NCBI RefSeq assembly: GCF_000190535.1
Contig: NC_015160.1
Coordinates: 744,001 to 808,000 of the forward strand
Reading direction: 5' to 3'
From: Odoribacter splanchnicus DSM 20712
Lineage (GTDB): Bacteria; Bacteroidota; Bacteroidia; Bacteroidales; Marinifilaceae
DNA length: 64,000 bases
Shown: positions 1 to 64,000 of the stretch, piece by piece
Position numbering within the stretch: the stretch's first letter is position 1
How the letters are laid out: the number at the start of each line of letters is the position of its first letter
Position numbers and translations under genes: made by a program
The notes under the pieces: model-generated
The model's input: the letters and a program-made list of their open reading frames with translations, nothing else
What the model was told of the DNA's origin: nothing
Database searches by the model: none

Positions 1-531
1 CACTCCATTTAATCCTGAATGCGTAAGACGTTTATAATCTTCTGCTTTCAGAGGCATTACTTCAATAGAAAGGTTAGCAAAAAGAGGATGGGCCAACTGC
101 AATGCGCGTTCCAGATAGTCGACACCGGCCTCCTTCGGATTCTCCCCTGTAACGATCAATAAATTTTCAAAATTTCCCAGTTTTTTGATAGCATGCAATT
201 CATTGAGAATCTCTTCCTCATTGAGGATGACCCGTTTGAGGGGATTGTTGTGATTGAATCCGCAATAGACACAGAAATTTGTACACGAATTAGTGATATA
301 CAAGGGGATATACATCGATATGGTTTTCCCGAATCTTTGTAAGGTATATTTTTGGCTTAATGCGGCCATCGGTTCCAGGTATTTCTCTGCAGCCGGAGAA
401 ATCAGGGCCATAAAATCGTCGATGGCCAACTGGCTTTTACTTAAAGCCAGTTCTACATCGGCGGCTGTTTTAGAGTAGATTTCCCGGGTCGTTTCTTCCC
501 AGGAATATTTTTCAAGTTCTTCCGAAAACAT
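1..531 (-). CDS. thiH: 2-iminoacetate synthase ThiH (partial, 5' part)
   Basis: This is the first 177 codons of a radical-SAM enzyme; the rest lies beyond the window edge. ThiH cleaves tyrosine to dehydroglycine (2-iminoacetate), which ThiG uses to build the thiazole phosphate half of thiamine. The reading frame opens at an ATG at 531 and carries the CxxxCxxC [4Fe-4S] motif at residues 83, 87 and 90 within CTNFCVYCGFNHNN, the hallmark of the family. It is the last visible gene of the minus-strand thi operon, 28 nt after thiG, and should share the riboswitch control at the head of the operon. The motif spacing (x3 then x2) together with the thi context makes a BioB or other radical-SAM identity unlikely. 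Confidence 0.95.
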   Translation of the reverse strand, partial: MFSEELEKYSWEETTREIYSKTAADVELALSKSQLAIDDFMALISPAAEKYLEPMAALSQKYTLQRFGKTISMYIPLYITNSCTNFCVYCGFNHNNPLKRVILNEEEILNELHAIKKLGNFENLLIVTGENPKEAGVDYLERALQLAHPLFANLSIEVMPLKAEDYKRLTHSGLNGV

Positions 532-559
532 ATTATTAAAATTAAATCGGATTGTCTGT

Positions 560-1327
560 TTATTTCAAGAAAGCGGTCAGAGGACTGCTTGCTTCGGCAG
601 CGATACTTTTTCCGGCTAGTCCGGCCTCATAAGCCATCCGTCCGGCTTCGACGGCTACCTTAAAAGCTTTGGCCATTTCCACCGGATTGCCTGCGACGGC
701 TATCGCTGTGTTTACAAGTACTGCATCTGCTCCTAATTCCATCGCTTCTGCAGCATGGCTGGGAGCACCGATACCGGCATCTACGACTACCGGAATATTG
801 CTTTGTTCGATGATGATACGTAAAAATTCACGGGTTTGTAACCCCTGATTCGTACCGATAGGTGCTCCTAAAGGCATCACCGTTGCGGCTCCGGCATCTT
901 CCAGACGTTTACACAATACCGGGTCGGCCTGACAGTAAGGAAGTACAATAAACCCCAGCTTAGCCAGTTCTTCGGTGGCTTTCAGGGTTTCTACCGGATC
1001 GGGCAGCAGATAGCGGGGATCGGGATGAATTTCCAGTTTCAGCCAGTTGGTACCGAAAGCTTCCCGGGATAATTGAGCGGCAAAAATGGCTTCCTTGGCA
1101 TCCCGTACGCCGGAGGTGTTGGGTAATAATTGTACACCTGGACGGAGAATGTGCTTTAACATATCGTCGTTCTTATCTTCCATCCGGATCCGTTTCATGG
1201 CTACGGTAACCAATTGACTTTCAGAAGCGATTATCGCTTCTTCCATCACTTGATTGGAAGAGAATTTTCCGGTTCCGGTGAATAAGCGGGAAGTAAAGGT
1301 TTTATCTGCAATTTTGAGTGTTTCCAT
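560..1327 (-). CDS. thiG: Thiazole synthase ThiG
   Basis: A 255-residue TIM-barrel enzyme that assembles thiazole phosphate from 1-deoxyxylulose 5-phosphate, ThiS thiocarboxylate and dehydroglycine. The lysine expected to form the Schiff base with the sugar is K97 in NWLKLEI, and the phosphate-binding end of the barrel is visible as [20 protein letters not shown] followed by a [10 protein letters not shown] segment. The length matches the family norm of about 255 residues. Only 3 nt separate it from the upstream tenI-thiD-thiE gene and 28 nt from thiH, so the three are almost certainly co-transcribed and translationally close-coupled. No damage is seen. Confidence 0.97.
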
Positions 1328-1330
1328 GGT

Positions 1331-3298
1331 TTATGAATTTAATAAATTTAATATTTTTATTGTTTGCCTTTTTAGGTCAGGACTATTTTTGATCAGGCCC
1401 GATAAAGCGATTCCCTGAATACCTGTTTGCATTAGCGGCGGAATATCGGTTTCCGTTATTCCGCCGATAGCGAAGACCGGAATCGAAATCTTATTTTCCT
1501 GCATTCGGCCCAATAGAAACCGGTAACCTTCCAATCCGAGGACCGGACTGAGTTTCTCTTTCGTTGTGGTAAAAGCATAAGGCCCCAGACCGATATAGTC
1601 GACCTGCTGTTTTTGCCGGAGCAGGATGTCATCCCAGGTGTTACAAGTGGCACCGACGATCTTACCGGGGCCCAGTATCCGCCTGGCTTCCCATGGATCC
1701 ATATCCTCTTTGCCCAGGTGCACACCGTCGGCTTCCAGTAAACGGGCGACGTCGACCCGATCGTTGATAATAAAGAGTGCCCGGTGACGCCGGCAAATCT
1801 CTTTTACCTTTCTCCCTTCACAGAGCATTTCGGCGAGGGAGGCTCCTTTCATACGGAGTTGAATCCAGCGCATTCCTCCCTGACAGACCGCTTCAACCTG
1901 CTCGCAGAGGGTCATCCCTTCTTTGGGAGCGGTGATATACTGCAAAGACAATTCACCGAGCCAGGGCTTTGAGTCGGGAGTATATTTTCCAATGCAATGA
2001 TAACCTAACAGGCTGTTGTTGCTTTCGATAAAGCGGGATACATAGAGCTGTGCTTTATTACAGGAAGTAGCTAGGGCATCTCCTTGAGCCAGGGCTGACA
2101 GGAGGGCCGACGATAGGGTACAACCGGTTCCGTGTTTGGTGTACCGACTACGGGGAACCGAGAAATTAGTCGTCCGGTCGGGTTGGAATAAGACGTCGGT
2201 AGCATCCACTCCAGCGTTGTGTCCTCCTTTCCAGAGGATATTCAGGTGGTGATCCCGACAGACGATTTGTAACCGATCGGGAGTGATTCCTTCTCCGAAT
2301 AATCGGTAAAGTTCGTCCGTATTCGGGGTGATAAGATAAACACGGTCAAGGATGCGTTTTAGTCTTTCCTGATCTTCGGGGGTATACCGGTGAAATGAAA
2401 AACCGGCACTGGCTTTCAGGATAGGGTCCCAGATTATTTTGAGTCGTTTGTCCTGATCGAGCAAATAATCCAATAACCGGTCCAGGATTTCGAAACTTTC
2501 GATCAGTCCGATTTTCAGAAATTCGACATTGTACTTTTGCAATAATAAATCACATTGTTTTTTGATATCCTCCCAGGCGGTCCAATGTACTCCGGTAAAA
2601 GTGTCTTCATTTTGAAAAGTCAGAGCCGAACAAACGCCCAATCCATAACTTCCCGTGGCTTCGAAAGTTTTCAAATCGGCACCGATTCCTGCACCCGAGG
2701 AGGGATCGAACCCTGCGATACTGAGTACGAATGGAGTTTTCAGGCGGATGTATCTTTCGATAGCTTCATCGGGATTATTCCAAAGGTACCCTAAAACGGC
2801 GATTCCTTCGAAACCGGCTCGGCGGCATAAGCCGGTTTTATCAGGCTCGAGGCCTCCCAAGGCGATCACAGGACAATCGATGTCCGATAAGTCCGGTAAT
2901 TGCCCGAATCGGCTCCGGTATCCCGTTTTGGAGATACTATCGAAAATAGGACTCAGAAAACAATAGGCAGGACGGAAAGGAAGTTGCCGGATTTCATCCA
3001 CACGGTGACAAGAGATACTCACGGCATATTGCTGAATATAGTAGATATATTCATTCGCTTGTGGATACTTTAAATGTATTCCGTGCAACCGATATTTTTT
3101 CACTAATTCATAATGCTCGTGAAGTACGATCCTGTTCCGGTAGACAGGGAAAATCTGCCGGATAAATCTTTCATACACTTCGGCTGAAGCACCCGGTTTT
3201 CTTAAATGCAGGTACTTCAGGCCGTGTGTAAAGAGATGATTACAAATGGCTGCTTCGTCTTTGACCGGAGTGGGTGAAGTAATGACGATTATTTTCAT
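1331..3298 (-). CDS. Three-domain thiamine protein: TenI-like, ThiD kinase, ThiE synthase
   Basis: A 655-residue fusion. Residues about 1-188 form a TenI/ThiE-like barrel that keeps YLHLRKPG and an ALGGL phosphate loop but has LHEH where ThiE has the INDR metal-binding segment, so it resembles TenI (thiazole tautomerase) more than a true ThiE. Residues about 189-430 are HMP/HMP-P kinase ThiD, opening with VLSIAGFDPSSGAGIGADLK and containing the GTGC anion-hole cysteine motif. Residues about 440-655 are a complete thiamine-phosphate synthase ThiE (QLRMKGAS, FIINDRVDVARLL, GVHLGKEDM, GPYAFTTTK, AIGGIT). One polypeptide thus covers tautomerisation, HMP-P phosphorylation and coupling of the two halves. 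It lies between thiC and thiG in the operon. Assignment of ThiD and ThiE is firm; the TenI role is inference. Confidence 0.93.
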   Translation of the reverse strand: MKIIVITSPTPVKDEAAICNHLFTHGLKYLHLRKPGASAEVYERFIRQIFPVYRNRIVLHEHYELVKKYRLHGIHLKYPQANEYIYYIQQYAVSISCHRVDEIRQLPFRPAYCFLSPIFDSISKTGYRSRFGQLPDLSDIDCPVIALGGLEPDKTGLCRRAGFEGIAVLGYLWNNPDEAIERYIRLKTPFVLSIAGFDPSSGAGIGADLKTFEATGSYGLGVCSALTFQNEDTFTGVHWTAWEDIKKQCDLLLQKYNVEFLKIGLIESFEILDRLLDYLLDQDKRLKIIWDPILKASAGFSFHRYTPEDQERLKRILDRVYLITPNTDELYRLFGEGITPDRLQIVCRDHHLNILWKGGHNAGVDATDVLFQPDRTTNFSVPRSRYTKHGTGCTLSSALLSALAQGDALATSCNKAQLYVSRFIESNNSLLGYHCIGKYTPDSKPWLGELSLQYITAPKEGMTLCEQVEAVCQGGMRWIQLRMKGASLAEMLCEGRKVKEICRRHRALFIINDRVDVARLLEADGVHLGKEDMDPWEARRILGPGKIVGATCNTWDDILLRQKQQVDYIGLGPYAFTTTKEKLSPVLGLEGYRFLLGRMQENKISIPVFAIGGITETDIPPLMQTGIQGIALSGLIKNSPDLKRQTIKILNLLNS

Positions 3299-3328
3299 AA
3301 ATAACTGTTTCGCGGCTCGAGACCTTTA

Positions 3329-5104
<1,776 letters not shown>

Positions 5105-5137
5105 TTAATATACTGATTATTAATTAGGAAAGTCGGT

Positions 5138-5338
5138 TTATCCTCCCTGTACCGCTTTGATAATGAGTAGTTGCGAACCGTCCCGAACCAATGTCGTTTC
5201 CCATTGTGCTTTAGGTACGACCGTATTGTCCAAGGCAATGGCGATGTTTAGGGGAGAAATGTCTTGTTGGGTCAGTACCTGTAAAATAGTGCTGTTTTCG
5301 GGGCATTCCGTGGCTACGTCGTTGATAAAAATATGCAT
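5138..5338 (-). CDS. thiS: Sulfur carrier protein ThiS
   Basis: A 66-residue ubiquitin-like carrier ending in the diagnostic Gly-Gly (AVQGG), whose C-terminus becomes the thiocarboxylate sulfur donor for ThiG. It has the expected beta-grasp pattern and size: MHIFINDV, then ILQVL, then NIAIALDNTVVPKAQW, then LLIIKAVQGG. It is the first gene behind the TPP riboswitch, followed by thiC after 51 nt. No thiF-like adenylyltransferase is visible in the window; it may follow thiH outside the window. Confidence 0.96.
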   Translation of the reverse strand: MHIFINDVATECPENSTILQVLTQQDISPLNIAIALDNTVVPKAQWETTLVRDGSQLLIIKAVQGG

Positions 5339-5401
5339 GATCTACTGTTTTAGGTTTAGCGGACCATCTGAAAGGGGGAATAATTTTAAAAAATGAAATT
5401 T

Positions 5402-5484
5402 TGCTCACTCTACCTACGCCGGCATTACCCGGATCAGGTTATTGGGTATAATCTCAGCCCGTAATATTAAGGCACCCCTTCTGA
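5402..5484 (-). promoter_or_regulatory. TPP riboswitch (THI element) aptamer
   Basis: Read on the minus strand, this stretch has the conserved TPP aptamer blocks in order: GGGGTGCC, GGGCTGAGAT with a following ACCC, then GAACCTGATC-like AACCTGATCCGGGTAAT, and GCCGGCGTAGG. It lies about 64 nt upstream of thiS and just downstream of the operon promoter. Binding of thiamine pyrophosphate would be expected to reduce expression of thiS-thiC-fusion-thiG-thiH. The expression platform between the aptamer and thiS shows no clear T-tailed hairpin, so translational control is plausible but unproven. Confidence 0.95.
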
Positions 5485-5494
5485 AAATCCGGTT

Positions 5495-5525
5495 CAAAGA
5501 TAACGGAAAAAAATGATGAAACAAA
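5495..5525 (-). promoter_or_regulatory. thi operon promoter (Bacteroidetes type)
   Basis: On the minus strand a -33 TTTG (5522-5525) is followed after exactly 19 nt by a -7 TATCTTTG (5495-5502), matching the Bacteroidetes consensus TTTG-N19-TAnnTTTG. Transcription would begin just before the riboswitch aptamer. Confidence 0.8.
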
Positions 5526-5701
5526 TCATTCGGATCGTTTTTAATCATTTCCAAAATATATATTGGTAAGTATTTTAACGAATGCCAGACATGTATATCC
5601 TCTGAATCCAAAATTTCATCAGTAATTTCAGACCCGGATGCCTGAATTATTAAGTACGCAGAATTTAGTTTTGAAGGCAAATCCATTATATCGCATTTTC
5701 A

Positions 5702-5804
5702 GATAGTGTTTCAAAAAGTGTGTAAATTCCATAATAAGTTATTTTTGACTGTTCTATTACAAAAATAAATAAATTGGAATTTACACACTTTTTGAAACAC
5801 TATC
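5702..5804. mobile_element. Miniature inverted-repeat element, 103 bp, IS256-like ends
   Basis: Two 30-bp arms, 5702-5731 and 5775-5804, are perfect reverse complements separated by a 43-bp AT-rich spacer with no coding capacity. The outer bases read GATAGTGTTTC and the inner part includes GTGTGTAAATTCC, resembling the terminal repeats of IS256-family elements (ends starting GA and containing TGTGTAAA). The flanking 9-mers, GCATTTTCA on the left and CACTTTTCA on the right, agree at 6 of 9 positions, a possible decayed target duplication. This looks like a non-autonomous derivative. It sits upstream of the thi promoter and could also act as a transcription-blocking hairpin. Confidence 0.7.
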
Positions 5805-5901
5805 CACTTTTCATATGATAAAGAGGACGAAAACTATGATTTAGAAAATATTAACGTTAGGAAATAATTTGGGATATTATTTTTTTGTTTAAAAAATAAT
5901 A

Positions 5902-5909
5902 TATTTTTG
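5902..5909 (+). promoter_or_regulatory. Candidate -7 element for the NVEALA gene cluster
   Basis: TATTTTTG matches the Bacteroidetes -7 consensus TAnnTTTG. The nearest TTTG upstream is only 14 nt away, shorter than the usual 19-21, so the -33 part is weak. It is the best promoter candidate ahead of the peptide gene and would give an untranslated leader of about 230-250 nt. Confidence 0.45.
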
Positions 5910-5910
5910 T

Positions 5911-6139
5911 AAAAACAAACTAATGTGAAAACGAAGAAAGCGGGAGGAGGAAAATTGCAGGCAAGTTTGTAGCTCTTAAACAATTCTCATCCCCAATATT
6001 TTTCTAAAAAAGAAAGGAGGTCGCAATGTGCTAATTTTTTCATATAATTTCGCTGCAAGGCAGGAGATTATAAAATTTATCAGCTGCAACAAACGAGGAG
6101 ACATTGAAAATAGAAATGTATAAATAAAATTGAAAAACT
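5911..6139 (+). other. Long leader ahead of the NVEALA gene, no clear gene
   Basis: This 229-nt stretch between the candidate promoter and the peptide gene has no convincing reading frame. It contains purine-rich Shine-Dalgarno-like runs (near 5942, at 6013-6020 and near 6093), which is unusual in Bacteroidetes. The run at 6013-6020 is followed at 6026 by the mini-frame ATG TGC TAA. A GTG-started 15-codon frame at 5925 is possible but has no support. A regulatory leader is one reading; decayed coding sequence is another. Confidence 0.35.
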
Positions 6140-6166
6140 ATAAAAAAGAGAATTATAAAAATAGGT

Positions 6167-6445
6167 GTGTGTTTATCTCTTGTAGTTCTGGCTACTATCG
6201 GTGTGAAAATGACTAACTTTGGGCAAAGTTCTTCAATAGGACTTGCTTTCTCAAACATAGAGGCATTAGCAGCGGATGGAGAGGCTGGCGCTCATGGAAA
6301 AAAATGTTCTTTTGGTAAACAATATACTGGAAAGGAATATGATACGGCATATGAATGCATTAATAGAGGTAGAACTGTGTGTATTATTTGGGGAAAATAT
6401 ATACAATTAGGCTCTTCTGAAGGTTATTGTACAAATGCTCAATAG
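6167..6445 (+). CDS. NVEALA-family secreted small protein, start codon uncertain
   Basis: A 92-residue (or about 101-residue) secreted peptide precursor. The family signature appears as NIEALA, directly before a mature-looking part (ADGEAGAHG onward) with four cysteines and a polar C-terminus. The first standard start is GTG at 6167, which would leave the export signal without a basic N-terminus. In frame upstream, codons from 6140 read ATA AAA AAG AGA ATT ATA AAA ATA GGT, i.e. a normal KKRIIKIG n-region whose initiator appears to be ATA instead of ATG, and an in-frame TGA stands at 6131. Either a rare ATA/ATT start is used or the gene is losing its start. Function of NVEALA proteins is unknown to me. 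It precedes two lipoprotein genes. Confidence 0.75.
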   Translation: MCLSLVVLATIGVKMTNFGQSSSIGLAFSNIEALAADGEAGAHGKKCSFGKQYTGKEYDTAYECINRGRTVCIIWGKYIQLGSSEGYCTNAQ

Positions 6446-6567
6446 CGTTAAGAGAATGCCTAAATTTGTTAGGTATTCTCTTATTTCGGTTATTAAAAAA
6501 GTAACATTATACTTATCTGCAAAGCATACGAGGTATATTATATTTTGATTTAAGCAATTTAATACTT

Positions 6568-7608
6568 ATGAAATATATATATAGAGTTCTTGTTTTTAGT
6601 ATTTTATTTTCATGTGAAAACAAATCTATTTTTGAAAAGGAAACATCTACAGTTAATAGTTTTCCTCAGACGATTACTTTAAAAGGAGAGGAGCAAAAAT
6701 TGGAGGCGTTAGGAATTGTTGACATTATGGTAATAGATACTTTTCTCATTGCCTATACTCCGATGAATCATGATTATTATTATTTGGTTTATAGTACATC
6801 TAATTTAAAAAAATTAGGAAAGTTTTTACCAGAAGGGAGAGGTGCTAACGAATTCTATGCGCTCGTACATGATAAATGCCATGAAACTGAGGATGGAATA
6901 ATAAAAACATGGTTAAATAATGGATTTATAAAATATTGCTGGAACATTAGCCAATCCGTAAAGGAAGGCCATACAGTCATAGACTCTGTTATAATGTCTA
7001 AAGGAATTTTATCTAGCGGAACATGGTACACTACAAGTAATAATAATGAATTAGTAGGATTTCAATATTCCTCCAATAATATGTACTATATTTCTTATAA
7101 CTTAACACATCATCAAGAAGTACATAGACATAAAATTTTTTCTCGCAATTTTCCTACACAAAAATTAGAAATAGTTGCGATGAATACTTGCATAAAACCA
7201 GACCGCAGTAAAATAGCTTTAGTCGGTTGGAACAACAATTACATTTGTATTTTCAATTCTGATTTTTCGGAATTAAGACCTTTCACGATATACGGTAAAG
7301 GTATTTCTATAAACAAAGCCGCAACAATGGAACCTTCTGCCCGCATATTATATTACTCGTGTGAAAATAGTACAGACCGATATTTATATGCTCTTTATGT
7401 AAACCAACCGGAAGAAAAACGACAATACCATACTGGTAATGAAGAAATTCACATTTATAATTGGGACGCAAATCCCATTGCTAACATCATTATTTCAGAG
7501 AACATCATGTGTTTTGCAGTAGATGAAAAATACAAATGCCTGTATGGTCTGACTAGTGACGAAAAATTATACAAATATGATTTATCCAAATATTTTGATA
7601 AATTATGA
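6568..7608 (+). CDS. Six-bladed beta-propeller-type lipoprotein (BF3164/TolB-like)
   Basis: A 346-residue exported protein with a lipoprotein signal, MKYIYRVLVFSILFSC, the lipobox cysteine being residue 16. The rest is soluble and rich in beta-type repeats such as MVIDTFLIAYT, YYLVYSTSNLKKLGKFL, IALVGWNNNYICIFN and MCFAVDEKYKCLYGLTSDEKLYKYD, the pattern of the 6-bladed propeller lipoproteins often found beside NVEALA genes in Bacteroidetes. Family placement rests on this pattern and the neighbours, not on a catalytic motif. It overlaps the next gene by 4 nt (ATGA), so the two are translationally coupled. It is AT-rich in codon use compared with the thi operon. The ligand or role is not known. 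Confidence 0.75.
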   Translation: MKYIYRVLVFSILFSCENKSIFEKETSTVNSFPQTITLKGEEQKLEALGIVDIMVIDTFLIAYTPMNHDYYYLVYSTSNLKKLGKFLPEGRGANEFYALVHDKCHETEDGIIKTWLNNGFIKYCWNISQSVKEGHTVIDSVIMSKGILSSGTWYTTSNNNELVGFQYSSNNMYYISYNLTHHQEVHRHKIFSRNFPTQKLEIVAMNTCIKPDRSKIALVGWNNNYICIFNSDFSELRPFTIYGKGISINKAATMEPSARILYYSCENSTDRYLYALYVNQPEEKRQYHTGNEEIHIYNWDANPIANIIISENIMCFAVDEKYKCLYGLTSDEKLYKYDLSKYFDKL

Positions 7609-7922
7609 TTAAATATGTCATTACAACATTCATCTGTATCGTAATTATGTCATGCAATTTCTTTGATAAGAACACACAAAAATATCGAAAAATTGCATTG
7701 GAATGGCATAATCGTCAAATTATTTTACCTACCAGACTACCTGATAAAGGTATTTGTTGTGACACACTGTATCCGGTTTTGACGACAAAAAAATATAAAA
7801 TATTCACTTACATTGATACATTAGGCTGTACGGCTTGCAATTTCGGAGCATTGGCTTGGAAACAGTTAATCCATGAAGCGGATAGTCTGAATTACGATGT
7901 CGCTTTTCTATTCTATGCTCAT

Positions 7923-7931
7923 TTAAAGAAT
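7923..7931 (+). repeat. Left target-site duplication of the IS1595 element
   Basis: TTAAAGAAT directly precedes the left end of the element and is repeated exactly at 9030-9038 after the right end, marking a recent transposition. Confidence 0.85.
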
Positions 7932-9029
7932 ATGATTATCCGTATAATGTCCGTTAATTTATTTAACATCATACGAATGTTTTAATGATAAATATTTATA
8001 CAAAAATATTTGCGTATTTTGCTGAAATTCAGTATATTCATAATGTTGTTTTAATCCGAAATATCATTATGAACATACTAAATTTCATGCAACGGTTCCC
8101 CGATGAAGCATCTTGCATTGCTTATCTGAAGGAACAGAGGGAACAATCAGGTATTGTCTGCAAACATTGTGGCTGTACGGAACATCGCTGGGATGCCAAT
8201 AAACTTGTTTTTGAGTGCAAGCACTGCCATCATAGGCAATCATTACGCTCCGGAACTGTTATGGAACATAGCAAGCTGCCTTTCCGTTACTGGATAGCAG
8301 CCATGTTCCTGCTAACAAGCACTAAGAAATCCTTTTCAACAGAGGAAATCCGTCGCCAGTTAGGTCACAAACGTTATCAACCCATCTGGGAGATGGTCTG
8401 CAAGCTTCGGGATGTCATGGGAAAGCGTGATGAACGCTACCGCCTGACCGGTTCTGTAGAACTGGACGAAGGTTTCTTCACTGTGGAGCTTCAAGAAGAA
8501 GAAAAGGACAAACCGTTGAAAAGAGGTCGTGGCAGTCAAAGGAAAGCCAGGATTCTGGTCATGGTTGAAAGCTCCTATTCTACGAAAACTCCCAAGAGAG
8601 GAAGACCCAATAAAGCAGTCGGACACCTCAAAATGCAGGTCATATCAGATTTGGGGTCGAAGACAATTACCAAGGTTGTCAAAGAGCAACTGGAGCCGTC
8701 AGTAGAACTGACTACAGACGATTCCACATCATATATCAAGTTTGATAAACTCGTCAAGAGCCATAAGGCGGTCACTTCCGGCAAAGAAGCGGTTAAAGTC
8801 TTCCTGCCCTGGGTGCATATTGCAATAAGCAATGCCAAAAGGCTTCTGTTGGACGTTCATCATAAGCTTAAAAACGAATACTTACAATACTATCTGAATG
8901 AGTTCTGCTATAAATTCAACAGACGCTATCTCGATGAAAAACTATTTGATAGACTCGCTTTCACAGCTATCAACTATAACACCGACTTTAGGTCGAAAAT
9001 TTATAGACGGACATCATGCGGATAATCAT
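7932..9029 (+). mobile_element. IS1595-family insertion sequence, 1098 bp
   Basis: The element begins ATGATTATCCGTATAATGTC and ends with the near-complement ATGATTATCCGCATGATGTC (read on the minus strand), giving terminal inverted repeats that agree at 18 of 20 bases. It is flanked by perfect 9-bp copies of TTAAAGAAT (8 bp is the usual figure for the family). One intact transposase gene fills the interior and its stop codon lies inside the right repeat. It sits in a redoxin-like lipoprotein gene. The clean repeats and intact transposase suggest a recent arrival. Confidence 0.9.
8069..9025 (+). CDS. IS1595-family transposase
   Basis: A 318-residue DDE-type transposase. The N-terminus has a zinc ribbon made of CKHCGC and CKHCHH. 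The ISXO2-like catalytic domain follows, with acidic segments SVELDEGFF and TTDDSTSY and the C-terminal HHKLKNEYLQYYLNEFCYKF motif typical of this family. The start is taken at the ATG at 8069 (MNILNFMQRFPDEASC), because the upstream in-frame codons from 7985 fall in the element's left-end region and look non-coding. The gene is intact, so the element may still be mobile. Confidence 0.92.
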   Translation: MNILNFMQRFPDEASCIAYLKEQREQSGIVCKHCGCTEHRWDANKLVFECKHCHHRQSLRSGTVMEHSKLPFRYWIAAMFLLTSTKKSFSTEEIRRQLGHKRYQPIWEMVCKLRDVMGKRDERYRLTGSVELDEGFFTVELQEEEKDKPLKRGRGSQRKARILVMVESSYSTKTPKRGRPNKAVGHLKMQVISDLGSKTITKVVKEQLEPSVELTTDDSTSYIKFDKLVKSHKAVTSGKEAVKVFLPWVHIAISNAKRLLLDVHHKLKNEYLQYYLNEFCYKFNRRYLDEKLFDRLAFTAINYNTDFRSKIYRRTSCG

Positions 9030-9038
9030 TTAAAGAAT
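9030..9038 (+). repeat. Right target-site duplication of the IS1595 element
   Basis: TTAAAGAAT, an exact copy of 7923-7931, immediately after the right terminal repeat. Confidence 0.85.
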
Positions 9039-9394
9039 TATGAAGAGTTCGAGACCTATCTGGAAATAAACAAGTTCAGTTATCCTATTTTTTATGATTA
9101 TAAGGGAGAATGTAATAAGCAGAATAAATTACCACAACATGTATTCTATCAGACTTTTTTATTGGACGAAAACAATAAAGTGTTGCTAATCGGCAAACCT
9201 ACACCCGGTAGTAATTTATGGAATTTGTACAAAAAAATCATTAGTCAGTAACATCATCATAAAAAGTCCTTAAACTATATGTCAACATGTGGTTGCCATT
9301 ATTCTATCTCTATTGATAACGCAACTATTTCAAAAAAGGGGCATTGTACGCTTAAATCAAGGTTAAAATGAACAAGTCGTGTGTTGATTTACAC

Positions 9395-10558
9395 TTACTT
9401 TTTATTCCATTGTAATATCAGAAATATCAGGCCGGGGACAAAAATAATAAGGGCGGTGATCTGAAGGGCGAAGGCCAGGGAAATCGAGTCATTCAACCAA
9501 CCGATAAAAGGAGCCATCGTGGCGAAAATCAGGCGGATGATGAAATTCCGGATCGACAGGACGGTGGCACGCATCTCCGAGAAGGTCTGGCGATTGATAT
9601 ATCCTTTAAGAATAGGAGTGGCGAATCCGCGTACGATATAAAAGAGGAAGAATAAAAATAAACTGAAATAATTCAGGCAGAAAGAGACGGCCAGATAACC
9701 TCCGGCGATGAGTATCAGAATAAGGGTATATGTCCGGTTTTCTCCCAGCTTGCGGTTGAGTTTGTCCGAATATAAGGCAGCTATGCCTACAGTGAGGTTC
9801 AATACTGTCCACACGATACCGAAAAGCGCGGTCGGAAGTTCTATTTTCATCAATACCGGTTGTACGAACCAGGCCATAGTCAGGGTTGCCGCTCCGATAA
9901 TGCCGGAGAACATAATGTCGTAGCAAAGGCTTTTATTCGTAAATAGCGAATATCGAATGATTTTCCAGATATTGGCTAAAGGATTGACAATTTTGGTTTT
10001 GACATTGAATTCCTGTAAAGTCAAAGCTGCCGGAATACCGATAAAGGCAATCAAAATCTGACAGTAGAAAGGCAGACGGAGCGAAAATGTGGCTAACAGT
10101 CCGCCGAAAATACCCGCGAAGGCTTCCGAAAAATTCCCGATCATCGTTACTTTACCTTCATATTTCAGGTATTCGTTTTCCCGGTCGTAATGAAGCATCG
10201 TGTCGTATAAAAGAGCCGAATCGGCGCCGGAAACCAAACTTTGGCCTATTCCCAGCAGGATCTCGGCAATAAAAAATGCATAGAAAGTAGAGGATAGCGA
10301 ATAACAGATGTAGCCTCCGAAAGCGACGATACAACCCGTAATCAAACAATTTTTCCGTCCCCAGGCATCGGCCAGATAACCCGTCGGGATGTCGAGACTA
10401 ACCAGAACAATCGAGTAGACACTTTTTAAAAGGAAGATGTCCTTTAAGCCCAATCCATTTTCTTCGTAAAATAATACGATAATAGGCATAATCAAGGTAA
10501 ACCACTTGGATACCTTAATCAAATAAAGGGCTGTAATATTTTGTTTTAGCAAGGCCAC
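9395..10558 (-). CDS. MFS-family transporter
   Basis: A 387-residue integral membrane protein with about 12 hydrophobic segments. The major-facilitator motif A appears in the loop between helices 2 and 3 as GYLADAWGRKNCLITG. The N-terminus (MALLKQNITALYLIKVSKWFTLIMPIIVLFYEENGL cut here by pattern only: cytoplasmic start, first helix, short loop) fits inner-membrane topology. Substrate cannot be told; the sequence resembles drug or small-solute permeases of the family. It is monocistronic and divergent from the phosphate butyryltransferase gene. No regulator lies next to it. Confidence 0.85.
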   Translation of the reverse strand: MALLKQNITALYLIKVSKWFTLIMPIIVLFYEENGLGLKDIFLLKSVYSIVLVSLDIPTGYLADAWGRKNCLITGCIVAFGGYICYSLSSTFYAFFIAEILLGIGQSLVSGADSALLYDTMLHYDRENEYLKYEGKVTMIGNFSEAFAGIFGGLLATFSLRLPFYCQILIAFIGIPAALTLQEFNVKTKIVNPLANIWKIIRYSLFTNKSLCYDIMFSGIIGAATLTMAWFVQPVLMKIELPTALFGIVWTVLNLTVGIAALYSDKLNRKLGENRTYTLILILIAGGYLAVSFCLNYFSLFLFFLFYIVRGFATPILKGYINRQTFSEMRATVLSIRNFIIRLIFATMAPFIGWLNDSISLAFALQITALIIFVPGLIFLILQWNKK

Positions 10559-10689
10559 CTGCAGACTGGTAAATGCAATGACAAAGATAATAAAGATTCA
10601 GGATTAGCAGCTGGAGAAAAAAGTTTTTTAAAGAGAAAACAGGTTTGGTATGAAAATTGCACACATTATAATAAAATGTGCAGTAATCT

Positions 10690-10719
10690 TTTGGTTTTAA
10701 ATTTTAATATGTATTTTTG
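10690..10719 (+). promoter_or_regulatory. Promoter for the phosphate butyryltransferase gene
   Basis: TTTG at 10690-10693 and TATTTTTG at 10712-10719 are separated by 18 nt, close to the Bacteroidetes consensus, and lie just upstream of the gene starting at 10752. Confidence 0.7.
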
Positions 10720-10751
10720 TTTCAGATTACAACTAAATAACAGTTTGAACT

Positions 10752-11660
10752 ATGAAAATTGAAAAGATCAGCGATATTTATGAGGTATTGAAAGGATATA
10801 CCCGTAAAAAGCGTTTAGTGGTTGCTTTTGCTAATGATAGTCATTCTATAGAAGCTGTTTATATGGCAGTAAAGGCCGGATTGGTGGAAGGAATATTGGT
10901 AGGGGATACGGAGACTATCAAAGGAGTGTGTAAAGAAAACGGTTATGATGAATCGTGTTTTAAAATTGTCCATGAACCGAATGATGTCCGGGGAGCTGAA
11001 ACGGCTGTCGAAATGATCCGAAACGGTGAAGCCGATGTTATCATGAAAGGATTGGTGAGTACCGATAAATATATGCGGGCGATCTTAAATAAGGAACGGG
11101 GATTGGTAGCGCCCAATGCAATTCTGTCGCATGTAACGGTGATGGAATGCTCGTCTTATCATAAATTATTGACTGTTAGTGATGTGGCTGTGATTCCTTG
11201 TCCTGATTTGAATCAGAAAATTTCTATGATCAAATATGTGACGATTACTGCGAGAGCTTTGGGAGTTGAAAAACCGAAAGTAGCGATGATCGCTCCGACG
11301 GAACAGGTCTTGCCTAAAGTGCAGTCTACAGTCGATGCTGCCATCTTGTCGAAAATGGGAGAGCGGGGACAGATCCCAGGGTGCATAATCGAGGGGCCGA
11401 TGGCTTTGGATGTAGCTGTCGATAAAGAAGCTGCCGAAATAAAGAAAATGCAGTCGGTAGTTGCCGGAGATGCGGATTGTTTGATTTTTCCCAATCTGGA
11501 ATCCGGGAATGTATTTTATAAAACCAATACGAAATTAGGGCATTCTAAACAGGGAGCAGTACTGGTCGGAGCAAAAGTTCCGAGTGTATTGTCTTCGCGT
11601 GGAGATAGTGTTGAAACGAAATTGAATTCGATTGCTTTGGCTGCTATTTTGTCGGAATAA
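10752..11660 (+). CDS. ptb: Phosphate butyryltransferase (phosphate acyltransferase family)
   Basis: A 302-residue cytoplasmic enzyme of the phosphate acetyl/butyryltransferase family, converting acyl-CoA and phosphate to acyl-phosphate and CoA. Conserved blocks are DVIMKGLVSTDKYMRAIL, KVAMIAPTEQVLPKV, IIEGPMALDVAVDKEAA and DCLIFPNLESGNVFYKT. The compact length and the EGPMALDVA block favour a butyryl/branched-chain type over the Pta type, and the window carries a separate pta with ackA (46963-47967). No butyrate kinase gene lies next to it; it is followed by a strong hairpin. A role in butyrate or branched-chain acid formation is inferred from family alone. Confidence 0.85.
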   Translation: MKIEKISDIYEVLKGYTRKKRLVVAFANDSHSIEAVYMAVKAGLVEGILVGDTETIKGVCKENGYDESCFKIVHEPNDVRGAETAVEMIRNGEADVIMKGLVSTDKYMRAILNKERGLVAPNAILSHVTVMECSSYHKLLTVSDVAVIPCPDLNQKISMIKYVTITARALGVEKPKVAMIAPTEQVLPKVQSTVDAAILSKMGERGQIPGCIIEGPMALDVAVDKEAAEIKKMQSVVAGDADCLIFPNLESGNVFYKTNTKLGHSKQGAVLVGAKVPSVLSSRGDSVETKLNSIALAAILSE

Positions 11661-11725
11661 TTTTTTTTGACACGTTCTCTGGCTTTGCAAGCCACAGGTG
11701 CGAGTTCTTCGGGAATTTTAATTAT

Positions 11726-11771
11726 AAACCTCCGGTTTTGATTCATACTTATTGATCGAAGCCGGAGGTTT
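11726..11771. terminator. Hairpin terminator after ptb
   Basis: AAACCTCCGGTTT (11726-11738) pairs with AAGCCGGAGGTTT (11759-11771), a 13-bp stem with one G-U pair, located about 65 nt after the ptb stop. It may work for both the ptb transcript and the convergent OmpA transcript. Confidence 0.7.
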
Positions 11772-11794
11772 GTCGATTTATATTGGACTAATCA

Positions 11795-11820
11795 CCCAAA
11801 GTCAAATTTTTGACTTTGGG
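11795..11820. terminator. Second, perfect hairpin between ptb and the OmpA gene
   Basis: CCCAAAGTCAAA (11795-11806) and TTTGACTTTGGG (11809-11820) form a perfect 12-bp stem with a 2-nt gap, followed on the plus strand by a T-rich stretch. It lies 33 nt beyond the stop of the minus-strand OmpA gene and likely acts on one or both convergent transcripts. Confidence 0.65.
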
Positions 11821-11852
11821 GATCACTTCTTTTTATTAAAAATTCAAAAGAA

Positions 11853-12560
11853 TTAGTTGAGTTGTCCGGATTCAGCTTTCTTGATCATGTCGGCATTCGC
11901 CGTGATATATATTTCTACTCTCCGGTTCTGTGCCCGTCCTTCGGCAGTGCTGTTATCGGCCACAGGCTGATCGAATGCAAGGCCTTCGGTCGTCAAACGG
12001 GAACGGCTGATTCCCTGGCCTACCAGAAAGTTGGCGACGGCATCTGCACGTTCTTTAGAAATGCGTTCGTTTACTGCACGGGTACCGGTATTGTCGGTAT
12101 GACCGTAGATGGTCACGTCCGTATCCGGAGAATTTTTCAGGGAAGTGGCGAATTTCGTCAAGGCTTCTCTGGAAGCCGGACTAAGTTCGCTCTTATTGGT
12201 GGCGAAAAGGATACCATTGTCGAAGGTTACCTTTATGGCTTGCAGGTTATTGACATCCTGTACAGACTCGACTTTAGCGCCTTCGATCGCTTCCAGTTCT
12301 TTTTTTTGTTTGTCCATCCGGCGACCGATTAAAGCTCCGGTTCCTGAACCGACGGCAGCGCCTACTGCAGCACCGATGGCAGCTCCTTTACCCTTTCCGG
12401 CAAGAGCTCCGATTCCTGCACCTAAGGCAGCACCACTTCCGGCACCGATCGCGGCACCTTTACCTGTATTACTCCAGCTGGCACACCCTGTAAAAACACT
12501 GCCTGAGAAGATCAGACTTCCACCAAGCAATAACATAACAAAAAGATTTCTGATTTTCAT
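11853..12560 (-). CDS. OmpA-family lipoprotein with glycine-zipper segment
   Basis: A 235-residue envelope protein. It has a lipoprotein signal ending in VFTGC, then a glycine-zipper region at about residues 34-80 made of repeated GAAIGAxxGAALGAG-type units, and an OmpA peptidoglycan-binding domain at about residues 110-220 with TIYGHTDNTGTRAVNERIS and GRAQNRRVEIYI. Such proteins are anchored in the outer membrane and hold peptidoglycan through the OmpA domain. It is a single gene, divergent from bioD and bounded downstream by two hairpins. No catalytic role is expected. Confidence 0.9.
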   Translation of the reverse strand: MKIRNLFVMLLLGGSLIFSGSVFTGCASWSNTGKGAAIGAGSGAALGAGIGALAGKGKGAAIGAAVGAAVGSGTGALIGRRMDKQKKELEAIEGAKVESVQDVNNLQAIKVTFDNGILFATNKSELSPASREALTKFATSLKNSPDTDVTIYGHTDNTGTRAVNERISKERADAVANFLVGQGISRSRLTTEGLAFDQPVADNSTAEGRAQNRRVEIYITANADMIKKAESGQLN

Positions 12561-12626
12561 GTGTTCTCAATTTAGAATCTTGGTTATTATACGTGCGAAA
12601 TTAGAAACAATCTGTTAAAAATAAAA

Positions 12627-12655
12627 TTGATTTCAGCTTGAATTTTATATTTTTG
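12627..12655 (+). promoter_or_regulatory. Promoter for bioD
   Basis: TTG at 12627-12629 and TATTTTTG at 12648-12655 are 18 nt apart, a Bacteroidetes-type promoter about 65 nt ahead of the bioD start. Confidence 0.65.
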
Positions 12656-12720
12656 TCCGAATGAATTGAAACAGACCTATAAGGGGGAGTTTGTGGTAAG
12701 ATAAAATTATAAGTTGAAAC

Positions 12721-13386
12721 ATGGCTGTATATTTTATTAGCGGGATCGATACAGATGCCGGAAAATCGATCGTTACGGGAGTAATAGCCCGGACGTTGTT
12801 ACAAAAAGGAGTGCATGTGATCACTCAGAAGTTTATTCAGACCGGATGTGTCGGTATTTCGGAAGATATACTGAAACACCGGGAAATTATGGGGATTCCT
12901 CCTCAGGAAGTAGATAGAGACGGTACGACCTGTCCTTATGTCATGACTTACCCGTCTTCGCCTCATTTGGCAGCCGAGATCGACCGGGTAGAAATCGATG
13001 TAGAGCGGATTCATCGGTCTACAGAAAAATTAGCTGCCGCTTACGATGTCGTATTGCTCGAGGGGGCCGGTGGGTTGTATGTGCCTGTCAGCCGGCAGTA
13101 TCTGACGATCGATTATATCCAGGAATATAAACATCCGTTGATATTGGTGTCGTCGTCAAAATTGGGCAGTATCAACCACACCCTGATGAGTCTTGAATTG
13201 TGTCGTCTACGCGGTATCGAGGTAGCTTACGTCGTTTATAACGACTTTCCCAACGACAGTGAGTGGATCAAGAATGACTCGATTACCATTATCCGGCAAT
13301 ATCTGGATGAACATTTCCCGGATTGTCGTCTGTTGGAATTACCTGTGGTTGAGGGGGATAAGTGGCCTGAACTGGAATTGAAATAA
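12721..13386 (+). CDS. bioD: Dethiobiotin synthase
   Basis: A 221-residue P-loop enzyme that carboxylates 7,8-diaminononanoate with ATP and CO2 to give dethiobiotin. The nucleotide-binding loop is GIDTDAGKS at residues 8-16, followed by the substrate-site lysine segment QKFIQTG and the conserved LLEGAGGLYVPV block. Length fits the family. The other biotin genes are not in this window, so the biotin set is dispersed here. It is followed after 54 nt by the U32-family gene on the same strand, which may share its transcript. Confidence 0.93.
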   Translation: MAVYFISGIDTDAGKSIVTGVIARTLLQKGVHVITQKFIQTGCVGISEDILKHREIMGIPPQEVDRDGTTCPYVMTYPSSPHLAAEIDRVEIDVERIHRSTEKLAAAYDVVLLEGAGGLYVPVSRQYLTIDYIQEYKHPLILVSSSKLGSINHTLMSLELCRLRGIEVAYVVYNDFPNDSEWIKNDSITIIRQYLDEHFPDCRLLELPVVEGDKWPELELK

Positions 13387-13440
13387 ATCGCATCGCTTCT
13401 ACAGGGAAGGAATGAGCCGTTCTAGTCGAAAGAGGAACAT

Positions 13441-15243
13441 ATGCAAAAAGTAGAATTATTATCTCCGGCCAGGGATCTTGTTGTCGGTAAGGCCGCTATC
13501 GATAATGGGGCCGATGCGGTATATATCGGGGCACCTGCTTTCGGGGCCCGTAAAGCTGCAGCCAACAGTCTTGAAGATATCGGGACTTTGGTGAGGTATG
13601 CCCATCGTTTTTATTGCCGGGTATTCGTTACCCTGAATACAATATTGTATGATTCGGAGTTGGCCGAAGCGGAAAAAATGATCCGGCAATTGTACGCGAT
13701 CGGGGTCGATGCTTTGATCATTCAGGATCCGGGCATATTGAATATGGATCTGCCCCCGATTTGTTTGCATGCCAGCACACAGATGCACAATTATGAACTC
13801 GAACGAATTAAGTTTTTAGATCAGCTGGGATTTCAACGGATTGTATTGGCCCGGGAGCTTTCGTTGGAGCAAATCCGGGAGATCCGGAAAGAGGTGAAAG
13901 CCGAACTGGAAGTGTTTATACACGGGGCTTTGTGTGTCAGTCTGAGCGGACAATGTTATCTCTCTCAATATATGTTCGGCCGCTCGGCTAACCGGGGCGA
14001 ATGTGCGCAGCCTTGCCGGATGAAATGGACTGTCGAAGATAACAGTGGGAAAAAGTTGATTAGAGATAAATATGTATTGTCTCTCAAAGATTTGAATCTT
14101 TCTTCTTATATCGATGATTTAATAGAAGCCGGAGTCGATTCGTTTAAAATAGAAGGGCGCCTGAAGGATGAGAATTATGTGGCGAATGTTACGAATTATT
14201 ATTCTTCGCTGATCGGGAACCACCCCGGCATTGTGCGGAGTGGTTCCGGACATATCCTGTCGGCATTCGAAGCAGATCCTGAGCGGAGTTTCAGCCGGGG
14301 AAGTTCCGATTATTTTATCAGGGGACGGCACAGGGGATTAGTTAATATGGATACGCCGAAATCGATGGGAAAAAAGATAGGGATAGTTAAAGAAATAAAG
14401 GGAAATACTATTATTTTGGATGCTATCGGGGAGTTGGCGAACGGAGACGGATTATGCTATTTGGAGCAGGGCGGATTGAAAGGGATAAAGGTCAATGAAG
14501 CTGTGGGAAACCGGATTGTTTGTAATGAAACGGTAAAGCTCCGGCCGGGGACCGAATTGTTCCGGAATTACGATCATCGCTTTAATATCCGTTTGGACAA
14601 AGTGAAATCCGTACGGAAGATCCGGATAAAAATAAAAGCATGGACAGCGGATCGCTGTTTATGGCTGGAAGTGACCGACGAAGATGGCGTACAAGTGATT
14701 TTACGCTCGGAAGAAACTTTTGAAAAGGCACAGAATCCTCAGCAGGCAGAACGCCTCAAACAACAACTCCTGAAATGCGGAGATTCCGATTTTGAGTGTG
14801 AGAGTGTAGATTTGAACGGCGAAGAGGTCTTATTTATTCCGGCAGCAGCGGCCAATGCATTACGTCGGAAATTATTGGAAGAATTGATAGAGGCCAGAGA
14901 AGCCCGGCGGGAGAAAATGTTACCGGGACATAGGAAGCCCCTGACTTCTGTTCCCGTTGAAGCCGATTGGCACTATAATATTGCTAATCAGGGAGCGAAA
15001 AATTTCTATGAAGCTTGTGGGGTACCTGTTGTCGGAGCATGTTTTGAGAAATCGGGATTTCAGTCGGGGGAAAAAGATTTAATGCATACCCGTTATTGCC
15101 TGTTGTATGAATTAGGACGTTGCCGAAAAATGCAGAAAAACAAAGATTTGGAATTTCCGCTTTTTCTGGTCAACGACAAACATCGGTTCCGATTGGAATT
15201 CGATTGTCAGCGCTGCTTTATGAAAGTAATAAAACATGTATAA
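13441..15243 (+). CDS. U32-family protein, RlhA/YdcP-like (tRNA/rRNA hydroxylation or peptidase family)
   Basis: A 600-residue protein of the U32 family. The family signature is visible as EVFIHGALCVSLSGQCYLS near residue 160-178, followed by RGECAQPCRMKW, giving the conserved cysteines that in characterised relatives hold an iron-sulfur cluster. The N-terminal barrel begins ELLSPARDLVVGKAAIDNGADAVYIG (shown only in part), and the C-terminal half with a late DUF3656-like region makes it the long RlhA-type form. RlhA hydroxylates C2501 of 23S rRNA in E. coli; older annotation calls these collagenase-like peptidases. I favour an RNA-modifying role on family grounds. It ends with a cysteine-containing tail (DCQRCFMKVIKHV). 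Confidence 0.85.
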   Translation: MQKVELLSPARDLVVGKAAIDNGADAVYIGAPAFGARKAAANSLEDIGTLVRYAHRFYCRVFVTLNTILYDSELAEAEKMIRQLYAIGVDALIIQDPGILNMDLPPICLHASTQMHNYELERIKFLDQLGFQRIVLARELSLEQIREIRKEVKAELEVFIHGALCVSLSGQCYLSQYMFGRSANRGECAQPCRMKWTVEDNSGKKLIRDKYVLSLKDLNLSSYIDDLIEAGVDSFKIEGRLKDENYVANVTNYYSSLIGNHPGIVRSGSGHILSAFEADPERSFSRGSSDYFIRGRHRGLVNMDTPKSMGKKIGIVKEIKGNTIILDAIGELANGDGLCYLEQGGLKGIKVNEAVGNRIVCNETVKLRPGTELFRNYDHRFNIRLDKVKSVRKIRIKIKAWTADRCLWLEVTDEDGVQVILRSEETFEKAQNPQQAERLKQQLLKCGDSDFECESVDLNGEEVLFIPAAAANALRRKLLEELIEAREARREKMLPGHRKPLTSVPVEADWHYNIANQGAKNFYEACGVPVVGACFEKSGFQSGEKDLMHTRYCLLYELGRCRKMQKNKDLEFPLFLVNDKHRFRLEFDCQRCFMKVIKHV

Positions 15244-15298
15244 AGTTTAAAATGTTGTAAAAAAATGTTACTACCCAACCTACTTTGCTATCGATATT

Positions 15299-15306
15299 AT
15301 ATTTTT
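15299..15306 (+). promoter_or_regulatory. Candidate -7 element for glmS
   Basis: A TAnnTTTG-type element (TATTTTTG) lies about 55 nt ahead of the glmS start. A matching -33 TTTG at the standard spacing is not evident, and the exact position may be off by one or two bases. Confidence 0.45.
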
Positions 15307-15360
15307 GTTTCCGAATTTATGGAAAATAGAAATAAGCCTAAGGGGCTAAAATAAAAATTT

Positions 15361-17205
15361 ATGTGTGGAATAGTAGGTTATATAGGAACTAAAGAAGCTT
15401 ATCCTATTCTGATCAAAGGTTTGCATCGTCTTGAATATCGTGGATACGACAGCGCAGGTATTGCCTTGATTTCGGATAATCAAGAATTGAATGTTTATAA
15501 GACGAAGGGCAAGGTGGCTGATCTGGAGCGTTTTGCCGAGTCGAAAGATATATCGGGTTGTATCGGTATAGCCCATACTCGTTGGGCTACTCACGGGGAA
15601 CCTAATGATGTAAATGCACATCCCCATTATTCCCAATCGAAAAATCTGGCCCTGATCCATAACGGTATCATCGAGAACTATACGGTGTTACGGGCCGAAT
15701 TGGAAAATAAAGGATATATTTTTCGCAGTAATACGGATACCGAAGTCATCGTGTATTTAGTAGAGTATATTATGCGTACCAACCAGGTGGATCTATGTAC
15801 AGGTGTACAGTTGGCTTTGCATCAGGTGATCGGTGCTTATGCGATTGCATTGATGGACAAAAGCAATCCCAACGAGATCATAGCTGCCCGTAAAAGTAGC
15901 CCCTTGGTTGTCGGAATCGGTATGGATGAGTTTTTTTTAGCTTCGGATGCTACGCCTATTGTGGAATATACGGATAAGGTCGTTTACCTCAATGATGAAG
16001 AGATTGCGGTGATTCGTAGGGGAGAGCCTTTGAAAGTAGTGGATTTGAATAATGTGGAAATCACTCCTGAGATAAAAAAGCTGGCTATGAACTTAAGCCA
16101 GTTGGAAAAAGGAGGTTATCCCCACTTTATGTTGAAAGAGATTTATGAACAACCTCGTACTTTACAGGATTGTATCCGGGGCAGAATCAATGTAGGAGGA
16201 AATAGTGTGGTACTTTCCGGCGTAATCGATAATCGGGATAAATTCCTGAATGCCAACCGGATTGTAATTGTTGCCTGTGGTACTTCCTGGCATGCTGCTT
16301 TGATCGGCGAACATTTGATCGAAGATTTGTGCCGTATCCCTGTTGAAGTGGAATATGCGTCGGAATTTCGTTACCGGAATCCGGTGATCCATCCGGGAGA
16401 TATCGTGATCGCCATATCCCAGTCGGGAGAAACGGCCGATACCCTGGCTGCGATAGAGCTGGCGAAATCGAAAGGGGCATTTATCTACGGCATCTGTAAT
16501 GTAGTCGGTTCTTCGATTGCCCGGGCTACGGATTCGGGTTCTTATATTCATGTCGGACCTGAGATCGGCGTGGCTTCCACCAAGGCTTTTACCGGCCAGG
16601 TAACCGTACTTTCGATGTTGGCCTTGACTATTGCTCAGCAGAAAGGGACTATTACCCAAGCTCGTTTCGAAGAAATGGTAAAAGAGTTGCAGGGTATACC
16701 TGAAAAGATTTCTATGGTTTTGAAAAATGCCGAGCCGGTAAAGGAATTATCTAAGATATTTACTTATGCCCGTAATTTCATTTATCTGGGACGTGGCTAT
16801 AACTATCCGGCCGCTTTGGAAGGAGCATTGAAATTGAAAGAGATTTCTTATATCCATGCCGAGGGATATCCTGCTGCCGAAATGAAACATGGACCTATAG
16901 CACTTATCGATGCAGAAATGCCGGTAGTAGCTATTGCAACTACCGATAGTATATACGAAAAGACCATTAGTAATATACAGGAAATCAAAGCCCGGAAAGG
17001 AAAAGTAATCGCTATTGTCAGTGAAGGCGACCAGTTGGTACACGATATTGCCGATTATTGCATCGAAGTACCTCATGTGTTGGAACCTTTTGCTCCTTTA
17101 GTAGCTTCCATCCCTTTGCAATTGCTGGCTTATTACATTGCCGTTAATAAAGGACGCAACGTGGATCAACCCAGAAACCTGGCGAAATCAGTTACGGTTG
17201 AATAA
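15361..17205 (+). CDS. glmS: Glutamine-fructose-6-phosphate aminotransferase
   Basis: A 614-residue enzyme making glucosamine 6-phosphate from fructose 6-phosphate and glutamine, the entry step to peptidoglycan and LPS amino sugars. It starts MCGIVGYIG with the catalytic Cys2 nucleophile, has the glutaminase block HTRWATHGEPNDVNAHPH, two SIS sugar-isomerase domains (ACGTSWHAALIGEH and SQSGETADTL; YLGRGYNYPAALEGALKLKE, cut to its core GRGYNYPAALEGA) and the classical C-terminus NLAKSVTVE. No defect is seen. No glmS-type ribozyme is apparent upstream. It is followed by an insertion sequence 87 nt downstream. Confidence 0.97.
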   Translation: MCGIVGYIGTKEAYPILIKGLHRLEYRGYDSAGIALISDNQELNVYKTKGKVADLERFAESKDISGCIGIAHTRWATHGEPNDVNAHPHYSQSKNLALIHNGIIENYTVLRAELENKGYIFRSNTDTEVIVYLVEYIMRTNQVDLCTGVQLALHQVIGAYAIALMDKSNPNEIIAARKSSPLVVGIGMDEFFLASDATPIVEYTDKVVYLNDEEIAVIRRGEPLKVVDLNNVEITPEIKKLAMNLSQLEKGGYPHFMLKEIYEQPRTLQDCIRGRINVGGNSVVLSGVIDNRDKFLNANRIVIVACGTSWHAALIGEHLIEDLCRIPVEVEYASEFRYRNPVIHPGDIVIAISQSGETADTLAAIELAKSKGAFIYGICNVVGSSIARATDSGSYIHVGPEIGVASTKAFTGQVTVLSMLALTIAQQKGTITQARFEEMVKELQGIPEKISMVLKNAEPVKELSKIFTYARNFIYLGRGYNYPAALEGALKLKEISYIHAEGYPAAEMKHGPIALIDAEMPVVAIATTDSIYEKTISNIQEIKARKGKVIAIVSEGDQLVHDIADYCIEVPHVLEPFAPLVASIPLQLLAYYIAVNKGRNVDQPRNLAKSVTVE

Positions 17206-17321
17206 AACGGATAGCGGCTTTTAGCCGGTAGATAAAACGGTGCCGACAGTTAAAACAGGAGTAACGGTTTAAAACTGGATTGCATCGTTTTAGGGATATT
17301 CAGTAAATAGTATAAAATTAG

Positions 17322-17365
17322 CCAACTAATTCATACACAAAATGTTGCGAATTAGTTGGCTTTTT
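17322..17365. terminator. Hairpin inside the left end of the IS
   Basis: GCCAACTAATTC pairs with GAATTAGTTGGC across a 16-nt loop, followed by TTTTTT on the plus strand. It would stop transcription entering from glmS before it reaches the transposase gene, a usual self-protection of IS elements. Confidence 0.7.
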
Positions 17366-17434
17366 TGTATCTTTAGGTATTCCCCCGCAAATAAGGTTTG
17401 GAATCCAAAACGGGGGAAATTCCCCAACAAAGAT

Positions 17435-18796
17435 ATGGCTAAGATACAAAATATTTCGGAAATTCACCCTACTTTGGGCTTTACAGAATTTGATATTATA
17501 GAAAAATATCGCAAGAGTTTTCATGAGAGTGAGCTTGGCAGGCTTCATTCGGTGTTTCCGTTTTGAGCGTATGGCAAAGACCATGGGCCTGTCGGAACAG
17601 CGACTGGGACGCAGGAACATCTTCAGTCCTTCGGCGAAGATCGCCCCTTATGGTCCTGAAGGCGTACACCGGATTCTCTGACAGGCAGCTGGTGGAACAT
17701 CTTAACGGGAACATACACTACCAGATGTTCTGCGGGATTATGATAAATCCGTCCTTTCCCATAACCAACTACAAGATAGTCAGTGCCATCCGCAATGAGA
17801 TAGCGTCCCGTCTTGATGTTGATTCCCTCCAGGAAGTGCTGGCTTCACACTGGGAACCCTATCTTGACAGCCTTCACGTCTGTATGACCGATGCCACATG
17901 CTATGAGAGCCATATGCGTTTTCCTACGGATATGAAACTCCTTTGGGAAAGTCTGGAATGGCTCTACAGGCAAATCTGCCTTCATTGCAGAGATTTGGGT
18001 ATAAGGCGTCCGCGCAACAAGTATGCGGATGTGGCGAAGTCCTATCTGTCCTACTGCAAGAAGAGAAAAGAGGAAGGCTTCAAGGACAAGGATGCTCAAG
18101 CGTCGTATGATCAGACTCCTTGAAAAGCTCCTCATACAGAGGGATGAAATCCATAGAGAACATGGAACCTCACTCCGATATACCCAGGATTACCAGAAGC
18201 GTCTTTCCATCATCAGAAAGGTTCTTGTACAGGAAAAGGAAATGTTTGTAGGGAAGAAGGTCAGGGACCGCATCGTCAGCATTGACCGTCATTATGTACG
18301 TCCCATTGTAAGAGGCAAGGAAACAAAGTCCGTCGAGTTCGGTGCGAAGGTCAACAACATACAGATAGACGGCATATCGTTCATCGAACACCTCTCGTTC
18401 AAGGCTTTCAACGAAGGTATACGCCTGAAGGACTGTATCCGCATGCAGCAGAAGCTCATGAATGTGAGGGTAAGATGCGTGGCTGCCGATTCCATATATG
18501 CCAATAATGCCAACAGAAAGTTCTGTACAAAATATGGAATATCCACATCCTTTGTACGCAAGGGAAGGGCGGCCAGGGATGAATCCTTGAGAAAGGTTCT
18601 CAGAAGTGAACTCTCCAAAGAAAGGGCCACCAGGCTTGAAGGCAGCTTCGGCACACAGAAGCAGCATTACTCACTCTCAAGGATAAAGGCACGGAACAGG
18701 AAGACGGAAATCCTATGGATTTTCTTTGGAATACATACGGCAAATGCCATACTGATGATAGATAAAATCAGGAACCGGGCGGATAAAGCGGCATGA
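17435..18796 (+). pseudogene. Transposase of the IS5/IS1182 superfamily, frameshifted
   Basis: The conceptual protein begins at ATG 17435 (MAKIQNISEIHPTLGFTEF) and runs to 18796. Its frame is broken near 17565 (an extra T after the codons for HSVFPF, continuing as ERMAKTMGLSEQRL), again near 17643 (an extra C before LMVLKAYTGFSDRQLVEHL) and once more near 18085 (into MLKRRMIRLLEKLL). Repaired, it has a DUF772-like N-terminal region, acidic residues in HVCMTDATCYESH and VAADSIYAN, and an EGSFGTQKQHYSL segment near the end, as in DDE transposases of this group. Exact family rank within IS5/IS1182 is not certain. The damage implies it is inactive. Confidence 0.85.
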
Positions 18797-18902
18797 CATA
18801 AATTTACCGACAGAACCAGAAGGGGTCATCAGACCTCTTCCGAAGCGTCGTGTCTAACAAGATAGGATTATGTGAAAAAACACAGAAAAAGGGCAATAAT
18901 AA

Positions 18903-18941
18903 TGGCATATAAAGTGATTATACTCTATCAACTTTATATGC
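18903..18941. terminator. Hairpin inside the right end of the IS
   Basis: GGCATATAAAGT and ACTTTATATGCC are exact complements about 15 nt apart, just inside the right terminal repeat. It mirrors the left-end hairpin and could block transcription through the element. Confidence 0.55.
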
Positions 18942-19029
18942 CATCTTACTTTTTAGGGACATTTACTGAATATCCCGTTTTATTCGTTGTTGCTGTTTTA
19001 TCTGTCCGGCTCCCTTTTTACCGGTAAGG

Positions 19030-22005
19030 CTATTCTACGATTACAGAAGTCTGTTTTTTGCCATCCATATAGACCGTTACGGGTTTGGCAAACCGGACGT
19101 GGCGGACGAATTCTTTTTCTTCGATCAATTGCTGATTTCGAATAATGTCGTAATTGATGAAGGAGCTGTCCGATTCGTAAGGTACGGCAAAGTATCCGAC
19201 ATTCATGGAAGTCACATTGTGAAAGAAATGGGACCCCAGCGAAGCGTCCAGGGGGAAATCCCTTAATCCTTGTTCGACGATAATCCTGGCTTTAGAAATA
19301 TCCGACCACAATACAGGAATGCCGGTCAATTTGTCCCGTGTTCCCCAACGTCCCGGTCCGATCAGGATATAGGGGGTGTCGGTGGCTTTTAATTTTTCAT
19401 TGAAAAATTTCACTTCTTCGGCCATCTGTTCGGTGCGCAAGCGGTCGAAATGTCGGGGATCGACATAAATCAGATCCTGAATGTCGGTGATTTTCCCGTT
19501 GCCCATTCCTTTGTCGGCCCGTAAGATCGCTTTACTCATATCGATATTTTCTTTGTCGATATCCATATGATATTCATTTTTGATCAGGGGTTTGATCTGC
19601 AGGACATAAAATTTCCATTCTTTGTTTTCCCGATTGACTGCAAATTCCATTTCGACGGGAGCTCCCATCGCCTGGGAGAAAATATCCAGCAGTATATCCA
19701 GGGTCGAAGCCAGAGGAATATAGTCGTATTGCAGTATGTCCGGAAAGTTGACAATCCGGGGGCCACGTACACTGAAATCGAAACCTATGCGGTCGTTCAT
19801 AAAATCGTAGACCGAAGCACAATGCTGTAAATTACCGTCTTCTTCTATCGCTTTCAAGTCATAAGATCGGATAGCGGCATCTTCACCGTCTTTCACCAGA
19901 TTGTAGTCCGGATGGATCATGTCTATGGCATAAAAATATTTTTGCGAATCCCGGGCCATATCCTGGATAGAGGCCAGTTGCAATTTGGGATAACGGGGAC
20001 AAAAACGATAGGTCTTTTCTCCCCCCACCACATATGCTCCAAGGCCCAGTGCTATGACTGCAAATCCATCTTCCGGTTTAATGTAAGAAAAAGGATAGAA
20101 GTTATAGGATTGGGCGACTCCACTGATGTTGGGATAATATTTTCCGTTGTATTCGTTTCCTACTACCTCCTGGAGGATTACCGCCATTTTTTCTTCTTCG
20201 ATCATACAGTCGATCGCGTGAAAGTAAGCTCTCGAACTATCGGTGAATATCGATGAATACACCAGTTTTACGGCAGTTTCGAGATCGTCGATCCGGCGTT
20301 CGATATCGGGGTGGTTATTGGGAATCAAATACGTAGAATAAACACCTGCAAAAGGCTGACTGAGCGAATCTTCGAACAAACCGGACGAGCGTACGGCCAA
20401 GGGTTTACGCATCACTTCCAGGTAGGAGCGGAGCTTGTCCCTGAGTTTTTGAGATAAGGGAGCCGCTATGAAGGCCGCTTTCACTTCTTCGTAACTTTCA
20501 TCACTATAAATAATCCGACTCAACCCATTGTTATCTATGAAGTTATCAAATTCATCCACACCGATGATCGCCGTTTTCGGAATTTCTATCTTTAGTTTCG
20601 GGATCAGCTTCTTAAAATCGACGTTTTCGATAAAATTGGACAGGAAAGCCATTCCCCGGCCTTTACCTCCGAAGGAACCTTTACCTAAACGGGTGATGTA
20701 ACGGTTCGAATCGACTAATTTGGGGTTGTAATTGATGATCCGCCCTTTGATTTTTTTCAGTTCTGCCGCTTCGAATACCCGTAGGATGAATTGCCGCATT
20801 TCGGCCGGAGTAGGGAAATCTTCAAACCGGTATCTTTTCAGATGTTTCGCTAAAGTAATTTCCCGGTGGGCCATTAACCAGGTGGAAATACCGTTGCGAA
20901 TGGAGTGGTATATCAAAGATTCATCCGGGATGCTCAGCAGTTTTTGTTTAAATTCTTCTATCGAAGTGGCTCTGTCGATCGGTTCTCCGTTTTTGTTCCG
21001 GAAAATAAAATCTCCGAATCCCAGATATCCTTTGATAAAATCCTGGATATCATGAGCCAGAGTCGGGGAATTTTTATTAATAAAAGCAGCATGCAACTCT
21101 TCTGCTTTTACTGTATTTTCTATCTCCTGGCTTTGAAGCATACAGGGAATATACGCTCCGGTTCGCTTGACATAGCGGATCAATTCGATTCCGGCTTCTT
21201 CATCTTCCTCTCCATTCCGTTTATAGCGCACATCCGATATGACTCCGATCAGATTTTCCCGGTAATGATCGATAACGTATACTGCCTCTTCATAGTTGGT
21301 TGCTAATATTACTTTCGGTCTTACCCTTATTTTCATCACAATACTCATATCGTTGTCCTGAGGTTCTGAGAAAATGAGTTCCTGAGTTTGTGTCATGACC
21401 TCAGTATAAAGTAAAGGCAAATAACGGGAATAATACCGGATCGAGTTTTCGACCAATAGGATTACCCGGATATCTCCCAAATGGGTGTCCCGGTCGAGGT
21501 TCATTTTATCCTCGATGTATTTGGCCATGACCAGGAATATCTTGGTGGAACCGTTCCAGACGAACAACCTTTCGATAGATTCGTACAACCGATCTTCTAT
21601 AGTATGAAAATAGGCCAGGTCCGAATTGTTGTTTACCAGCATCAGCTGACAGATATTCGGATACAAATCTTTCAGATGACGGCTGATGACCAAAGGAGTT
21701 TGTTTGTCCAGACCGGCCATCAGGATGATCAGGTCGATATGCCTTTCGGACAAAATCTTCAGGGCTTCTGCTTCGCTGGCGACAGAAGTAAAACGGGGGG
21801 CGGTATACAGGTTGACCTGTAAATATTCCCCCACGATTTTATCGGTGAATTGCCCTTCCCGTTCGATGGTATAAGCATCATAATAATTGGCGATCAAAAG
21901 AATTTCTTTGATTTTGAAGGGCATTAATTCCTGGAAAATGTCCCGGTCGCTCTTTTTACGTTTGTAGATTTTGTGTAGTTCGATTGACATAAACAGATCA
22001 TTCAA
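19030..22005 (-). CDS. Receiver-like plus PPDK N-terminal domain protein (PEP synthase-like)
   Basis: A 991-residue cytoplasmic protein. Residues about 30-330 look like two receiver-type folds: the first with ILLIANYYDAYT and LIILMAGLD, the second with RVILLVENS, VISDVRYKRNGEEDEEAG and YIPCMLQSQ. Residues about 430-960 form the ATP-binding half of pyruvate phosphate dikinase/PEP synthase, with RLGKGSFGGKGRGMAFL and the RSSGLFEDSLSQPFAGVYST arginine block. The swivelling phosphohistidine domain and the PEP-binding barrel of true PPDK/PpsA are absent, so it is not a complete PEP synthase. A regulated phosphotransfer or metabolite-dikinase role is inference. It is monocistronic, with the start possibly at the second ATG (21990). 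Confidence 0.8.
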   Translation of the reverse strand: MNDLFMSIELHKIYKRKKSDRDIFQELMPFKIKEILLIANYYDAYTIEREGQFTDKIVGEYLQVNLYTAPRFTSVASEAEALKILSERHIDLIILMAGLDKQTPLVISRHLKDLYPNICQLMLVNNNSDLAYFHTIEDRLYESIERLFVWNGSTKIFLVMAKYIEDKMNLDRDTHLGDIRVILLVENSIRYYSRYLPLLYTEVMTQTQELIFSEPQDNDMSIVMKIRVRPKVILATNYEEAVYVIDHYRENLIGVISDVRYKRNGEEDEEAGIELIRYVKRTGAYIPCMLQSQEIENTVKAEELHAAFINKNSPTLAHDIQDFIKGYLGFGDFIFRNKNGEPIDRATSIEEFKQKLLSIPDESLIYHSIRNGISTWLMAHREITLAKHLKRYRFEDFPTPAEMRQFILRVFEAAELKKIKGRIINYNPKLVDSNRYITRLGKGSFGGKGRGMAFLSNFIENVDFKKLIPKLKIEIPKTAIIGVDEFDNFIDNNGLSRIIYSDESYEEVKAAFIAAPLSQKLRDKLRSYLEVMRKPLAVRSSGLFEDSLSQPFAGVYSTYLIPNNHPDIERRIDDLETAVKLVYSSIFTDSSRAYFHAIDCMIEEEKMAVILQEVVGNEYNGKYYPNISGVAQSYNFYPFSYIKPEDGFAVIALGLGAYVVGGEKTYRFCPRYPKLQLASIQDMARDSQKYFYAIDMIHPDYNLVKDGEDAAIRSYDLKAIEEDGNLQHCASVYDFMNDRIGFDFSVRGPRIVNFPDILQYDYIPLASTLDILLDIFSQAMGAPVEMEFAVNRENKEWKFYVLQIKPLIKNEYHMDIDKENIDMSKAILRADKGMGNGKITDIQDLIYVDPRHFDRLRTEQMAEEVKFFNEKLKATDTPYILIGPGRWGTRDKLTGIPVLWSDISKARIIVEQGLRDFPLDASLGSHFFHNVTSMNVGYFAVPYESDSSFINYDIIRNQQLIEEKEFVRHVRFAKPVTVYMDGKKQTSVIVE

Positions 22006-22075
22006 TGGTAATAGACTAGCTATCCTGTTGTACAGAATGATGTAAAATTACAAAAGTTTGGCGACTTGACAATGG

Positions 22076-22690
22076 TTAAATATACATATTGATCATTGCT
22101 TCGTATAGTTCTTGTTTACCGCTGGTTTGTTTGGGTTCTCCGTGAGCGATCGCATATTCCCGCAGATCTTCCAGCGAAAGTTTACCTTCTTCGAATGGCC
22201 GGCGAGAGTGGCATGGTTGACTTCGATATTTACTTTAAAATCTTTATCGAGGCCGTGTGCTTTAAGAAAACCGATTACCGTTTCTGTATCTGCGTCGTAT
22301 TGGTGTTTCATCGGTTCCATCGGTTTGGGTTCGATCAGGAATGTTCCCTTAAAACCTTGGCTACGGGCATAATCCCGCGCTTTGGCCAATAGGAGGGCGA
22401 GGTGGTTCTTTTCACGCTTCTGATCGGTATTCAGTAGGGACATATAACCTTCACGGCCTCCCCAGAAAACATAGTTTTCACCTCCGAGGGCGATAGTGGC
22501 ATCCAATGCGTTTTTTATTTGGACAGCAGCCCGTGCCACGACATCGAAATCGGGATTGGTAGCTGCTCCGTTCATATAACGGGCATGTCCGAAGACATTC
22601 GCTGTTCCCCACAATAGTTTGCTCCCTGTTTCAGCCTGTTTCTTGCGGGCATAGGCAACTATTTCTTCGTAGGCTTCGATAGAAGCGAGC
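22076..22690 (-). pseudogene. xylA: Xylose isomerase remnant with both-end and internal deletions
   Basis: From about 22690 downward the minus strand encodes a core of xylose isomerase ([75 protein letters not shown]). After GH the sequence jumps, with a shift of frame, to the enzyme's last segment, [20 protein letters not shown] to EAMINMYI, whose natural stop is at 22076. Compared with the usual 438-residue enzyme, about 125 N-terminal residues and roughly 120 residues carrying the later metal ligands are missing. At its 5' end it is fused in frame to a recombinase fragment. It cannot be an active isomerase. Confidence 0.88.
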
Positions 22691-23184
22691 AGTTTCCCCT
22701 GGTAGTCGGAAATGATCCGGGAAGAGAGTTTTATGAAAGGAAAATTCTTTTTTCCCAGGTACCTCTGCATGGAACGCAGGCTGGAGGCGTATACCCGGGC
22801 TGTTTCCTAATGACCGCTTTCACGAAGCTCTCGGATTTTCCGTGAAAAATAGAAATAAAAACCGGCTTCGTGGGTTAACACGCCGTAAGTCCTGAACACG
22901 TCCTCTATTTCGTATTCCCGGGATTTCTTTTCTATCATTGAAATACACTTTAACAGTACTCTTGAGATACTTTCGCACCTGTGGTTGATCCTCCGAATCG
23001 ACTCCGGGGTGTTTTCCCCGCCGTCGATAACCCTTCCTTTTACGGGATCAAACAGGGTATCCGGGATACTGAATCCTGTATAAACAACCTTTTTCCTTCG
23101 CTTGTGAAGAACCTGCACGACTAACGGGAATTTGCCGGACCGGTTGCTCCTTCCTTTTACCAATACTGTTTTAACTGTTGCCAT
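22690..23184 (-). pseudogene. Tyrosine recombinase fragment (arm-binding and part of core-binding domain)
   Basis: Starting at ATG 23184, the frame reads MATVKTVLVKGRSNRSGKFP, KKVVYTGFSIPDTLFDP and YFSRKIRELRESGH, the N-terminal arm-binding domain seen in Bacteroidetes integrases of conjugative and mobilizable elements. A TAG at 22807 stops it, but the same frame continues as [19 protein letters not shown] and [19 protein letters not shown], the SAM-like core-binding part, before merging into xylA sequence. The whole catalytic domain with the Arg/His/Tyr residues is missing. It marks a former mobile-element end. The junction position is approximate (within some 20 bp). Confidence 0.8.
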
Positions 23185-23557
23185 AAGTTTTTTATTAGTT
23201 AGACATTTGACACTTCCTTGTTTCCTGGAAAGGAAGCATAAACTTATATGCATCAAATCGGAAAAAGACCAAAAAAGTTCAGTAACCAAGCGGGAAAATT
23301 GCACGAAAGACGGGAAGTCGGTTCCAAACCCGTCGGTAAGGAAACGGTACGTCTTGTATGTATAGGATTTTTTTCAACTTGCCAAACATGAAAAATGGAA
23401 CAGGGTGAGATGGTAAAGCATGTCCCAATACATCCCCAAGTAAACCACGGGGATTAAGCATGGCAGATGGGATTTTTTCGCTGCACAAGACAAAAAAGGC
23501 GGCCCCACCTGCCGCCTGTAGATTGATAAAGAGAGAATTCCATCCTACGCGAGATGA
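23185..23557. other. Gene-free stretch between recombinase fragment and lipoprotein
   Basis: No convincing gene. It holds a short inverted repeat (CTTCCTT near 23212 and AAGGAAG near 23229) just upstream of the recombinase fragment, and the terminator of the lipoprotein operon at 23497-23517. The rest shows nothing I can assign. Confidence 0.5.
23491..23517 (-). terminator. Rho-independent terminator of the imported operon
   Basis: On the minus strand AGGCGG and CCGCCT pair around a short loop (plus-strand positions 23497-23502 and 23512-23517), followed by TTTTTT. It lies about 40 nt after the lipoprotein stop. Confidence 0.85.
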
Positions 23558-24574
23558 TCAAAGCCATATGGATCCAGCTTCCACATCCCCCGCCTGGTAG
23601 GTATAGGAGATGAACTCCTCAAGCGCCTCCTTCCATGTAAGATTGAAGGTTTTCATGATGGAGTGTAGCGTGCGGTTGCTGTCTTCATCCAAGCTATCCT
23701 CCCCGATTAGGTTCACATCTGCCTCCGGGTCCACATCAACAAACTCCTCGCGGCTCCAAAATACCACTACCGGGATGCTCAGGTTAATATCCCATGTTCC
23801 ACGCTGGATCAATACCCCGGAGGGCTTGTAGAACGGGTCAAAGCCGTTTGTCTGCGGGTTCTTTTTAGAATTGTAGCCGTGATACAGGCGGAGTTTTAGG
23901 TCAAACTCCTTGCGGTCCTTCAGGAACCGGATAACTCCTTTTAATCCTACCGGGTTAGTGCCTCCCGTAATTTCCGCCTCGTTGTCATGTTTGGTCTTGT
24001 CCCAGGGCGTGGTATCCACGTAGAGATAATCCACCAGTGCCTCCGGATCATTGTCGTCAGCTTCCGGTTTCCCGTCAAAGGTAGGTCTCACGTTCTCCGG
24101 GGTGAAGAAATGCTGGTGGATATTCTCCTGCCCGTTCTCCACGAACTGGCCGTTCATCAACTCTCCTTTGGAATTGTAGTAATAGATAAACATCAGGTAA
24201 ACCGGGGCCGGGGTAAAGTTGTTTCCATTTTTATATTCGCCGTTTTTCTGAACGTAAAACTTGCCCTGGCTTCCTTCAGCAAGGGTCCATCCACTGCCGG
24301 CCTTCAGTTCATAAGTGATCTCCTGGACACGTTTCATATATCTGGCCGGGGATTCCGGATTTTGGTGGGGACCTCCGGCCTTCTGTATCTCGTTCCAGTC
24401 AGCGTGCAGGTGGCATTCAACGAGGCGGACGGTCATTTTTGCCGGGTCCTCATGCAGTTTGTTCTTCGTCTCGTCTTCTGGTATTACAGGATCCTTGCTG
24501 CAAGAGTTCAGTGACAGGACAAGGGACACTCCTACCAGAAGTGCCCACACGGTTTTACATGCAATTGTTCTCAT
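23558..24574 (-). CDS. Lipoprotein of a TonB-receptor operon, His-containing
   Basis: A 338-residue exported lipoprotein; the signal MRTIACKTVWALLVGVSLVL is followed by LNSC, so the lipid anchor is at about residue 26. I do not recognise the family with certainty. Histidine-rich pieces suggest metal contact: VECHLHADWNEIQKAG near the N-terminus and NIHQHFFTPEN in the middle. It follows the TonB receptor by 42 nt on the same strand and ends with a strong terminator, so it is the last gene of a three-gene unit. Codons end in G/C more often than in neighbouring genes, in line with import. A surface metal- or metallophore-binding role is inference. Confidence 0.75.
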   Translation of the reverse strand: MRTIACKTVWALLVGVSLVLSLNSCSKDPVIPEDETKNKLHEDPAKMTVRLVECHLHADWNEIQKAGGPHQNPESPARYMKRVQEITYELKAGSGWTLAEGSQGKFYVQKNGEYKNGNNFTPAPVYLMFIYYYNSKGELMNGQFVENGQENIHQHFFTPENVRPTFDGKPEADDNDPEALVDYLYVDTTPWDKTKHDNEAEITGGTNPVGLKGVIRFLKDRKEFDLKLRLYHGYNSKKNPQTNGFDPFYKPSGVLIQRGTWDINLSIPVVVFWSREEFVDVDPEADVNLIGEDSLDEDSNRTLHSIMKTFNLTWKEALEEFISYTYQAGDVEAGSIWL

Positions 24575-24616
24575 TTTTTCTTTTTATTTATTAGTGTTGA
24601 TTATAGTTGTTATAAA

Positions 24617-26953
24617 TTAAAAAATCCAGTTTACACCGCAACGCACATCACGTCCCATATCATGCGCATAATAACGCGAGCGGTTGGTGTATTCCTTGTA
24701 CTCACGGTTCAGGAGGTTGTCTGCCGACAGCATGAACCGGACCTGGCGTCCCCGTTTCACGGGAAGTTCAAGACCAGCGTCGAACCCGAGGAGATGGTAC
24801 GCCGGGGGAGTATACGGGATAAGATCCGTGTCCGGATCAAACTGCCTCTGTTTTGCGGTGAAACGGTGCCTGATGTTCAGGCGCAGCCTGAGATGCGATT
24901 TCGTCTCGTGGATCCACGCAAGTTCATGGCTGAAACGGAAGGAGGGAATATAAGGAAGATAATTACCCTTTGTCCGTTCGTTTGCCCGTATAAAGGAGAC
25001 GACGGCATGGTAGTCCCATGAACCGCCCGGAGTGAAACGCAGGTCAAAGTCCATACCGCGGAAGAAAGCCGGGGTCTGCCTGTACTGGAAGACCGGGTAT
25101 GTCCCCGAAATCACGGTGACTGTCTCTTTCTCCGGCCCGTCATAGATATAGCCGTCCACCCATTGCAGGTAACCGTCCAGACAGACGCTGAACATCCCGT
25201 CGCCGTAACGGAGGGAAGATATCCATTTGTAGCTTCTTTCCGAGTGCATCGCAGAGTCTCCCCTGACAAACATCCCAGACCCGAGCTCGTTCCCGTTGCT
25301 GTATAGTTCATACACGTGAGGGGCACGCCAAGCCAGACCGAAGTTGGAGGTGAGCCTCCAGCGTCTGGAAAGTTGATAGTGTCCTCCCAGGCTGTAGGAC
25401 ACGTTGTTAAACTTTCTTGTCCCGCCATAGGGGCTTCCCGTCCAGTCATAACCACTGGCACGGGTTTCCTGCATATCCAGGCGGAGGCCTGCTTCAACGC
25501 CTCCCCTGGCCAGGTGATATTTCCCGATTCCGTATATCCCTGCCTGTGTCTCCGTGTAGTTCGGGATAACGGGCACGAATCCGGTACCCGCGCGGCTGTG
25601 GTTCTCGATGAATATGACCTGACCTCCCGCCTCGACCTGCCAGGAGCGGTAATCCCGCTTCCAGCGCAGAAGATGCTGGAATGAATTCAGGTACAGGGAA
25701 ACCGCCGGAATGTTAGAATCCAGCCGCCGGACACGGTTTTCCTGCCTATCGTCCTTCTGCCAGGTACTCTGCCAGTGAATACTTCCCCCCTTCTTCATGC
25801 CGAGCCGCATCCTGCCGAATGCGATCTGATGGGTGACCTCTTGGCAGGGAGGCCTGATACCACGGGAGAAGGGATCCGTGTGCAGGGGGCGACCAAGCCG
25901 GATACGTTCCGCCAGCAGGTCCTCGCTACCCATCTGAGCGCTGAGCATCACCCCTGTCCGGCTGTAGAAGCGGCTGTAGAAACCTTCCACTCTCAGACGT
26001 CCGCGGTCATAGCCCAGAGAGGCGGAAGCGTGATACTCTCTGGTTCCCGTGTTGTTCAGAAGATAGTGCGCAGTGGAACGGTCCCCGGAATTTGACCAGG
26101 TTCCCTGCAGACGCCAGGCGAAATCACCGGGAAAAGCACCTTCGAGCTGTCCGGTAGCCACGTAGCGACGCCCGTTACTTCCGTAAAGTGCGGAGATTCC
26201 CCCTCGAAGGGAGCGTTTTCTGAAAGGAAGCGGAGACTGCTCCATGACGATAATCCCTCCAAGGGCATCCGAACCGTATCTTACCGCATCGGAGCCCTTA
26301 ATTACCGAAACAGAGGAGCTGCCGTTCATGTCCACTTCGGGAGCGTGGTCGGCCCCCCATTGCTGCCCGGTCTGGCGGGCACCGTTATGGATGATTAGTA
26401 TCCGGTTCCCGTACATTCCTTGGATAACGGGTTTGGATACAGTGGTTCCCGTGCTGATGGAACTTACCCCGCTGACACGTTCGAGCAGGGTGGCAAGCGA
26501 GGTTCCCAGTGCGTTCCTGATTTCGGGAGATGAAAGGCGCCGGCTCACCACGTTGGGTGACACCCCGGCATGTTCACCGGTCACGACCACTTCCCCGAGT
26601 TTTTGTATGTCCAGGGAGAGACATACGGTATGTATGCTGCTTTCTTTGAATACCTCGTTCAAAGGCACACGCCGGGAACCGTAACCCAGGCACTGCACGA
26701 GGACCGTATCCATGAAACACGTTCCATGGCCGAAAACAATCATTCCACGGGGGGAGCTGACAAGTAACCGTTCCCCGGTCAGGATATAGGCCCCTTCAAT
26801 GGGAAGCCCGCTTTCCTGGTCAATGACCAGCAGAGTATCGCGTGTGCCCGTCGATTGCCGGTCAGCCTGTACCCGTGCTTCCATGGGAGAAGGGAGGGTA
26901 CATAGGCAGACAACAAGCAGGCACACATACTGGAGATATGCATGAAATGTCAT
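24617..26953 (-). CDS. TonB-dependent outer-membrane receptor, ZnuD-like (metal type)
   Basis: A 778-residue receptor with a signal peptide, a short carboxypeptidase-regulatory-like domain (residues about 40-125), a TonB box region (GEVVVTGEHAGVSPNVV), a plug and a beta-barrel ending in an aromatic residue (CGVNWIF). The plug has SKPVIQGMYGNRILIIHNG and QQWGADHAPEVDMNGSSSV followed by VIKGSDAVRYGSDALGG, the arrangement known from ZnuD-like zinc and related metal receptors, distinct from SusC. It lies between a His/Cys-rich membrane protein gene and a lipoprotein gene, supporting metal transport. The exact ligand is unknown. Base composition is clearly higher in G+C than the flanks. Confidence 0.88.
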   Translation of the reverse strand: MTFHAYLQYVCLLVVCLCTLPSPMEARVQADRQSTGTRDTLLVIDQESGLPIEGAYILTGERLLVSSPRGMIVFGHGTCFMDTVLVQCLGYGSRRVPLNEVFKESSIHTVCLSLDIQKLGEVVVTGEHAGVSPNVVSRRLSSPEIRNALGTSLATLLERVSGVSSISTGTTVSKPVIQGMYGNRILIIHNGARQTGQQWGADHAPEVDMNGSSSVSVIKGSDAVRYGSDALGGIIVMEQSPLPFRKRSLRGGISALYGSNGRRYVATGQLEGAFPGDFAWRLQGTWSNSGDRSTAHYLLNNTGTREYHASASLGYDRGRLRVEGFYSRFYSRTGVMLSAQMGSEDLLAERIRLGRPLHTDPFSRGIRPPCQEVTHQIAFGRMRLGMKKGGSIHWQSTWQKDDRQENRVRRLDSNIPAVSLYLNSFQHLLRWKRDYRSWQVEAGGQVIFIENHSRAGTGFVPVIPNYTETQAGIYGIGKYHLARGGVEAGLRLDMQETRASGYDWTGSPYGGTRKFNNVSYSLGGHYQLSRRWRLTSNFGLAWRAPHVYELYSNGNELGSGMFVRGDSAMHSERSYKWISSLRYGDGMFSVCLDGYLQWVDGYIYDGPEKETVTVISGTYPVFQYRQTPAFFRGMDFDLRFTPGGSWDYHAVVSFIRANERTKGNYLPYIPSFRFSHELAWIHETKSHLRLRLNIRHRFTAKQRQFDPDTDLIPYTPPAYHLLGFDAGLELPVKRGRQVRFMLSADNLLNREYKEYTNRSRYYAHDMGRDVRCGVNWIF

Positions 26954-27050
26954 ACTTGAAAAAATATAAACGGGTTATAATCTGTTAAGACGGGACATGA
27001 AAAGCCCCTGCACGCAATCACAGTGATGGCATGCGAATCCCTCAAGGGAG

Positions 27051-27383
27051 TTATGACAAACACACAGGGGGTGCACGGAGGAAATGCGGGAAAAGAGTGA
27101 CGATGACATCTGTTTCCCCGGAGATAAGATACCTGACAGGTCTGCCAGTCGGAATATAATCGTATATAAAAATCCCTGCCTCGATAAACGGAGAGAGCGT
27201 AAAGAGACAGATGGTACAATTTTCAGGAGAATCGTGACGGGAGTGCCCCTGTTCGTTATGGGATACGCACGAATGTTCCCCGTGAACATGAAAAGCTTTC
27301 ACGAGGAAAAAGGGCATCAATGTCAGCAACAACATGCATGCTATGACAGCCCGCTGTCTCTGTCTTTTTTTCGTACGATCCAT
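27051..27383 (-). CDS. Small His/Cys-rich membrane protein (DUF2946-like)
   Basis: A 110-residue protein with a basic start (MDRTKKRQRQRAVIACMLLL), one hydrophobic helix (about residues 12-30), and a metal-ligand-rich segment: AFHVHGEHSCVSHNEQGHS, then HDSPENCTICLF with a CxxC pair. A second hydrophobic stretch follows. The layout resembles DUF2946-type small proteins that accompany metal-linked TonB receptors. It is the first gene of the operon, 97 nt upstream of the receptor, and its ATG lies only about 3 nt from the predicted transcription start. Binding of zinc or copper is inferred from residues only. Confidence 0.7.
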   Translation of the reverse strand: MDRTKKRQRQRAVIACMLLLTLMPFFLVKAFHVHGEHSCVSHNEQGHSRHDSPENCTICLFTLSPFIEAGIFIYDYIPTGRPVRYLISGETDVIVTLFPHFLRAPPVCLS

Positions 27384-27390
27384 TAGTTTG

Positions 27391-27421
27391 CAAAATTAAC
27401 GGTTTTAATCATCACTCGCAA
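27391..27421 (-). promoter_or_regulatory. Promoter of the metal-type TonB operon, giving a near-leaderless mRNA
   Basis: On the minus strand TAATTTTG (27391-27398) is preceded after 20 nt by TTG (27419-27421), a Bacteroidetes-type promoter. The start codon at 27383 is so close that the mRNA would have almost no leader. Immediately upstream, CAAAT-AATG-ATTTG (27428-27441) is a short palindrome that could serve as a regulator site. Confidence 0.55.
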
Positions 27422-27546
27422 TACCTACAAATAATGATTTGCAAGCATAAACACCATGTATATTTGCTACGGATACCAGGACAGACCGTTTTGGTGCAAG
27501 GTGTAGCAATGAATAATATACTAAAAATCAATGATTTACATTTTTA

Positions 27547-27591
27547 GTAACAAGAATAGGTGCAAATTCTTTTTTGCACTTATTCTGTTAC
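27547..27591. repeat. Imperfect long stem-loop
   Basis: GTAACAAGAATAGGTGCAAA (27547-27566) and TTTGCACTTATTCTGTTAC (27573-27591) pair over about 18 bp with one bulge and one mismatch. T-rich sequence follows. Could be a terminator or the remnant of an element end. Confidence 0.55.
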
Positions 27592-27824
27592 TTACACTTT
27601 TCTTGTTTTTCCGTTTACACAGAAAACTAAAAATCTCCTATTTTTTTCTTTTTCGGTCAAAATCCCTATATTTGTATCAGTTCTAAAAGTGAAGCAAAGC
27701 AATGCGCTGAAATTAGCACCGCTACCAAATCGCTACCAATTACCAGGCTTATCGTTCTTTACGCTTTATCAATCAGCCGATTAAAAGAAAATCTTAGTTT
27801 TTTATGAAAAAACGGCGTTTTATT

Positions 27825-27832
27825 TATATTTG
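27825..27832 (+). promoter_or_regulatory. -7 element deciding the start of the next gene
   Basis: TATATTTG (consensus TAnnTTTG) lies between an in-frame ATG at 27804 and the ATG at 27855. Since transcription would begin after the first ATG, the second is the likely start. Confidence 0.65.
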
Positions 27833-27854
27833 CAGGGAGAAACAGATCAGGTCG

Positions 27855-29021
27855 ATGGAAAACAGGAAAAGGCTTTGGATATTCAATCCGGATTGTGAGA
27901 TGGCGATTGCCAATGGAAGTAAATACTATATGCCTCCGGCTAATGTGGTGACCATGGCTGAAGATTTGGCGGTTTTACCTGTATTTCTGGGAGAATCGGA
28001 AGATTGGGTCTTAGTCAGGAATTTACCGGATCCGGTATTTATGGCATCGGTTTATGAGCCTTTGCATTTGAAGGCCGGTTTTATTCAGGAGGCAGAAGCC
28101 GGGATTTTGGGAGAGGTGAAAGGGGAACCGTGGGGATGGAGTCCGAAAATGTGCCATTGGCTGGCCGAACGGGGGATGGGTGAGGAGTGGAAGACGGAAC
28201 GAAAAGAGTGGTATAGCCGCAGGAAAGCCCGGGAAGGGTTGATTCGTTTGTTCGGTTTGATTCCTGATCTGGAAAAGGAAGTGATTCCGGAGACAGGTTA
28301 TTCTATCGAAGAGATCGAACAGAAAATGAAAACCGGAAAATACCTGGTGAAAGCGCCCTGGTCTTCTTCGGGGAAAGGTATTCTGGTACTCGGAAAACCT
28401 ATTGCTGTGAAAGAGAAAGAACGATTACACGGGATATTGAAACGGCAGGGGTATGTTATGTTGGAAAAAAAATTGAATAAGGTACTGGATTTTGCCATGG
28501 AGTTTTGTGCAGGAAGGCAAGGGGTGGAATTTATCGGATGGTCGGTATTTTCTACCGGCCTGAACGGTGAATATCGCGGGAATTATCTGGGAGCTCAAGC
28601 GTATATTGAGCAATTACTGGGAAGTAAATTAGGAGAAGAAAAGTTGCAGTCGCTGAAACAGGAATTGCCGGATATGATTGCCGGGATTTTGCCCGATTAC
28701 CGGGGATATTTAGGGATAGATATGATGATTTATTCCGACTCTGCGGGAAAGTATAGAGTGCAACCTTGCCTGGAAATCAATCTGCGTTATAATATGGGAA
28801 TAGTCGCCCTTATGTTGAGCCGGCGATATTTGGACGAACATGCGGAAGGAGAGTTCACGGTTCGTTATTATGCCAAAGCGGGGGAGGCCTGGCAGGAGCA
28901 CAGGCATTTGCAACAGCTCTATCCGGCCGTATATAAAAATAACCGGATAAAATCCGGTTATTTAAATCTGACTCCAGTCAATGAAGCCACCCATTTTGTG
29001 GCATCCCTGATCTGTTATTGA
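27855..29021 (+). CDS. ATP-grasp-like protein of unknown role
   Basis: A 388-residue cytoplasmic protein starting [20 protein letters not shown]. The central part reads [17 protein letters not shown], resembling the glycine-rich ATP-binding loop of ATP-grasp enzymes, followed by [18 protein letters not shown] and, near the end, a YLGIDMMIY and [11 protein letters not shown] segment that would supply the metal-binding Glu/Asn of that fold. I recognise it as a conserved Bacteroidetes hypothetical of this type but know no substrate. The start at 27855 is chosen because a promoter overlaps the longer reading frame. Its 3' end overlaps the convergent IMP dehydrogenase gene by 7 nt. Confidence 0.7.
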
Positions 29022-30520
29022 ATCTTGGTATCTTTCAGAATTACGTCGTGTGCTCCTCCTTCGACAATAGAAGTAGAGGATACCAAGGTGATTTTTGCTC
29101 TTTCCTGTAATTGAGGAATCGTAACGGAACCACAGCTACACATGGTCGATTTGATTTTGCCCAGGGTGATTTCCAGATTGTCTTTCATTTTTCCGGCATA
29201 TGGAACATAACTGTCGACCCCTTCTTCGAATTTCAGGGCAGCTTTACTGTTTCCTCCCATATCGTAGCGTTGCCAGTTTTGAGCACGGTTGGATCCTTCT
29301 CCCCAATATTCTTTCACATAGCTATTACCGATAGCCAGTTTTTTACTCGGACTCTCGTCGAAGCGGGCAAAGTAGCGTCCCATCATCAGGAAGTCGGCGC
29401 CCATGGCCAATGCTAAGGTCATGTGATAGTCATGTACAAGTCCTCCGTCGGAACAGATCGGAATATAAATACCGGTTTGTTCGAAATATTCCTGACGAGC
29501 CTGGCATACTTCGATCAGAGCAGTCGCCTGTCCCCGGCCGATCCCTTTTTGCTCACGAGTGATACAGATAGAACCACCGCCGATCCCTACTTTTACAAAA
29601 TCGGCTCCGGCTTTCACCAGATATAAGAATCCTTCTTTATCCACCACATTACCACCGCCTACCTTGACTTCTTCGTTATACGTTTCTTTAATCCAGCGGA
29701 TCGTTTCGTATTGCCATTCCGAAAAACCGTCGGAAGAATCTACTACCAGCACATCTACTCCGGCATCTACCAAAGCAGGTACCCGTTCTTTAAAGTCGCG
29801 GCTGTTAATTCCGGCTCCGACCATCAGTTTTTTATGGCTGTCGAGCAATTCATTGGGATTTTCTATATGATTGTCGTAGTCTTTGCGGAAGACAAAATAT
29901 TGAAGTCTTTGATTGTCGTCTATAATCGGAAGGCAATTCAACTTATGATCCCAGATGATCGTATTGGCTTCACTTAAAGTCAGCCCCAACTTTCCTACAA
30001 TCAGATTTTCGAAAGGAGTCATGAAATCAACTACCGGTTTATCTAACGGATCTGTTTTCAACCGATAATCCCGGCTTGTAATCATACCTAATAATTTTCC
30101 ATTAGGGGTTCCGTCATCCGTAATGGCGACACTGGCGTGTCCGGTTTGTTCCTTTAAGCGAACAACATCCTGTAGGGTACAATCGGGACGTAAATTAGAA
30201 TCACTCACTACAAATCCGGCTTTGAATTTCTTTACCCGCCTTACCATCTCGGCCTGACTTTCGATAGGTTGAGAACCGAAAATAAACGACAAACCTCCGT
30301 TACGGGCTAAGGCAATAGCCAGACCGTCGTCGGAGACTGCCTGCATCACTGCAGATACAAACGGAATGTTCAATTGTATTTTCGAGGTTTCCCCTTGACG
30401 GAATTTGACAACCGGCGTTTTCAAGGAAACATTGTCAGGAGTACACTCTTTGGTGGTGAGTGACGGAATTAACAGATATTCTCCAAATGTACGTGATACT
30501 TCTTTAATGTAATGAGCCAT
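29015..30520 (-). CDS. guaB: IMP dehydrogenase (divergent form)
   Basis: A 501-residue enzyme oxidising IMP to XMP, the committed step to guanine nucleotides. It has a barrel interrupted by a CBS pair (residues about 105-220: [19 protein letters not shown] and [18 protein letters not shown]), a DSSDGFSEW segment, the catalytic-cysteine loop [18 protein letters not shown] and the flap block NWQRYDMGG with [10 protein letters not shown]. The loop differs from the common GPGSICTTR by Gly for Pro and Ile for the first Thr, and the spacing of late blocks is unlike typical GuaB, so this is a divergent subtype or possibly a related guanylate oxidoreductase. Length is within the family range. Confidence 0.85.
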
Positions 30521-30631
30521 ATGCTGTGGATTTTTAAAAATTGAGCGAAATTACTCAATTCCCGCTTAAATCCCAAGCCCGATCTGTTATTTTTTACTTA
30601 ATTTTAGAGGTAGTCCTGGAATTTTTCGGAC

Positions 30632-31171
30632 TTAGAATGAATCTTTCGATTTCAATATTTGATCGATGACCGGTGTGATATCCTGATTTTTGTGAATACG
30701 TAACGGTTTAACTCCGGCATCTTCAGCACATTTTACATCCTTTGAGCTATCCCCGATAAACCAGGATCGCTTCTTATCGATATGGAATTCTTCGATGGCC
30801 AGGTTGACCATATAAGGAGAAGGTTTCCGGCAAACACAGGTTTTTATGCTTTCATGGTGGGGACAATAATAGATCTTAGTCAGGGTCACTCCATGCTTTT
30901 CCAATTCGGCACACATCTTTTCGTGTACTTTGAACATATCTTCCCGGGTATATATCCCTTTAGCGATTCCTCCCTGATTGGTGATGACGATCAAAAGATA
31001 ACCGGCTTTCTGAAGACGTTTCAAGCCTTCGATGACTCCCGGATTGAATACAAAGTCCTCCGGTTTGTATATATAATAATGTCCTTCGTCCGAATTGATC
31101 GTGCCGTCCCGGTCCAAAAATACGGCTTTATTCAAAGGTTGGGTCGATATTGAAGTAGTTGTTCTTTTCAT
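30632..31171 (-). CDS. gmhB: Heptose bisphosphate phosphatase family (HAD IIIA, GmhB-like)
   Basis: A 179-residue phosphatase. The HAD nucleophile motif is VFLDRDGTINSDEG near residue 18, motif II is VITNQGGIAKG, and motif IV is FIGDSSKDVKCAEDAG. The zinc-binding insert typical of GmhB is present as YYCPHHESIKTCVCRKP. GmhB removes the 7-phosphate from D-glycero-manno-heptose 1,7-bisphosphate on the way to ADP- or GDP-heptose for LPS or glycoproteins. A histidinol-phosphatase role is a less likely alternative, since no his genes are near. It lies 48 nt upstream of nothing on its strand except holA, which precedes it. Confidence 0.88.
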   Translation of the reverse strand: MKRTTTSISTQPLNKAVFLDRDGTINSDEGHYYIYKPEDFVFNPGVIEGLKRLQKAGYLLIVITNQGGIAKGIYTREDMFKVHEKMCAELEKHGVTLTKIYYCPHHESIKTCVCRKPSPYMVNLAIEEFHIDKKRSWFIGDSSKDVKCAEDAGVKPLRIHKNQDITPVIDQILKSKDSF

Positions 31172-31219
31172 ATGGTTTAATACGTTCTTGGGATGATTAT
31201 AGTTACTTGTCCGGGAATA

Positions 31220-32230
31220 TTAATGCATGATTTTGAATATCAGCTCTTTCAGTAATTCTCCGTCCGAAATATTCGCATTACCTACCCCTTTGGATTTCAT
31301 GTCGTATTCCCGCAGCAAGGAGATCGTGGTTGCACATTTCATGGCATTATAGATTTTACCTCCGTCGATATAGTCTTTCATAAAAAAAGGATGTACACCT
31401 AATAACCTGGCCATTTCCTGAGTATTGGGCGTCGTTTTTTTCTGATAGTGATAGGTCAGCAGGTTCAGGAAATACCTGAAAAGGGTGGTGATGGTCAATA
31501 CCAGGGGATTGTTTTTCGGGTTGGCTTCAAAGTAGTTCACAATCTGATTGGCTTTTAGGAAATCCTTACGAATTATGGCACTCAGGAGCTCGAAACTATT
31601 GAAGTCTTTACTGATTCCTGTATGTTCCTCGACCAGAGATTCCTGTATTTCACCTCCCTGAGGTAAAAGCAGTACCAGCTTATCGATTTCATTCGCTACC
31701 CGGCTCAGATCGGTTCCCAAGCTTTCGGCCAGGATACCGGCTGCTTTAGTCGTGATTCCATATGATTTTTCTTTACAATAACCGATGATCCATTCCGGAA
31801 TCTTGTTGTCATAAAGTTTGGCCGATTCGAAATAAATACAATGGGGAGTATTCCCGAGTTTTTTAAATACTCCCTTACGTTTGTCCGGTTTCTTATTTTT
31901 ATACGCCAGGACCAGAATGGTCGAATTTTGGTAATGATCGATATAAGGTAATAGATTGTCGAAGTCCCGGATATTCTGAGCTTCCCGGACAATGACCACC
32001 TGTCGTTCGGACATCATTGGAAAACGGCGGGCGGTATCGGTGATCGTACTCATCGATACATCGTTCCCATATAAAACAGTTTGGTTAAATGCCTTTTCAT
32101 CCTCGGTCAGCACGGTATTTTCGAGTAATGCAGTCAACCGGTCGATAAAAAAAGGTTCCTCACCGCATAGAAAATAGATGGGTTTATATTTCCGGGCCTT
32201 GATATCTTTCCTGATCTCTTCGAATGTCAT
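31220..32230 (-). CDS. holA: DNA polymerase III delta subunit
   Basis: A 336-residue clamp-loader subunit that opens the sliding clamp. Recognisable pieces are YKPIYFLCGEEPFFIDRLT at the N-terminus, QVVIVREAQNI, LVLAYKNKKPDKRKG, AAGILAESLGTDLSRVANEIDKL and the C-terminal KDYIDGGKIYNAMKC collar region. The start is set at the ATG at 32230 (MTFEEIRKDI); 17 extra in-frame codons upstream do not look like family sequence. The gene is followed by gmhB and preceded by the divergently separated DUF4294 gene on the same strand. No defect seen. Confidence 0.92.
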   Translation of the reverse strand: MTFEEIRKDIKARKYKPIYFLCGEEPFFIDRLTALLENTVLTEDEKAFNQTVLYGNDVSMSTITDTARRFPMMSERQVVIVREAQNIRDFDNLLPYIDHYQNSTILVLAYKNKKPDKRKGVFKKLGNTPHCIYFESAKLYDNKIPEWIIGYCKEKSYGITTKAAGILAESLGTDLSRVANEIDKLVLLLPQGGEIQESLVEEHTGISKDFNSFELLSAIIRKDFLKANQIVNYFEANPKNNPLVLTITTLFRYFLNLLTYHYQKKTTPNTQEMARLLGVHPFFMKDYIDGGKIYNAMKCATTISLLREYDMKSKGVGNANISDGELLKELIFKIMH

Positions 32231-32296
32231 CGTTTTACAATTTGTTAATGCGCCGATAATTGGGCTGAACAATCTATGCAAAGTTAGAAAAACTTT

Positions 32297-32881
32297 TTAC
32301 CTTTTGGATTCTGACAGGATTTTTTGTACAATTTCCTCGATTTCGGCATCTTCGCCTTGCGGATCATAGGCTGCTTTCAGGTTATTTCCGAAGATTAAAG
32401 CGATCGATTGCCAGAAGTAGGCATTTACCGTCCCCCGGTATTCCCGGATGTGCGCGAAAGAAGTGTGGCTGGTTTCCCGGTAGATTAATCGGATCAAAAT
32501 CCGTCCCTGGGTAATGCTGAGTTTCATCAGGGGGGCCTTGAACGTTTTCATCAGTTGGTTGTATTCTTCCTTGATGATCTTTTTGCGGTCGGCTTCCCGG
32601 GTGACGGCCGACAGTTTCTGTTCGATCTCATTGACTTTACCGGCAGCTATCCGGGCATAGGGATATACTTTCCGGACATTATATTCCAACCGGGTTTGCC
32701 GCCGGTGCTGACGCTGAAACCAGCCGGCATTTTTATTTTTCTGCCGGACACTGACTTCTTCCAGCCAAACATGAGGGAGGGTATCACCTTTCCAGAAGAT
32801 GGAACGGACGACTTCTTTTTGTTGGGCCGACAGACAATTTATGCAAAATATAAAAAGTATGACCGTGAATATTCTCGGCAT
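32297..32881 (-). CDS. DUF4294-family exported protein
   Basis: A 194-residue protein with a Sec signal peptide (MPRIFTVILFIFCINCLSAQ). The mature part has the DUF4294 pattern: GDTLPHVWLEEV, YNVRKVYPYARIAAGKVNEI, KAPLMKLSITQGRILIRLIYR and GTVNAYFWQSIALIFGNNL (partial). Its role is unknown; the family is restricted to Bacteroidetes. The start at 32881 is chosen because the signal peptide begins there. It is divergent from yqgE, whose promoter lies in the short gap between them. Confidence 0.85.
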   Translation of the reverse strand: MPRIFTVILFIFCINCLSAQQKEVVRSIFWKGDTLPHVWLEEVSVRQKNKNAGWFQRQHRRQTRLEYNVRKVYPYARIAAGKVNEIEQKLSAVTREADRKKIIKEEYNQLMKTFKAPLMKLSITQGRILIRLIYRETSHTSFAHIREYRGTVNAYFWQSIALIFGNNLKAAYDPQGEDAEIEEIVQKILSESKR

Positions 32882-32896
32882 CACAAAATAATTTGT

Positions 32897-32904
32897 TATT
32901 TTTG
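32897..32904 (+). promoter_or_regulatory. -7 element for yqgE
   Basis: TATTTTTG matches TAnnTTTG and stands 22 nt before the GTG start at 32927; it supports that start against much longer upstream in-frame choices inside the opposite-strand gene. Confidence 0.6.
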
Positions 32905-32926
32905 GCTCGTAAAAATACGAATTATT

Positions 32927-33517
32927 GTGGACGAACAATTTCAGGATTTATTTAAAATAAGAAGGAATCGTAAAAAAGTGGAGATTGGCAATATTTTGAT
33001 TGCCGAACCATTTCTGCAAGGGAAATATTTTTCCCGGTCCGTTATTTTTATGGTAGAACATGACGAAAAGGGAAGTATCGGTTTTGTTTTGAATAAGCCG
33101 ATGGCTTACACCACTTCGGATCTGGTTACGGAATTAGCCGGATTGGAATATCCTGTCTATATCGGTGGCCCTGTCGAACAAAATCAACTGTATTATCTTC
33201 ATAATCATGCAGAAGTTGAAGATGCTTTGCAAATTGTGCCGGGTATCTATTGGGGGGGCGATTTCTCGAAACTGACTCGTTTGTTGCAGGAGGGGAAAAT
33301 ACAACCGGGAGAAGTTCGCTTTTTTGCCGGATATAGTGGCTGGGATGCCGGTCAACTGGATCGGGAGTTGGATGAGAATTCGTGGATGGTAGGGGATATT
33401 ACTCCTGCGCGTTTTTTCGAAATTCCTAACGATAATTTATGGGAAGCTTCGATGAGCGGATTGGGAGGACGTTACCGGATTTGGGCTAATTTTCCCAAAG
33501 ATCCGATTATGAATTAA
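32927..33517 (+). CDS. YqgE/AlgH family protein
   Basis: A 196-residue cytoplasmic protein with the family blocks GNILIAEPFL, FSRSVIFMVEHDEKGSIGFV, YPVYIGGPVEQNQLYYLHN, VRFFAGYSGWDAGQLDREL and SWMVGDITPA. The molecular role of this widespread family is not established. Start is a GTG at 32927 (read VDEQFQDLFK, with fMet), because upstream in-frame codons are antisense to the DUF4294 gene and the promoter element sits at 32897. RNase P RNA follows 25 nt downstream. Confidence 0.9.
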   Translation: MDEQFQDLFKIRRNRKKVEIGNILIAEPFLQGKYFSRSVIFMVEHDEKGSIGFVLNKPMAYTTSDLVTELAGLEYPVYIGGPVEQNQLYYLHNHAEVEDALQIVPGIYWGGDFSKLTRLLQEGKIQPGEVRFFAGYSGWDAGQLDRELDENSWMVGDITPARFFEIPNDNLWEASMSGLGGRYRIWANFPKDPIMN

Positions 33518-33542
33518 TTCGTGAAAAACGAATCAGATAAAA

Positions 33543-33898
33543 TAGCAGGCCGTTCTATCGCTGTCCCTTCGGGGAAAGAGGAAAGTCCGGGCAACACAGG
33601 GCATCGTGCTTCTTAACGGGAAGATGTTCGTGAGGGCATAGTAACGTAACAGAAAAAAACCGTTTCACGAAGATTCGTTTTCGCTTGAAATAAGGGTGAA
33701 AAGGTGGGGTAAGAGCCCACCGGTACTGCAGGTAACTGTGGTAGCCGTACGTCTCACGAGTTGCAAGGCCATGTATACCGGCGCATTCGATTAGCCCGAT
33801 CGATGCCGGGGGGTAGGCTGCTAGAGCTGCAAAGTGATTTGCAGAGTAGATAAATGATAGAAACCGTAAGGTACAGAACCCGGCTTACAGGCCTGCTA
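33543..33898 (+). ncRNA. rnpB: RNase P RNA (bacterial type A)
   Basis: The 5' arm TAGCAGGC pairs with GCCTGCTA at the 3' end. Between them are the universally conserved pieces GAGGAAAGTCCGGGC (near 33579), the CR-IV/V type segments, and the 3' ACAGAACCCGGCTTACAGGCC, plus GGTAAGAGCCCACCGG and GAGTTGCAAGGCC-type P-loops. About 356 nt long. It is the catalytic RNA that matures tRNA 5' ends. A T-run following the 3' arm serves as terminator. Confidence 0.95.
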
Positions 33899-33972
33899 TT
33901 TTTTTATTTTACACTAAACAGGAAAGCTGTTGCCGAACTGTTTAAAATATAGTTTGATTAAACCAGATTGAA

Positions 33973-35202
33973 ATGAAATCGATACGTGAGATTTACAATA
34001 TCGGATACGGACCGTCTTCCAGTCATACGATGGGACCGAGCCGTGCTGCCGGATTATTTTTGGAAAAGAACCCCGGAGCAGAAAAGTTCAGGGTCACACT
34101 TTACGGAAGTTTGGCGCTGACGGGGAAAGGCCATGGTACAGACAGTGCTATTCTGAAGGTTATAGACCGTCCCGATGCTGTAGAGATCGTTTGGAAACCG
34201 GATATCAGTCTGCCCCGCCATCCCAATGGGATGTTGTTCGAGGCTTTTGTACAAGGGAATACGGTTGATAGTTGGGAGGTATATAGTGTGGGTGGAGGCG
34301 CATTGTGGGACGAGTTGGGTACTTTCGACGACGGAAATCTCTACCCGGAGACAAGTATGGCCGAGGTGATGAAATGGTGTCTGGACGAAGGATGTACTTT
34401 TGTAGATTATGTAGAAAAATACGAGGGAAGTGAGATATTCACTTATCTGGAAGAGGTGTGGAAACAGATGCAGGAGACGGTAGAGAAAGGCCTGGTGACG
34501 GAGGGGGTACTGCCCGGAGCCTTGAAATTGGCCCGGAAAGCAAGTTCCTATAATATTAAAGCTCTGCAATCGTCCGGGTCTTCCCGGCCGATGGGTATGC
34601 TTTTCGCGGCAGCTTTAGCTGTCTCGGAAGAAAATGCCGGTGGTGGCCGGGTGGTGACTGCTCCTACTTGTGGGGCTTCCGGAGTTTTGCCGGCTTTGAT
34701 GTATTTCATGAAATACGATCAGGAGATGCCGGATTACCGGATTATCCGGGGATTGGCAACTGCCGGGTTGATCGGTAATATTGTGAAAAGTAACGGTTCG
34801 ATTTCAGGAGCCGAAGTGGGATGCCAGGGCGAGTTGGGGACTGCCTGTGCAATGGCTGCCGGAGCAGCTACCCAGATTTGGGGAGGTACTCCCCGGCAGA
34901 TCGAATATGCTGCCGAAATGGGATTCGAGCATAATTTGGGACTGACTTGCGATCCTGTGATGGGATACGTACAGATCCCCTGTATCGAACGGAATGCTTT
35001 TGTAGCTCAAAAGGCTCGGGAAGCTGCTTTGTACGCCCTGTTTTCCGACGGTCGGCACATGGTTTCTTTCGACGATGTGGTGAAGACGATGATGGAAACC
35101 GGGAGGGATATGCAGGCCAAATACCGGGAAACCAGTTTGGGCGGATTAGCTCATGTATGCTTGAGGGAGCTAAGCCATATGCCCCGGAAAAATAAGAAGT
35201 AA
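33973..35202 (+). CDS. sdaA: L-serine ammonia-lyase, iron-sulfur type
   Basis: A 409-residue single-chain serine dehydratase converting L-serine to pyruvate and ammonia. The N-terminal beta domain starts SIREIYNIGYGPSSSHTMGP and the alpha domain carries the [4Fe-4S]-linked cysteines in TAPTCGASGVLPAL, GCQGELGTACAMAAG and CDPVMGYVQIPCIERN. This is the common beta-alpha arrangement. The length is somewhat short of the 450-460 of enterobacterial SdaA, as expected for this subtype. It is followed after 56 nt by the DUF151 gene. Confidence 0.95.
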   Translation: MKSIREIYNIGYGPSSSHTMGPSRAAGLFLEKNPGAEKFRVTLYGSLALTGKGHGTDSAILKVIDRPDAVEIVWKPDISLPRHPNGMLFEAFVQGNTVDSWEVYSVGGGALWDELGTFDDGNLYPETSMAEVMKWCLDEGCTFVDYVEKYEGSEIFTYLEEVWKQMQETVEKGLVTEGVLPGALKLARKASSYNIKALQSSGSSRPMGMLFAAALAVSEENAGGGRVVTAPTCGASGVLPALMYFMKYDQEMPDYRIIRGLATAGLIGNIVKSNGSISGAEVGCQGELGTACAMAAGAATQIWGGTPRQIEYAAEMGFEHNLGLTCDPVMGYVQIPCIERNAFVAQKAREAALYALFSDGRHMVSFDDVVKTMMETGRDMQAKYRETSLGGLAHVCLRELSHMPRKNKK

Positions 35203-35258
35203 AACGCAACTAAAACGATTAACCGACGTTAATCCAATAGATTTTAAAACAGATAAAG

Positions 35259-35825
35259 ATGGATAGGATAAGACTGAAAGTTTTAGGTCTGTCGTATAGT
35301 ATGTCGCAGGCCGGTGCATACGCTCTGATTTTAGCCGATGAGCAGGATATGCATCGGATTCCGATCGTTATCGGGATGCCTGAAGCACAGTCGATAGCTA
35401 TTCAGCTTGAAAAGATGCAGACTCAGCGGCCGTTGACTCACGACCTGATCAAGAAGTTGGCGGATGCGTTGCAAGTCACTTTAAAAGAAGCTTTTATCTA
35501 TCGTCTGGATTCCGGAATTTTTTATTCGGAATTGCTATTTGAGAAAGATACTCAACAAATCAAAATAGATTCCCGGACATCGGATGCCATTGCTTTGGCT
35601 TTGCGTTATGATTGTCCTATTTATTCTACGCCTGAAATTGTGGAAAAGGCCGGTATTGCGGTCGGTCAGGAAACAGGACAGACCGAATCCCCCGAAAAAG
35701 AAGAGGTCGTGCAACAACCCTATTCCGTTCAGGAATTGACCCGGATGCTGGACGAGGCTGTCCGGAATGAAGAGTATGAAAAGGCATCGAAGATCAGGGA
35801 TCTGCTAAAAGAGATGGGGAAATAA
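35259..35825 (+). CDS. Bifunctional-nuclease family protein (DUF151) with UvrB/C motif
   Basis: A 188-residue protein. Residues 1-130 match the DUF151 bifunctional nuclease family (IPIVIGMPEAQSIAIQLE and RTSDAIALALRYDCPIYST). Residues about 153-186 form a UvrB/UvrC-type helical hairpin (ELTRMLDEAVRNEEYEKASK and IRDLLKEMGK), used elsewhere for protein contact with Uvr-type partners. A linker rich in Glu and Gln separates them. Exact substrate unknown. It lies between sdaA and pgi. Confidence 0.9.
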   Translation: MDRIRLKVLGLSYSMSQAGAYALILADEQDMHRIPIVIGMPEAQSIAIQLEKMQTQRPLTHDLIKKLADALQVTLKEAFIYRLDSGIFYSELLFEKDTQQIKIDSRTSDAIALALRYDCPIYSTPEIVEKAGIAVGQETGQTESPEKEEVVQQPYSVQELTRMLDEAVRNEEYEKASKIRDLLKEMGK

Positions 35826-35907
35826 AATATCAGGATGACTTATCTGGGGTCACCTTTTTTGTAAATTTGTGATTCGGAAATTAAACTACACAGTAATATA
35901 ATGAATT

Positions 35908-37236
35908 ATGGACAGTATTAAGTTTGATTACAGTAAAATCTGTAATTTCGTCACTAAAGAAGAAATGATTGCCCTGTATCCTGAGGCCCGGCAGGCATTG
36001 AAAAGCCTGAAAGAGGGAACCGGTAAAGGGAGTGATTTTTTAGGATGGTTGAACCTGCCTGTAGAAATCACCTCTGAACAGTTGGCAGATATCGAGAAAA
36101 CGGCAGCCGAACTTAGAGCACGTACTCAGGTAATGGTCGTTATCGGTATCGGAGGCTCTTATCTGGGGGCACGGGCTGTCATCGAGGCTTTGGCAGATAG
36201 TTTCCACAACTATGAAAATACCGGTATGAAAGTGATTTTTGCAGGTCATAATATCGGTGAAGATTATTACCATGAATTGATTCACTACCTTCAGAATAAA
36301 GAGTTCGGTATCTGCGTGATTTCGAAATCAGGAACGACAACCGAACCGGCCATCGCTTTTCGTTTATTGAAAGAATTGCTGGAAGCTAAAGTAGGTAAAG
36401 AAGAAGCTGGAAAGCGAATTGTGGCGATTACGGATGCTTCGAAGGGAGCTTTACGTACATTAGCCGATCAGGAAGGATATAAAACTTTCGTTATCCCGGA
36501 TAATGTAGGAGGACGTTTCTCCGTTCTGACACCGGTGGGATTATTGCCTATCGCTATCGCTGGGTTCGACATCAAAGAATTGGTTCAGGGAGCTATAGAA
36601 ATGCGTAAGGCTTGCATCGATGACGAAAAAAGTATCGCCCTGGAATATGCCGTGGCCCGGACAGCTCTTTACCGGAAAGGATATGCCGTGGAATTGTTAG
36701 CTAACTTTAATCCGAAACTGCACTATATCACCGAGTGGTGGAAACAGCTTTACGGCGAGAGTGAAGGGAAAGCAAACAAAGGTATCTTCCCGGCAGGTGT
36801 TGATTTTACAACCGATTTGCATTCCATGGGGCAGTATATCCAGCAAGGGGTGCGCATGTTGATGGAAACCGTAATCTCTGTCGGGAAACCCCACTATCAG
36901 GTGCAGATTCCTTCGGATGCCGCTAATCTGGATAAGCTGAATTTTCTGGCCGGGAAACGGGTAGACGAAGTGAACAAAATGGCCGAACTGGGTACCCAAA
37001 TTGCACACGTCGACGGCGGAGTGCCGAATATGAAGGTTTGTATGCCGGCTTTAACCGCTCAGTATATCGGGCAACTGTTTTATTTCTTCGAATTGGCTTG
37101 TGGTATCTCCGGAAGTATGTTGGGCGTGAATCCATTCGACCAACCAGGAGTGGAAGCCTATAAAAACAATATGTTTGCCCTGCTGGACAAACCCGGATAT
37201 GAAGAAGCTTCCAAAGCGATTAAAGCAAAAATTTAG
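35908..37236 (+). CDS. pgi: Glucose-6-phosphate isomerase
   Basis: A 442-residue enzyme interconverting glucose 6-phosphate and fructose 6-phosphate, of the short (about 440-450 residue) bacterial type. Blocks include [77 protein letters not shown] and [20 protein letters not shown]. It feeds the downstream PPi-type phosphofructokinase, and the two are separated by 290 bp with a terminator and a separate promoter, so they are not one transcript. Confidence 0.97.
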
Positions 37237-37264
37237 AAAACAGGATTTTTATCCGATAGAATGT

Positions 37265-37298
37265 ATGCAGTCTGAAACATTCAGGCTGCATTTATTAT
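37265..37298 (+). terminator. Terminator after pgi
   Basis: ATGCAGTCTGA (37265-37275) pairs with TCAGGCTGCAT (37281-37291), one G-U pair, then a T-rich tail (TTATTATTT). It lies 29 nt after the pgi stop. Confidence 0.75.
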
Positions 37299-37387
37299 TT
37301 CATAGAAAAGTGATATAAACTTAAACCGCTGTAACTATTAAATGGCAGGTATAATTTTTTCTTTCTATTCTGATCACCGAAGACAAA

Positions 37388-37458
37388 TAAGTATAAAAAT
37401 AATGCTGGAATTAAATCGGTTAGTAAAGTCCGTCGACTTTATGAACTAATTATACTTA
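37388..37458. repeat. Nested palindromes upstream of the phosphofructokinase
   Basis: TAAGTATAA (37388-37396) and TTATACTTA (37450-37458) are perfect complements enclosing TTAG/CTAA (37420-37423, 37446-37449) and a tight inner hairpin TAAAGTC-CGTC-GACTTTA (37424-37441). It lies just ahead of the pfp promoter and could be a regulatory site or a small structured RNA. Confidence 0.55.
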
Positions 37459-37491
37459 CGTTTCGATACTTCATTTTTCGGCGTTTTTATT

Positions 37492-37499
37492 TATTTTTG
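37492..37499 (+). promoter_or_regulatory. -7 element for the phosphofructokinase gene
   Basis: TATTTTTG (TAnnTTTG) lies 28 nt ahead of the ATG at 37528. The -33 part is only T-rich, not a clean TTTG. Confidence 0.55.
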
Positions 37500-37527
37500 C
37501 TGTGCACAATAACAATAAAATAAGACT

Positions 37528-38739
37528 ATGAGAACTATCGCAATCCTGTGTGGCGGAGGACCGGCACCGGGTATTAATACAGTTGTGGCAACTGTAACCA
37601 AAGTGTTTTTGAAAGACGGATTCCGGGTTTTGGCTATCCACGAAGGGTATAAAGGATTATTTGCTGCACATCCCGAGGTGGAGGAACTGACTTATGAAAA
37701 AGCCGATCAAATCTACAGCCGTGGAGGCTCTGCCATAAAGATGAGCCGTTTTAAACCGGAAGACCAGGATTTCACGACAGCTTTGTTTGTAAAAGAAGGT
37801 ATTGAATTGCTGGTGACTATCGGAGGAGACGATACCGCTTCGACGGCTAACCGACTGACGAAATATCTGGCAGCTCATCAGGTAAATATCCGGAATATCC
37901 ATGTCCCTAAGACAATAGACAATGACCTGCCTCTGCCGGAAGGTATACCGACTTTCGGGTTTACTTCCGCCAAAGAAATGGGGGTGACTATCGGTAAAGT
38001 GATAAAAGCAGAGGCATCTACGACCCAAAACTGGTATCTACTGATGTCTATGGGAAGGGAAGCCGGCCACCTGGCTTTCGAGATCGGTAAGGGGATACAT
38101 GCTTCCATGATCATTATCCCGGAAATGTTCAATAAGACACAAATTACGATCGATAAAATTGTTCGCCTGATCATATCTTCCATGATCAAACGCCGGATCG
38201 TGGGGCAGAAATTCGGTGTCGTTGTAGTAGGTGAAGGAATTTTTCATTTTCTACAGGATGAAGATATTGCTTCTTCCGGAATCACTTTCGATTATGACGC
38301 TCACGGACATCCTGAATTGTCGGAAGTGAGTAAAGCCCATGTGATCAGTAAAATACTTAAAAACCGGTTGAAAGAACTGAATCTGGATATTATTTGCCGT
38401 CCGGTAGAAGTGGGGTATTCTTTGAGGTGTGTGGATCCTTCGGCTTTTGATTTGACTTATTGCACCACTTTGGGAATCGGAGTGAAAAAACTTTATGACG
38501 AAGGACATTCCGGTTGTATGGTTGCGGTAAATCTCGAAGAAGAAGTAATCCCTGTGTATCTGAAGGATGTAGAAGACGAGCATGGCAAAATCCGTACCCG
38601 TTTGGTGAATATCGATAAAGAAGTAGTACGACAAACCCTGGCTGAAAATATTTACTACCTTACTGCTCAGGATCGCTCTCTGGCGCGTAAATGGCTGGCC
38701 GATCCGGAACCGTTCGAGTATGAGAGAATATTAGGATGA
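37528..38739 (+). CDS. pfp: 6-phosphofructokinase, PPi-dependent type by its active site
   Basis: A 403-residue phosphofructokinase-family enzyme. The N-terminal phosphate loop is ILCGGGPAPGINTVV. The donor site reads TIGGDDTAST and the next block PKTIDNDLPLPEG; Asp in GGDD and Lys in PKTIDND are the residues that in characterised enzymes shut out ATP and favour pyrophosphate, whereas ATP enzymes have GGDGS and a Gly before TIDND. Fructose 6-phosphate binding appears as MSMGREAGHLAFEIG. It therefore probably runs reversibly with PPi. It is followed after 16 nt by a zinc dehydrogenase gene, likely co-transcribed. Confidence 0.88.
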   Translation: MRTIAILCGGGPAPGINTVVATVTKVFLKDGFRVLAIHEGYKGLFAAHPEVEELTYEKADQIYSRGGSAIKMSRFKPEDQDFTTALFVKEGIELLVTIGGDDTASTANRLTKYLAAHQVNIRNIHVPKTIDNDLPLPEGIPTFGFTSAKEMGVTIGKVIKAEASTTQNWYLLMSMGREAGHLAFEIGKGIHASMIIIPEMFNKTQITIDKIVRLIISSMIKRRIVGQKFGVVVVGEGIFHFLQDEDIASSGITFDYDAHGHPELSEVSKAHVISKILKNRLKELNLDIICRPVEVGYSLRCVDPSAFDLTYCTTLGIGVKKLYDEGHSGCMVAVNLEEEVIPVYLKDVEDEHGKIRTRLVNIDKEVVRQTLAENIYYLTAQDRSLARKWLADPEPFEYERILG

Positions 38740-38755
38740 TAATTACGTTTTCATT

Positions 38756-39805
38756 ATGCTGGCATACACCTATATTGAACAAGGGAAATTCGAATTACTG
38801 GAAAAGCAGAGACCGCAAATAAAAGATTCGCGTGATGCTATTGTACGTGTAACGCTTAGCAGTATTTGTACCAGTGATCTGCACATAAAACACGGCAGTG
38901 TCCCCCGGGCTCTACCCGGAATAACAGTCGGGCACGAAATGGTGGGTATCGTAGAAGAGATCGGTATTGATGTCGGTTCGGTCAAGCCCGGAGACAGGGT
39001 CACTGTAAATGTCGAGACATTTTGCGGGGAATGTTTTTTCTGCAGACGGGGATATGTAAATAATTGCACCGATCCGGACGGAGGATGGGCTTTAGGGTGT
39101 CGTATCGATGGAGGGCAGGCCGAATATGTGCGGGTTCCTTATGCCGACCGGGGATTGAACCGTATTCCCGATACCGTTAGTGACGAACAGGCTTTGTTTG
39201 TCGGCGATGTGCTGGCTACGGGTTTTTGGGCTTCCCGCATTTCGGAGATTTCCCGGGAGGATACCGTCCTTATTATCGGTGCCGGTCCTACCGGAGTCTG
39301 TACCTTACTTTGTACTCTGCTAAAACATCCAAAACGTATTATCGTTTGTGAAAAATCTCCTGAGCGAATCCGTTTTATTCAGGAATATTATCCGGAGGTA
39401 GAGGTAACTACACCGGAAGACTGCAAAAATTTCGTACTTCAAAACAGTGAGCATGGTGGAGCCGATGTGGTGTTGGAGGTGGCGGGAGGGGCGGACACCT
39501 TCCGTTTGGCATGGGATTGTGCCCGTCCCAATGCCATTATCACTATCGTAGCTCTTTACGATAAACCCCAACTTCTTCCTTTACCCGATATGTATGGTAA
39601 GAACCTGATCTTCAAAACCGGTGGAGTTGACGGTTGTGATTGTGCCGAGATCCTCCGGTTAATCGAGGAAGGGAAAATAGATACGACTCCTCTCATTACT
39701 CATAGATTCCCGCTGAAGGATATCGGAAAAGCTTACCATATCTTTGAAAACAAACTGGATGGGGTAATCAAGGTGGCCATAATTTCAAAAGTGGGCCATT
39801 TATAG
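38756..39805 (+). CDS. Zinc-dependent alcohol/polyol dehydrogenase, MDR family
   Basis: A 349-residue medium-chain dehydrogenase. The catalytic zinc ligands are in SSICTSDLHIKHG and TVGHEMVG, the structural zinc lobe is CGECFFCRRGYVNNC, and the NAD(P) fold is VLIIGAGPTGVCTLLC. Substrate is not determined by these motifs; sorbitol/threonine-type relatives are the closest pattern. It follows the phosphofructokinase gene by 16 nt and its end overlaps the convergent porin-like gene by 6 nt. Confidence 0.85.
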   Translation: MLAYTYIEQGKFELLEKQRPQIKDSRDAIVRVTLSSICTSDLHIKHGSVPRALPGITVGHEMVGIVEEIGIDVGSVKPGDRVTVNVETFCGECFFCRRGYVNNCTDPDGGWALGCRIDGGQAEYVRVPYADRGLNRIPDTVSDEQALFVGDVLATGFWASRISEISREDTVLIIGAGPTGVCTLLCTLLKHPKRIIVCEKSPERIRFIQEYYPEVEVTTPEDCKNFVLQNSEHGGADVVLEVAGGADTFRLAWDCARPNAIITIVALYDKPQLLPLPDMYGKNLIFKTGGVDGCDCAEILRLIEEGKIDTTPLITHRFPLKDIGKAYHIFENKLDGVIKVAIISKVGHL

Positions 39806-40990
39806 AATAGGAATTTTATAAATCAGCCCCAGGGAGAAGGTTTGAGGATGTTCGTCCAAAGCCTGAAAATTTTTTCCCAAAGCCGTATAGGTGTATCGTT
39901 TCCCCCGGTAGGCTGCGAAGAAATGGAGATTTTCTTTCATCGGATAATATTCGATACCACCCTGATATCCCCAGGTAGTTCTGTATTTTCCGGATAGTAA
40001 GAGCCCGTTGCTTTTTCTGACTTCAGCCGTTTCATACATCCCTTTGGCAAACAGGTTGAGTTTCGGGAAAATACGGTAATTGATACGGCTCACCAGAGAT
40101 AGATAGCCGCTGTGTTGTGCACGCACAGGTTGATCTTCCCGGTAGGTAATGCCGGAAATAATACCCAGTTTGTCTATATCTTCTGCCGAATACATCACAT
40201 CGAAATACAGGTTGAATCTTTCCTGTACCCAGGCTGCTGCCAAAGCCAGAAAATAGACATTTTGCTTTTCGCCTTCGTGGAATAAAGAAAAAGAACAGCG
40301 GGTGAGTAAATGTTCGTTCAGAAAATTGCCGTTCCAGTTTAGGGTATAGCCGAGGGGGGCTTTGGCTGCTTTGACTTTTTCAGGGAGAGGACCGTAAGTG
40401 TCGTCGGCTTTTCCGGAATGTCCGTCGACGATCTGGAAACGGATTTCCTGGGTCGGTGTCAGCCACCAGCAAAGATTGGCGCCGACCAGAAAGCAGGTGA
40501 TCTCATTTCCCAGGTCCGAATATTCATAAACTTCTGCCGGATTGGCATCGTATTCGAAACCTCCGAAATCGGCGTATTGTTTACCGATAAAAGTCGATAC
40601 GGTAGGAGTGATCCGGAATCCGACACCGAGACAATCGATAGAAGAGGGCATATTGTCGAGCTGTCCGGGGGTATTGTTCCGGTTCAGATGCTGCAACCAT
40701 TTGTAATAGATCCGGTCGGTGACGTCACCACTGACTTCCAGACGCAGATAATCTACCCGAAAAGCCGATTTTTCGGTAGACTGGCTGGATAAGGCGGTAT
40801 GATAAGCGATCCGGGTATTTAAATCGACATGCGGCAAACGATTGCGTTTGGAAAGGCCGGAAAGCTTTTCAAAAAGGGTTTGTCCTTTGAGGGAATCTAC
40901 CCATAAAGAGGCCGGCGCAGCATAGCACAACAAAATAAAAAGCCCCAGGAGGCTAAAGTATCGGATCTGATTCATATTTTTTATATTCAC
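39800..40990 (-). CDS. Outer-membrane porin-like protein, paralog A
   Basis: A 396-residue outer-membrane beta-barrel protein with a signal peptide ending near YAAPASLW and a last strand ending FSLGLIYKIPIL. Internal features include RIYYKWLQHLNRNNTPGQLD, FIGKQYADFGGFEYDANPAEV and repeated 10-12-residue amphipathic strands, the pattern of OprO/OprP-like phosphate-selective porins. It is the second of two tandem paralogs (the other at 41071-42252), with strong similarity in GYLAGIEYYPM/GYQGGIEYYPMKENLHFF. It forms the end of the asparaginase-transporter cluster. The solute is not known from sequence. Confidence 0.8.
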   Translation of the reverse strand: MNIKNMNQIRYFSLLGLFILLCYAAPASLWVDSLKGQTLFEKLSGLSKRNRLPHVDLNTRIAYHTALSSQSTEKSAFRVDYLRLEVSGDVTDRIYYKWLQHLNRNNTPGQLDNMPSSIDCLGVGFRITPTVSTFIGKQYADFGGFEYDANPAEVYEYSDLGNEITCFLVGANLCWWLTPTQEIRFQIVDGHSGKADDTYGPLPEKVKAAKAPLGYTLNWNGNFLNEHLLTRCSFSLFHEGEKQNVYFLALAAAWVQERFNLYFDVMYSAEDIDKLGIISGITYREDQPVRAQHSGYLSLVSRINYRIFPKLNLFAKGMYETAEVRKSNGLLLSGKYRTTWGYQGGIEYYPMKENLHFFAAYRGKRYTYTALGKNFQALDEHPQTFSLGLIYKIPIL

Positions 40991-41070
40991 GGTTTACAGG
41001 CCGCAAAAATAATCATTTCACGATAATAATTGTGCGGAGAACAGGATGATTATTTCTCCGCACAATTTGA

Positions 41071-42252
41071 TCAGAATACAGGAAGCTGGTATACTAATCC
41101 TAATTCAATACGTTGTGGATTACTATTACCGACTCCGAATATTTTAGCTTTGTCGGTATATTGGAAAGAGCGGCCGATGTAATTCAGAAAGAAATGGAGG
41201 TTCTCTTCCATCGGATAATATTCGATTCCGGCCAGATATCCCCAGGAAGTCCGGTATTTTCCCTTGGCAAGTAAGTCTGAGGCTTTCTCTACTGAAGCGG
41301 TTTCATACATTCCCTTTGCAAAGAGATTCAGCTTGGGAAGAACCCGGTAGTTGAGGTGAAGCACCAGAGATAGGTAACGGGTGTCCAGGGCCCGGGTGTC
41401 ATATCCGTCATTAGCGGTAATTTCCGAAATGATACCTGTACGGTCGAGGTCTTCGGAGGAATACATAAAGTCGAGAAAACCGATAAAACGGTTTAAATTG
41501 ACTTCGGTTCCCAAAGCATAATAATACCAATTCTGTTTTTTTGCTTCGTGGAAGATAGAGGCAGACCAACGTGTTTTCAACTTATCTTCCAGCATGCTGC
41601 CGTTCCAGTTTAACGTATAACCGAGCGGGGCTTTCGAAGCTTCGATGTTGTCCGGAACTTTTCCGTACATCTCTTTAAACGAACCGTTCCGTGAATCGAC
41701 GACCTGAAAATGAAAATCGTGTCGATCGTTGAGCCGATATGAAAAATCGACTCCGGTCAAAAAATTACTCATGTATTCCAGCATATCACAGTATTGATAC
41801 ACTTCGATCGGGTTCAGGTCGAATTCGAATCCTCCGAATGCAGTACATTGTTTTCCGGCAAATACGGAAAATTGATCGGTAACATGAAAACCGACGGCTG
41901 CATAATCGATCGACGTGGGTAGGTTGTCCAAGGATTGGGCATTATTCGCCCGGTTTAAACGCTGACGATAACGGTAATAAATCCGGTCGGTGATGTTACC
42001 CTTGGCTTCGATCCGGAGCTGATTCATCCGGAAAGAAGTTTGTTCTTCATTGCCATTATTAAAGTATACATTGAAACTACCCTGCATATTCAGGTACAGG
42101 TTAAAGGCATCCGTTTTTTTTTCGAGACGGGTTACTCGTTCGAATAAAGCGGGGCCTCCGGCATCCGTGGAAGATTGCATGTCCAGGTGTTGGGCATACA
42201 AGGCCGGAAAGGAGAGTGTACATAATCCGCATAACAATATCCATTTTTTCAT
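41071..42252 (-). CDS. Outer-membrane porin-like protein, paralog B
   Basis: A 393-residue sister of the gene at 39800. It begins with a signal peptide (MKKWILLCGLCTLSFPALYA) and shares the RIYYRYRQRLNRANNAQSLD, FAGKQCTAFGGFEFDLNPIEV and GYTLNWNGSMLEDKL blocks; the C-terminal strand is IELGLVYQLPVF. The pair arose by tandem duplication. It lies 11 nt downstream of the asparaginase gene, so outer-membrane passage of the asparaginase substrate or its product is a reasonable inference. A coil-like segment (FERVTRLEKKTDAFNLYL) precedes the barrel. Confidence 0.82.
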   Translation of the reverse strand: MKKWILLCGLCTLSFPALYAQHLDMQSSTDAGGPALFERVTRLEKKTDAFNLYLNMQGSFNVYFNNGNEEQTSFRMNQLRIEAKGNITDRIYYRYRQRLNRANNAQSLDNLPTSIDYAAVGFHVTDQFSVFAGKQCTAFGGFEFDLNPIEVYQYCDMLEYMSNFLTGVDFSYRLNDRHDFHFQVVDSRNGSFKEMYGKVPDNIEASKAPLGYTLNWNGSMLEDKLKTRWSASIFHEAKKQNWYYYALGTEVNLNRFIGFLDFMYSSEDLDRTGIISEITANDGYDTRALDTRYLSLVLHLNYRVLPKLNLFAKGMYETASVEKASDLLAKGKYRTSWGYLAGIEYYPMEENLHFFLNYIGRSFQYTDKAKIFGVGNSNPQRIELGLVYQLPVF

Positions 42253-42263
42253 AGAGAGTCGGT

Positions 42264-43325
42264 TTAATAAGCATTAAAATAATTCTGAATGACTTGTGGA
42301 TCTTTTGTTTTTGTCAAAGCCAGCATCAAGAGTATCCGGGCTTTTTGAGGATTCAATTCCTGTGAAGCCACAAAACCGTATTTGGCATCGTCTACCTCGG
42401 CATCGAGTGTTGTCGGTCCGGTCGGAACGCGGCTGGAACGTACCACCAGTATACCTTGTTTACTGGCATTTACCAATTTGTCGAACAAATTCTTATGGAT
42501 ATTACCGTTTCCGACTCCGGCATGGACGATACCTTGGTAACTGTTGGTGATCAATGCATCCAAAGCTTCGGGTTCGACATTGGAATAACTGTAAACAATA
42601 CCTACTTTAGGTAATTTATCCAGATGAGTGACATCGAATACCGATTGGAGCGTATGGAGTTTATCGGTCGATTGGTTATAATGTACTTTTCCATTGAATA
42701 CATACCCTAAAGCTCCGGAATTGGGGGCTTGGAAAGCTTGTACGTTGATGGTATTCATCTTGGTGGCGGCATGGGCACCCAGGATGCTGCCGTTCATCAC
42801 GATCATCACTCCGCGACCGACCGACTCGGAAGCACCGGCGGTAACGACGGCATTATAGAGATTCAGCGGACCGTCGGCACTCAATGAGGTTGCCGGACGC
42901 ATCGCTCCGACAAGTACTACCGGTTTATTGCTTTTTACGGTCAGGTTTAAGAAAAAGGCCGTTTCCTCCATGGTATCTGTGCCGTGGGTGATCACTACAC
43001 CGTCCACCTCTTTTCTTTGTAGCAGTTCGTTCAGATAATGAGCCAGTTTCAACCAAACTTCGTCGGACATATCCTGGGAACCGATTTTTACAATCTGCTC
43101 TCCGGTGATGTTAGCGATTTCTTTCAATTCGGGTACCGCCGAAATTAATTCGTTGATCGCAACCTGACCGGCCCGGTAACTGCTTCCGGTAGTACTGGTC
43201 CCTGTGCCGGCAATGGTTCCTCCCGTAGCCAGAATGTGAATGTTAGGCAGTTTTTGTGCGAAACTTCCTGCCTGTAAAAACAGAAAGAGTGTGGCAAATA
43301 AGAAAATAAATCTAAGTGTTTTCAT
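42264..43325 (-). CDS. ansB: Periplasmic type II L-asparaginase
   Basis: A 353-residue exported enzyme hydrolysing asparagine to aspartate and ammonia. It has a signal peptide (MKTLRFIFLFATLFLFLQAG) and the two active-site threonine blocks: ILATGGTIAGTGTSTTG and VITHGTDTMEETAFFL. Other matches are MRPATSLSADGPLNLYNAV and SSRVPTGPTT. The start at 43325 is picked over an in-frame ATG at 43346 because the signal peptide starts there. It lies between the dicarboxylate transporter (30 nt upstream) and the porin pair, giving the enzyme, the importer and the outer-membrane route in one operon. Confidence 0.95.
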   Translation of the reverse strand: MKTLRFIFLFATLFLFLQAGSFAQKLPNIHILATGGTIAGTGTSTTGSSYRAGQVAINELISAVPELKEIANITGEQIVKIGSQDMSDEVWLKLAHYLNELLQRKEVDGVVITHGTDTMEETAFFLNLTVKSNKPVVLVGAMRPATSLSADGPLNLYNAVVTAGASESVGRGVMIVMNGSILGAHAATKMNTINVQAFQAPNSGALGYVFNGKVHYNQSTDKLHTLQSVFDVTHLDKLPKVGIVYSYSNVEPEALDALITNSYQGIVHAGVGNGNIHKNLFDKLVNASKQGILVVRSSRVPTGPTTLDAEVDDAKYGFVASQELNPQKARILLMLALTKTKDPQVIQNYFNAY

Positions 43326-43354
43326 ATCATTCGGTTTAAAAGTCAATAAAATGC

Positions 43355-44668
43355 TTAGAAAATAAATTGTACCAAAATCAGTCCGGTCACGACGGAGGTG
43401 ATGGTAGCGATCAGTCCCGGCATCATAAAAGAGTGGTTCAGGACATATTTTCCGATACGGGTAGTCCCTGTCCGGTCGAAATTAATGGCCGCGACAACTG
43501 TCGGGTAGTTGGGAATAAAGAAATAACCGTTTACAGCCGGAAACATGGCGATCAACAAAAAAGGTGAAATACCCAGGGCAATCCCCAAGGGCATAAAAGC
43601 CCGGACGGTAGCGGCCTGGCTGTATAACAGGATAGACATGATGAACAGGGCGATCCCGAACAACCAAGGCATTTGTGTGACTATTCCCTCGATAGATCCT
43701 TTCAGTTCGGTCATATTTCCTTGTAAGAAAGTATCACCCATCCAAGCGATACCGAAGATCGCGACAACGGCCTGCATTCCGGCCGAAAAGACACTACCCT
43801 GAGCTGCTTTGATTCCGTTGGCTTTCGTGAATAATAAAATCAAAGCTGCAGCCGATAACATCAGGATCTCGATAATAGAAGCCATATCGACAGTGACCGG
43901 TTTCCCATCGATAATATGAGAGGGACGGAGGTTGTCGAAAGACCCGAAGATAACGATGAAAACAGTGGCAATCACAAAGATAAGAACAGAAAGTAAAGCC
44001 TTATGTTTATTACCTATATCCTTGAGTTCATAATGGCTGTTGTCTAATAAACCTTCCTTCAGACGTCTTTGGTATTCGGGATCGTCGACTAATTCTTTAC
44101 CTACCCTTAGCGAATACAAAGCTCCGAGAAAGACGCCGCATAGCGTGGATGGAATCGTAATGATCAGGATATCGAGCAAAGAGATATTGAATCCGGTTAA
44201 AAGTCCCAAAAGGGCAACGGTAGCCGCAGAGATCGGACTGGCTGTAATGGCTTGCTGGGAAGCGATGACAGCTATTCCTAAAGGACGTTCGGGGCGTATT
44301 TTGGTTTCCCGGGCTACTTCGGCAATGACCGGAAGAACAGAATAAGCGACATGGCCTGTTCCGGCTACAAAAGAAAAGAAATAGGTCACCAGGGGACTTA
44401 GGAAGGTGATTTGGGCGGGACGTTTCCGTAAGAGGTGCTCGGCTCCGCGTACCATCAGGTCCAATCCTCCGGCTGCCTGCATACAAGCAGCGGCAGTAAT
44501 AACAGCAACTATCATCAGCATCACATCGATAGGAGGGGTTGTCGGTTGTAAACCGAAAACAAAAGTCAAAATTCCCAGACCGATACCTCCCATAACCCCC
44601 AAACCGATACCTCCTAAACGGGCACCGACGATGATCGCTGTTAAAACAAAAGCAAATTGTAGTATCAT
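43355..44668 (-). CDS. Anaerobic C4-dicarboxylate transporter, Dcu family
   Basis: A 437-residue inner-membrane carrier with about ten to twelve hydrophobic segments. Family blocks are GVMGGIGLGILTFVFGL, AAGGLDLMVRGAEHLLRK, ASQQAITASPISAATVALLG and PNYPTVVAAINFDRTGTTRIG (core NYPTVVAAINFDRTG). DcuA/DcuB exchange aspartate or fumarate for succinate during anaerobic fumarate respiration. Placed first in the operon with asparaginase and two porin-like proteins, it would take up the aspartate made by the periplasmic asparaginase, leading to fumarate. DcuA against DcuB type is not settled from sequence. Confidence 0.92.
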   Translation of the reverse strand: MILQFAFVLTAIIVGARLGGIGLGVMGGIGLGILTFVFGLQPTTPPIDVMLMIVAVITAAACMQAAGGLDLMVRGAEHLLRKRPAQITFLSPLVTYFFSFVAGTGHVAYSVLPVIAEVARETKIRPERPLGIAVIASQQAITASPISAATVALLGLLTGFNISLLDILIITIPSTLCGVFLGALYSLRVGKELVDDPEYQRRLKEGLLDNSHYELKDIGNKHKALLSVLIFVIATVFIVIFGSFDNLRPSHIIDGKPVTVDMASIIEILMLSAAALILLFTKANGIKAAQGSVFSAGMQAVVAIFGIAWMGDTFLQGNMTELKGSIEGIVTQMPWLFGIALFIMSILLYSQAATVRAFMPLGIALGISPFLLIAMFPAVNGYFFIPNYPTVVAAINFDRTGTTRIGKYVLNHSFMMPGLIATITSVVTGLILVQFIF

Positions 44669-44835
44669 ACCCTTTTTTTATACTCTAACAAATTGTACAC
44701 AAATAATTCAAAAATGTTTCATTTACATGGAGATATCTATCTATTTTCTTGTAAGATTAAAAAAAAATCTACATCTTCGCGGGCGAATTTATCATATCGG
44801 GAAAAGATTTTATTATTATCAAAAAACAATTAAGA

Positions 44836-45534
44836 ATGAGAACATTAGGAAAATTGAAATTAATAGCAGTTTCTGCTGCTTTAGTATTGGGAATGAGTTC
44901 CTGTTTAAAGAACGATAAGAAATTCGCCATTTATGCATCACCGGCTTATATTCTTCAGGAAGGGAACAGGTATCAGCTGCAAATTCAAGTGCAGGGAAAT
45001 GAACAAATAAAGTCGGCTTCAGCTTCTTTGAATGGTAAAAACTATTCTTTTTCTGCTGTGGAAGGCTCCCAAAATTTTTTGATGCAGATCAATGCTTATT
45101 CAGCACCGACATTGGATACGATCAAGGAAGGTTTATGCACCGTTACTGCTTTTAATGCCGAAGGCAATTCGGCAGTCAGCCAACTCCAGTTTTATGGTAC
45201 GGATAAAAAAATCGGAAATGTTACGCTGACAAAATTTTCTTATTCCGGAGCTGATGGTAAAGTAACTGCGGAATGGAATAAAGTCGAAAATGCAGAAGCC
45301 TATTATTTATTGTATCGGATCAAAAGTTCTTCTATGATGTTCGGAGATAATATGTGGCTTCCGTATGTTCAGTTGTCTGTCACCGATAAAGAGAACCCCT
45401 CTGCAACGACAAATATTCCTTTTACTAAAGACGGTGAATATGAAATTGCAATCGGAGCTACCTATAAGACAGCTTTGAGAGTATCCGACCGTACTTTGCG
45501 TGTTACCGGCGGAAAAGATGCTTCTATCAACTAA
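44836..45534 (+). CDS. Lipoprotein of unknown function
   Basis: A 232-residue lipoprotein; signal MRTLGKLKLIAVSAALVLGM is followed by SSC, so the anchor is at about residue 23. The mature part is beta-rich with an Ig- or Fn3-like look (GKVTAEWNKVENAEAYYLLY near residue 150 resembles a fibronectin type III strand pattern). I do not recognise a named family. It is divergent from the Dcu operon, monocistronic and followed by a strong terminator. Confidence 0.75.
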   Translation: MRTLGKLKLIAVSAALVLGMSSCLKNDKKFAIYASPAYILQEGNRYQLQIQVQGNEQIKSASASLNGKNYSFSAVEGSQNFLMQINAYSAPTLDTIKEGLCTVTAFNAEGNSAVSQLQFYGTDKKIGNVTLTKFSYSGADGKVTAEWNKVENAEAYYLLYRIKSSSMMFGDNMWLPYVQLSVTDKENPSATTNIPFTKDGEYEIAIGATYKTALRVSDRTLRVTGGKDASIN

Positions 45535-45560
45535 GCTTTTTTAGAAAAATCATATCGGAA

Positions 45561-45590
45561 AGCGGGATTTTATCGATCCCGTTTTTCTTT
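45561..45590 (+). terminator. Terminator after the lipoprotein
   Basis: CGGGAT (45563-45568) and ATCCCG (45576-45581) close a 7-nt loop, followed by TTTTTCTTTT. Located about 28 nt after the stop. Confidence 0.85.
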
Positions 45591-45686
45591 TGTCTGTATT
45601 TTTGCCGACTCCGTGTCTGAGTTGAATTCGGTCCTGAATGATACCGGAAAATGAGATGGGAATCGGCGGCAAAAGAATATATTAAA

Positions 45687-45719
45687 ATGAACCCCCCGAG
45701 CCGATAAGCAAGAGGGGTA
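45687..45719 (-). terminator. Probable terminator after ackA
   Basis: On the minus strand ACCCCTC and GGGGGGT are complementary in a short hairpin followed by TTCATTTT, about 22 nt past the ackA stop. Pairing is only 5-6 bp, so this is tentative. Confidence 0.5.
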
Positions 45720-45740
45720 AAAACGGTATGTACCGAAGGA

Positions 45741-46934
45741 TTAGCTCAATCTTACTGTATCCATAGCGATCACAAGCTCTTCATCTGTAGTAACCGTCAT
45801 CACCGTGGTAGTCGATTGTTCTGTGCTGATAATCGTATCTTTTCCCCGGACTTCGTTCTTTTGTTTGTCGACCTGGATGCCAAGGTAGTCCATATTCTTA
45901 CAGGTTTCCCAGCGTACCAGATTGTCGTTTTCGCCGATACCTCCCGTGAAGATAATCAAGTCTACACCGTTCAGTACTGCGGCGTAAGCTCCGATATATT
46001 TCTTCACATTGTAACAGAAGACATCGAGAGCCAAGGCCGCTTTTTCGTTGCCTTTTTCCATGGCTGCCTGCAATTCGCGGAAGTCAGAAGAAACACCGGA
46101 GATTCCCTGAACCCCTGATTTCTTATTAATCAAATTATTGGCTTTGGGAAGGTCCAGCCCTTCTTTTTCACAGATATAGAGTAGGGCACCCAAATCCAGA
46201 TCTCCGGCCCGCGTTCCCATCACTAGTCCGGCTACAGGAGTAAATCCCATCGAGGTATCGACCGATTTACCTTTATCGATCGCCGTAATCGAAGCTCCGT
46301 TACCCAAATGGCAAGTGATGATTTTCTTTTCGGTAATATCCCAACCTAAGATCCGGCATGCTTTCTCTGCTACAAATTTATGGGAAGTACCGTGGAAGCC
46401 ATATCTTCTGACTCCGTATTCTTCATAATATTCGTAAGGAATACCATAAATGAAAGCTTTTTTAGGCAGAGTCTGATGGAAAGAAGTATCGAAAACGGCT
46501 ACCTGAGGTACGGAAGGAAGCAATTTTTCCATCGTTTCGATCCCTTTCAGGTTTGCCGGATTGTGCAGAGGAGCGATTTCACCTAAAGCTTTGATTTTAG
46601 CTTTGGCTTCATCGTCGATTTTCACGCTCTCGGAGAAATATTCACCTCCGTGTGCAACACGATGGCCGACAGCATCGATTTCGTTCAGAGATTTCAATAC
46701 TCCATGGTCAGGATGAACCAATGCTTTCAGGATCAGATCCATACCGACACTATGGTCCATAATCGGTTGCTCGGCGACTACTTTGTCTTTACCTTCCGGT
46801 TTATAGGTAAAACTACCGTAAGTCAAACCGATTTTTTCTACAATACCTTTGGCGAGCACGACAGGTACTGCATCCATATTCAGTAATTGATACTTGATGG
46901 ACGAACTACCGCAGTTTAATACTAAAACATTCAT
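45741..46934 (-). CDS. ackA: Acetate kinase
   Basis: A 397-residue kinase producing ATP and acetate from acetyl phosphate. It starts MNVLVLNCGSSSIKYQL with the ASKHA phosphate-1 loop, and contains HRVAHGGEYFSE, FDTSFHQTLP, RRYGFHGTSHKFVA, HLGNGASITAI and GFTPVAGLVMGTRAGDLD. Length matches the family. It follows pta by 28 nt on the same strand, forming the fermentation pair that turns acetyl-CoA into acetate. Confidence 0.98.
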   Translation of the reverse strand: MNVLVLNCGSSSIKYQLLNMDAVPVVLAKGIVEKIGLTYGSFTYKPEGKDKVVAEQPIMDHSVGMDLILKALVHPDHGVLKSLNEIDAVGHRVAHGGEYFSESVKIDDEAKAKIKALGEIAPLHNPANLKGIETMEKLLPSVPQVAVFDTSFHQTLPKKAFIYGIPYEYYEEYGVRRYGFHGTSHKFVAEKACRILGWDITEKKIITCHLGNGASITAIDKGKSVDTSMGFTPVAGLVMGTRAGDLDLGALLYICEKEGLDLPKANNLINKKSGVQGISGVSSDFRELQAAMEKGNEKAALALDVFCYNVKKYIGAYAAVLNGVDLIIFTGGIGENDNLVRWETCKNMDYLGIQVDKQKNEVRGKDTIISTEQSTTTVMTVTTDEELVIAMDTVRLS

Positions 46935-46962
46935 TTCTATTTTATTAAACGTTTTTATTCCG

Positions 46963-47967
46963 TTAATTTATTCCGGCGGCCTGATTTACTGTGATCGCTA
47001 CCAGATTGACGATATCACTGACAGAACAACCTCTGGACAGGTCGTTGATAGGAGCGGCCATCCCCTGAAGTACAGGACCTACAGCTTCGATACCGGCGAT
47101 ACGTTGTACTAATTTATAACTGATATTTCCAACTTCCAGACTAGGGAAAATCAAAACATTGGCTTTGCCGGCGACAGGGCTACCCGGAGCTTTGCTTGCC
47201 CCTACGGAAGGAACCAGCGCTGCATCGGCCTGCATTTCTCCGTCGATCATAACGTCCGGAGCCATTTGTTTGGCCAGTTCTGTTGCTTTTACCACTTTGT
47301 CGACCAATTCATTTTTGGCAGAACCTTTCGTAGAGAAACTCAACATAGCTACCCGGGGCTCGATTTTGGCAATGGCACGGGCTGTTCCGGCTGTAGATAC
47401 CGCAATTTGTGCCAGTTCTTCTGCTGTCGGATTAGGAAGTACTGCACAGTCAGCACAAACAATTAAACCGTTTTCACCATATTCGGGTTTGTTGGTCAGC
47501 AACAAGAAGGCACCTGAAACGACGGAAATCCCCGGTAAAGTCTTTACAATTTGCAGAGCAGGACGTAAAACATCGCCCGTTGCATTTTTAGCACCGGCAA
47601 CTTCTCCGTCTGCATCTCCGCTCTTAATCATCAAAGTAGCCAGGTAAAGGGGATCTGTAACCAGTTTTAAAGCTTGTTCTCTGGTCATTCCTTTACTTTT
47701 ACGCAGCTCTACCAATAAATCGGCATATTGTTCTTTTTTGGCATGTGATTCAGGATCGATAACGGTAGCTTTGCCGATGTTTTTCAGATTGTGTTTTTGA
47801 GCTAAAGCTTGTATTTCGGCCGGATTACCGATCAGGATAATCTTAGCGATCCCTTCTCCGATAATCTGGTCTGCTGCCTGAATCGTCCGTTCTTCTGTAC
47901 CTTCCGGGAGAACAATTGTTTTACACTGTTTTTTGGCGTTTTCTTTGATTTGTTCTAAAAGTTCCAT
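46963..47967 (-). CDS. pta: Phosphate acetyltransferase
   Basis: A 334-residue enzyme making acetyl phosphate from acetyl-CoA. It is the short, stand-alone PTA_PTB-type form without the N-terminal regulatory DRTGG/P-loop part. Blocks seen: IVLPEGTEERTIQAADQI, DADGEVAGAKNATGDVLRPA, MLSFSTKGSAKNELVDKV, DGEMQADAALVPSV and NVLIFPSLEVGNISYKLVQR. It precedes ackA by 28 nt. Distinct from the ptb at 10752. Confidence 0.97.
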   Translation of the reverse strand: MELLEQIKENAKKQCKTIVLPEGTEERTIQAADQIIGEGIAKIILIGNPAEIQALAQKHNLKNIGKATVIDPESHAKKEQYADLLVELRKSKGMTREQALKLVTDPLYLATLMIKSGDADGEVAGAKNATGDVLRPALQIVKTLPGISVVSGAFLLLTNKPEYGENGLIVCADCAVLPNPTAEELAQIAVSTAGTARAIAKIEPRVAMLSFSTKGSAKNELVDKVVKATELAKQMAPDVMIDGEMQADAALVPSVGASKAPGSPVAGKANVLIFPSLEVGNISYKLVQRIAGIEAVGPVLQGMAAPINDLSRGCSVSDIVNLVAITVNQAAGIN

Positions 47968-48036
47968 TGTATTGTATTTTTTATCCAGTTTCTTTTAAAC
48001 GTTTGCAAAAGTAGGAATAAAATAACTAAAAAAGAA

Positions 48037-48066
48037 AAAGAGTTGCCTTTAAAAGGTCAACTCTTT
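48037..48066 (-). terminator. Terminator after the actin-like gene
   Basis: AAAGAGTTGCCTTT and its complement AAAAGGTCAACTCTTT form a long stem with a small bulge; on the minus strand it is followed by T-rich sequence. It separates the actin-like gene from pta. Confidence 0.75.
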
Positions 48067-48087
48067 ATATCGAATTCGAATTTTGGC

Positions 48088-49164
48088 TTATTCCCCTTCT
48101 TTGTAGATGGTGACACAAGTATTCGCATTGCCTATATCGATACCGACAGCTAGCTGAGGATTTCTGAATATCTTAATTTCTTCCGCTTCAATATTATGCG
48201 GGATATTCGAACGGGCGACGGAAGATTTGATTTTAGAGTTCAGACAATACCCCTGAGAAGCACATTTCTCCGGTTCAGGATATACATTGACCGATACGAT
48301 ATCGCCGAATTCTTCTTTGAAGCAATCGACCAGTTCAGGATACAAAGCACCACCACCGACTAAATACATTTTCGTACATTTATTGAAATCATCGTCTATA
48401 AATGCTCTTCTTAAATTAGGAGCGACGATTTCATTATAGTACATTTTCAATACTTTTTCACGTATATCCAATATGTTGTGTTTAACCCGGTTTACAGTGA
48501 TATTTCCTTTTTGGAAAGCTACATCTATCTGGTGTTCTGTTTTGAGGTTCAGATAGAAATTTTTACTGAGCTCATTAGCCAATAAATTTACGGCATGACG
48601 GATACCGTGGGTACTGACGGCTGAACGGTTGATCAGTCCGGCTCTTGTCGAAACGACGGCTTCGCAGGTGCCGTATCCGAGGCTGACGATAAAAAAGTTT
48701 TCTTTTTCTTGCAGGTTCCCCTCGCGGATTGCTGTCGTACATCCCATAATTTCAGGAATAATCTCGACTTTACCTACGTTCACTTCACGTTTGGTTGTAT
48801 TCGGACCACCGAAAGTGGAAGCATCGTAATTGATAATATGTCGTCCTTGTAAGACTTCCATCGCTTTATCCCGGTAGAGTATATAAGTTGCGAACGGGAA
48901 TCCTGTCGTCAGATAGATTTCCTCTTCTCCTTTCGGTTGGGTAAGCAACAAACTGGCTTCACTCAATAATTTATACTCTTCGTCTGTCGGGGCTGCATTG
49001 ATACTCTTATGTGGAGAATAGCCTTCGACCAGTGCCAGGTTACCGACGATGTAATCCGTATCATCGAGATTGATCTTTATCCCATCCAGTATATTTTCTG
49101 CAACGTTAGCAAGTTCCTGATTAGTCGCTTCATATACGCTAGGAAAATTGTAAGACTTCAACAT
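48088..49164 (-). CDS. Actin-like ATPase of ParM/StbA type, circularly permuted
   Basis: A 358-residue protein. It begins MLKSYNFPSVYEATN and DDTDYIVGNLALVEGY, which in ParM/StbA/Alp proteins follow the first ATP-binding hairpin. The expected order then continues: a phosphate-2-like hairpin FIVSLGYGTCEAVVSTRAG, the long helix region, and the adenosine motif MYLVGGGALYPELVD, ending with CASQGYCLNSK. The phosphate-1 hairpin, normally at the very start, is instead the last segment, AVGIDIGNANTCVTIYKEGE, joined by a linker of about 30 residues. The upstream DNA contains no other copy. The phosphate-2 Asp is replaced by Ser (VSLGYGT). It is monocistronic, between pta and an AlaX-like gene; a filament or plasmid-type role is not shown by context. 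Confidence 0.82.
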   Translation of the reverse strand: MLKSYNFPSVYEATNQELANVAENILDGIKINLDDTDYIVGNLALVEGYSPHKSINAAPTDEEYKLLSEASLLLTQPKGEEEIYLTTGFPFATYILYRDKAMEVLQGRHIINYDASTFGGPNTTKREVNVGKVEIIPEIMGCTTAIREGNLQEKENFFIVSLGYGTCEAVVSTRAGLINRSAVSTHGIRHAVNLLANELSKNFYLNLKTEHQIDVAFQKGNITVNRVKHNILDIREKVLKMYYNEIVAPNLRRAFIDDDFNKCTKMYLVGGGALYPELVDCFKEEFGDIVSVNVYPEPEKCASQGYCLNSKIKSSVARSNIPHNIEAEEIKIFRNPQLAVGIDIGNANTCVTIYKEGE

Positions 49165-49350
49165 ATAAAATGATTATTTTAGGTTTTAACATTTCAATTA
49201 CACACAAACACGTACAAATCTATATAAAATATTTGAATGGAGGGTGTTTTATATCCAAAAATCGTTAAAAAAATGATTTCTTTAAAAATGCAGACTATTA
49301 TTTAAGAAAAATATGTTCTTTTGTTCTTATGTCGTAAATATAAAAACACC

Positions 49351-49358
49351 TATATTTG
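49351..49358 (+). promoter_or_regulatory. -7 element deciding the AlaX-like start
   Basis: TATATTTG (TAnnTTTG) lies 18 nt before the ATG at 49377; the in-frame upstream start at 49356 overlaps it and is therefore unlikely. Confidence 0.65.
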
Positions 49359-49376
49359 TCTCTACTAAAAAACTAT

Positions 49377-49841
49377 ATGGAACAAGAAATACAACTCAAC
49401 GGCCACAACAAACAGGAGTATCCTCCTATGCATACGGCAGAGCATATACTGAATCAGACTATGATCCGGATGTTCGGCTGTGAACGTTCGAAAAATACGC
49501 ATATCGAACGAAAAAAATCAAAATGCGATTATATTTTATCTGTCGAGCCAACTGCGGAAATGATCACAGAAATAGAAAACAGAGTGAACGAAGTGATCGG
49601 ACAAGATTTACCTGTCACCACTTGTTTTGTTACCCGGGAAGAGGTGCCTGAAGGGGTGGATCTGAGTAAACTTCCTGAAGATGCCAGTGCTACTTTACGG
49701 ATTGTGAAGATCGGAGAGTACGACACTTGTGCTTGTATCGGACAACATGTCGGTACGACTGCCGAAATTGGAAAGTTTAAGATTATATCCTGGGATTTTG
49801 AATCGAACCGTCTGCGTTTAAGATTCAAACTGGAGCTTTAA
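49377..49841 (+). CDS. Stand-alone tRNA-editing domain protein (AlaX/ThrRS-SAD-like)
   Basis: A 154-residue protein related to the second additional domain of threonyl- and alanyl-tRNA synthetases. The zinc/editing motif HxxxH is in MHTAEHILNQTMIRMFG, and the second pair is CACIGQHVGTTAEIG (C-x3-H). Free-standing relatives (AlaX) deacylate Ser-tRNA(Ala) or Gly-tRNA(Ala). The sequence lacks the N-terminal beta-barrel of larger AlaX-L proteins, so it is a small AlaX-S-type form. Substrate tRNA is not certain. It is divergent from the actin-like gene and followed by fabG. Confidence 0.82.
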   Translation: MEQEIQLNGHNKQEYPPMHTAEHILNQTMIRMFGCERSKNTHIERKKSKCDYILSVEPTAEMITEIENRVNEVIGQDLPVTTCFVTREEVPEGVDLSKLPEDASATLRIVKIGEYDTCACIGQHVGTTAEIGKFKIISWDFESNRLRLRFKLEL

Positions 49842-49876
49842 TCCGGTCTATTTTTTCGGCATTTCATTTGTTTCAT

Positions 49877-49884
49877 TATCTTTG
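49877..49884 (+). promoter_or_regulatory. Candidate -7 element for fabG
   Basis: TATCTTTG matches TAnnTTTG, about 73 nt ahead of the ATG; a T-rich tract stands in the -33 place. It would give fabG its own transcript. Confidence 0.5.
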
Positions 49885-49956
49885 TGGTTTAAAATTTAAT
49901 TAATCGTTACGACGGTTAAAAGTCTAATTAATTATAGTTGAAGTAAAACTGTTATT

Positions 49957-50703
49957 ATGAAGTTATTAGAAGGAAAGACAGCACTGATTACCGGTGCTTC
50001 CAGAGGTATTGGGAAAGCGGTGGCTCTGGCATTTGCCAAACAAGGTGCAAATATTGCTTTTACGGATTTGAGATATGACGAGAATGCACAGGCTACTGAA
50101 AAAGAAATCGAAGCTTGTGGAGTGAAAGCTAAAATGTATGCCTCCAATGCTGCTGATTTTGCCCAGACTGCCGCTACTGTAGAAGAGATTGCAAAAGAAT
50201 TCGGCCGGATCGATATTTTAGTGAACAACGCCGGTATTACTAAAGATACTTTGTTGATGAGAATGACGGAAGAACAATGGGATGCCGTTATCAATGTCAA
50301 CCTGAAATCTGTATTTAATTTTACCAAAGCCGTATCGGCTATCATGCTGAAACAGAAAAGCGGTTCGATTATCAGCATGAGCTCTGTTGTCGGCGTGAGC
50401 GGAAATGCCGGACAGGCGAACTATTCTGCTTCCAAAGCCGGTATTATCGGTTTTACCAAGAGTGTGGCCAAAGAATTGGGATCCAGAAATATCCGGGCCA
50501 ATGCCGTTGCTCCGGGATTTATCATTACAGATATGACGGCACAGTTGCCCGAAGATGTGCGTAAAGAATGGGCCGCTAAAATTCCTTTGAGAAGAGGAGG
50601 TACGCCTGAGGATATTGCCGATGTATGTACCTTCCTGGCTTCGGATATGTCCAGATATGTTACCGGACAAGTGATCCATGTTTGCGGCGGTATGAATATG
50701 TAA
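49957..50703 (+). CDS. fabG: 3-oxoacyl-[ACP] reductase
   Basis: A 248-residue short-chain dehydrogenase carrying out the first reduction of fatty-acid elongation with NADPH. The cofactor loop is ITGASRGIGKAVALAFAKQG and the active site shows the Asn in LVNNAGITKD, Ser in ISMSSVVGVSG and the YSASKAG Tyr/Lys pair. The late GFIITDMTAQLPEDVRKEW block, typical of FabG, and the size support that name over other SDR functions. It precedes the VWA-protein gene by 42 nt. Confidence 0.95.
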   Translation: MKLLEGKTALITGASRGIGKAVALAFAKQGANIAFTDLRYDENAQATEKEIEACGVKAKMYASNAADFAQTAATVEEIAKEFGRIDILVNNAGITKDTLLMRMTEEQWDAVINVNLKSVFNFTKAVSAIMLKQKSGSIISMSSVVGVSGNAGQANYSASKAGIIGFTKSVAKELGSRNIRANAVAPGFIITDMTAQLPEDVRKEWAAKIPLRRGGTPEDIADVCTFLASDMSRYVTGQVIHVCGGMNM

Positions 50704-50745
50704 TATAGGTGATGCTCCGAAGCAGAAAAAACGCTGCTTCGGGGT

Positions 50746-52824
50746 ATGCTAAAGCGGTTCGGGGTGGTATTTGAGTATTCTATGGCATGGCTTTTGCCTA
50801 TTGCAGGTTTATCGTTTGTTATTGCCTGGCTTAAATTCAGGAAACTTTCAAAATTACCGGATATTTCTAAAGGAATGGCCCTGCTTATTTCCGGGCTTCG
50901 TTTTATTGTCATTTTTACTTTACTTGCTTTACTTTTAAATCCTGCTTTTTCGTGGGTCGAAAAGACGAAAGAGAAACCTTTGCTGGTCTTGGCTCAGGAC
51001 AATTCTGCTTCTCTGATAAAAACGAAGGATTCCTTGTATTATCGGAATGAATACAAGGCATCTTTAGAAAAGATGATCGAGGCTTTGAAAAGCAAGTTCG
51101 ATATCGTTCCTTTAACTTTCGGAGCTTCGATCCGTCAAAACGATGAATACGATTTCTCGGAACAATACACGAATATCTCAGCAGTATTCGACTATACCGA
51201 CCAGCATTTTATCGTCCGCCGCCCGGCGGCTATGATTTTATTCTCCGACGGGATCTACAATACCGGTGTGAATCCGAAATACAAAACACCTGATTTTCCG
51301 GTCTATACCGTTGCTTTGGGGGATACCGTTGCTTATCCCGATGTCTATATCCGGAATGTGGAAACGGATAAATTCAATTTTGTAAATACTATTTTTCCGA
51401 TAAAAGTCGAAGTCGGTGCCATAAAACAGAAAGGAAGCCAGGTAAAATGCAGTTTAAAACAAAATGATCAGGTCATTGCCCGACAGATTTTAACTATTGG
51501 ACAAGATTATTTTTTTCAGGAAGTCTCCTTCGAAGTAGAAGCTCCGAAAAAAGGAATATTCCGGTATAGTGTCGAACTGGAAAACGATAGGGTGGAACGT
51601 ACTTATGAAAACAACCGGATAGAAACCTGGGTGAATATTATAGATAATTCTGCTAAAGTTGCTATTTATACCACTGCTCCACATCCGGATATTGCTGCAA
51701 TTAAGAATGCAGTCGGTGTATCCGGTATATACCGATGTAAACTTTATCGCTGGGAAGAACCGCTGGATAGTCTGAATGCTAATCTGGTTATCTTGCATAA
51801 TCCTGATCCGCATAGTACAGGCTATCAGCAATTGATGCAGGAAATAAACCGCAGAAAATTGTCGGTTTGGTATATATTGACTACGCCCGAATGTATCGCT
51901 GGTTTCTCCAAACTCCAAAATTTATACACTTCCGATATTAGTGCCGATCAAACCGAATATGCCTCTTTACAGATCAATGAACAATTTTCCTATTTCGAAT
52001 TCTCGGAGACGGAAAAAGCGGCTTATAAGGATTACCCTCCTATAATCGTACCTTTTGGAGAGATCAACACCGGTGCTGGGAAAATTTTATTCAGTCAGAA
52101 AATTAAAAATACACCTACTTCGAATGGAATTCTTGGTTTTTATGATTTGAATGGACAAAAAATTTCTTATTTTTGGGGAGAAGGTCTTTGGAAATGGCGA
52201 TTATATTCCTATCAGGAAAATGGTAATCACGAACCGTTCAACACGCTGATCAATAAAATTGTGGGTTATCTGACTACCCGTCAGGGAACGGAACGCTTGG
52301 TGGATGACATTGAACCTCTCTACGAAGAGTCGGAAGAGATTGTGATTAATGTAGAGTTGTATAACGATAGTTATGAACTTATTAATACTCCTGATCTAAA
52401 GATGGAATTAAATATTGGCGGGAAAACGTATAACTATCTTTTCAATCGGAACGGGGAAAAATATAGAATGACTTTGGGTAACCTGCAGGCCGGAGAGTAC
52501 AATTTTCGTCTGAGTACAGATTTGAAAGGAGAACGATTCACCAAAAAGGGAATTTTTTATGTGAAGAGCCATAATCCGGAATTGAATCGTTTAGTGGCCG
52601 ATCCGTCCTTACTCAAAGAAATAGCCCGGCATACCGGAGGGGAGTCGGTAAGTGTACGGGATATGGTCCGATTGACGAATGAATTGAATTCAAATGACAG
52701 ATATATATCCGAATACAAAAGTGAAACGGGATTTTCAGACCTCAGTGAGATAAAAATATTAGGGTTGATAATACTTTTGCTATTATGCATGGAATGGTTT
52801 TTACTAAAATTTTTCGCCGGTTGA
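50746..52824 (+). CDS. VWA-domain membrane protein
   Basis: A 692-residue protein with N-terminal hydrophobic segments (about residues 12-30 and 43-66), a large extracytoplasmic region and a C-terminal transmembrane helix (ILGLIILLLLCMEWFLLKFF). The MIDAS-type start of a von Willebrand A domain is LLVLAQDNSASLIKT (DxSxS) and the second metal-site strand is MILFSDGIYNTGVN. Beta-sandwich-like repeats follow. No catalytic motif is visible. It overlaps the next gene's start by some 30-40 nt and so is coupled to it. Function unknown; a periplasmic assembly or sensing role is inference. Confidence 0.8.
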   Translation: MLKRFGVVFEYSMAWLLPIAGLSFVIAWLKFRKLSKLPDISKGMALLISGLRFIVIFTLLALLLNPAFSWVEKTKEKPLLVLAQDNSASLIKTKDSLYYRNEYKASLEKMIEALKSKFDIVPLTFGASIRQNDEYDFSEQYTNISAVFDYTDQHFIVRRPAAMILFSDGIYNTGVNPKYKTPDFPVYTVALGDTVAYPDVYIRNVETDKFNFVNTIFPIKVEVGAIKQKGSQVKCSLKQNDQVIARQILTIGQDYFFQEVSFEVEAPKKGIFRYSVELENDRVERTYENNRIETWVNIIDNSAKVAIYTTAPHPDIAAIKNAVGVSGIYRCKLYRWEEPLDSLNANLVILHNPDPHSTGYQQLMQEINRRKLSVWYILTTPECIAGFSKLQNLYTSDISADQTEYASLQINEQFSYFEFSETEKAAYKDYPPIIVPFGEINTGAGKILFSQKIKNTPTSNGILGFYDLNGQKISYFWGEGLWKWRLYSYQENGNHEPFNTLINKIVGYLTTRQGTERLVDDIEPLYEESEEIVINVELYNDSYELINTPDLKMELNIGGKTYNYLFNRNGEKYRMTLGNLQAGEYNFRLSTDLKGERFTKKGIFYVKSHNPELNRLVADPSLLKEIARHTGGESVSVRDMVRLTNELNSNDRYISEYKSETGFSDLSEIKILGLIILLLLCMEWFLLKFFAG

Positions 52825-53765
52825 TTTTGGGCCTTTGGGGGGCCACCCTGTGTTCGTGTACCACCTATCGCACCTTATCGATCGAGATACTTCAACCTGC
52901 CGGTTTTCATATCGAACAAGGAAAAAAACTGGCTTTGCTAGAAAGAAACATCCGCAACGAAAACAGTATATTGACTTTTATGAAGAATATTCCTGAATTA
53001 GACCGGGAGTATTTATTTGAAGATTTCTGTGAAGGGGTGAAATTTATCTGGGAAACTTCGGGGTACAAAGATGCTATAATATGTTTAAAAGAACAGGAAA
53101 TGGGCTATTGGAACCAATCCTCTACTCCGCCCCCTTTCGCTCCGGATAGTATAATGAATATGTGCCGGAATTTTCACGTGGACTACCTCTTATCCATAGA
53201 ACTACAGTATTATGATAACGCAGATCCTGGAGGAGAGATAAATACCATTTGGTTTACCCGGTTGTACGATAAAGAACAAGGCGAACCGGTCGATTCTGTG
53301 AAGATCTCTTTTAAACTGGATCAGGAAAAACTCGGGGAGTTCGATAACATACCGGAATGTATCCGCAATAGTTTTTGGGAAGCAGGAATGATTTCAGGCC
53401 GGCATTTGGTTCCTTCGTGGCAAAAAACACAGCGAAGAGTGTATACTTCCGGGAAAGTGTTGCGGCTGGGGGATACTTTTTTGAGGCATGGTGATAGCGA
53501 AGAGGCATTCAATATATGGACCGGTGCCTTAAAATTGACGCCTAAAACAGCTGTCCAGGCCGGGATTAATTTGGGATGGTTGTATGAAAATGCCGGAGAT
53601 TTCGAACAGGCAAGAGATATTTTATCGGAATGCCGGAAGCTGGCAGAAGAGAATAAGCTAAAAGGGGAAGAAGTGAATTACCTGAAAGATTATCTCGAAA
53701 TCATTTGCCGGAGAATTACAGAGATGGAAATTCTGGATCGACAAACTTTGCCTGCCGAGCCTTAA
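52794..53765 (+). CDS. DUF6340-type lipoprotein with TPR region
   Basis: A 323-residue lipoprotein with signal MVFTKIFRRLILGLWGATL and lipobox CSC. The N-terminal half has the pattern LSIEILQPAGFHIEQGKKLA and HVDYLLSIELQ, seen in a Bacteroidetes-only family (DUF6340). The C-terminal third has helical repeats resembling tetratricopeptide units (FNIWTGALKLTPKTAVQAGI, NLGWLYENAGDFEQARDIL). Either 52785 or 52794 may be the start; both overlap the preceding gene. Next comes the helicase gene after 14 nt. Role unknown. Confidence 0.75.
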   Translation: MVFTKIFRRLILGLWGATLCSCTTYRTLSIEILQPAGFHIEQGKKLALLERNIRNENSILTFMKNIPELDREYLFEDFCEGVKFIWETSGYKDAIICLKEQEMGYWNQSSTPPPFAPDSIMNMCRNFHVDYLLSIELQYYDNADPGGEINTIWFTRLYDKEQGEPVDSVKISFKLDQEKLGEFDNIPECIRNSFWEAGMISGRHLVPSWQKTQRRVYTSGKVLRLGDTFLRHGDSEEAFNIWTGALKLTPKTAVQAGINLGWLYENAGDFEQARDILSECRKLAEENKLKGEEVNYLKDYLEIICRRITEMEILDRQTLPAEP

Positions 53766-53779
53766 AAACAGAAAAGTAT

Positions 53780-56700
53780 ATGTTAGATATTTATAAAGCT
53801 TCGGCTGGATCAGGAAAGACTTTTGCCCTGACCCTGGAATATTTCAGGACGATTTTTGCTTCTCCTGCTGAATATAAGAATATTTTAGCCGTGACCTTCA
53901 CCAATAAGGCCACCGAAGAGATGAAGTCGCGTATTATCAATGAACTGCATCGTTTGGCAGACGGGAAAACAAGTGATTACGGAGAGGCCTTGAAGCAGGA
54001 ATTCGGATTTACCGACGAGCAATTGAAAAACAGAGCTGTTTTGCTTCGTACAATGTTATTGCATGATTACGGACGATTGGCAGTGACGACGATCGATCGT
54101 TTTTTTCAACGCATTATCAAAGCTTTTACCAGGGAATTGGGCATCTTTCCGGGCTATAATGTAGAATTGGATAGTGATTTTGTATTGCTCAAAGCTGTCG
54201 ACAAAGTCATGCAACAGGTGAAAGACAATCCGGGATTGAAAAATTGGATCAGTGAATTGATGAGTAGTAATGTAGAAGAGGGAAAATCGTGGAGTATCAA
54301 ATCAAAAATAGCCGAGCTCGGTGAAGAACTGTTCAAAGAGAACTACATGCTTTTTGACAAGCATATTCTGGATAAATTCAGTGATAAGGAATTTTTGAAG
54401 AATTACCGCTCTTTTTTGACCGCTACCGTTCAAGCTTACGAAAGCCGGCAGGCTGCTATCGGACAGGAAGCGATCGGATTGATCCGGAGCGAAGGGCTTG
54501 AACAAACCGACTTTAAAGGTGGAAAGGCAGGATGTGTATCTTATTTTTATAAACTGGTTGCCGGGAATTTCGACGAACCGACGGCTACCGTAAGAAAGGG
54601 GGCTCAGGATAGTGCGGCGTGGGTAACCAAAACTTCTCTCCGCAAAGCAACCATCGGGTCTATATGCCCCCGGCTTATGCAACTCTTGCAGGATATTCTG
54701 AATCGGTTCGACCAGGATTACAGCTATTATTTGTCAGCCCGGATGCTGTCCGATAATTTGTACCAGTTGGGGATTTTAAATGACCTTTATCAGGAGGTTA
54801 GGGCCTATTGTGACGAGAAAGGGCTCATGTTGCTGAGTGATACGACGCATATTCTGAATATGCTGATTGCAGATAACGATACGTCGTTTTTATTTGAAAA
54901 GTGTGGGAATTATTATAAGCATCTGATGATCGACGAATTTCAGGATACTTCGGGGATGCAATGGAAAAATTTCCGCCCCCTGGTGGTAAACAGTTTATCG
55001 GAAGGGTGCCGGACTATGATTGTGGGAGATGTCAAGCAAAGTATCTACCGTTGGCGAAACGGAGATTGGAGTCTGCTGGCCAACGAGGTAGAGCGGCAAT
55101 TCAGCAGCTTGGGAGTGAATACCGTCATTTTAAAAAATAACTGGCGTAGTGCCCCTGAAATCGTAAATTTCAATAATACCTTCTTTGAGAAAGCAGTCGG
55201 TATGCTGACCGATCTATACATTGCCGATGCAGGTGGGGAAGTAAAGGAAAAAACGATAGCTGAAGCTTATCAGGGACTTCAACAGATTCCCCGGAAAAAG
55301 AAAAAAGGATATGTCGATATTGTGTTCGGCCCCGACAAAAAGGCAGAAGGGGGGGAGAATATAATCCTGGCAGACCTGATCGCAATCATTCGGGATATCC
55401 GGCAAAGGGGAGGACAGTTAAAAGATATCGTTATTTTGGTGAGGGGTGGGAAGGAAGGTGCGCTGGTTGCCGATTTTCTGATGGAATACAATAAGACAGC
55501 TGACCGGCCGATCGGTTTTATCTCAAATGATTCGTTGTACGTCTGGTCGTCTCCCTATATACAATTTATCATCGCCATTCTGAAATATATGGTAGATCCC
55601 TACGATATGGTCAATAAGACCCAGATTCTTTATTTTTATCGGGTTTTTATTCAGGATGAGAACAATCCGGATTTGCACGATATCTTTTCCGGAATAGGGG
55701 AAAAAGAATTATTCGAGGTCTTAGGAACTGATTTTGAATTGGATAAAAATAAAATCATGTCTTATTCCTTATATGAGACGATTGAAACTATTCTGGATAA
55801 ATTTTCACTTCGTAAGAAACGGGAAGAAATTCCTTATTTGATTGCGTTTCAAGATATTATATATGAATATGAAACCAATAACTCCAATAGTATAACTTTA
55901 TTTCTGGATTGGTGGGAGAAAGAGCAGGGTAAAAGAGTACTGACCACTTCCGAAGAAGTCGATGCAGTGCGTATTTTAACTATCCACAAATCCAAGGGAC
56001 TGGAATTTGAATTCGTACTTTTGCCGTTCTGTAGCTGGGAACTGGATAGTGTCCGGCCCGTCAGACGAATTTGGTGTATGAATAACGAACAAGGATTCAA
56101 TCAATTAGACTATGCTCCATTGAACTATTCCTCCAAGTTAACGAACACCATCTTTAAAAAAGATTACCTGGACGAACACCTGAAAGCCTATATCGATAAC
56201 CTGAACTTGTTATATGTTGCCCTGACGCGTGCCAAGACCGAGCTTTATGTACGTCCGTACTCTCCCAAAATCAATAAAGACGGTAGCATCTCGATGTCGG
56301 ATATCGGAGCTTTTATTTATAGTGTATTAGCTGAAACCGAATTAGTGGATAATGCAACTATGCAGGTCGCATTGGGAGAAAAACAGTGTTTCCCTTCAAA
56401 AGCCGGAGCAGGTCAGACTTCTGTTACTCTTCAGAATTATCCGGTTTTTCAACCGGGAGAAAGAATCAGTATCAAGTACAAATTCCGGGACTATACCGAG
56501 CCTCAGCAAGCTTCTCTTTCGGCGATCGACGAAGGAAAATTATTGCATGAAATTTTTAAACACATCCGGTATGCCGGGGATGTGTCACAGGCTGTTCAAC
56601 AAGCCTATTTGGAGGGATTGATTTCTATCCGGGAAAAGGAGGCTTACTGTGCGAAGATCGAAGCATATATTTCCAACCCACAAGCTTCTGAATGGTTCGG

Positions 56701-56944
56701 ACCCGAAAATAATATTATGAATGAGAGGGATATTTTATTTCCCGGAGGCAGGAAAACCCGTCCGGACCGAATTATTTTCAACGGTTCGGTAGTCCGTATC
56801 ATCGATTATAAATTCGGACAAAGTGAGGAAAATAAATATTTGAAACAGGTCGGTTTTTATTGTAATACCTTACGGAAAATGGGATTTAAAGAAGTAGAGG
56901 GGTATGTATGGTATGTAAAGTCCGGTAAAATCGTACAGGTATAA
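53780..56944 (+). CDS. UvrD/AddA-like helicase-nuclease
   Basis: A 1054-residue superfamily-1A helicase with a nuclease tail. The Walker A motif is ASAGSGKTFAL at residues 7-17 and motif Ia AVTFTNKATEEMK; Walker B reads IDEFQDTSGMQW, motif III-IV region GDVKQSIYRWRNGDW, motif V IHKSKGLEFEFVLLPF and motif VI VALTRAKTELYV. The C-terminus, with RPDRIIF and IIDYKFGQSEENKYL, is a PD-(D/E)XK nuclease. This matches the AddA subunit of Bacteroidetes AddAB-type recombination complexes; the AddB partner is not in the window. Start at 53780 because family sequence begins there (MLDIYKASAGS). Confidence 0.9.
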   Translation: MLDIYKASAGSGKTFALTLEYFRTIFASPAEYKNILAVTFTNKATEEMKSRIINELHRLADGKTSDYGEALKQEFGFTDEQLKNRAVLLRTMLLHDYGRLAVTTIDRFFQRIIKAFTRELGIFPGYNVELDSDFVLLKAVDKVMQQVKDNPGLKNWISELMSSNVEEGKSWSIKSKIAELGEELFKENYMLFDKHILDKFSDKEFLKNYRSFLTATVQAYESRQAAIGQEAIGLIRSEGLEQTDFKGGKAGCVSYFYKLVAGNFDEPTATVRKGAQDSAAWVTKTSLRKATIGSICPRLMQLLQDILNRFDQDYSYYLSARMLSDNLYQLGILNDLYQEVRAYCDEKGLMLLSDTTHILNMLIADNDTSFLFEKCGNYYKHLMIDEFQDTSGMQWKNFRPLVVNSLSEGCRTMIVGDVKQSIYRWRNGDWSLLANEVERQFSSLGVNTVILKNNWRSAPEIVNFNNTFFEKAVGMLTDLYIADAGGEVKEKTIAEAYQGLQQIPRKKKKGYVDIVFGPDKKAEGGENIILADLIAIIRDIRQRGGQLKDIVILVRGGKEGALVADFLMEYNKTADRPIGFISNDSLYVWSSPYIQFIIAILKYMVDPYDMVNKTQILYFYRVFIQDENNPDLHDIFSGIGEKELFEVLGTDFELDKNKIMSYSLYETIETILDKFSLRKKREEIPYLIAFQDIIYEYETNNSNSITLFLDWWEKEQGKRVLTTSEEVDAVRILTIHKSKGLEFEFVLLPFCSWELDSVRPVRRIWCMNNEQGFNQLDYAPLNYSSKLTNTIFKKDYLDEHLKAYIDNLNLLYVALTRAKTELYVRPYSPKINKDGSISMSDIGAFIYSVLAETELVDNATMQVALGEKQCFPSKAGAGQTSVTLQNYPVFQPGERISIKYKFRDYTEPQQASLSAIDEGKLLHEIFKHIRYAGDVSQAVQQAYLEGLISIREKEAYCAKIEAYISNPQASEWFGPENNIMNERDILFPGGRKTRPDRIIFNGSVVRIIDYKFGQSEENKYLKQVGFYCNTLRKMGFKEVEGYVWYVKSGKIVQV

Positions 56945-57368
56945 AAACAAGCTGTCTCGATACTGAAGCGAACCCTAAGAGTTAGACAAAAAACTTTGGC
57001 AGTTGTATAAAAAACTTTACGTTACGTTTCTGTCAGACACCACCGGACTTGGAAACCATAAATTTCAACGAAACAGAGGTTTTCCGATCTCTTGTAGTAA
57101 AATTGGTTTCAAAATCAATGCCTTACAGGAAATTATTCTGATAAAGTAGCTCAGCTATCCATACTTCGATAGAGATGATCCGGTGTTTTTATTCTGTAAA
57201 TTTTCCTTATCCTTTCTTTGCCGGTTTACGCTAACGGTAGATGCCGGGTTTTGTGCCGGAAGACCTTTGGAGCAGGAATGAGGGTCCGGTTAGATTCTCC
57301 GAATGCCCGACCGGTGGTGTCTGACGACACAGAACCCGAAATCGGAATAAAAAGAAAAAAATTGAACC
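56945..57368. other. Gene-free stretch ahead of the IS element
   Basis: In 424 bp I see no gene. It holds short low-value repeats only (for example CACCACCGG and CACCGGTC-like strings) and no tRNA or clear terminator. It is bounded by the helicase gene and the left terminal repeat of the IS1634-family element. Confidence 0.45.
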
Positions 57369-59042
57369 TCCTGACTTCGTCATTGCGTACCCCAAAATTC
57401 TTCGTCAAAGAGTTTAGCTATTTTCTGATGCCTTGCCATCAGCATGGTTTGCGTATAAACCTCCTTGTTCAGAGGTAGTTTGATTTGTATGGTTGTGATT
57501 GTCTTAGCCAATGCAAGCACCTTGTCTACGCTCATCTTAATCTCTGAGACTTTCAGCATACGCTCCAATTCCTTGTATACTTTCAAAGCCACAAAGCAGA
57601 TGCATATATGAGCCTCGATGCGTTTGCGTGTAAAATGAAACATGGGGCGTATCTCTATCTTTGATTTGGCTATACGAAAGGCACGTTCTACGTGCCAAAG
57701 GTTGTGGTATGCAGCATAAACATCTTGTATTGGTATGTCAGTATTGGTGAGATATCCTTTTAGACCGTCCCATTTGGAGTCGTCGGCAATACGGTCATAG
57801 TTGATGGCTACTTTCACTTCACCATCCATGGATAAAAACTTATTGTAACCTCTTTTGTTGATGTTACCTTTCGTGAGCGCACCATGCTTGTAAGCCTTTT
57901 CCAACCTGCGTATTCCCTTCTCCCGGTTATAGGCATCTTTCTTTGCACGGTCATCTGTATAGCCGATCAAGAGACGACGTCCGCCTTCTTTGTCATATTC
58001 AACCATCTGGCAGTCGCGCTTGGGCTGTTCCAGTATCCAGTTCTTGACTTCCTGACTTTCATTCTTTATCTTCGCACCTATTATATACTTGTAACCGTGC
58101 GTCTCAAGTTCCGATATACTGGCATTGTTCATCAGACCGGAATCAGCCACCACAACGAAGTTTTCCAAACCGTATTTACTAACAAACTCATTTATCGTCG
58201 GCAGCATCGTGTGGCCTTCATATTTGTTGCCCTCATGGATGCAATATGCAAGCGGATAACCGCCCAAACTTACAAGCAGGCCGAGTATGATCTGAGGATT
58301 ACTGTGACGTCCCTCTTTCGAGAAGCCTGCCTTACGTAATTCGTCCTCATAATCCGCTTCAAAGTAAAGTGTGGTGACATCATAGAACAGCACACCGATA
58401 TTTCCACCGAACAGTTTCGCCGTATGGCGCACGCTTATATCCTGTACTATTTCGTGCTGATGGTCGCTAAGCTTGTCAAGATAGCGATAGATTTCTGAGA
58501 GATCCACATCTTCGTCAAAGTGGTTTTTCAGATATTCCACCGTAGCAGCCTTACTTGTTGGATATGCCAAACGAGCCTTTACAAGCTTGCGGAATACATC
58601 ATCGTCAATACGATTGAAACCAATCCTGTCAAACGTGCGGTCTAATATCAAGTCGCATCCGTTGAGAAGGATGTTGCTGACATTGGACAGAACACGGCGG
58701 ACTTCTTCTCGCTCACGGTCACACGCTTCACGATCCTCACCATACAAATCGAGTTGTGGATGGCGCCGGGATTCTTCTTTTGAAATCCATTCATGACCTG
58801 CATTTACGAGACTATCTATTTCGTTTGAATCTTTGGCCACACCAATAGTAATTAACTCTTTGTAAATGCCCTTTGTTTTCTCTGCAACAACAATACTTGT
58901 TGTTCCAGACCGATTCTTCTTTCTTTTGACAAACATAGTTAAAAAAACTTTTGCGTACCCCAAAATAAGGGCATGAAAAGATACAAAATATTGTTTATCA
59001 ATCAATTATAAAATGAACATTTTTTGAGTGACGAAGTCAGGA
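57369..59042 (-). mobile_element. IS1634-family insertion sequence, 1674 bp
   Basis: Both ends carry TCCTGACTTCGTCA (left at 57369, right as its complement ending at 59042), about 14 bp of terminal repeat, differing after that. One long transposase gene fills it. Close inside each end the same 16-mer, TTGCGTACCCCAAAAT, appears in the same direction (57383-57398 and 58951-58966). No flanking target duplication is evident. It lies upstream of the Sus-type gene group. Confidence 0.82.
57380..58936 (-). CDS. IS1634-family transposase
   Basis: A 518-residue DDE transposase of the IS4 superfamily, IS1634 family. Catalytic acidic residues lie in VLFYDVTTLYFEADYEDEL, in VVADSGLMNNASIS, and the C-terminal YREK-like block is represented by YHNLWHVERAFRIAKSKIEI followed by MFHFTRKRIEAHICICFVAL (broken here into two pieces). 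The stop overlaps the terminal repeat. The start is taken at the ATG at 58936 (MFVKRKKNRSGTTSIVV) rather than at 59005, which is inside the non-coding end. The gene is intact. Confidence 0.9.
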   Translation of the reverse strand: MFVKRKKNRSGTTSIVVAEKTKGIYKELITIGVAKDSNEIDSLVNAGHEWISKEESRRHPQLDLYGEDREACDREREEVRRVLSNVSNILLNGCDLILDRTFDRIGFNRIDDDVFRKLVKARLAYPTSKAATVEYLKNHFDEDVDLSEIYRYLDKLSDHQHEIVQDISVRHTAKLFGGNIGVLFYDVTTLYFEADYEDELRKAGFSKEGRHSNPQIILGLLVSLGGYPLAYCIHEGNKYEGHTMLPTINEFVSKYGLENFVVVADSGLMNNASISELETHGYKYIIGAKIKNESQEVKNWILEQPKRDCQMVEYDKEGGRRLLIGYTDDRAKKDAYNREKGIRRLEKAYKHGALTKGNINKRGYNKFLSMDGEVKVAINYDRIADDSKWDGLKGYLTNTDIPIQDVYAAYHNLWHVERAFRIAKSKIEIRPMFHFTRKRIEAHICICFVALKVYKELERMLKVSEIKMSVDKVLALAKTITTIQIKLPLNKEVYTQTMLMARHQKIAKLFDEEFWGTQ

Positions 59043-59167
59043 AAAAGTTGAAAATTTTAACACAATATAAGGAGTAATTTAAATTAATTTTATAATATTG
59101 TGCTTGCTGAATTTACGTTTATATATAAGTGAAGCGATTATTAATATGTCTAACTTATGAAAATGCA

Positions 59168-59788
59168 ATGAAGATGAAAAATTTAAGTTATTTATTGGTG
59201 GTTTTAAGTTTGTTGTTTGTTGGTTGTAATGATGATGATAATGACGATGATGCCAATCTCCCTGAAGTTGGTAAAGCATTTGCTGCAACTACTGAACATT
59301 GGTATATGGATTTGGATGGCTTTGAGGGGGCTTTCAAAACAGCTTATGATGAGATGAAAGCTGTTTTGAAGACTAAGGATGCGATTCCTGGTCAAATAGG
59401 TTATGTTATGCAAAATATGTACCTTACGAAAGATACAATATCCTATTGCTATTGGAATGAAGGTTATAAAGAAATGGGGGCTCCGGAAGAATTCTATGTA
59501 GCAAATGGTTATCTATTGGTTACGATTGAAGCTGTTGCCGGAATGAGAAATCAGGTTATTTTTAAAGGAATAAAAATGGACCCAGCTGTAGAATTGACTG
59601 AACATCCTGCTATAGGATGGTATGGAAGAGAGGGGTTTGCCATCCCTCAATTCAAGGCTTTTATCGATATGCTGGCAGCACAGGCATACATGATTGAAGC
59701 TGACAATGCTGCTGCACCCAAGATGTTGACATTTAAGGGAGTGGAAGATTCCGGCAGTGTGTTTAAATTGCGACTAATGGAGAAATAA
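59168..59788 (+). CDS. Asp-rich surface lipoprotein before the Sus-type pair
   Basis: A 206-residue lipoprotein, signal MKMKNLSYLLVVLSLLFVGC then NDDDNDDDAN, an acidic run right after the lipid-anchored cysteine that in Bacteroidetes is linked to export to the cell surface. The rest has no motif I can name. The nearest plausible starts are 59129 and 59168; I prefer 59168 because the signal begins there. It stands 76 nt before the SusC gene and may belong to that unit, though such auxiliary lipoproteins usually come after SusD. Confidence 0.75.
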   Translation: MKMKNLSYLLVVLSLLFVGCNDDDNDDDANLPEVGKAFAATTEHWYMDLDGFEGAFKTAYDEMKAVLKTKDAIPGQIGYVMQNMYLTKDTISYCYWNEGYKEMGAPEEFYVANGYLLVTIEAVAGMRNQVIFKGIKMDPAVELTEHPAIGWYGREGFAIPQFKAFIDMLAAQAYMIEADNAAAPKMLTFKGVEDSGSVFKLRLMEK

Positions 59789-59863
59789 TGAAGCATTTCA
59801 TTTTATTACGGGGATCGATTGTAAGGGTCGGTCCCTAATTTGGTTTTATTTATGTATAATATT

Positions 59864-62800
59864 ATGAGGAATCGCTCTTTTTATTGCTTTTTGATAGTAT
59901 GTTTGTGCTGGTCCGTGTGGGGTGTGAAGCCTGCTATAGCACATACGACAGAAAACGATATGTTGACAATTGTGTTGAAAAAGACTCCTTTATCAGGTGA
60001 TAGCGTTGTCAAACAGGTGGAGAAAGTTGTTGTCCAGGGGGTGGTAAAGGATAGTCACGGGGGGGTATTACCAGGAGTGACAGTGGTGGTAAAGGGTACG
60101 CATTATGGATTTTCAACGGATAATAATGGACAATTTCATTTTGAATTCCCTAAGAGGGAAGATATTACTTTGGTCTTTTCTTTTGTCGGAATGAAGCCTC
60201 TGGAATTGGTGTATACTAATCAGGAATTTCTGAGCGTTGTTTTGAAAGAAGAGGTTACGCAAATGGATGAGGTGGTGGTGACCGGTATGTTTGAGCGACA
60301 AAAAGAGGGTTATACCGGGTCTGCGACGGTGGTGAAAGGTGATGACTTGAAGAAGTTCAGTAAAACCAACATTGCGAAAGCTTTGTCGGCAATTGACCCG
60401 GGCTTTCGCATTGCAGAAAATATTGCAGCAGGTTCTGACCCTAATCGTTTGCCGGATTTGCGAATGAGAGGGCAGGCAACATTGCCCACCGGAGCAACGG
60501 TTTCTACAGACGCAGTGATGTTGAAGGGGGATTATGCCACTTACCCTAACCAGCCTTTGCTGATTCTGGATGGATTTGAGATTTCATTGCAGACCATGAA
60601 TGATTTGGATCCGGATAGAGTTTCTTCAATTACGATATTGAAGGATGCGGCCGCTACTGCAATTTATGGCTCCAAGGCAGCGAATGGTGTGATTGTTATT
60701 GAAACGAAGGCTCCGGAAGCAGGAGTTTTGCGAGTGGCGTATGGAGGAGAAATCCGAATAGAGGTGCCTGATTTGTCTGATTATAATCTGCTGAATGCAA
60801 GGGAAAAATTGGAAGTAGAAAAACTGGCGGGATATTATGATGAAGAGAAGGATTTAGCCCCATTGGAAATTTATCAGTATTATATGCGGGAGGTGAAACG
60901 AGGAGTTGATACTTATTGGTTGTCAAAACCACTACATACCGGCGTCTCGCAACGTCATACCGTCACATTGGAAGGGGGAGATCAGGCATTGAGGTATAAG
61001 CTCTATGTCGGCATGAATAACACAATTGGCGTTATGAAGGGGTCCAACCGCAATACCCAGACGGCAACGTTGGATTTGATTTATCGGGTAAAGAATTTCC
61101 GTTTAAAAAATAGTGTGACTGTTGATAATGCAACAGGTAATAATTCTCCTTACGGGTCATTCCGTGAATATACAGAGTTGAATCCGTATTGGAGAGAGGT
61201 CGATGAAAATGGAGTGGTGCTGAAGAAAATAACGCCTCCTGTAACTTCTTACTCCGGAGTTTTTAAAAGTGTGTACAATCCTATGTATAATGCAACATTG
61301 CATTCATTGGATAAAAAAACAGAGTTCCGTGTGCGCAATTTGTTTCAGTTGGAATACCGTCCGATAGATGAACTCCGATTGGTAGGAGACGTTGCAATTC
61401 AAAAAAGTACAGGAGAGACCCAGGTGTTCCGTCCTGCGCAGCATACGGCTTTTGACGGAATTACAGACCCGGAATTAAGAGGAGATTTCAATCAGACAGA
61501 ATCGAAGGGATTCAGTTATGAAGTGGCTTTGACCGCTTCATATAATAAGATATTTTCAAGTGTCCATTTTTTGAGCCTGAATGCGCGAATGACATTGAGC
61601 GATGCGCAAAACAGTTATTATGGAGCTTTGGTGACCGGCTTTCCTAATGATAAGATGGATAATATCCTTTTTGGAAAAAAATATAGCGAAAAGATGACCG
61701 GTAGCGAAAATACCAGTCGTGCAATCGGTTGGGTGGGTAGTTTTAATTATTCTTACGATAATCGTTATAGTATAGATTTTAATATCCGTGCTGACGGTTC
61801 CTCCCAATTTGGTAGCGATAATCGTTTTGCTCCGTTTTGGTCTGTAGGAGCGAAGTGGAACGTTGTGAATGAAGATTTTATGAAAAATACAGACTGGTTG
61901 TCAGAGTTAACATTGAGAGTTTCCCATGGAACAACCGGAACACAGGGCTTTGCACCTTATCAGGCTCAGCAATTGTATACATATAGCACATTGTTGAAAC
62001 CTTATCTGGCATCAGATGCAACAGGCGCAACATTGGTGGGATTGGGAAATCCTGATTTGAAATGGCAACAGACAGCTCAGTCCAACTTTGCATTGGAGGC
62101 CGGTTTTTTGAAAGGTAGGATTACTGCGCGTCTAGAATATTTTTTCAAGACGACCAAGAATGCTTTGACAGATATTTCGCTGGCGCCTTCCGTAGGCTTT
62201 GGTACAATATCTGAAAATTTGGGAACAATTGAAAATCGAGGCTTGGAATGGATGGTTTCATTTATTCCCTACCGGGATAATGAGCGGGCTGCATATTGGG
62301 TTGTAAATGTGAACGGCTCGCACAATACTGATAAATTAGTGAAAATATCGCAAGCTTTGCGACATGTAAACGAGTTGAATGATAGTAATTTAAAAGATGT
62401 TCCTTTGCCCCGCTATGAAGAGGGCGAGTCTATGAATAGAATTTGGGCTGTGCGTTCGTTGGGTATTGATCCGGCGAATGGACAAGAGGTGTTTGTGAAG
62501 CGAACGACAGGTCAGGTGACAGGTGTGTGGAGCGCATCAGACCAGATTCCATGCGGGAATACCGAGCCTTTTATGGAGGGGAATATAAATAGCAGTTTTT
62601 CATATAAGGGTTGGGGATTAAATTTGAGCTTTAATTATAAATTTGGAGGACAGACATATAATTCAACATTGATTCAAAAAGTTGAAAATGCGGATTTATT
62701 GAATAATGCGGATCGAAGGGTGATGGAATCCAGATGGAAGAAGCCGGGAGATAAAGCTTCTTTTAAAGCGTTGACTAATGCCATTAATGGAACGGAAACA

Positions 62801-63034
62801 AAGGCATCCTCGCGTTTTGTTATGGATGAAAACGTTTTGAGATTTAGTTCTTTGACTTTGACATACCGTATGGACGAAACCAATGCGGCATTTATCAAAA
62901 AGTCTATATTCAGTTCGATAACGATGAATTTGGGAATGGAGGATTTGTTTTACTGGTCAACGGTAAAACAGGAACGAGGACTTGATTATCCTTTTGCCCG
63001 TCAGTTTTCATTTTCTTTGAAAGTTGCATTTTAA
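59864..63034 (+). CDS. SusC-like TonB-dependent outer-membrane receptor
   Basis: A receptor of about 1056 residues. A signal peptide (MRNRSFYCFLIVCLCWSVWG) is followed by a carboxypeptidase-regulatory-like domain (VVKDSHGGVLPGVTVVVKG), a TonB box area (MDEVVVTGMFERQKEGYTGS), a plug with SSITILKDAAATAIYGSKAA and a beta-barrel ending FARQFSFSLKVAF. This is the SusC family, which imports glycans or peptides with a SusD partner. The start could also be 59840 or 59852. It lies 12 nt before the susD-like gene. A degenerate N-terminal segment precedes the first domain. No sugar-degrading enzymes are in view, so the ligand is open. Confidence 0.92.
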   Translation: MRNRSFYCFLIVCLCWSVWGVKPAIAHTTENDMLTIVLKKTPLSGDSVVKQVEKVVVQGVVKDSHGGVLPGVTVVVKGTHYGFSTDNNGQFHFEFPKREDITLVFSFVGMKPLELVYTNQEFLSVVLKEEVTQMDEVVVTGMFERQKEGYTGSATVVKGDDLKKFSKTNIAKALSAIDPGFRIAENIAAGSDPNRLPDLRMRGQATLPTGATVSTDAVMLKGDYATYPNQPLLILDGFEISLQTMNDLDPDRVSSITILKDAAATAIYGSKAANGVIVIETKAPEAGVLRVAYGGEIRIEVPDLSDYNLLNAREKLEVEKLAGYYDEEKDLAPLEIYQYYMREVKRGVDTYWLSKPLHTGVSQRHTVTLEGGDQALRYKLYVGMNNTIGVMKGSNRNTQTATLDLIYRVKNFRLKNSVTVDNATGNNSPYGSFREYTELNPYWREVDENGVVLKKITPPVTSYSGVFKSVYNPMYNATLHSLDKKTEFRVRNLFQLEYRPIDELRLVGDVAIQKSTGETQVFRPAQHTAFDGITDPELRGDFNQTESKGFSYEVALTASYNKIFSSVHFLSLNARMTLSDAQNSYYGALVTGFPNDKMDNILFGKKYSEKMTGSENTSRAIGWVGSFNYSYDNRYSIDFNIRADGSSQFGSDNRFAPFWSVGAKWNVVNEDFMKNTDWLSELTLRVSHGTTGTQGFAPYQAQQLYTYSTLLKPYLASDATGATLVGLGNPDLKWQQTAQSNFALEAGFLKGRITARLEYFFKTTKNALTDISLAPSVGFGTISENLGTIENRGLEWMVSFIPYRDNERAAYWVVNVNGSHNTDKLVKISQALRHVNELNDSNLKDVPLPRYEEGESMNRIWAVRSLGIDPANGQEVFVKRTTGQVTGVWSASDQIPCGNTEPFMEGNINSSFSYKGWGLNLSFNYKFGGQTYNSTLIQKVENADLLNNADRRVMESRWKKPGDKASFKALTNAINGTETKASSRFVMDENVLRFSSLTLTYRMDETNAAFIKKSIFSSITMNLGMEDLFYWSTVKQERGLDYPFARQFSFSLKVAF

Positions 63035-63046
63035 ATAAGAACAGTT

Positions 63047-64000
63047 ATGAGAACAGAAATATACATAGGATTATTGGTGCTGAGTTTCTTTACAGCGGGA
63101 TGTCAGGATTGGTTGAATGTTCAGCCTAAAACATCGGTGCAAGAGGAGGATATTTTCAGTACGGAGTACGGATTTAAGGATGTCCTGACAGGTTTTTATA
63201 TTGATATGGGCAGTCAGGATTTATATGGGAAGAATTTGACTTACGGATTTGTCGATTTTTTAGCAAAGCGTTATGACAATACCGTTGTTGCAAGCGAATT
63301 GTATAATTATCAGGGTGAATATAAGAACACCAAGGATGCTATCTGGAAGAAAGGGTACAATATTATCGCCAATATTAATAATCTGTTGCATTTTGCAGAG
63401 GTGAACCGTGGAGTCCTTAAACATGAGCATTATTATGAAATTATAAAGGGAGAGGCTTTAGGATTGAGGGCATTCCTGCATTTTGATCTGTTGCGTCTAT
63501 TCGGTCCGGTGTATAAAGAAAATCCTGATGCGAAATCCATCTGTTATCGGACGCAGATGAACAAATATGCGACACCGCGTTTACCGGCATCGGCAGTGGT
63601 GGATTCTGTGCTTCACGATTTGTTGCAGGCAAAATCATTATTGGAAAAACATGATAACGAATTGTTCGGTGCGGATGAGTATAATGAAAAACGTGATGCG
63701 TTTCTTGTGCTACGACAATTGCGTATGAATATTTGGGCTGTAAGAGCGATGTTGGCGCGAGTGTATCTGTATAAAGGAGATGATGCCAGCAAGGAATTGG
63801 CTTATAATTATGCCAAGGCTGTGATAGAGTGCGGGCATTTTAGATTGATGGAGTCTAATACGAGCAACAGGATATTATTCCCGGAACATATCTTTGCATT
63901 GCATGTATATGAATTGGGAAAATTCGTGGAATTGGATTTGGGGATGCAAGCATCCGATCGCTTATATGCATTACAGTCCACGATAGACGAATTATACGAA
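63047..64000 (+). CDS. SusD-like lipoprotein (partial, 3' end outside the window)
   Basis: From ATG at 63047 the frame is open to the window edge (318 codons). A lipoprotein signal (MRTEIYIGLLVLSFFTAGC) precedes QDWLNVQPKTSVQEEDIFST, the typical SusD opening, then YNIIANINNLLHFAE and IKGEALGLRAFLHFDLLRLF, the conserved TPR-like helical block. It would bind the ligand at the cell surface for the SusC partner upstream. The C-terminal ligand loops are not in the window. Confidence 0.92.
   Translation, partial: MRTEIYIGLLVLSFFTAGCQDWLNVQPKTSVQEEDIFSTEYGFKDVLTGFYIDMGSQDLYGKNLTYGFVDFLAKRYDNTVVASELYNYQGEYKNTKDAIWKKGYNIIANINNLLHFAEVNRGVLKHEHYYEIIKGEALGLRAFLHFDLLRLFGPVYKENPDAKSICYRTQMNKYATPRLPASAVVDSVLHDLLQAKSLLEKHDNELFGADEYNEKRDAFLVLRQLRMNIWAVRAMLARVYLYKGDDASKELAYNYAKAVIECGHFRLMESNTSNRILFPEHIFALHVYELGKFVELDLGMQASDRLYALQSTIDELYE

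Follow-up and report, generated by a model that had tools for sequence, protein, structure and literature searches.

Actin, MreB, ParM, FtsA and Hsp70 share a common chain order. Among chromosomal actin-like proteins, Dh-cParM1 retains this canonical order and is accompanied by a ParR gene, as described in the main text of PMC12270681, where the strings "permut-", "Bacteroid-" and "bactofilin" never occur. Bactofilins, for their part, form with M23 peptidases a described morphogenesis module, BacA–LmdC (PMC10945521). Here, we analyzed a window of 64,000 nucleotides (the whole stretch of DNA considered) from Odoribacter splanchnicus DSM 20712, a member of the Bacteroidota, the phylum with major gut bacteria. 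The window encodes a protein that is likely an actin-like ATPase of the ParM/Ta0583 type in a naturally occurring, circularly permuted form, with a C-terminal hairpin acting in cis and, in most lineages, a bactofilin partner. No description of a permuted actin was found in the open-licence literature searched and, although the fold is known, we found no earlier account of its chain order, of the altered phosphate-2 motif, or of a link to bactofilins.

Chain order, predicted fold, and nucleotide site

The gene occurs as one chromosomal copy in its own genome, and its product matches the Pfam domains ALP_N (residues 3–141) and MreB-like_C (residues 160–274). The protein fell outside the MreB family, as the MreB_Mbl profile reached 17.7 bits against a cut-off of 27, and over a short stretch only. 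A sequence-only reading of this DNA had given the motif order as FPSVYEATN, DYIVGNLAL, VSLGYGT, LVGGGALYP, linker, and the phosphate-1 hairpin, and this is the order we find: FPSV lies at residues 7–10, YIVGNLAL at residues 38–45, and the phosphate-1 segment AVGIDIGN at residues 339–346, after the linker and near the C-terminus (Table 1). The same reading held that upstream DNA lacks a second phosphate-1 copy, which is borne out twice: the frame is closed upstream (the open frame has 361 codons in total, leaving room for no more than three further residues ahead of the ATG), and no phosphate-1 motif was found in the three coding-strand frames of the 400 nt upstream of any of the 76 actin ORFs whose upstream DNA spans 300 nt or more.

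Table 1 Features of the permuted actin gene in the Odoribacter window, and related operons in two other loci.
Feature	Position	Strand	Basis
ORF, permuted actin-like protein, 358 aa	48088..49164 (49164..48088)	-	ORF call, Pfam
Actin core, residues 1–313, normal order from after the canonical phosphate-1 hairpin	48226..49164	-	Pfam, VIA
Glu138	48751..48753	-	Glu in 68/69 rows
Phosphate-2 segment SLGYGTCE, residues 161–168	48661..48684	-	Ser161 in 68/69 rows
Adenosine motif LVGGGALYP, residues 268–276	48337..48363	-	G270–272 invariant, 69/69 rows
Linker, residues 320–336, from last core helix to displaced hairpin	48157..48207	-	DSSP of model
Displaced phosphate-1 hairpin, residues 337–354	48103..48156	-	Invariant residues 69/69; DSSP strands
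M23–actin–TPR–bactofilin operons	L145:5477-9047, L146:5450-9047		

Rotating the query, a check put forward by the earlier reading, supported this arrangement. When the tail was moved to the front, the ALP_N score rose from 54.3 bits (cut-off 26.3) to 66.0 bits and the match became complete, compared to 54.1 bits with a shuffled tail (one shuffle only). In profile comparisons of the native, rotated, and shuffled-tail forms with five canonical actin-like proteins (hhalign), E-values hardly changed on rotation, and the shuffled tail outscored the rotated one for one of the five targets. Since these E-values fail to separate rotated from shuffled profiles, we placed more weight on the Pfam test. 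The start of the hhalign alignments reached the canonical phosphate-1 region in three of five targets with the rotated profile and in none with the shuffled one, and rotation barely helped a PDB sequence search (E from 0.014 to 0.0075).

The AlphaFold2 model of the protein (pLDDT 91.9, pTM 0.90) has an actin fold by structural comparison, with ParMs and Ta0583 as the nearest solved structures. In structural alignments, its first residue falls at position 19 in Ta0583, position 21 in Thermotoga MreB, and position 24 in F-actin, and model residues 1..313 match Ta0583 19..325 with VIA, a sequential aligner that covers model residues 1–335 at most, leaving the displaced hairpin outside. That hairpin is predicted as a C-terminal strand pair (337–343 and 348–354 by DSSP). 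Taken together, the motif order, the rotated query, the late alignment start, and this confidently modeled strand pair uphold the circular permutation first proposed from motif order. In this reading, the chain opens between strands two and three of the first sheet; it begins at the third strand and continues through the fold in the usual order. The phosphate-1 hairpin (strands 1–2) would then close the chain and dock back to its canonical place via the linker, where it would supply the first phosphate loop (Asp343) and complete the ATP pocket. The new termini may, as the earlier reading suggested, lie near the filament face. In a mean-field coevolution analysis (209 sequences, effective number 65), pairs 71–342 and 337–355 ranked seventh and twelfth in a noisy list made with no shuffled control, and fit a hairpin that forms and packs against the first helix.

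At the putative nucleotide site, G341, D343, G345, and N346 are identical in all 69 aligned rows, and Glu138 presumably corresponds, judging by motif, to the catalytic Glu/Gln residue in actin-like ATPases. The phosphate-2 Asp, present in the canonical actin-like proteins compared, is replaced by Ser in 68 rows and by Gly in one. An Asp in this position is important for hydrolysis by ParM. These residues suggest that nucleotide binding is kept and hydrolysis altered; with Ser in place of Asp, ATPase activity may be weak or lost. ATP binding and polymerization are both inferred for this protein. One can entertain, as a tentative alternative, a catalytically inactive actin-fold scaffold, in which ATPase activity was lost along with the permutation and the phosphate-2 Asp, leaving the protein nucleotide-locked or nucleotide-free. 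The prevalence of Ser at position 161 points in that direction, but the invariance or near-invariance of Asp343, Gly345, Asn346, Gly270–272, and Glu138 suggests selection for nucleotide binding.

A distinctly less probable alternative concerns where the hairpin goes, namely that it is donated to a neighboring filament subunit and acts as a polymer clasp. The hairpin lies exposed at the end of the chain, and the Odoribacter linker is long enough to invite this reading, with about 17 residues unordered by DSSP and a pLDDT that drops to 59. However, linker length varies in the family and the commonest class is only 11 residues by the measure applied across the homologue set (49/123), and the hairpin is ordered in monomer models with both long and short linkers. 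While monomer predictions alone cannot tell docking in cis from a swap, intramolecular docking is the most likely arrangement.

Bactofilin neighbors and their C-termini

Across 84,980 species genomes, we could confirm 166 relatives, of which the best 80 were kept for locus analysis; ORFs were called and clustered in 81 loci, i.e., these 80 and the Odoribacter window. A same-strand bactofilin-family ORF adjoins the actin gene in 53 of the 81 loci (40 downstream, 11 upstream, and two both), and all 55 adjacent bactofilin ORFs match PF04519. Downstream gaps are mostly short, with 27 of 42 at about −1 to 11 nt and 4 and −1 as the commonest values. In 22 loci, among them the Odoribacter window, no bactofilin adjoins the actin gene although both flanks extend 700 nt or more, and six further loci lie at contig edges. 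In a second sample (20 actin genes outside the gene's own genome, from a 296-genome sample), 11 genes have an adjacent downstream bactofilin and two more have one two genes away. A bactofilin was present in 23 of 23 actin-carrying genomes, a count that covers only actin-carrying Bacteroidota and is uninformative on co-occurrence. On a tree of 80 actins, in which all 79 loci from the species-genome scan are labeled Bacteroidota, the four context labels require 10 changes, compared to a shuffled mean of 33.5, and bactofilin linkage occurs on either side of the midpoint root. This pattern fits an old association that the branch of Odoribacter and that of the rumen Bacteroidales have since lost.

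Most downstream partners share an aromatic C-terminus: 38 of 42 end in Trp, two more have Trp next to last, and two have neither. The 38 Trp-ending partners display 19 different last-five strings; still, many rows are close relatives, and the C-terminal counts are thus not independent. In the second sample, nine of the 11 downstream partners end in Trp and two in Phe. By comparison, none of 28 distinct non-adjacent bactofilins ended in Trp, Phe, or Tyr (a set drawn from the retrieved loci only, with two sequences encoded two genes downstream of actin), and the corresponding count for other ORFs of at least 100 aa in the loci was one of 678. Upstream partners differ, with none of 13 ending in Trp and seven ending in D-D-[YF]-S-S-L-[FY]-x; long upstream bactofilins (410–536 aa) with this last ending, and not Trp, are found in L023, L025, L028, L032, L059, and L078. 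Two genomes (G147 and G195; L089/L105 and L090/L106) carry two permuted-actin paralogues each, each with its own adjacent Trp-ending bactofilin. Separately, three actins (L081:6001-7296, P0116, and P0138) have a long C-terminal tail ending in GKFLKTGMW, and no bactofilin adjoins the one in L081. Docking of this L081 tail in cis received no support, as the tail is predicted to be disordered (pLDDT ~40).

Because the two genes are translationally adjacent in most lineages examined, we propose an actin–bactofilin partnership, and infer both the contact and a role of the permuted actin in morphogenesis. In envelope morphogenesis, the permuted actin would work in a nucleotide-dependent manner with a bactofilin scaffold, and the aromatic end of the bactofilin would be the point of contact. 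The linkage suggests a direct genetic connection between actin and bactofilin, which as filament systems are mostly investigated separately. More speculatively, and with clearly less confidence than in the permutation itself, the two may form a two-polymer cytoskeleton, in which a permuted actin with a detachable hairpin is gripped by a co-translated bactofilin via its Trp or Phe. If so, the permutation would free the actin ends, such that closing of the clasp, nucleotide state, and binding to the bactofilin are coupled, and the replacement of Asp by Ser would yield slow-hydrolyzing, stable filaments on the bactofilin scaffold.

The Odoribacter locus itself lacks an adjacent bactofilin, and the two bactofilins of this genome stand in tandem elsewhere; the role of the permuted actin in this genome is thus an extrapolation from the linked lineages. 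Its upstream neighbor lies on the opposite strand, and its same-strand downstream neighbor is a 334 aa ORF followed by one of 397 aa (window 45741-47967, minus strand). By eye, we take these two to be a phosphate acetyltransferase and an acetate kinase. In the Odoribacter and Culturomica loci L002–L005 and L056, the actin gene is likewise followed by ORFs of these two families. Acetate kinase, too, has an actin fold, and its presence near the actin gene is probably a coincidence.

Distribution and conservation of the permuted order

The family is patchily distributed. A family profile detected a permuted actin in 19 of 296 genomes evenly sampled across the phylum, and among near relatives a match was found in six of 40 genomes, one of the six being a fragment; two genomes from the same genus, both 99% complete, had no permuted-actin match. 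With such patchy presence, this is not a core morphogenesis gene. One relative, in L102 (G119:C101:14421-15434), carries a single internal TAA. Of 43 pattern matches in viral contigs, none was confirmed as a relative, and matches in plasmids (10 records) and phages (three records) were weak, with identity ≤27% and E of 0.005 or worse; a phage or plasmid origin was rejected on these grounds.

These results also bear on a further alternative, slightly less probable than a hairpin swap, in which the protein is a permuted ParM of a ParMRC-like segregation system that moves DNA, with the bactofilin incidental or serving as an anchor. Public names (ParM/StbA family protein), the best PHROG (a phage partition protein), and the nearest solved structures (ParMs and Ta0583) speak for this reading. 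However, the gene is chromosomal and single-copy, close relatives were absent from the viral contigs, the plasmid and phage matches were weak, and the downstream neighbor is a metabolic gene in Odoribacter or a bactofilin in most loci, and not a small adaptor. Judging by the size and strand of neighboring ORFs, no small ParR-type adaptor gene adjoins the Odoribacter locus.

In contrast to its presence, the chain order is conserved. A G/S-[ILMV]-D-[ILV]-G-N motif lies past residue 250 in all 127 full-length homologues and within the first 80 residues in none of them. Full length was defined as 330–460 aa (127 of 139 fetched homologues, with the 12 rows outside this range omitted), and the homologues came from the top of two lists of matches (the 120 best-listed out of 591 and out of 745), so that the count spans the nearest part of the family. 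Orthologs with the segment at the N-terminus, together with a frame or assembly error in this gene, had been named beforehand as what would overturn the permutation, and neither was seen: the hairpin is C-terminal throughout the set. In the sample of 296 Bacteroidota genomes, an ALP_N search, which recovered 11 of the 19 genomes found by the family profile, returned 12 genes in 11 genomes, and none with the canonical order was seen. The ALP_N match begins at profile position 16–21 in 11 of the 12 genes; that of the Odoribacter gene begins at position 8 because the search reads through the TAA upstream of the ATG. An artefact, i.e., a normal gene split by a frame error, a wrong start, or an assembly break, has no point in its favor and can be dismissed given the same order in all full-length homologues from many assemblies, the closed upstream frame, and the lack of an upstream motif in all ORFs scanned.

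The permutation is old, and a family of Bacteroidota proteins has conserved it. This natural family shows that the actin fold tolerates permutation with the hairpin residues still invariant, and it offers an experimental system to ask whether closure of the nucleotide pocket in actin depends on chain order.

Comparison with described systems

Two loci, L145 and L146, recall the BacA–LmdC module. In both, an operon comprises an M23 peptidase, the permuted actin, a TPR protein, and a bactofilin, followed by small membrane proteins, so that bactofilin adjacency and an M23 gene in the same operon are shared with that module. Unlike BacA–LmdC, the permuted-actin loci include an actin-like protein and most bactofilin partners end in an aromatic residue; a general companionship with M23 genes was not supported either, since the ORFs called in the 81 loci included no M23 relative. 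MreB, of which the Odoribacter genome also encodes a canonical copy, has the actin fold in common with the permuted protein and differs from it in chain order. Dh-cParM1 (PDB 8x1i), likewise chromosomal and with a ParM fold, gave the highest VIA Z (28.1 over 308 residues). Overall, the permuted actin resembles the Pfam ALP_N/MreB-like_C proteins (ParM, Alp7A, and Ta0583) in fold, in the order of domains after the hairpin, and in its phosphate-1, phosphate-2, and adenosine motifs, but differs from them in its C-terminal phosphate-1 hairpin and in the Ser that replaces Asp in phosphate-2, and its characteristic neighbor is a bactofilin, whereas that of ParM is ParR-like.
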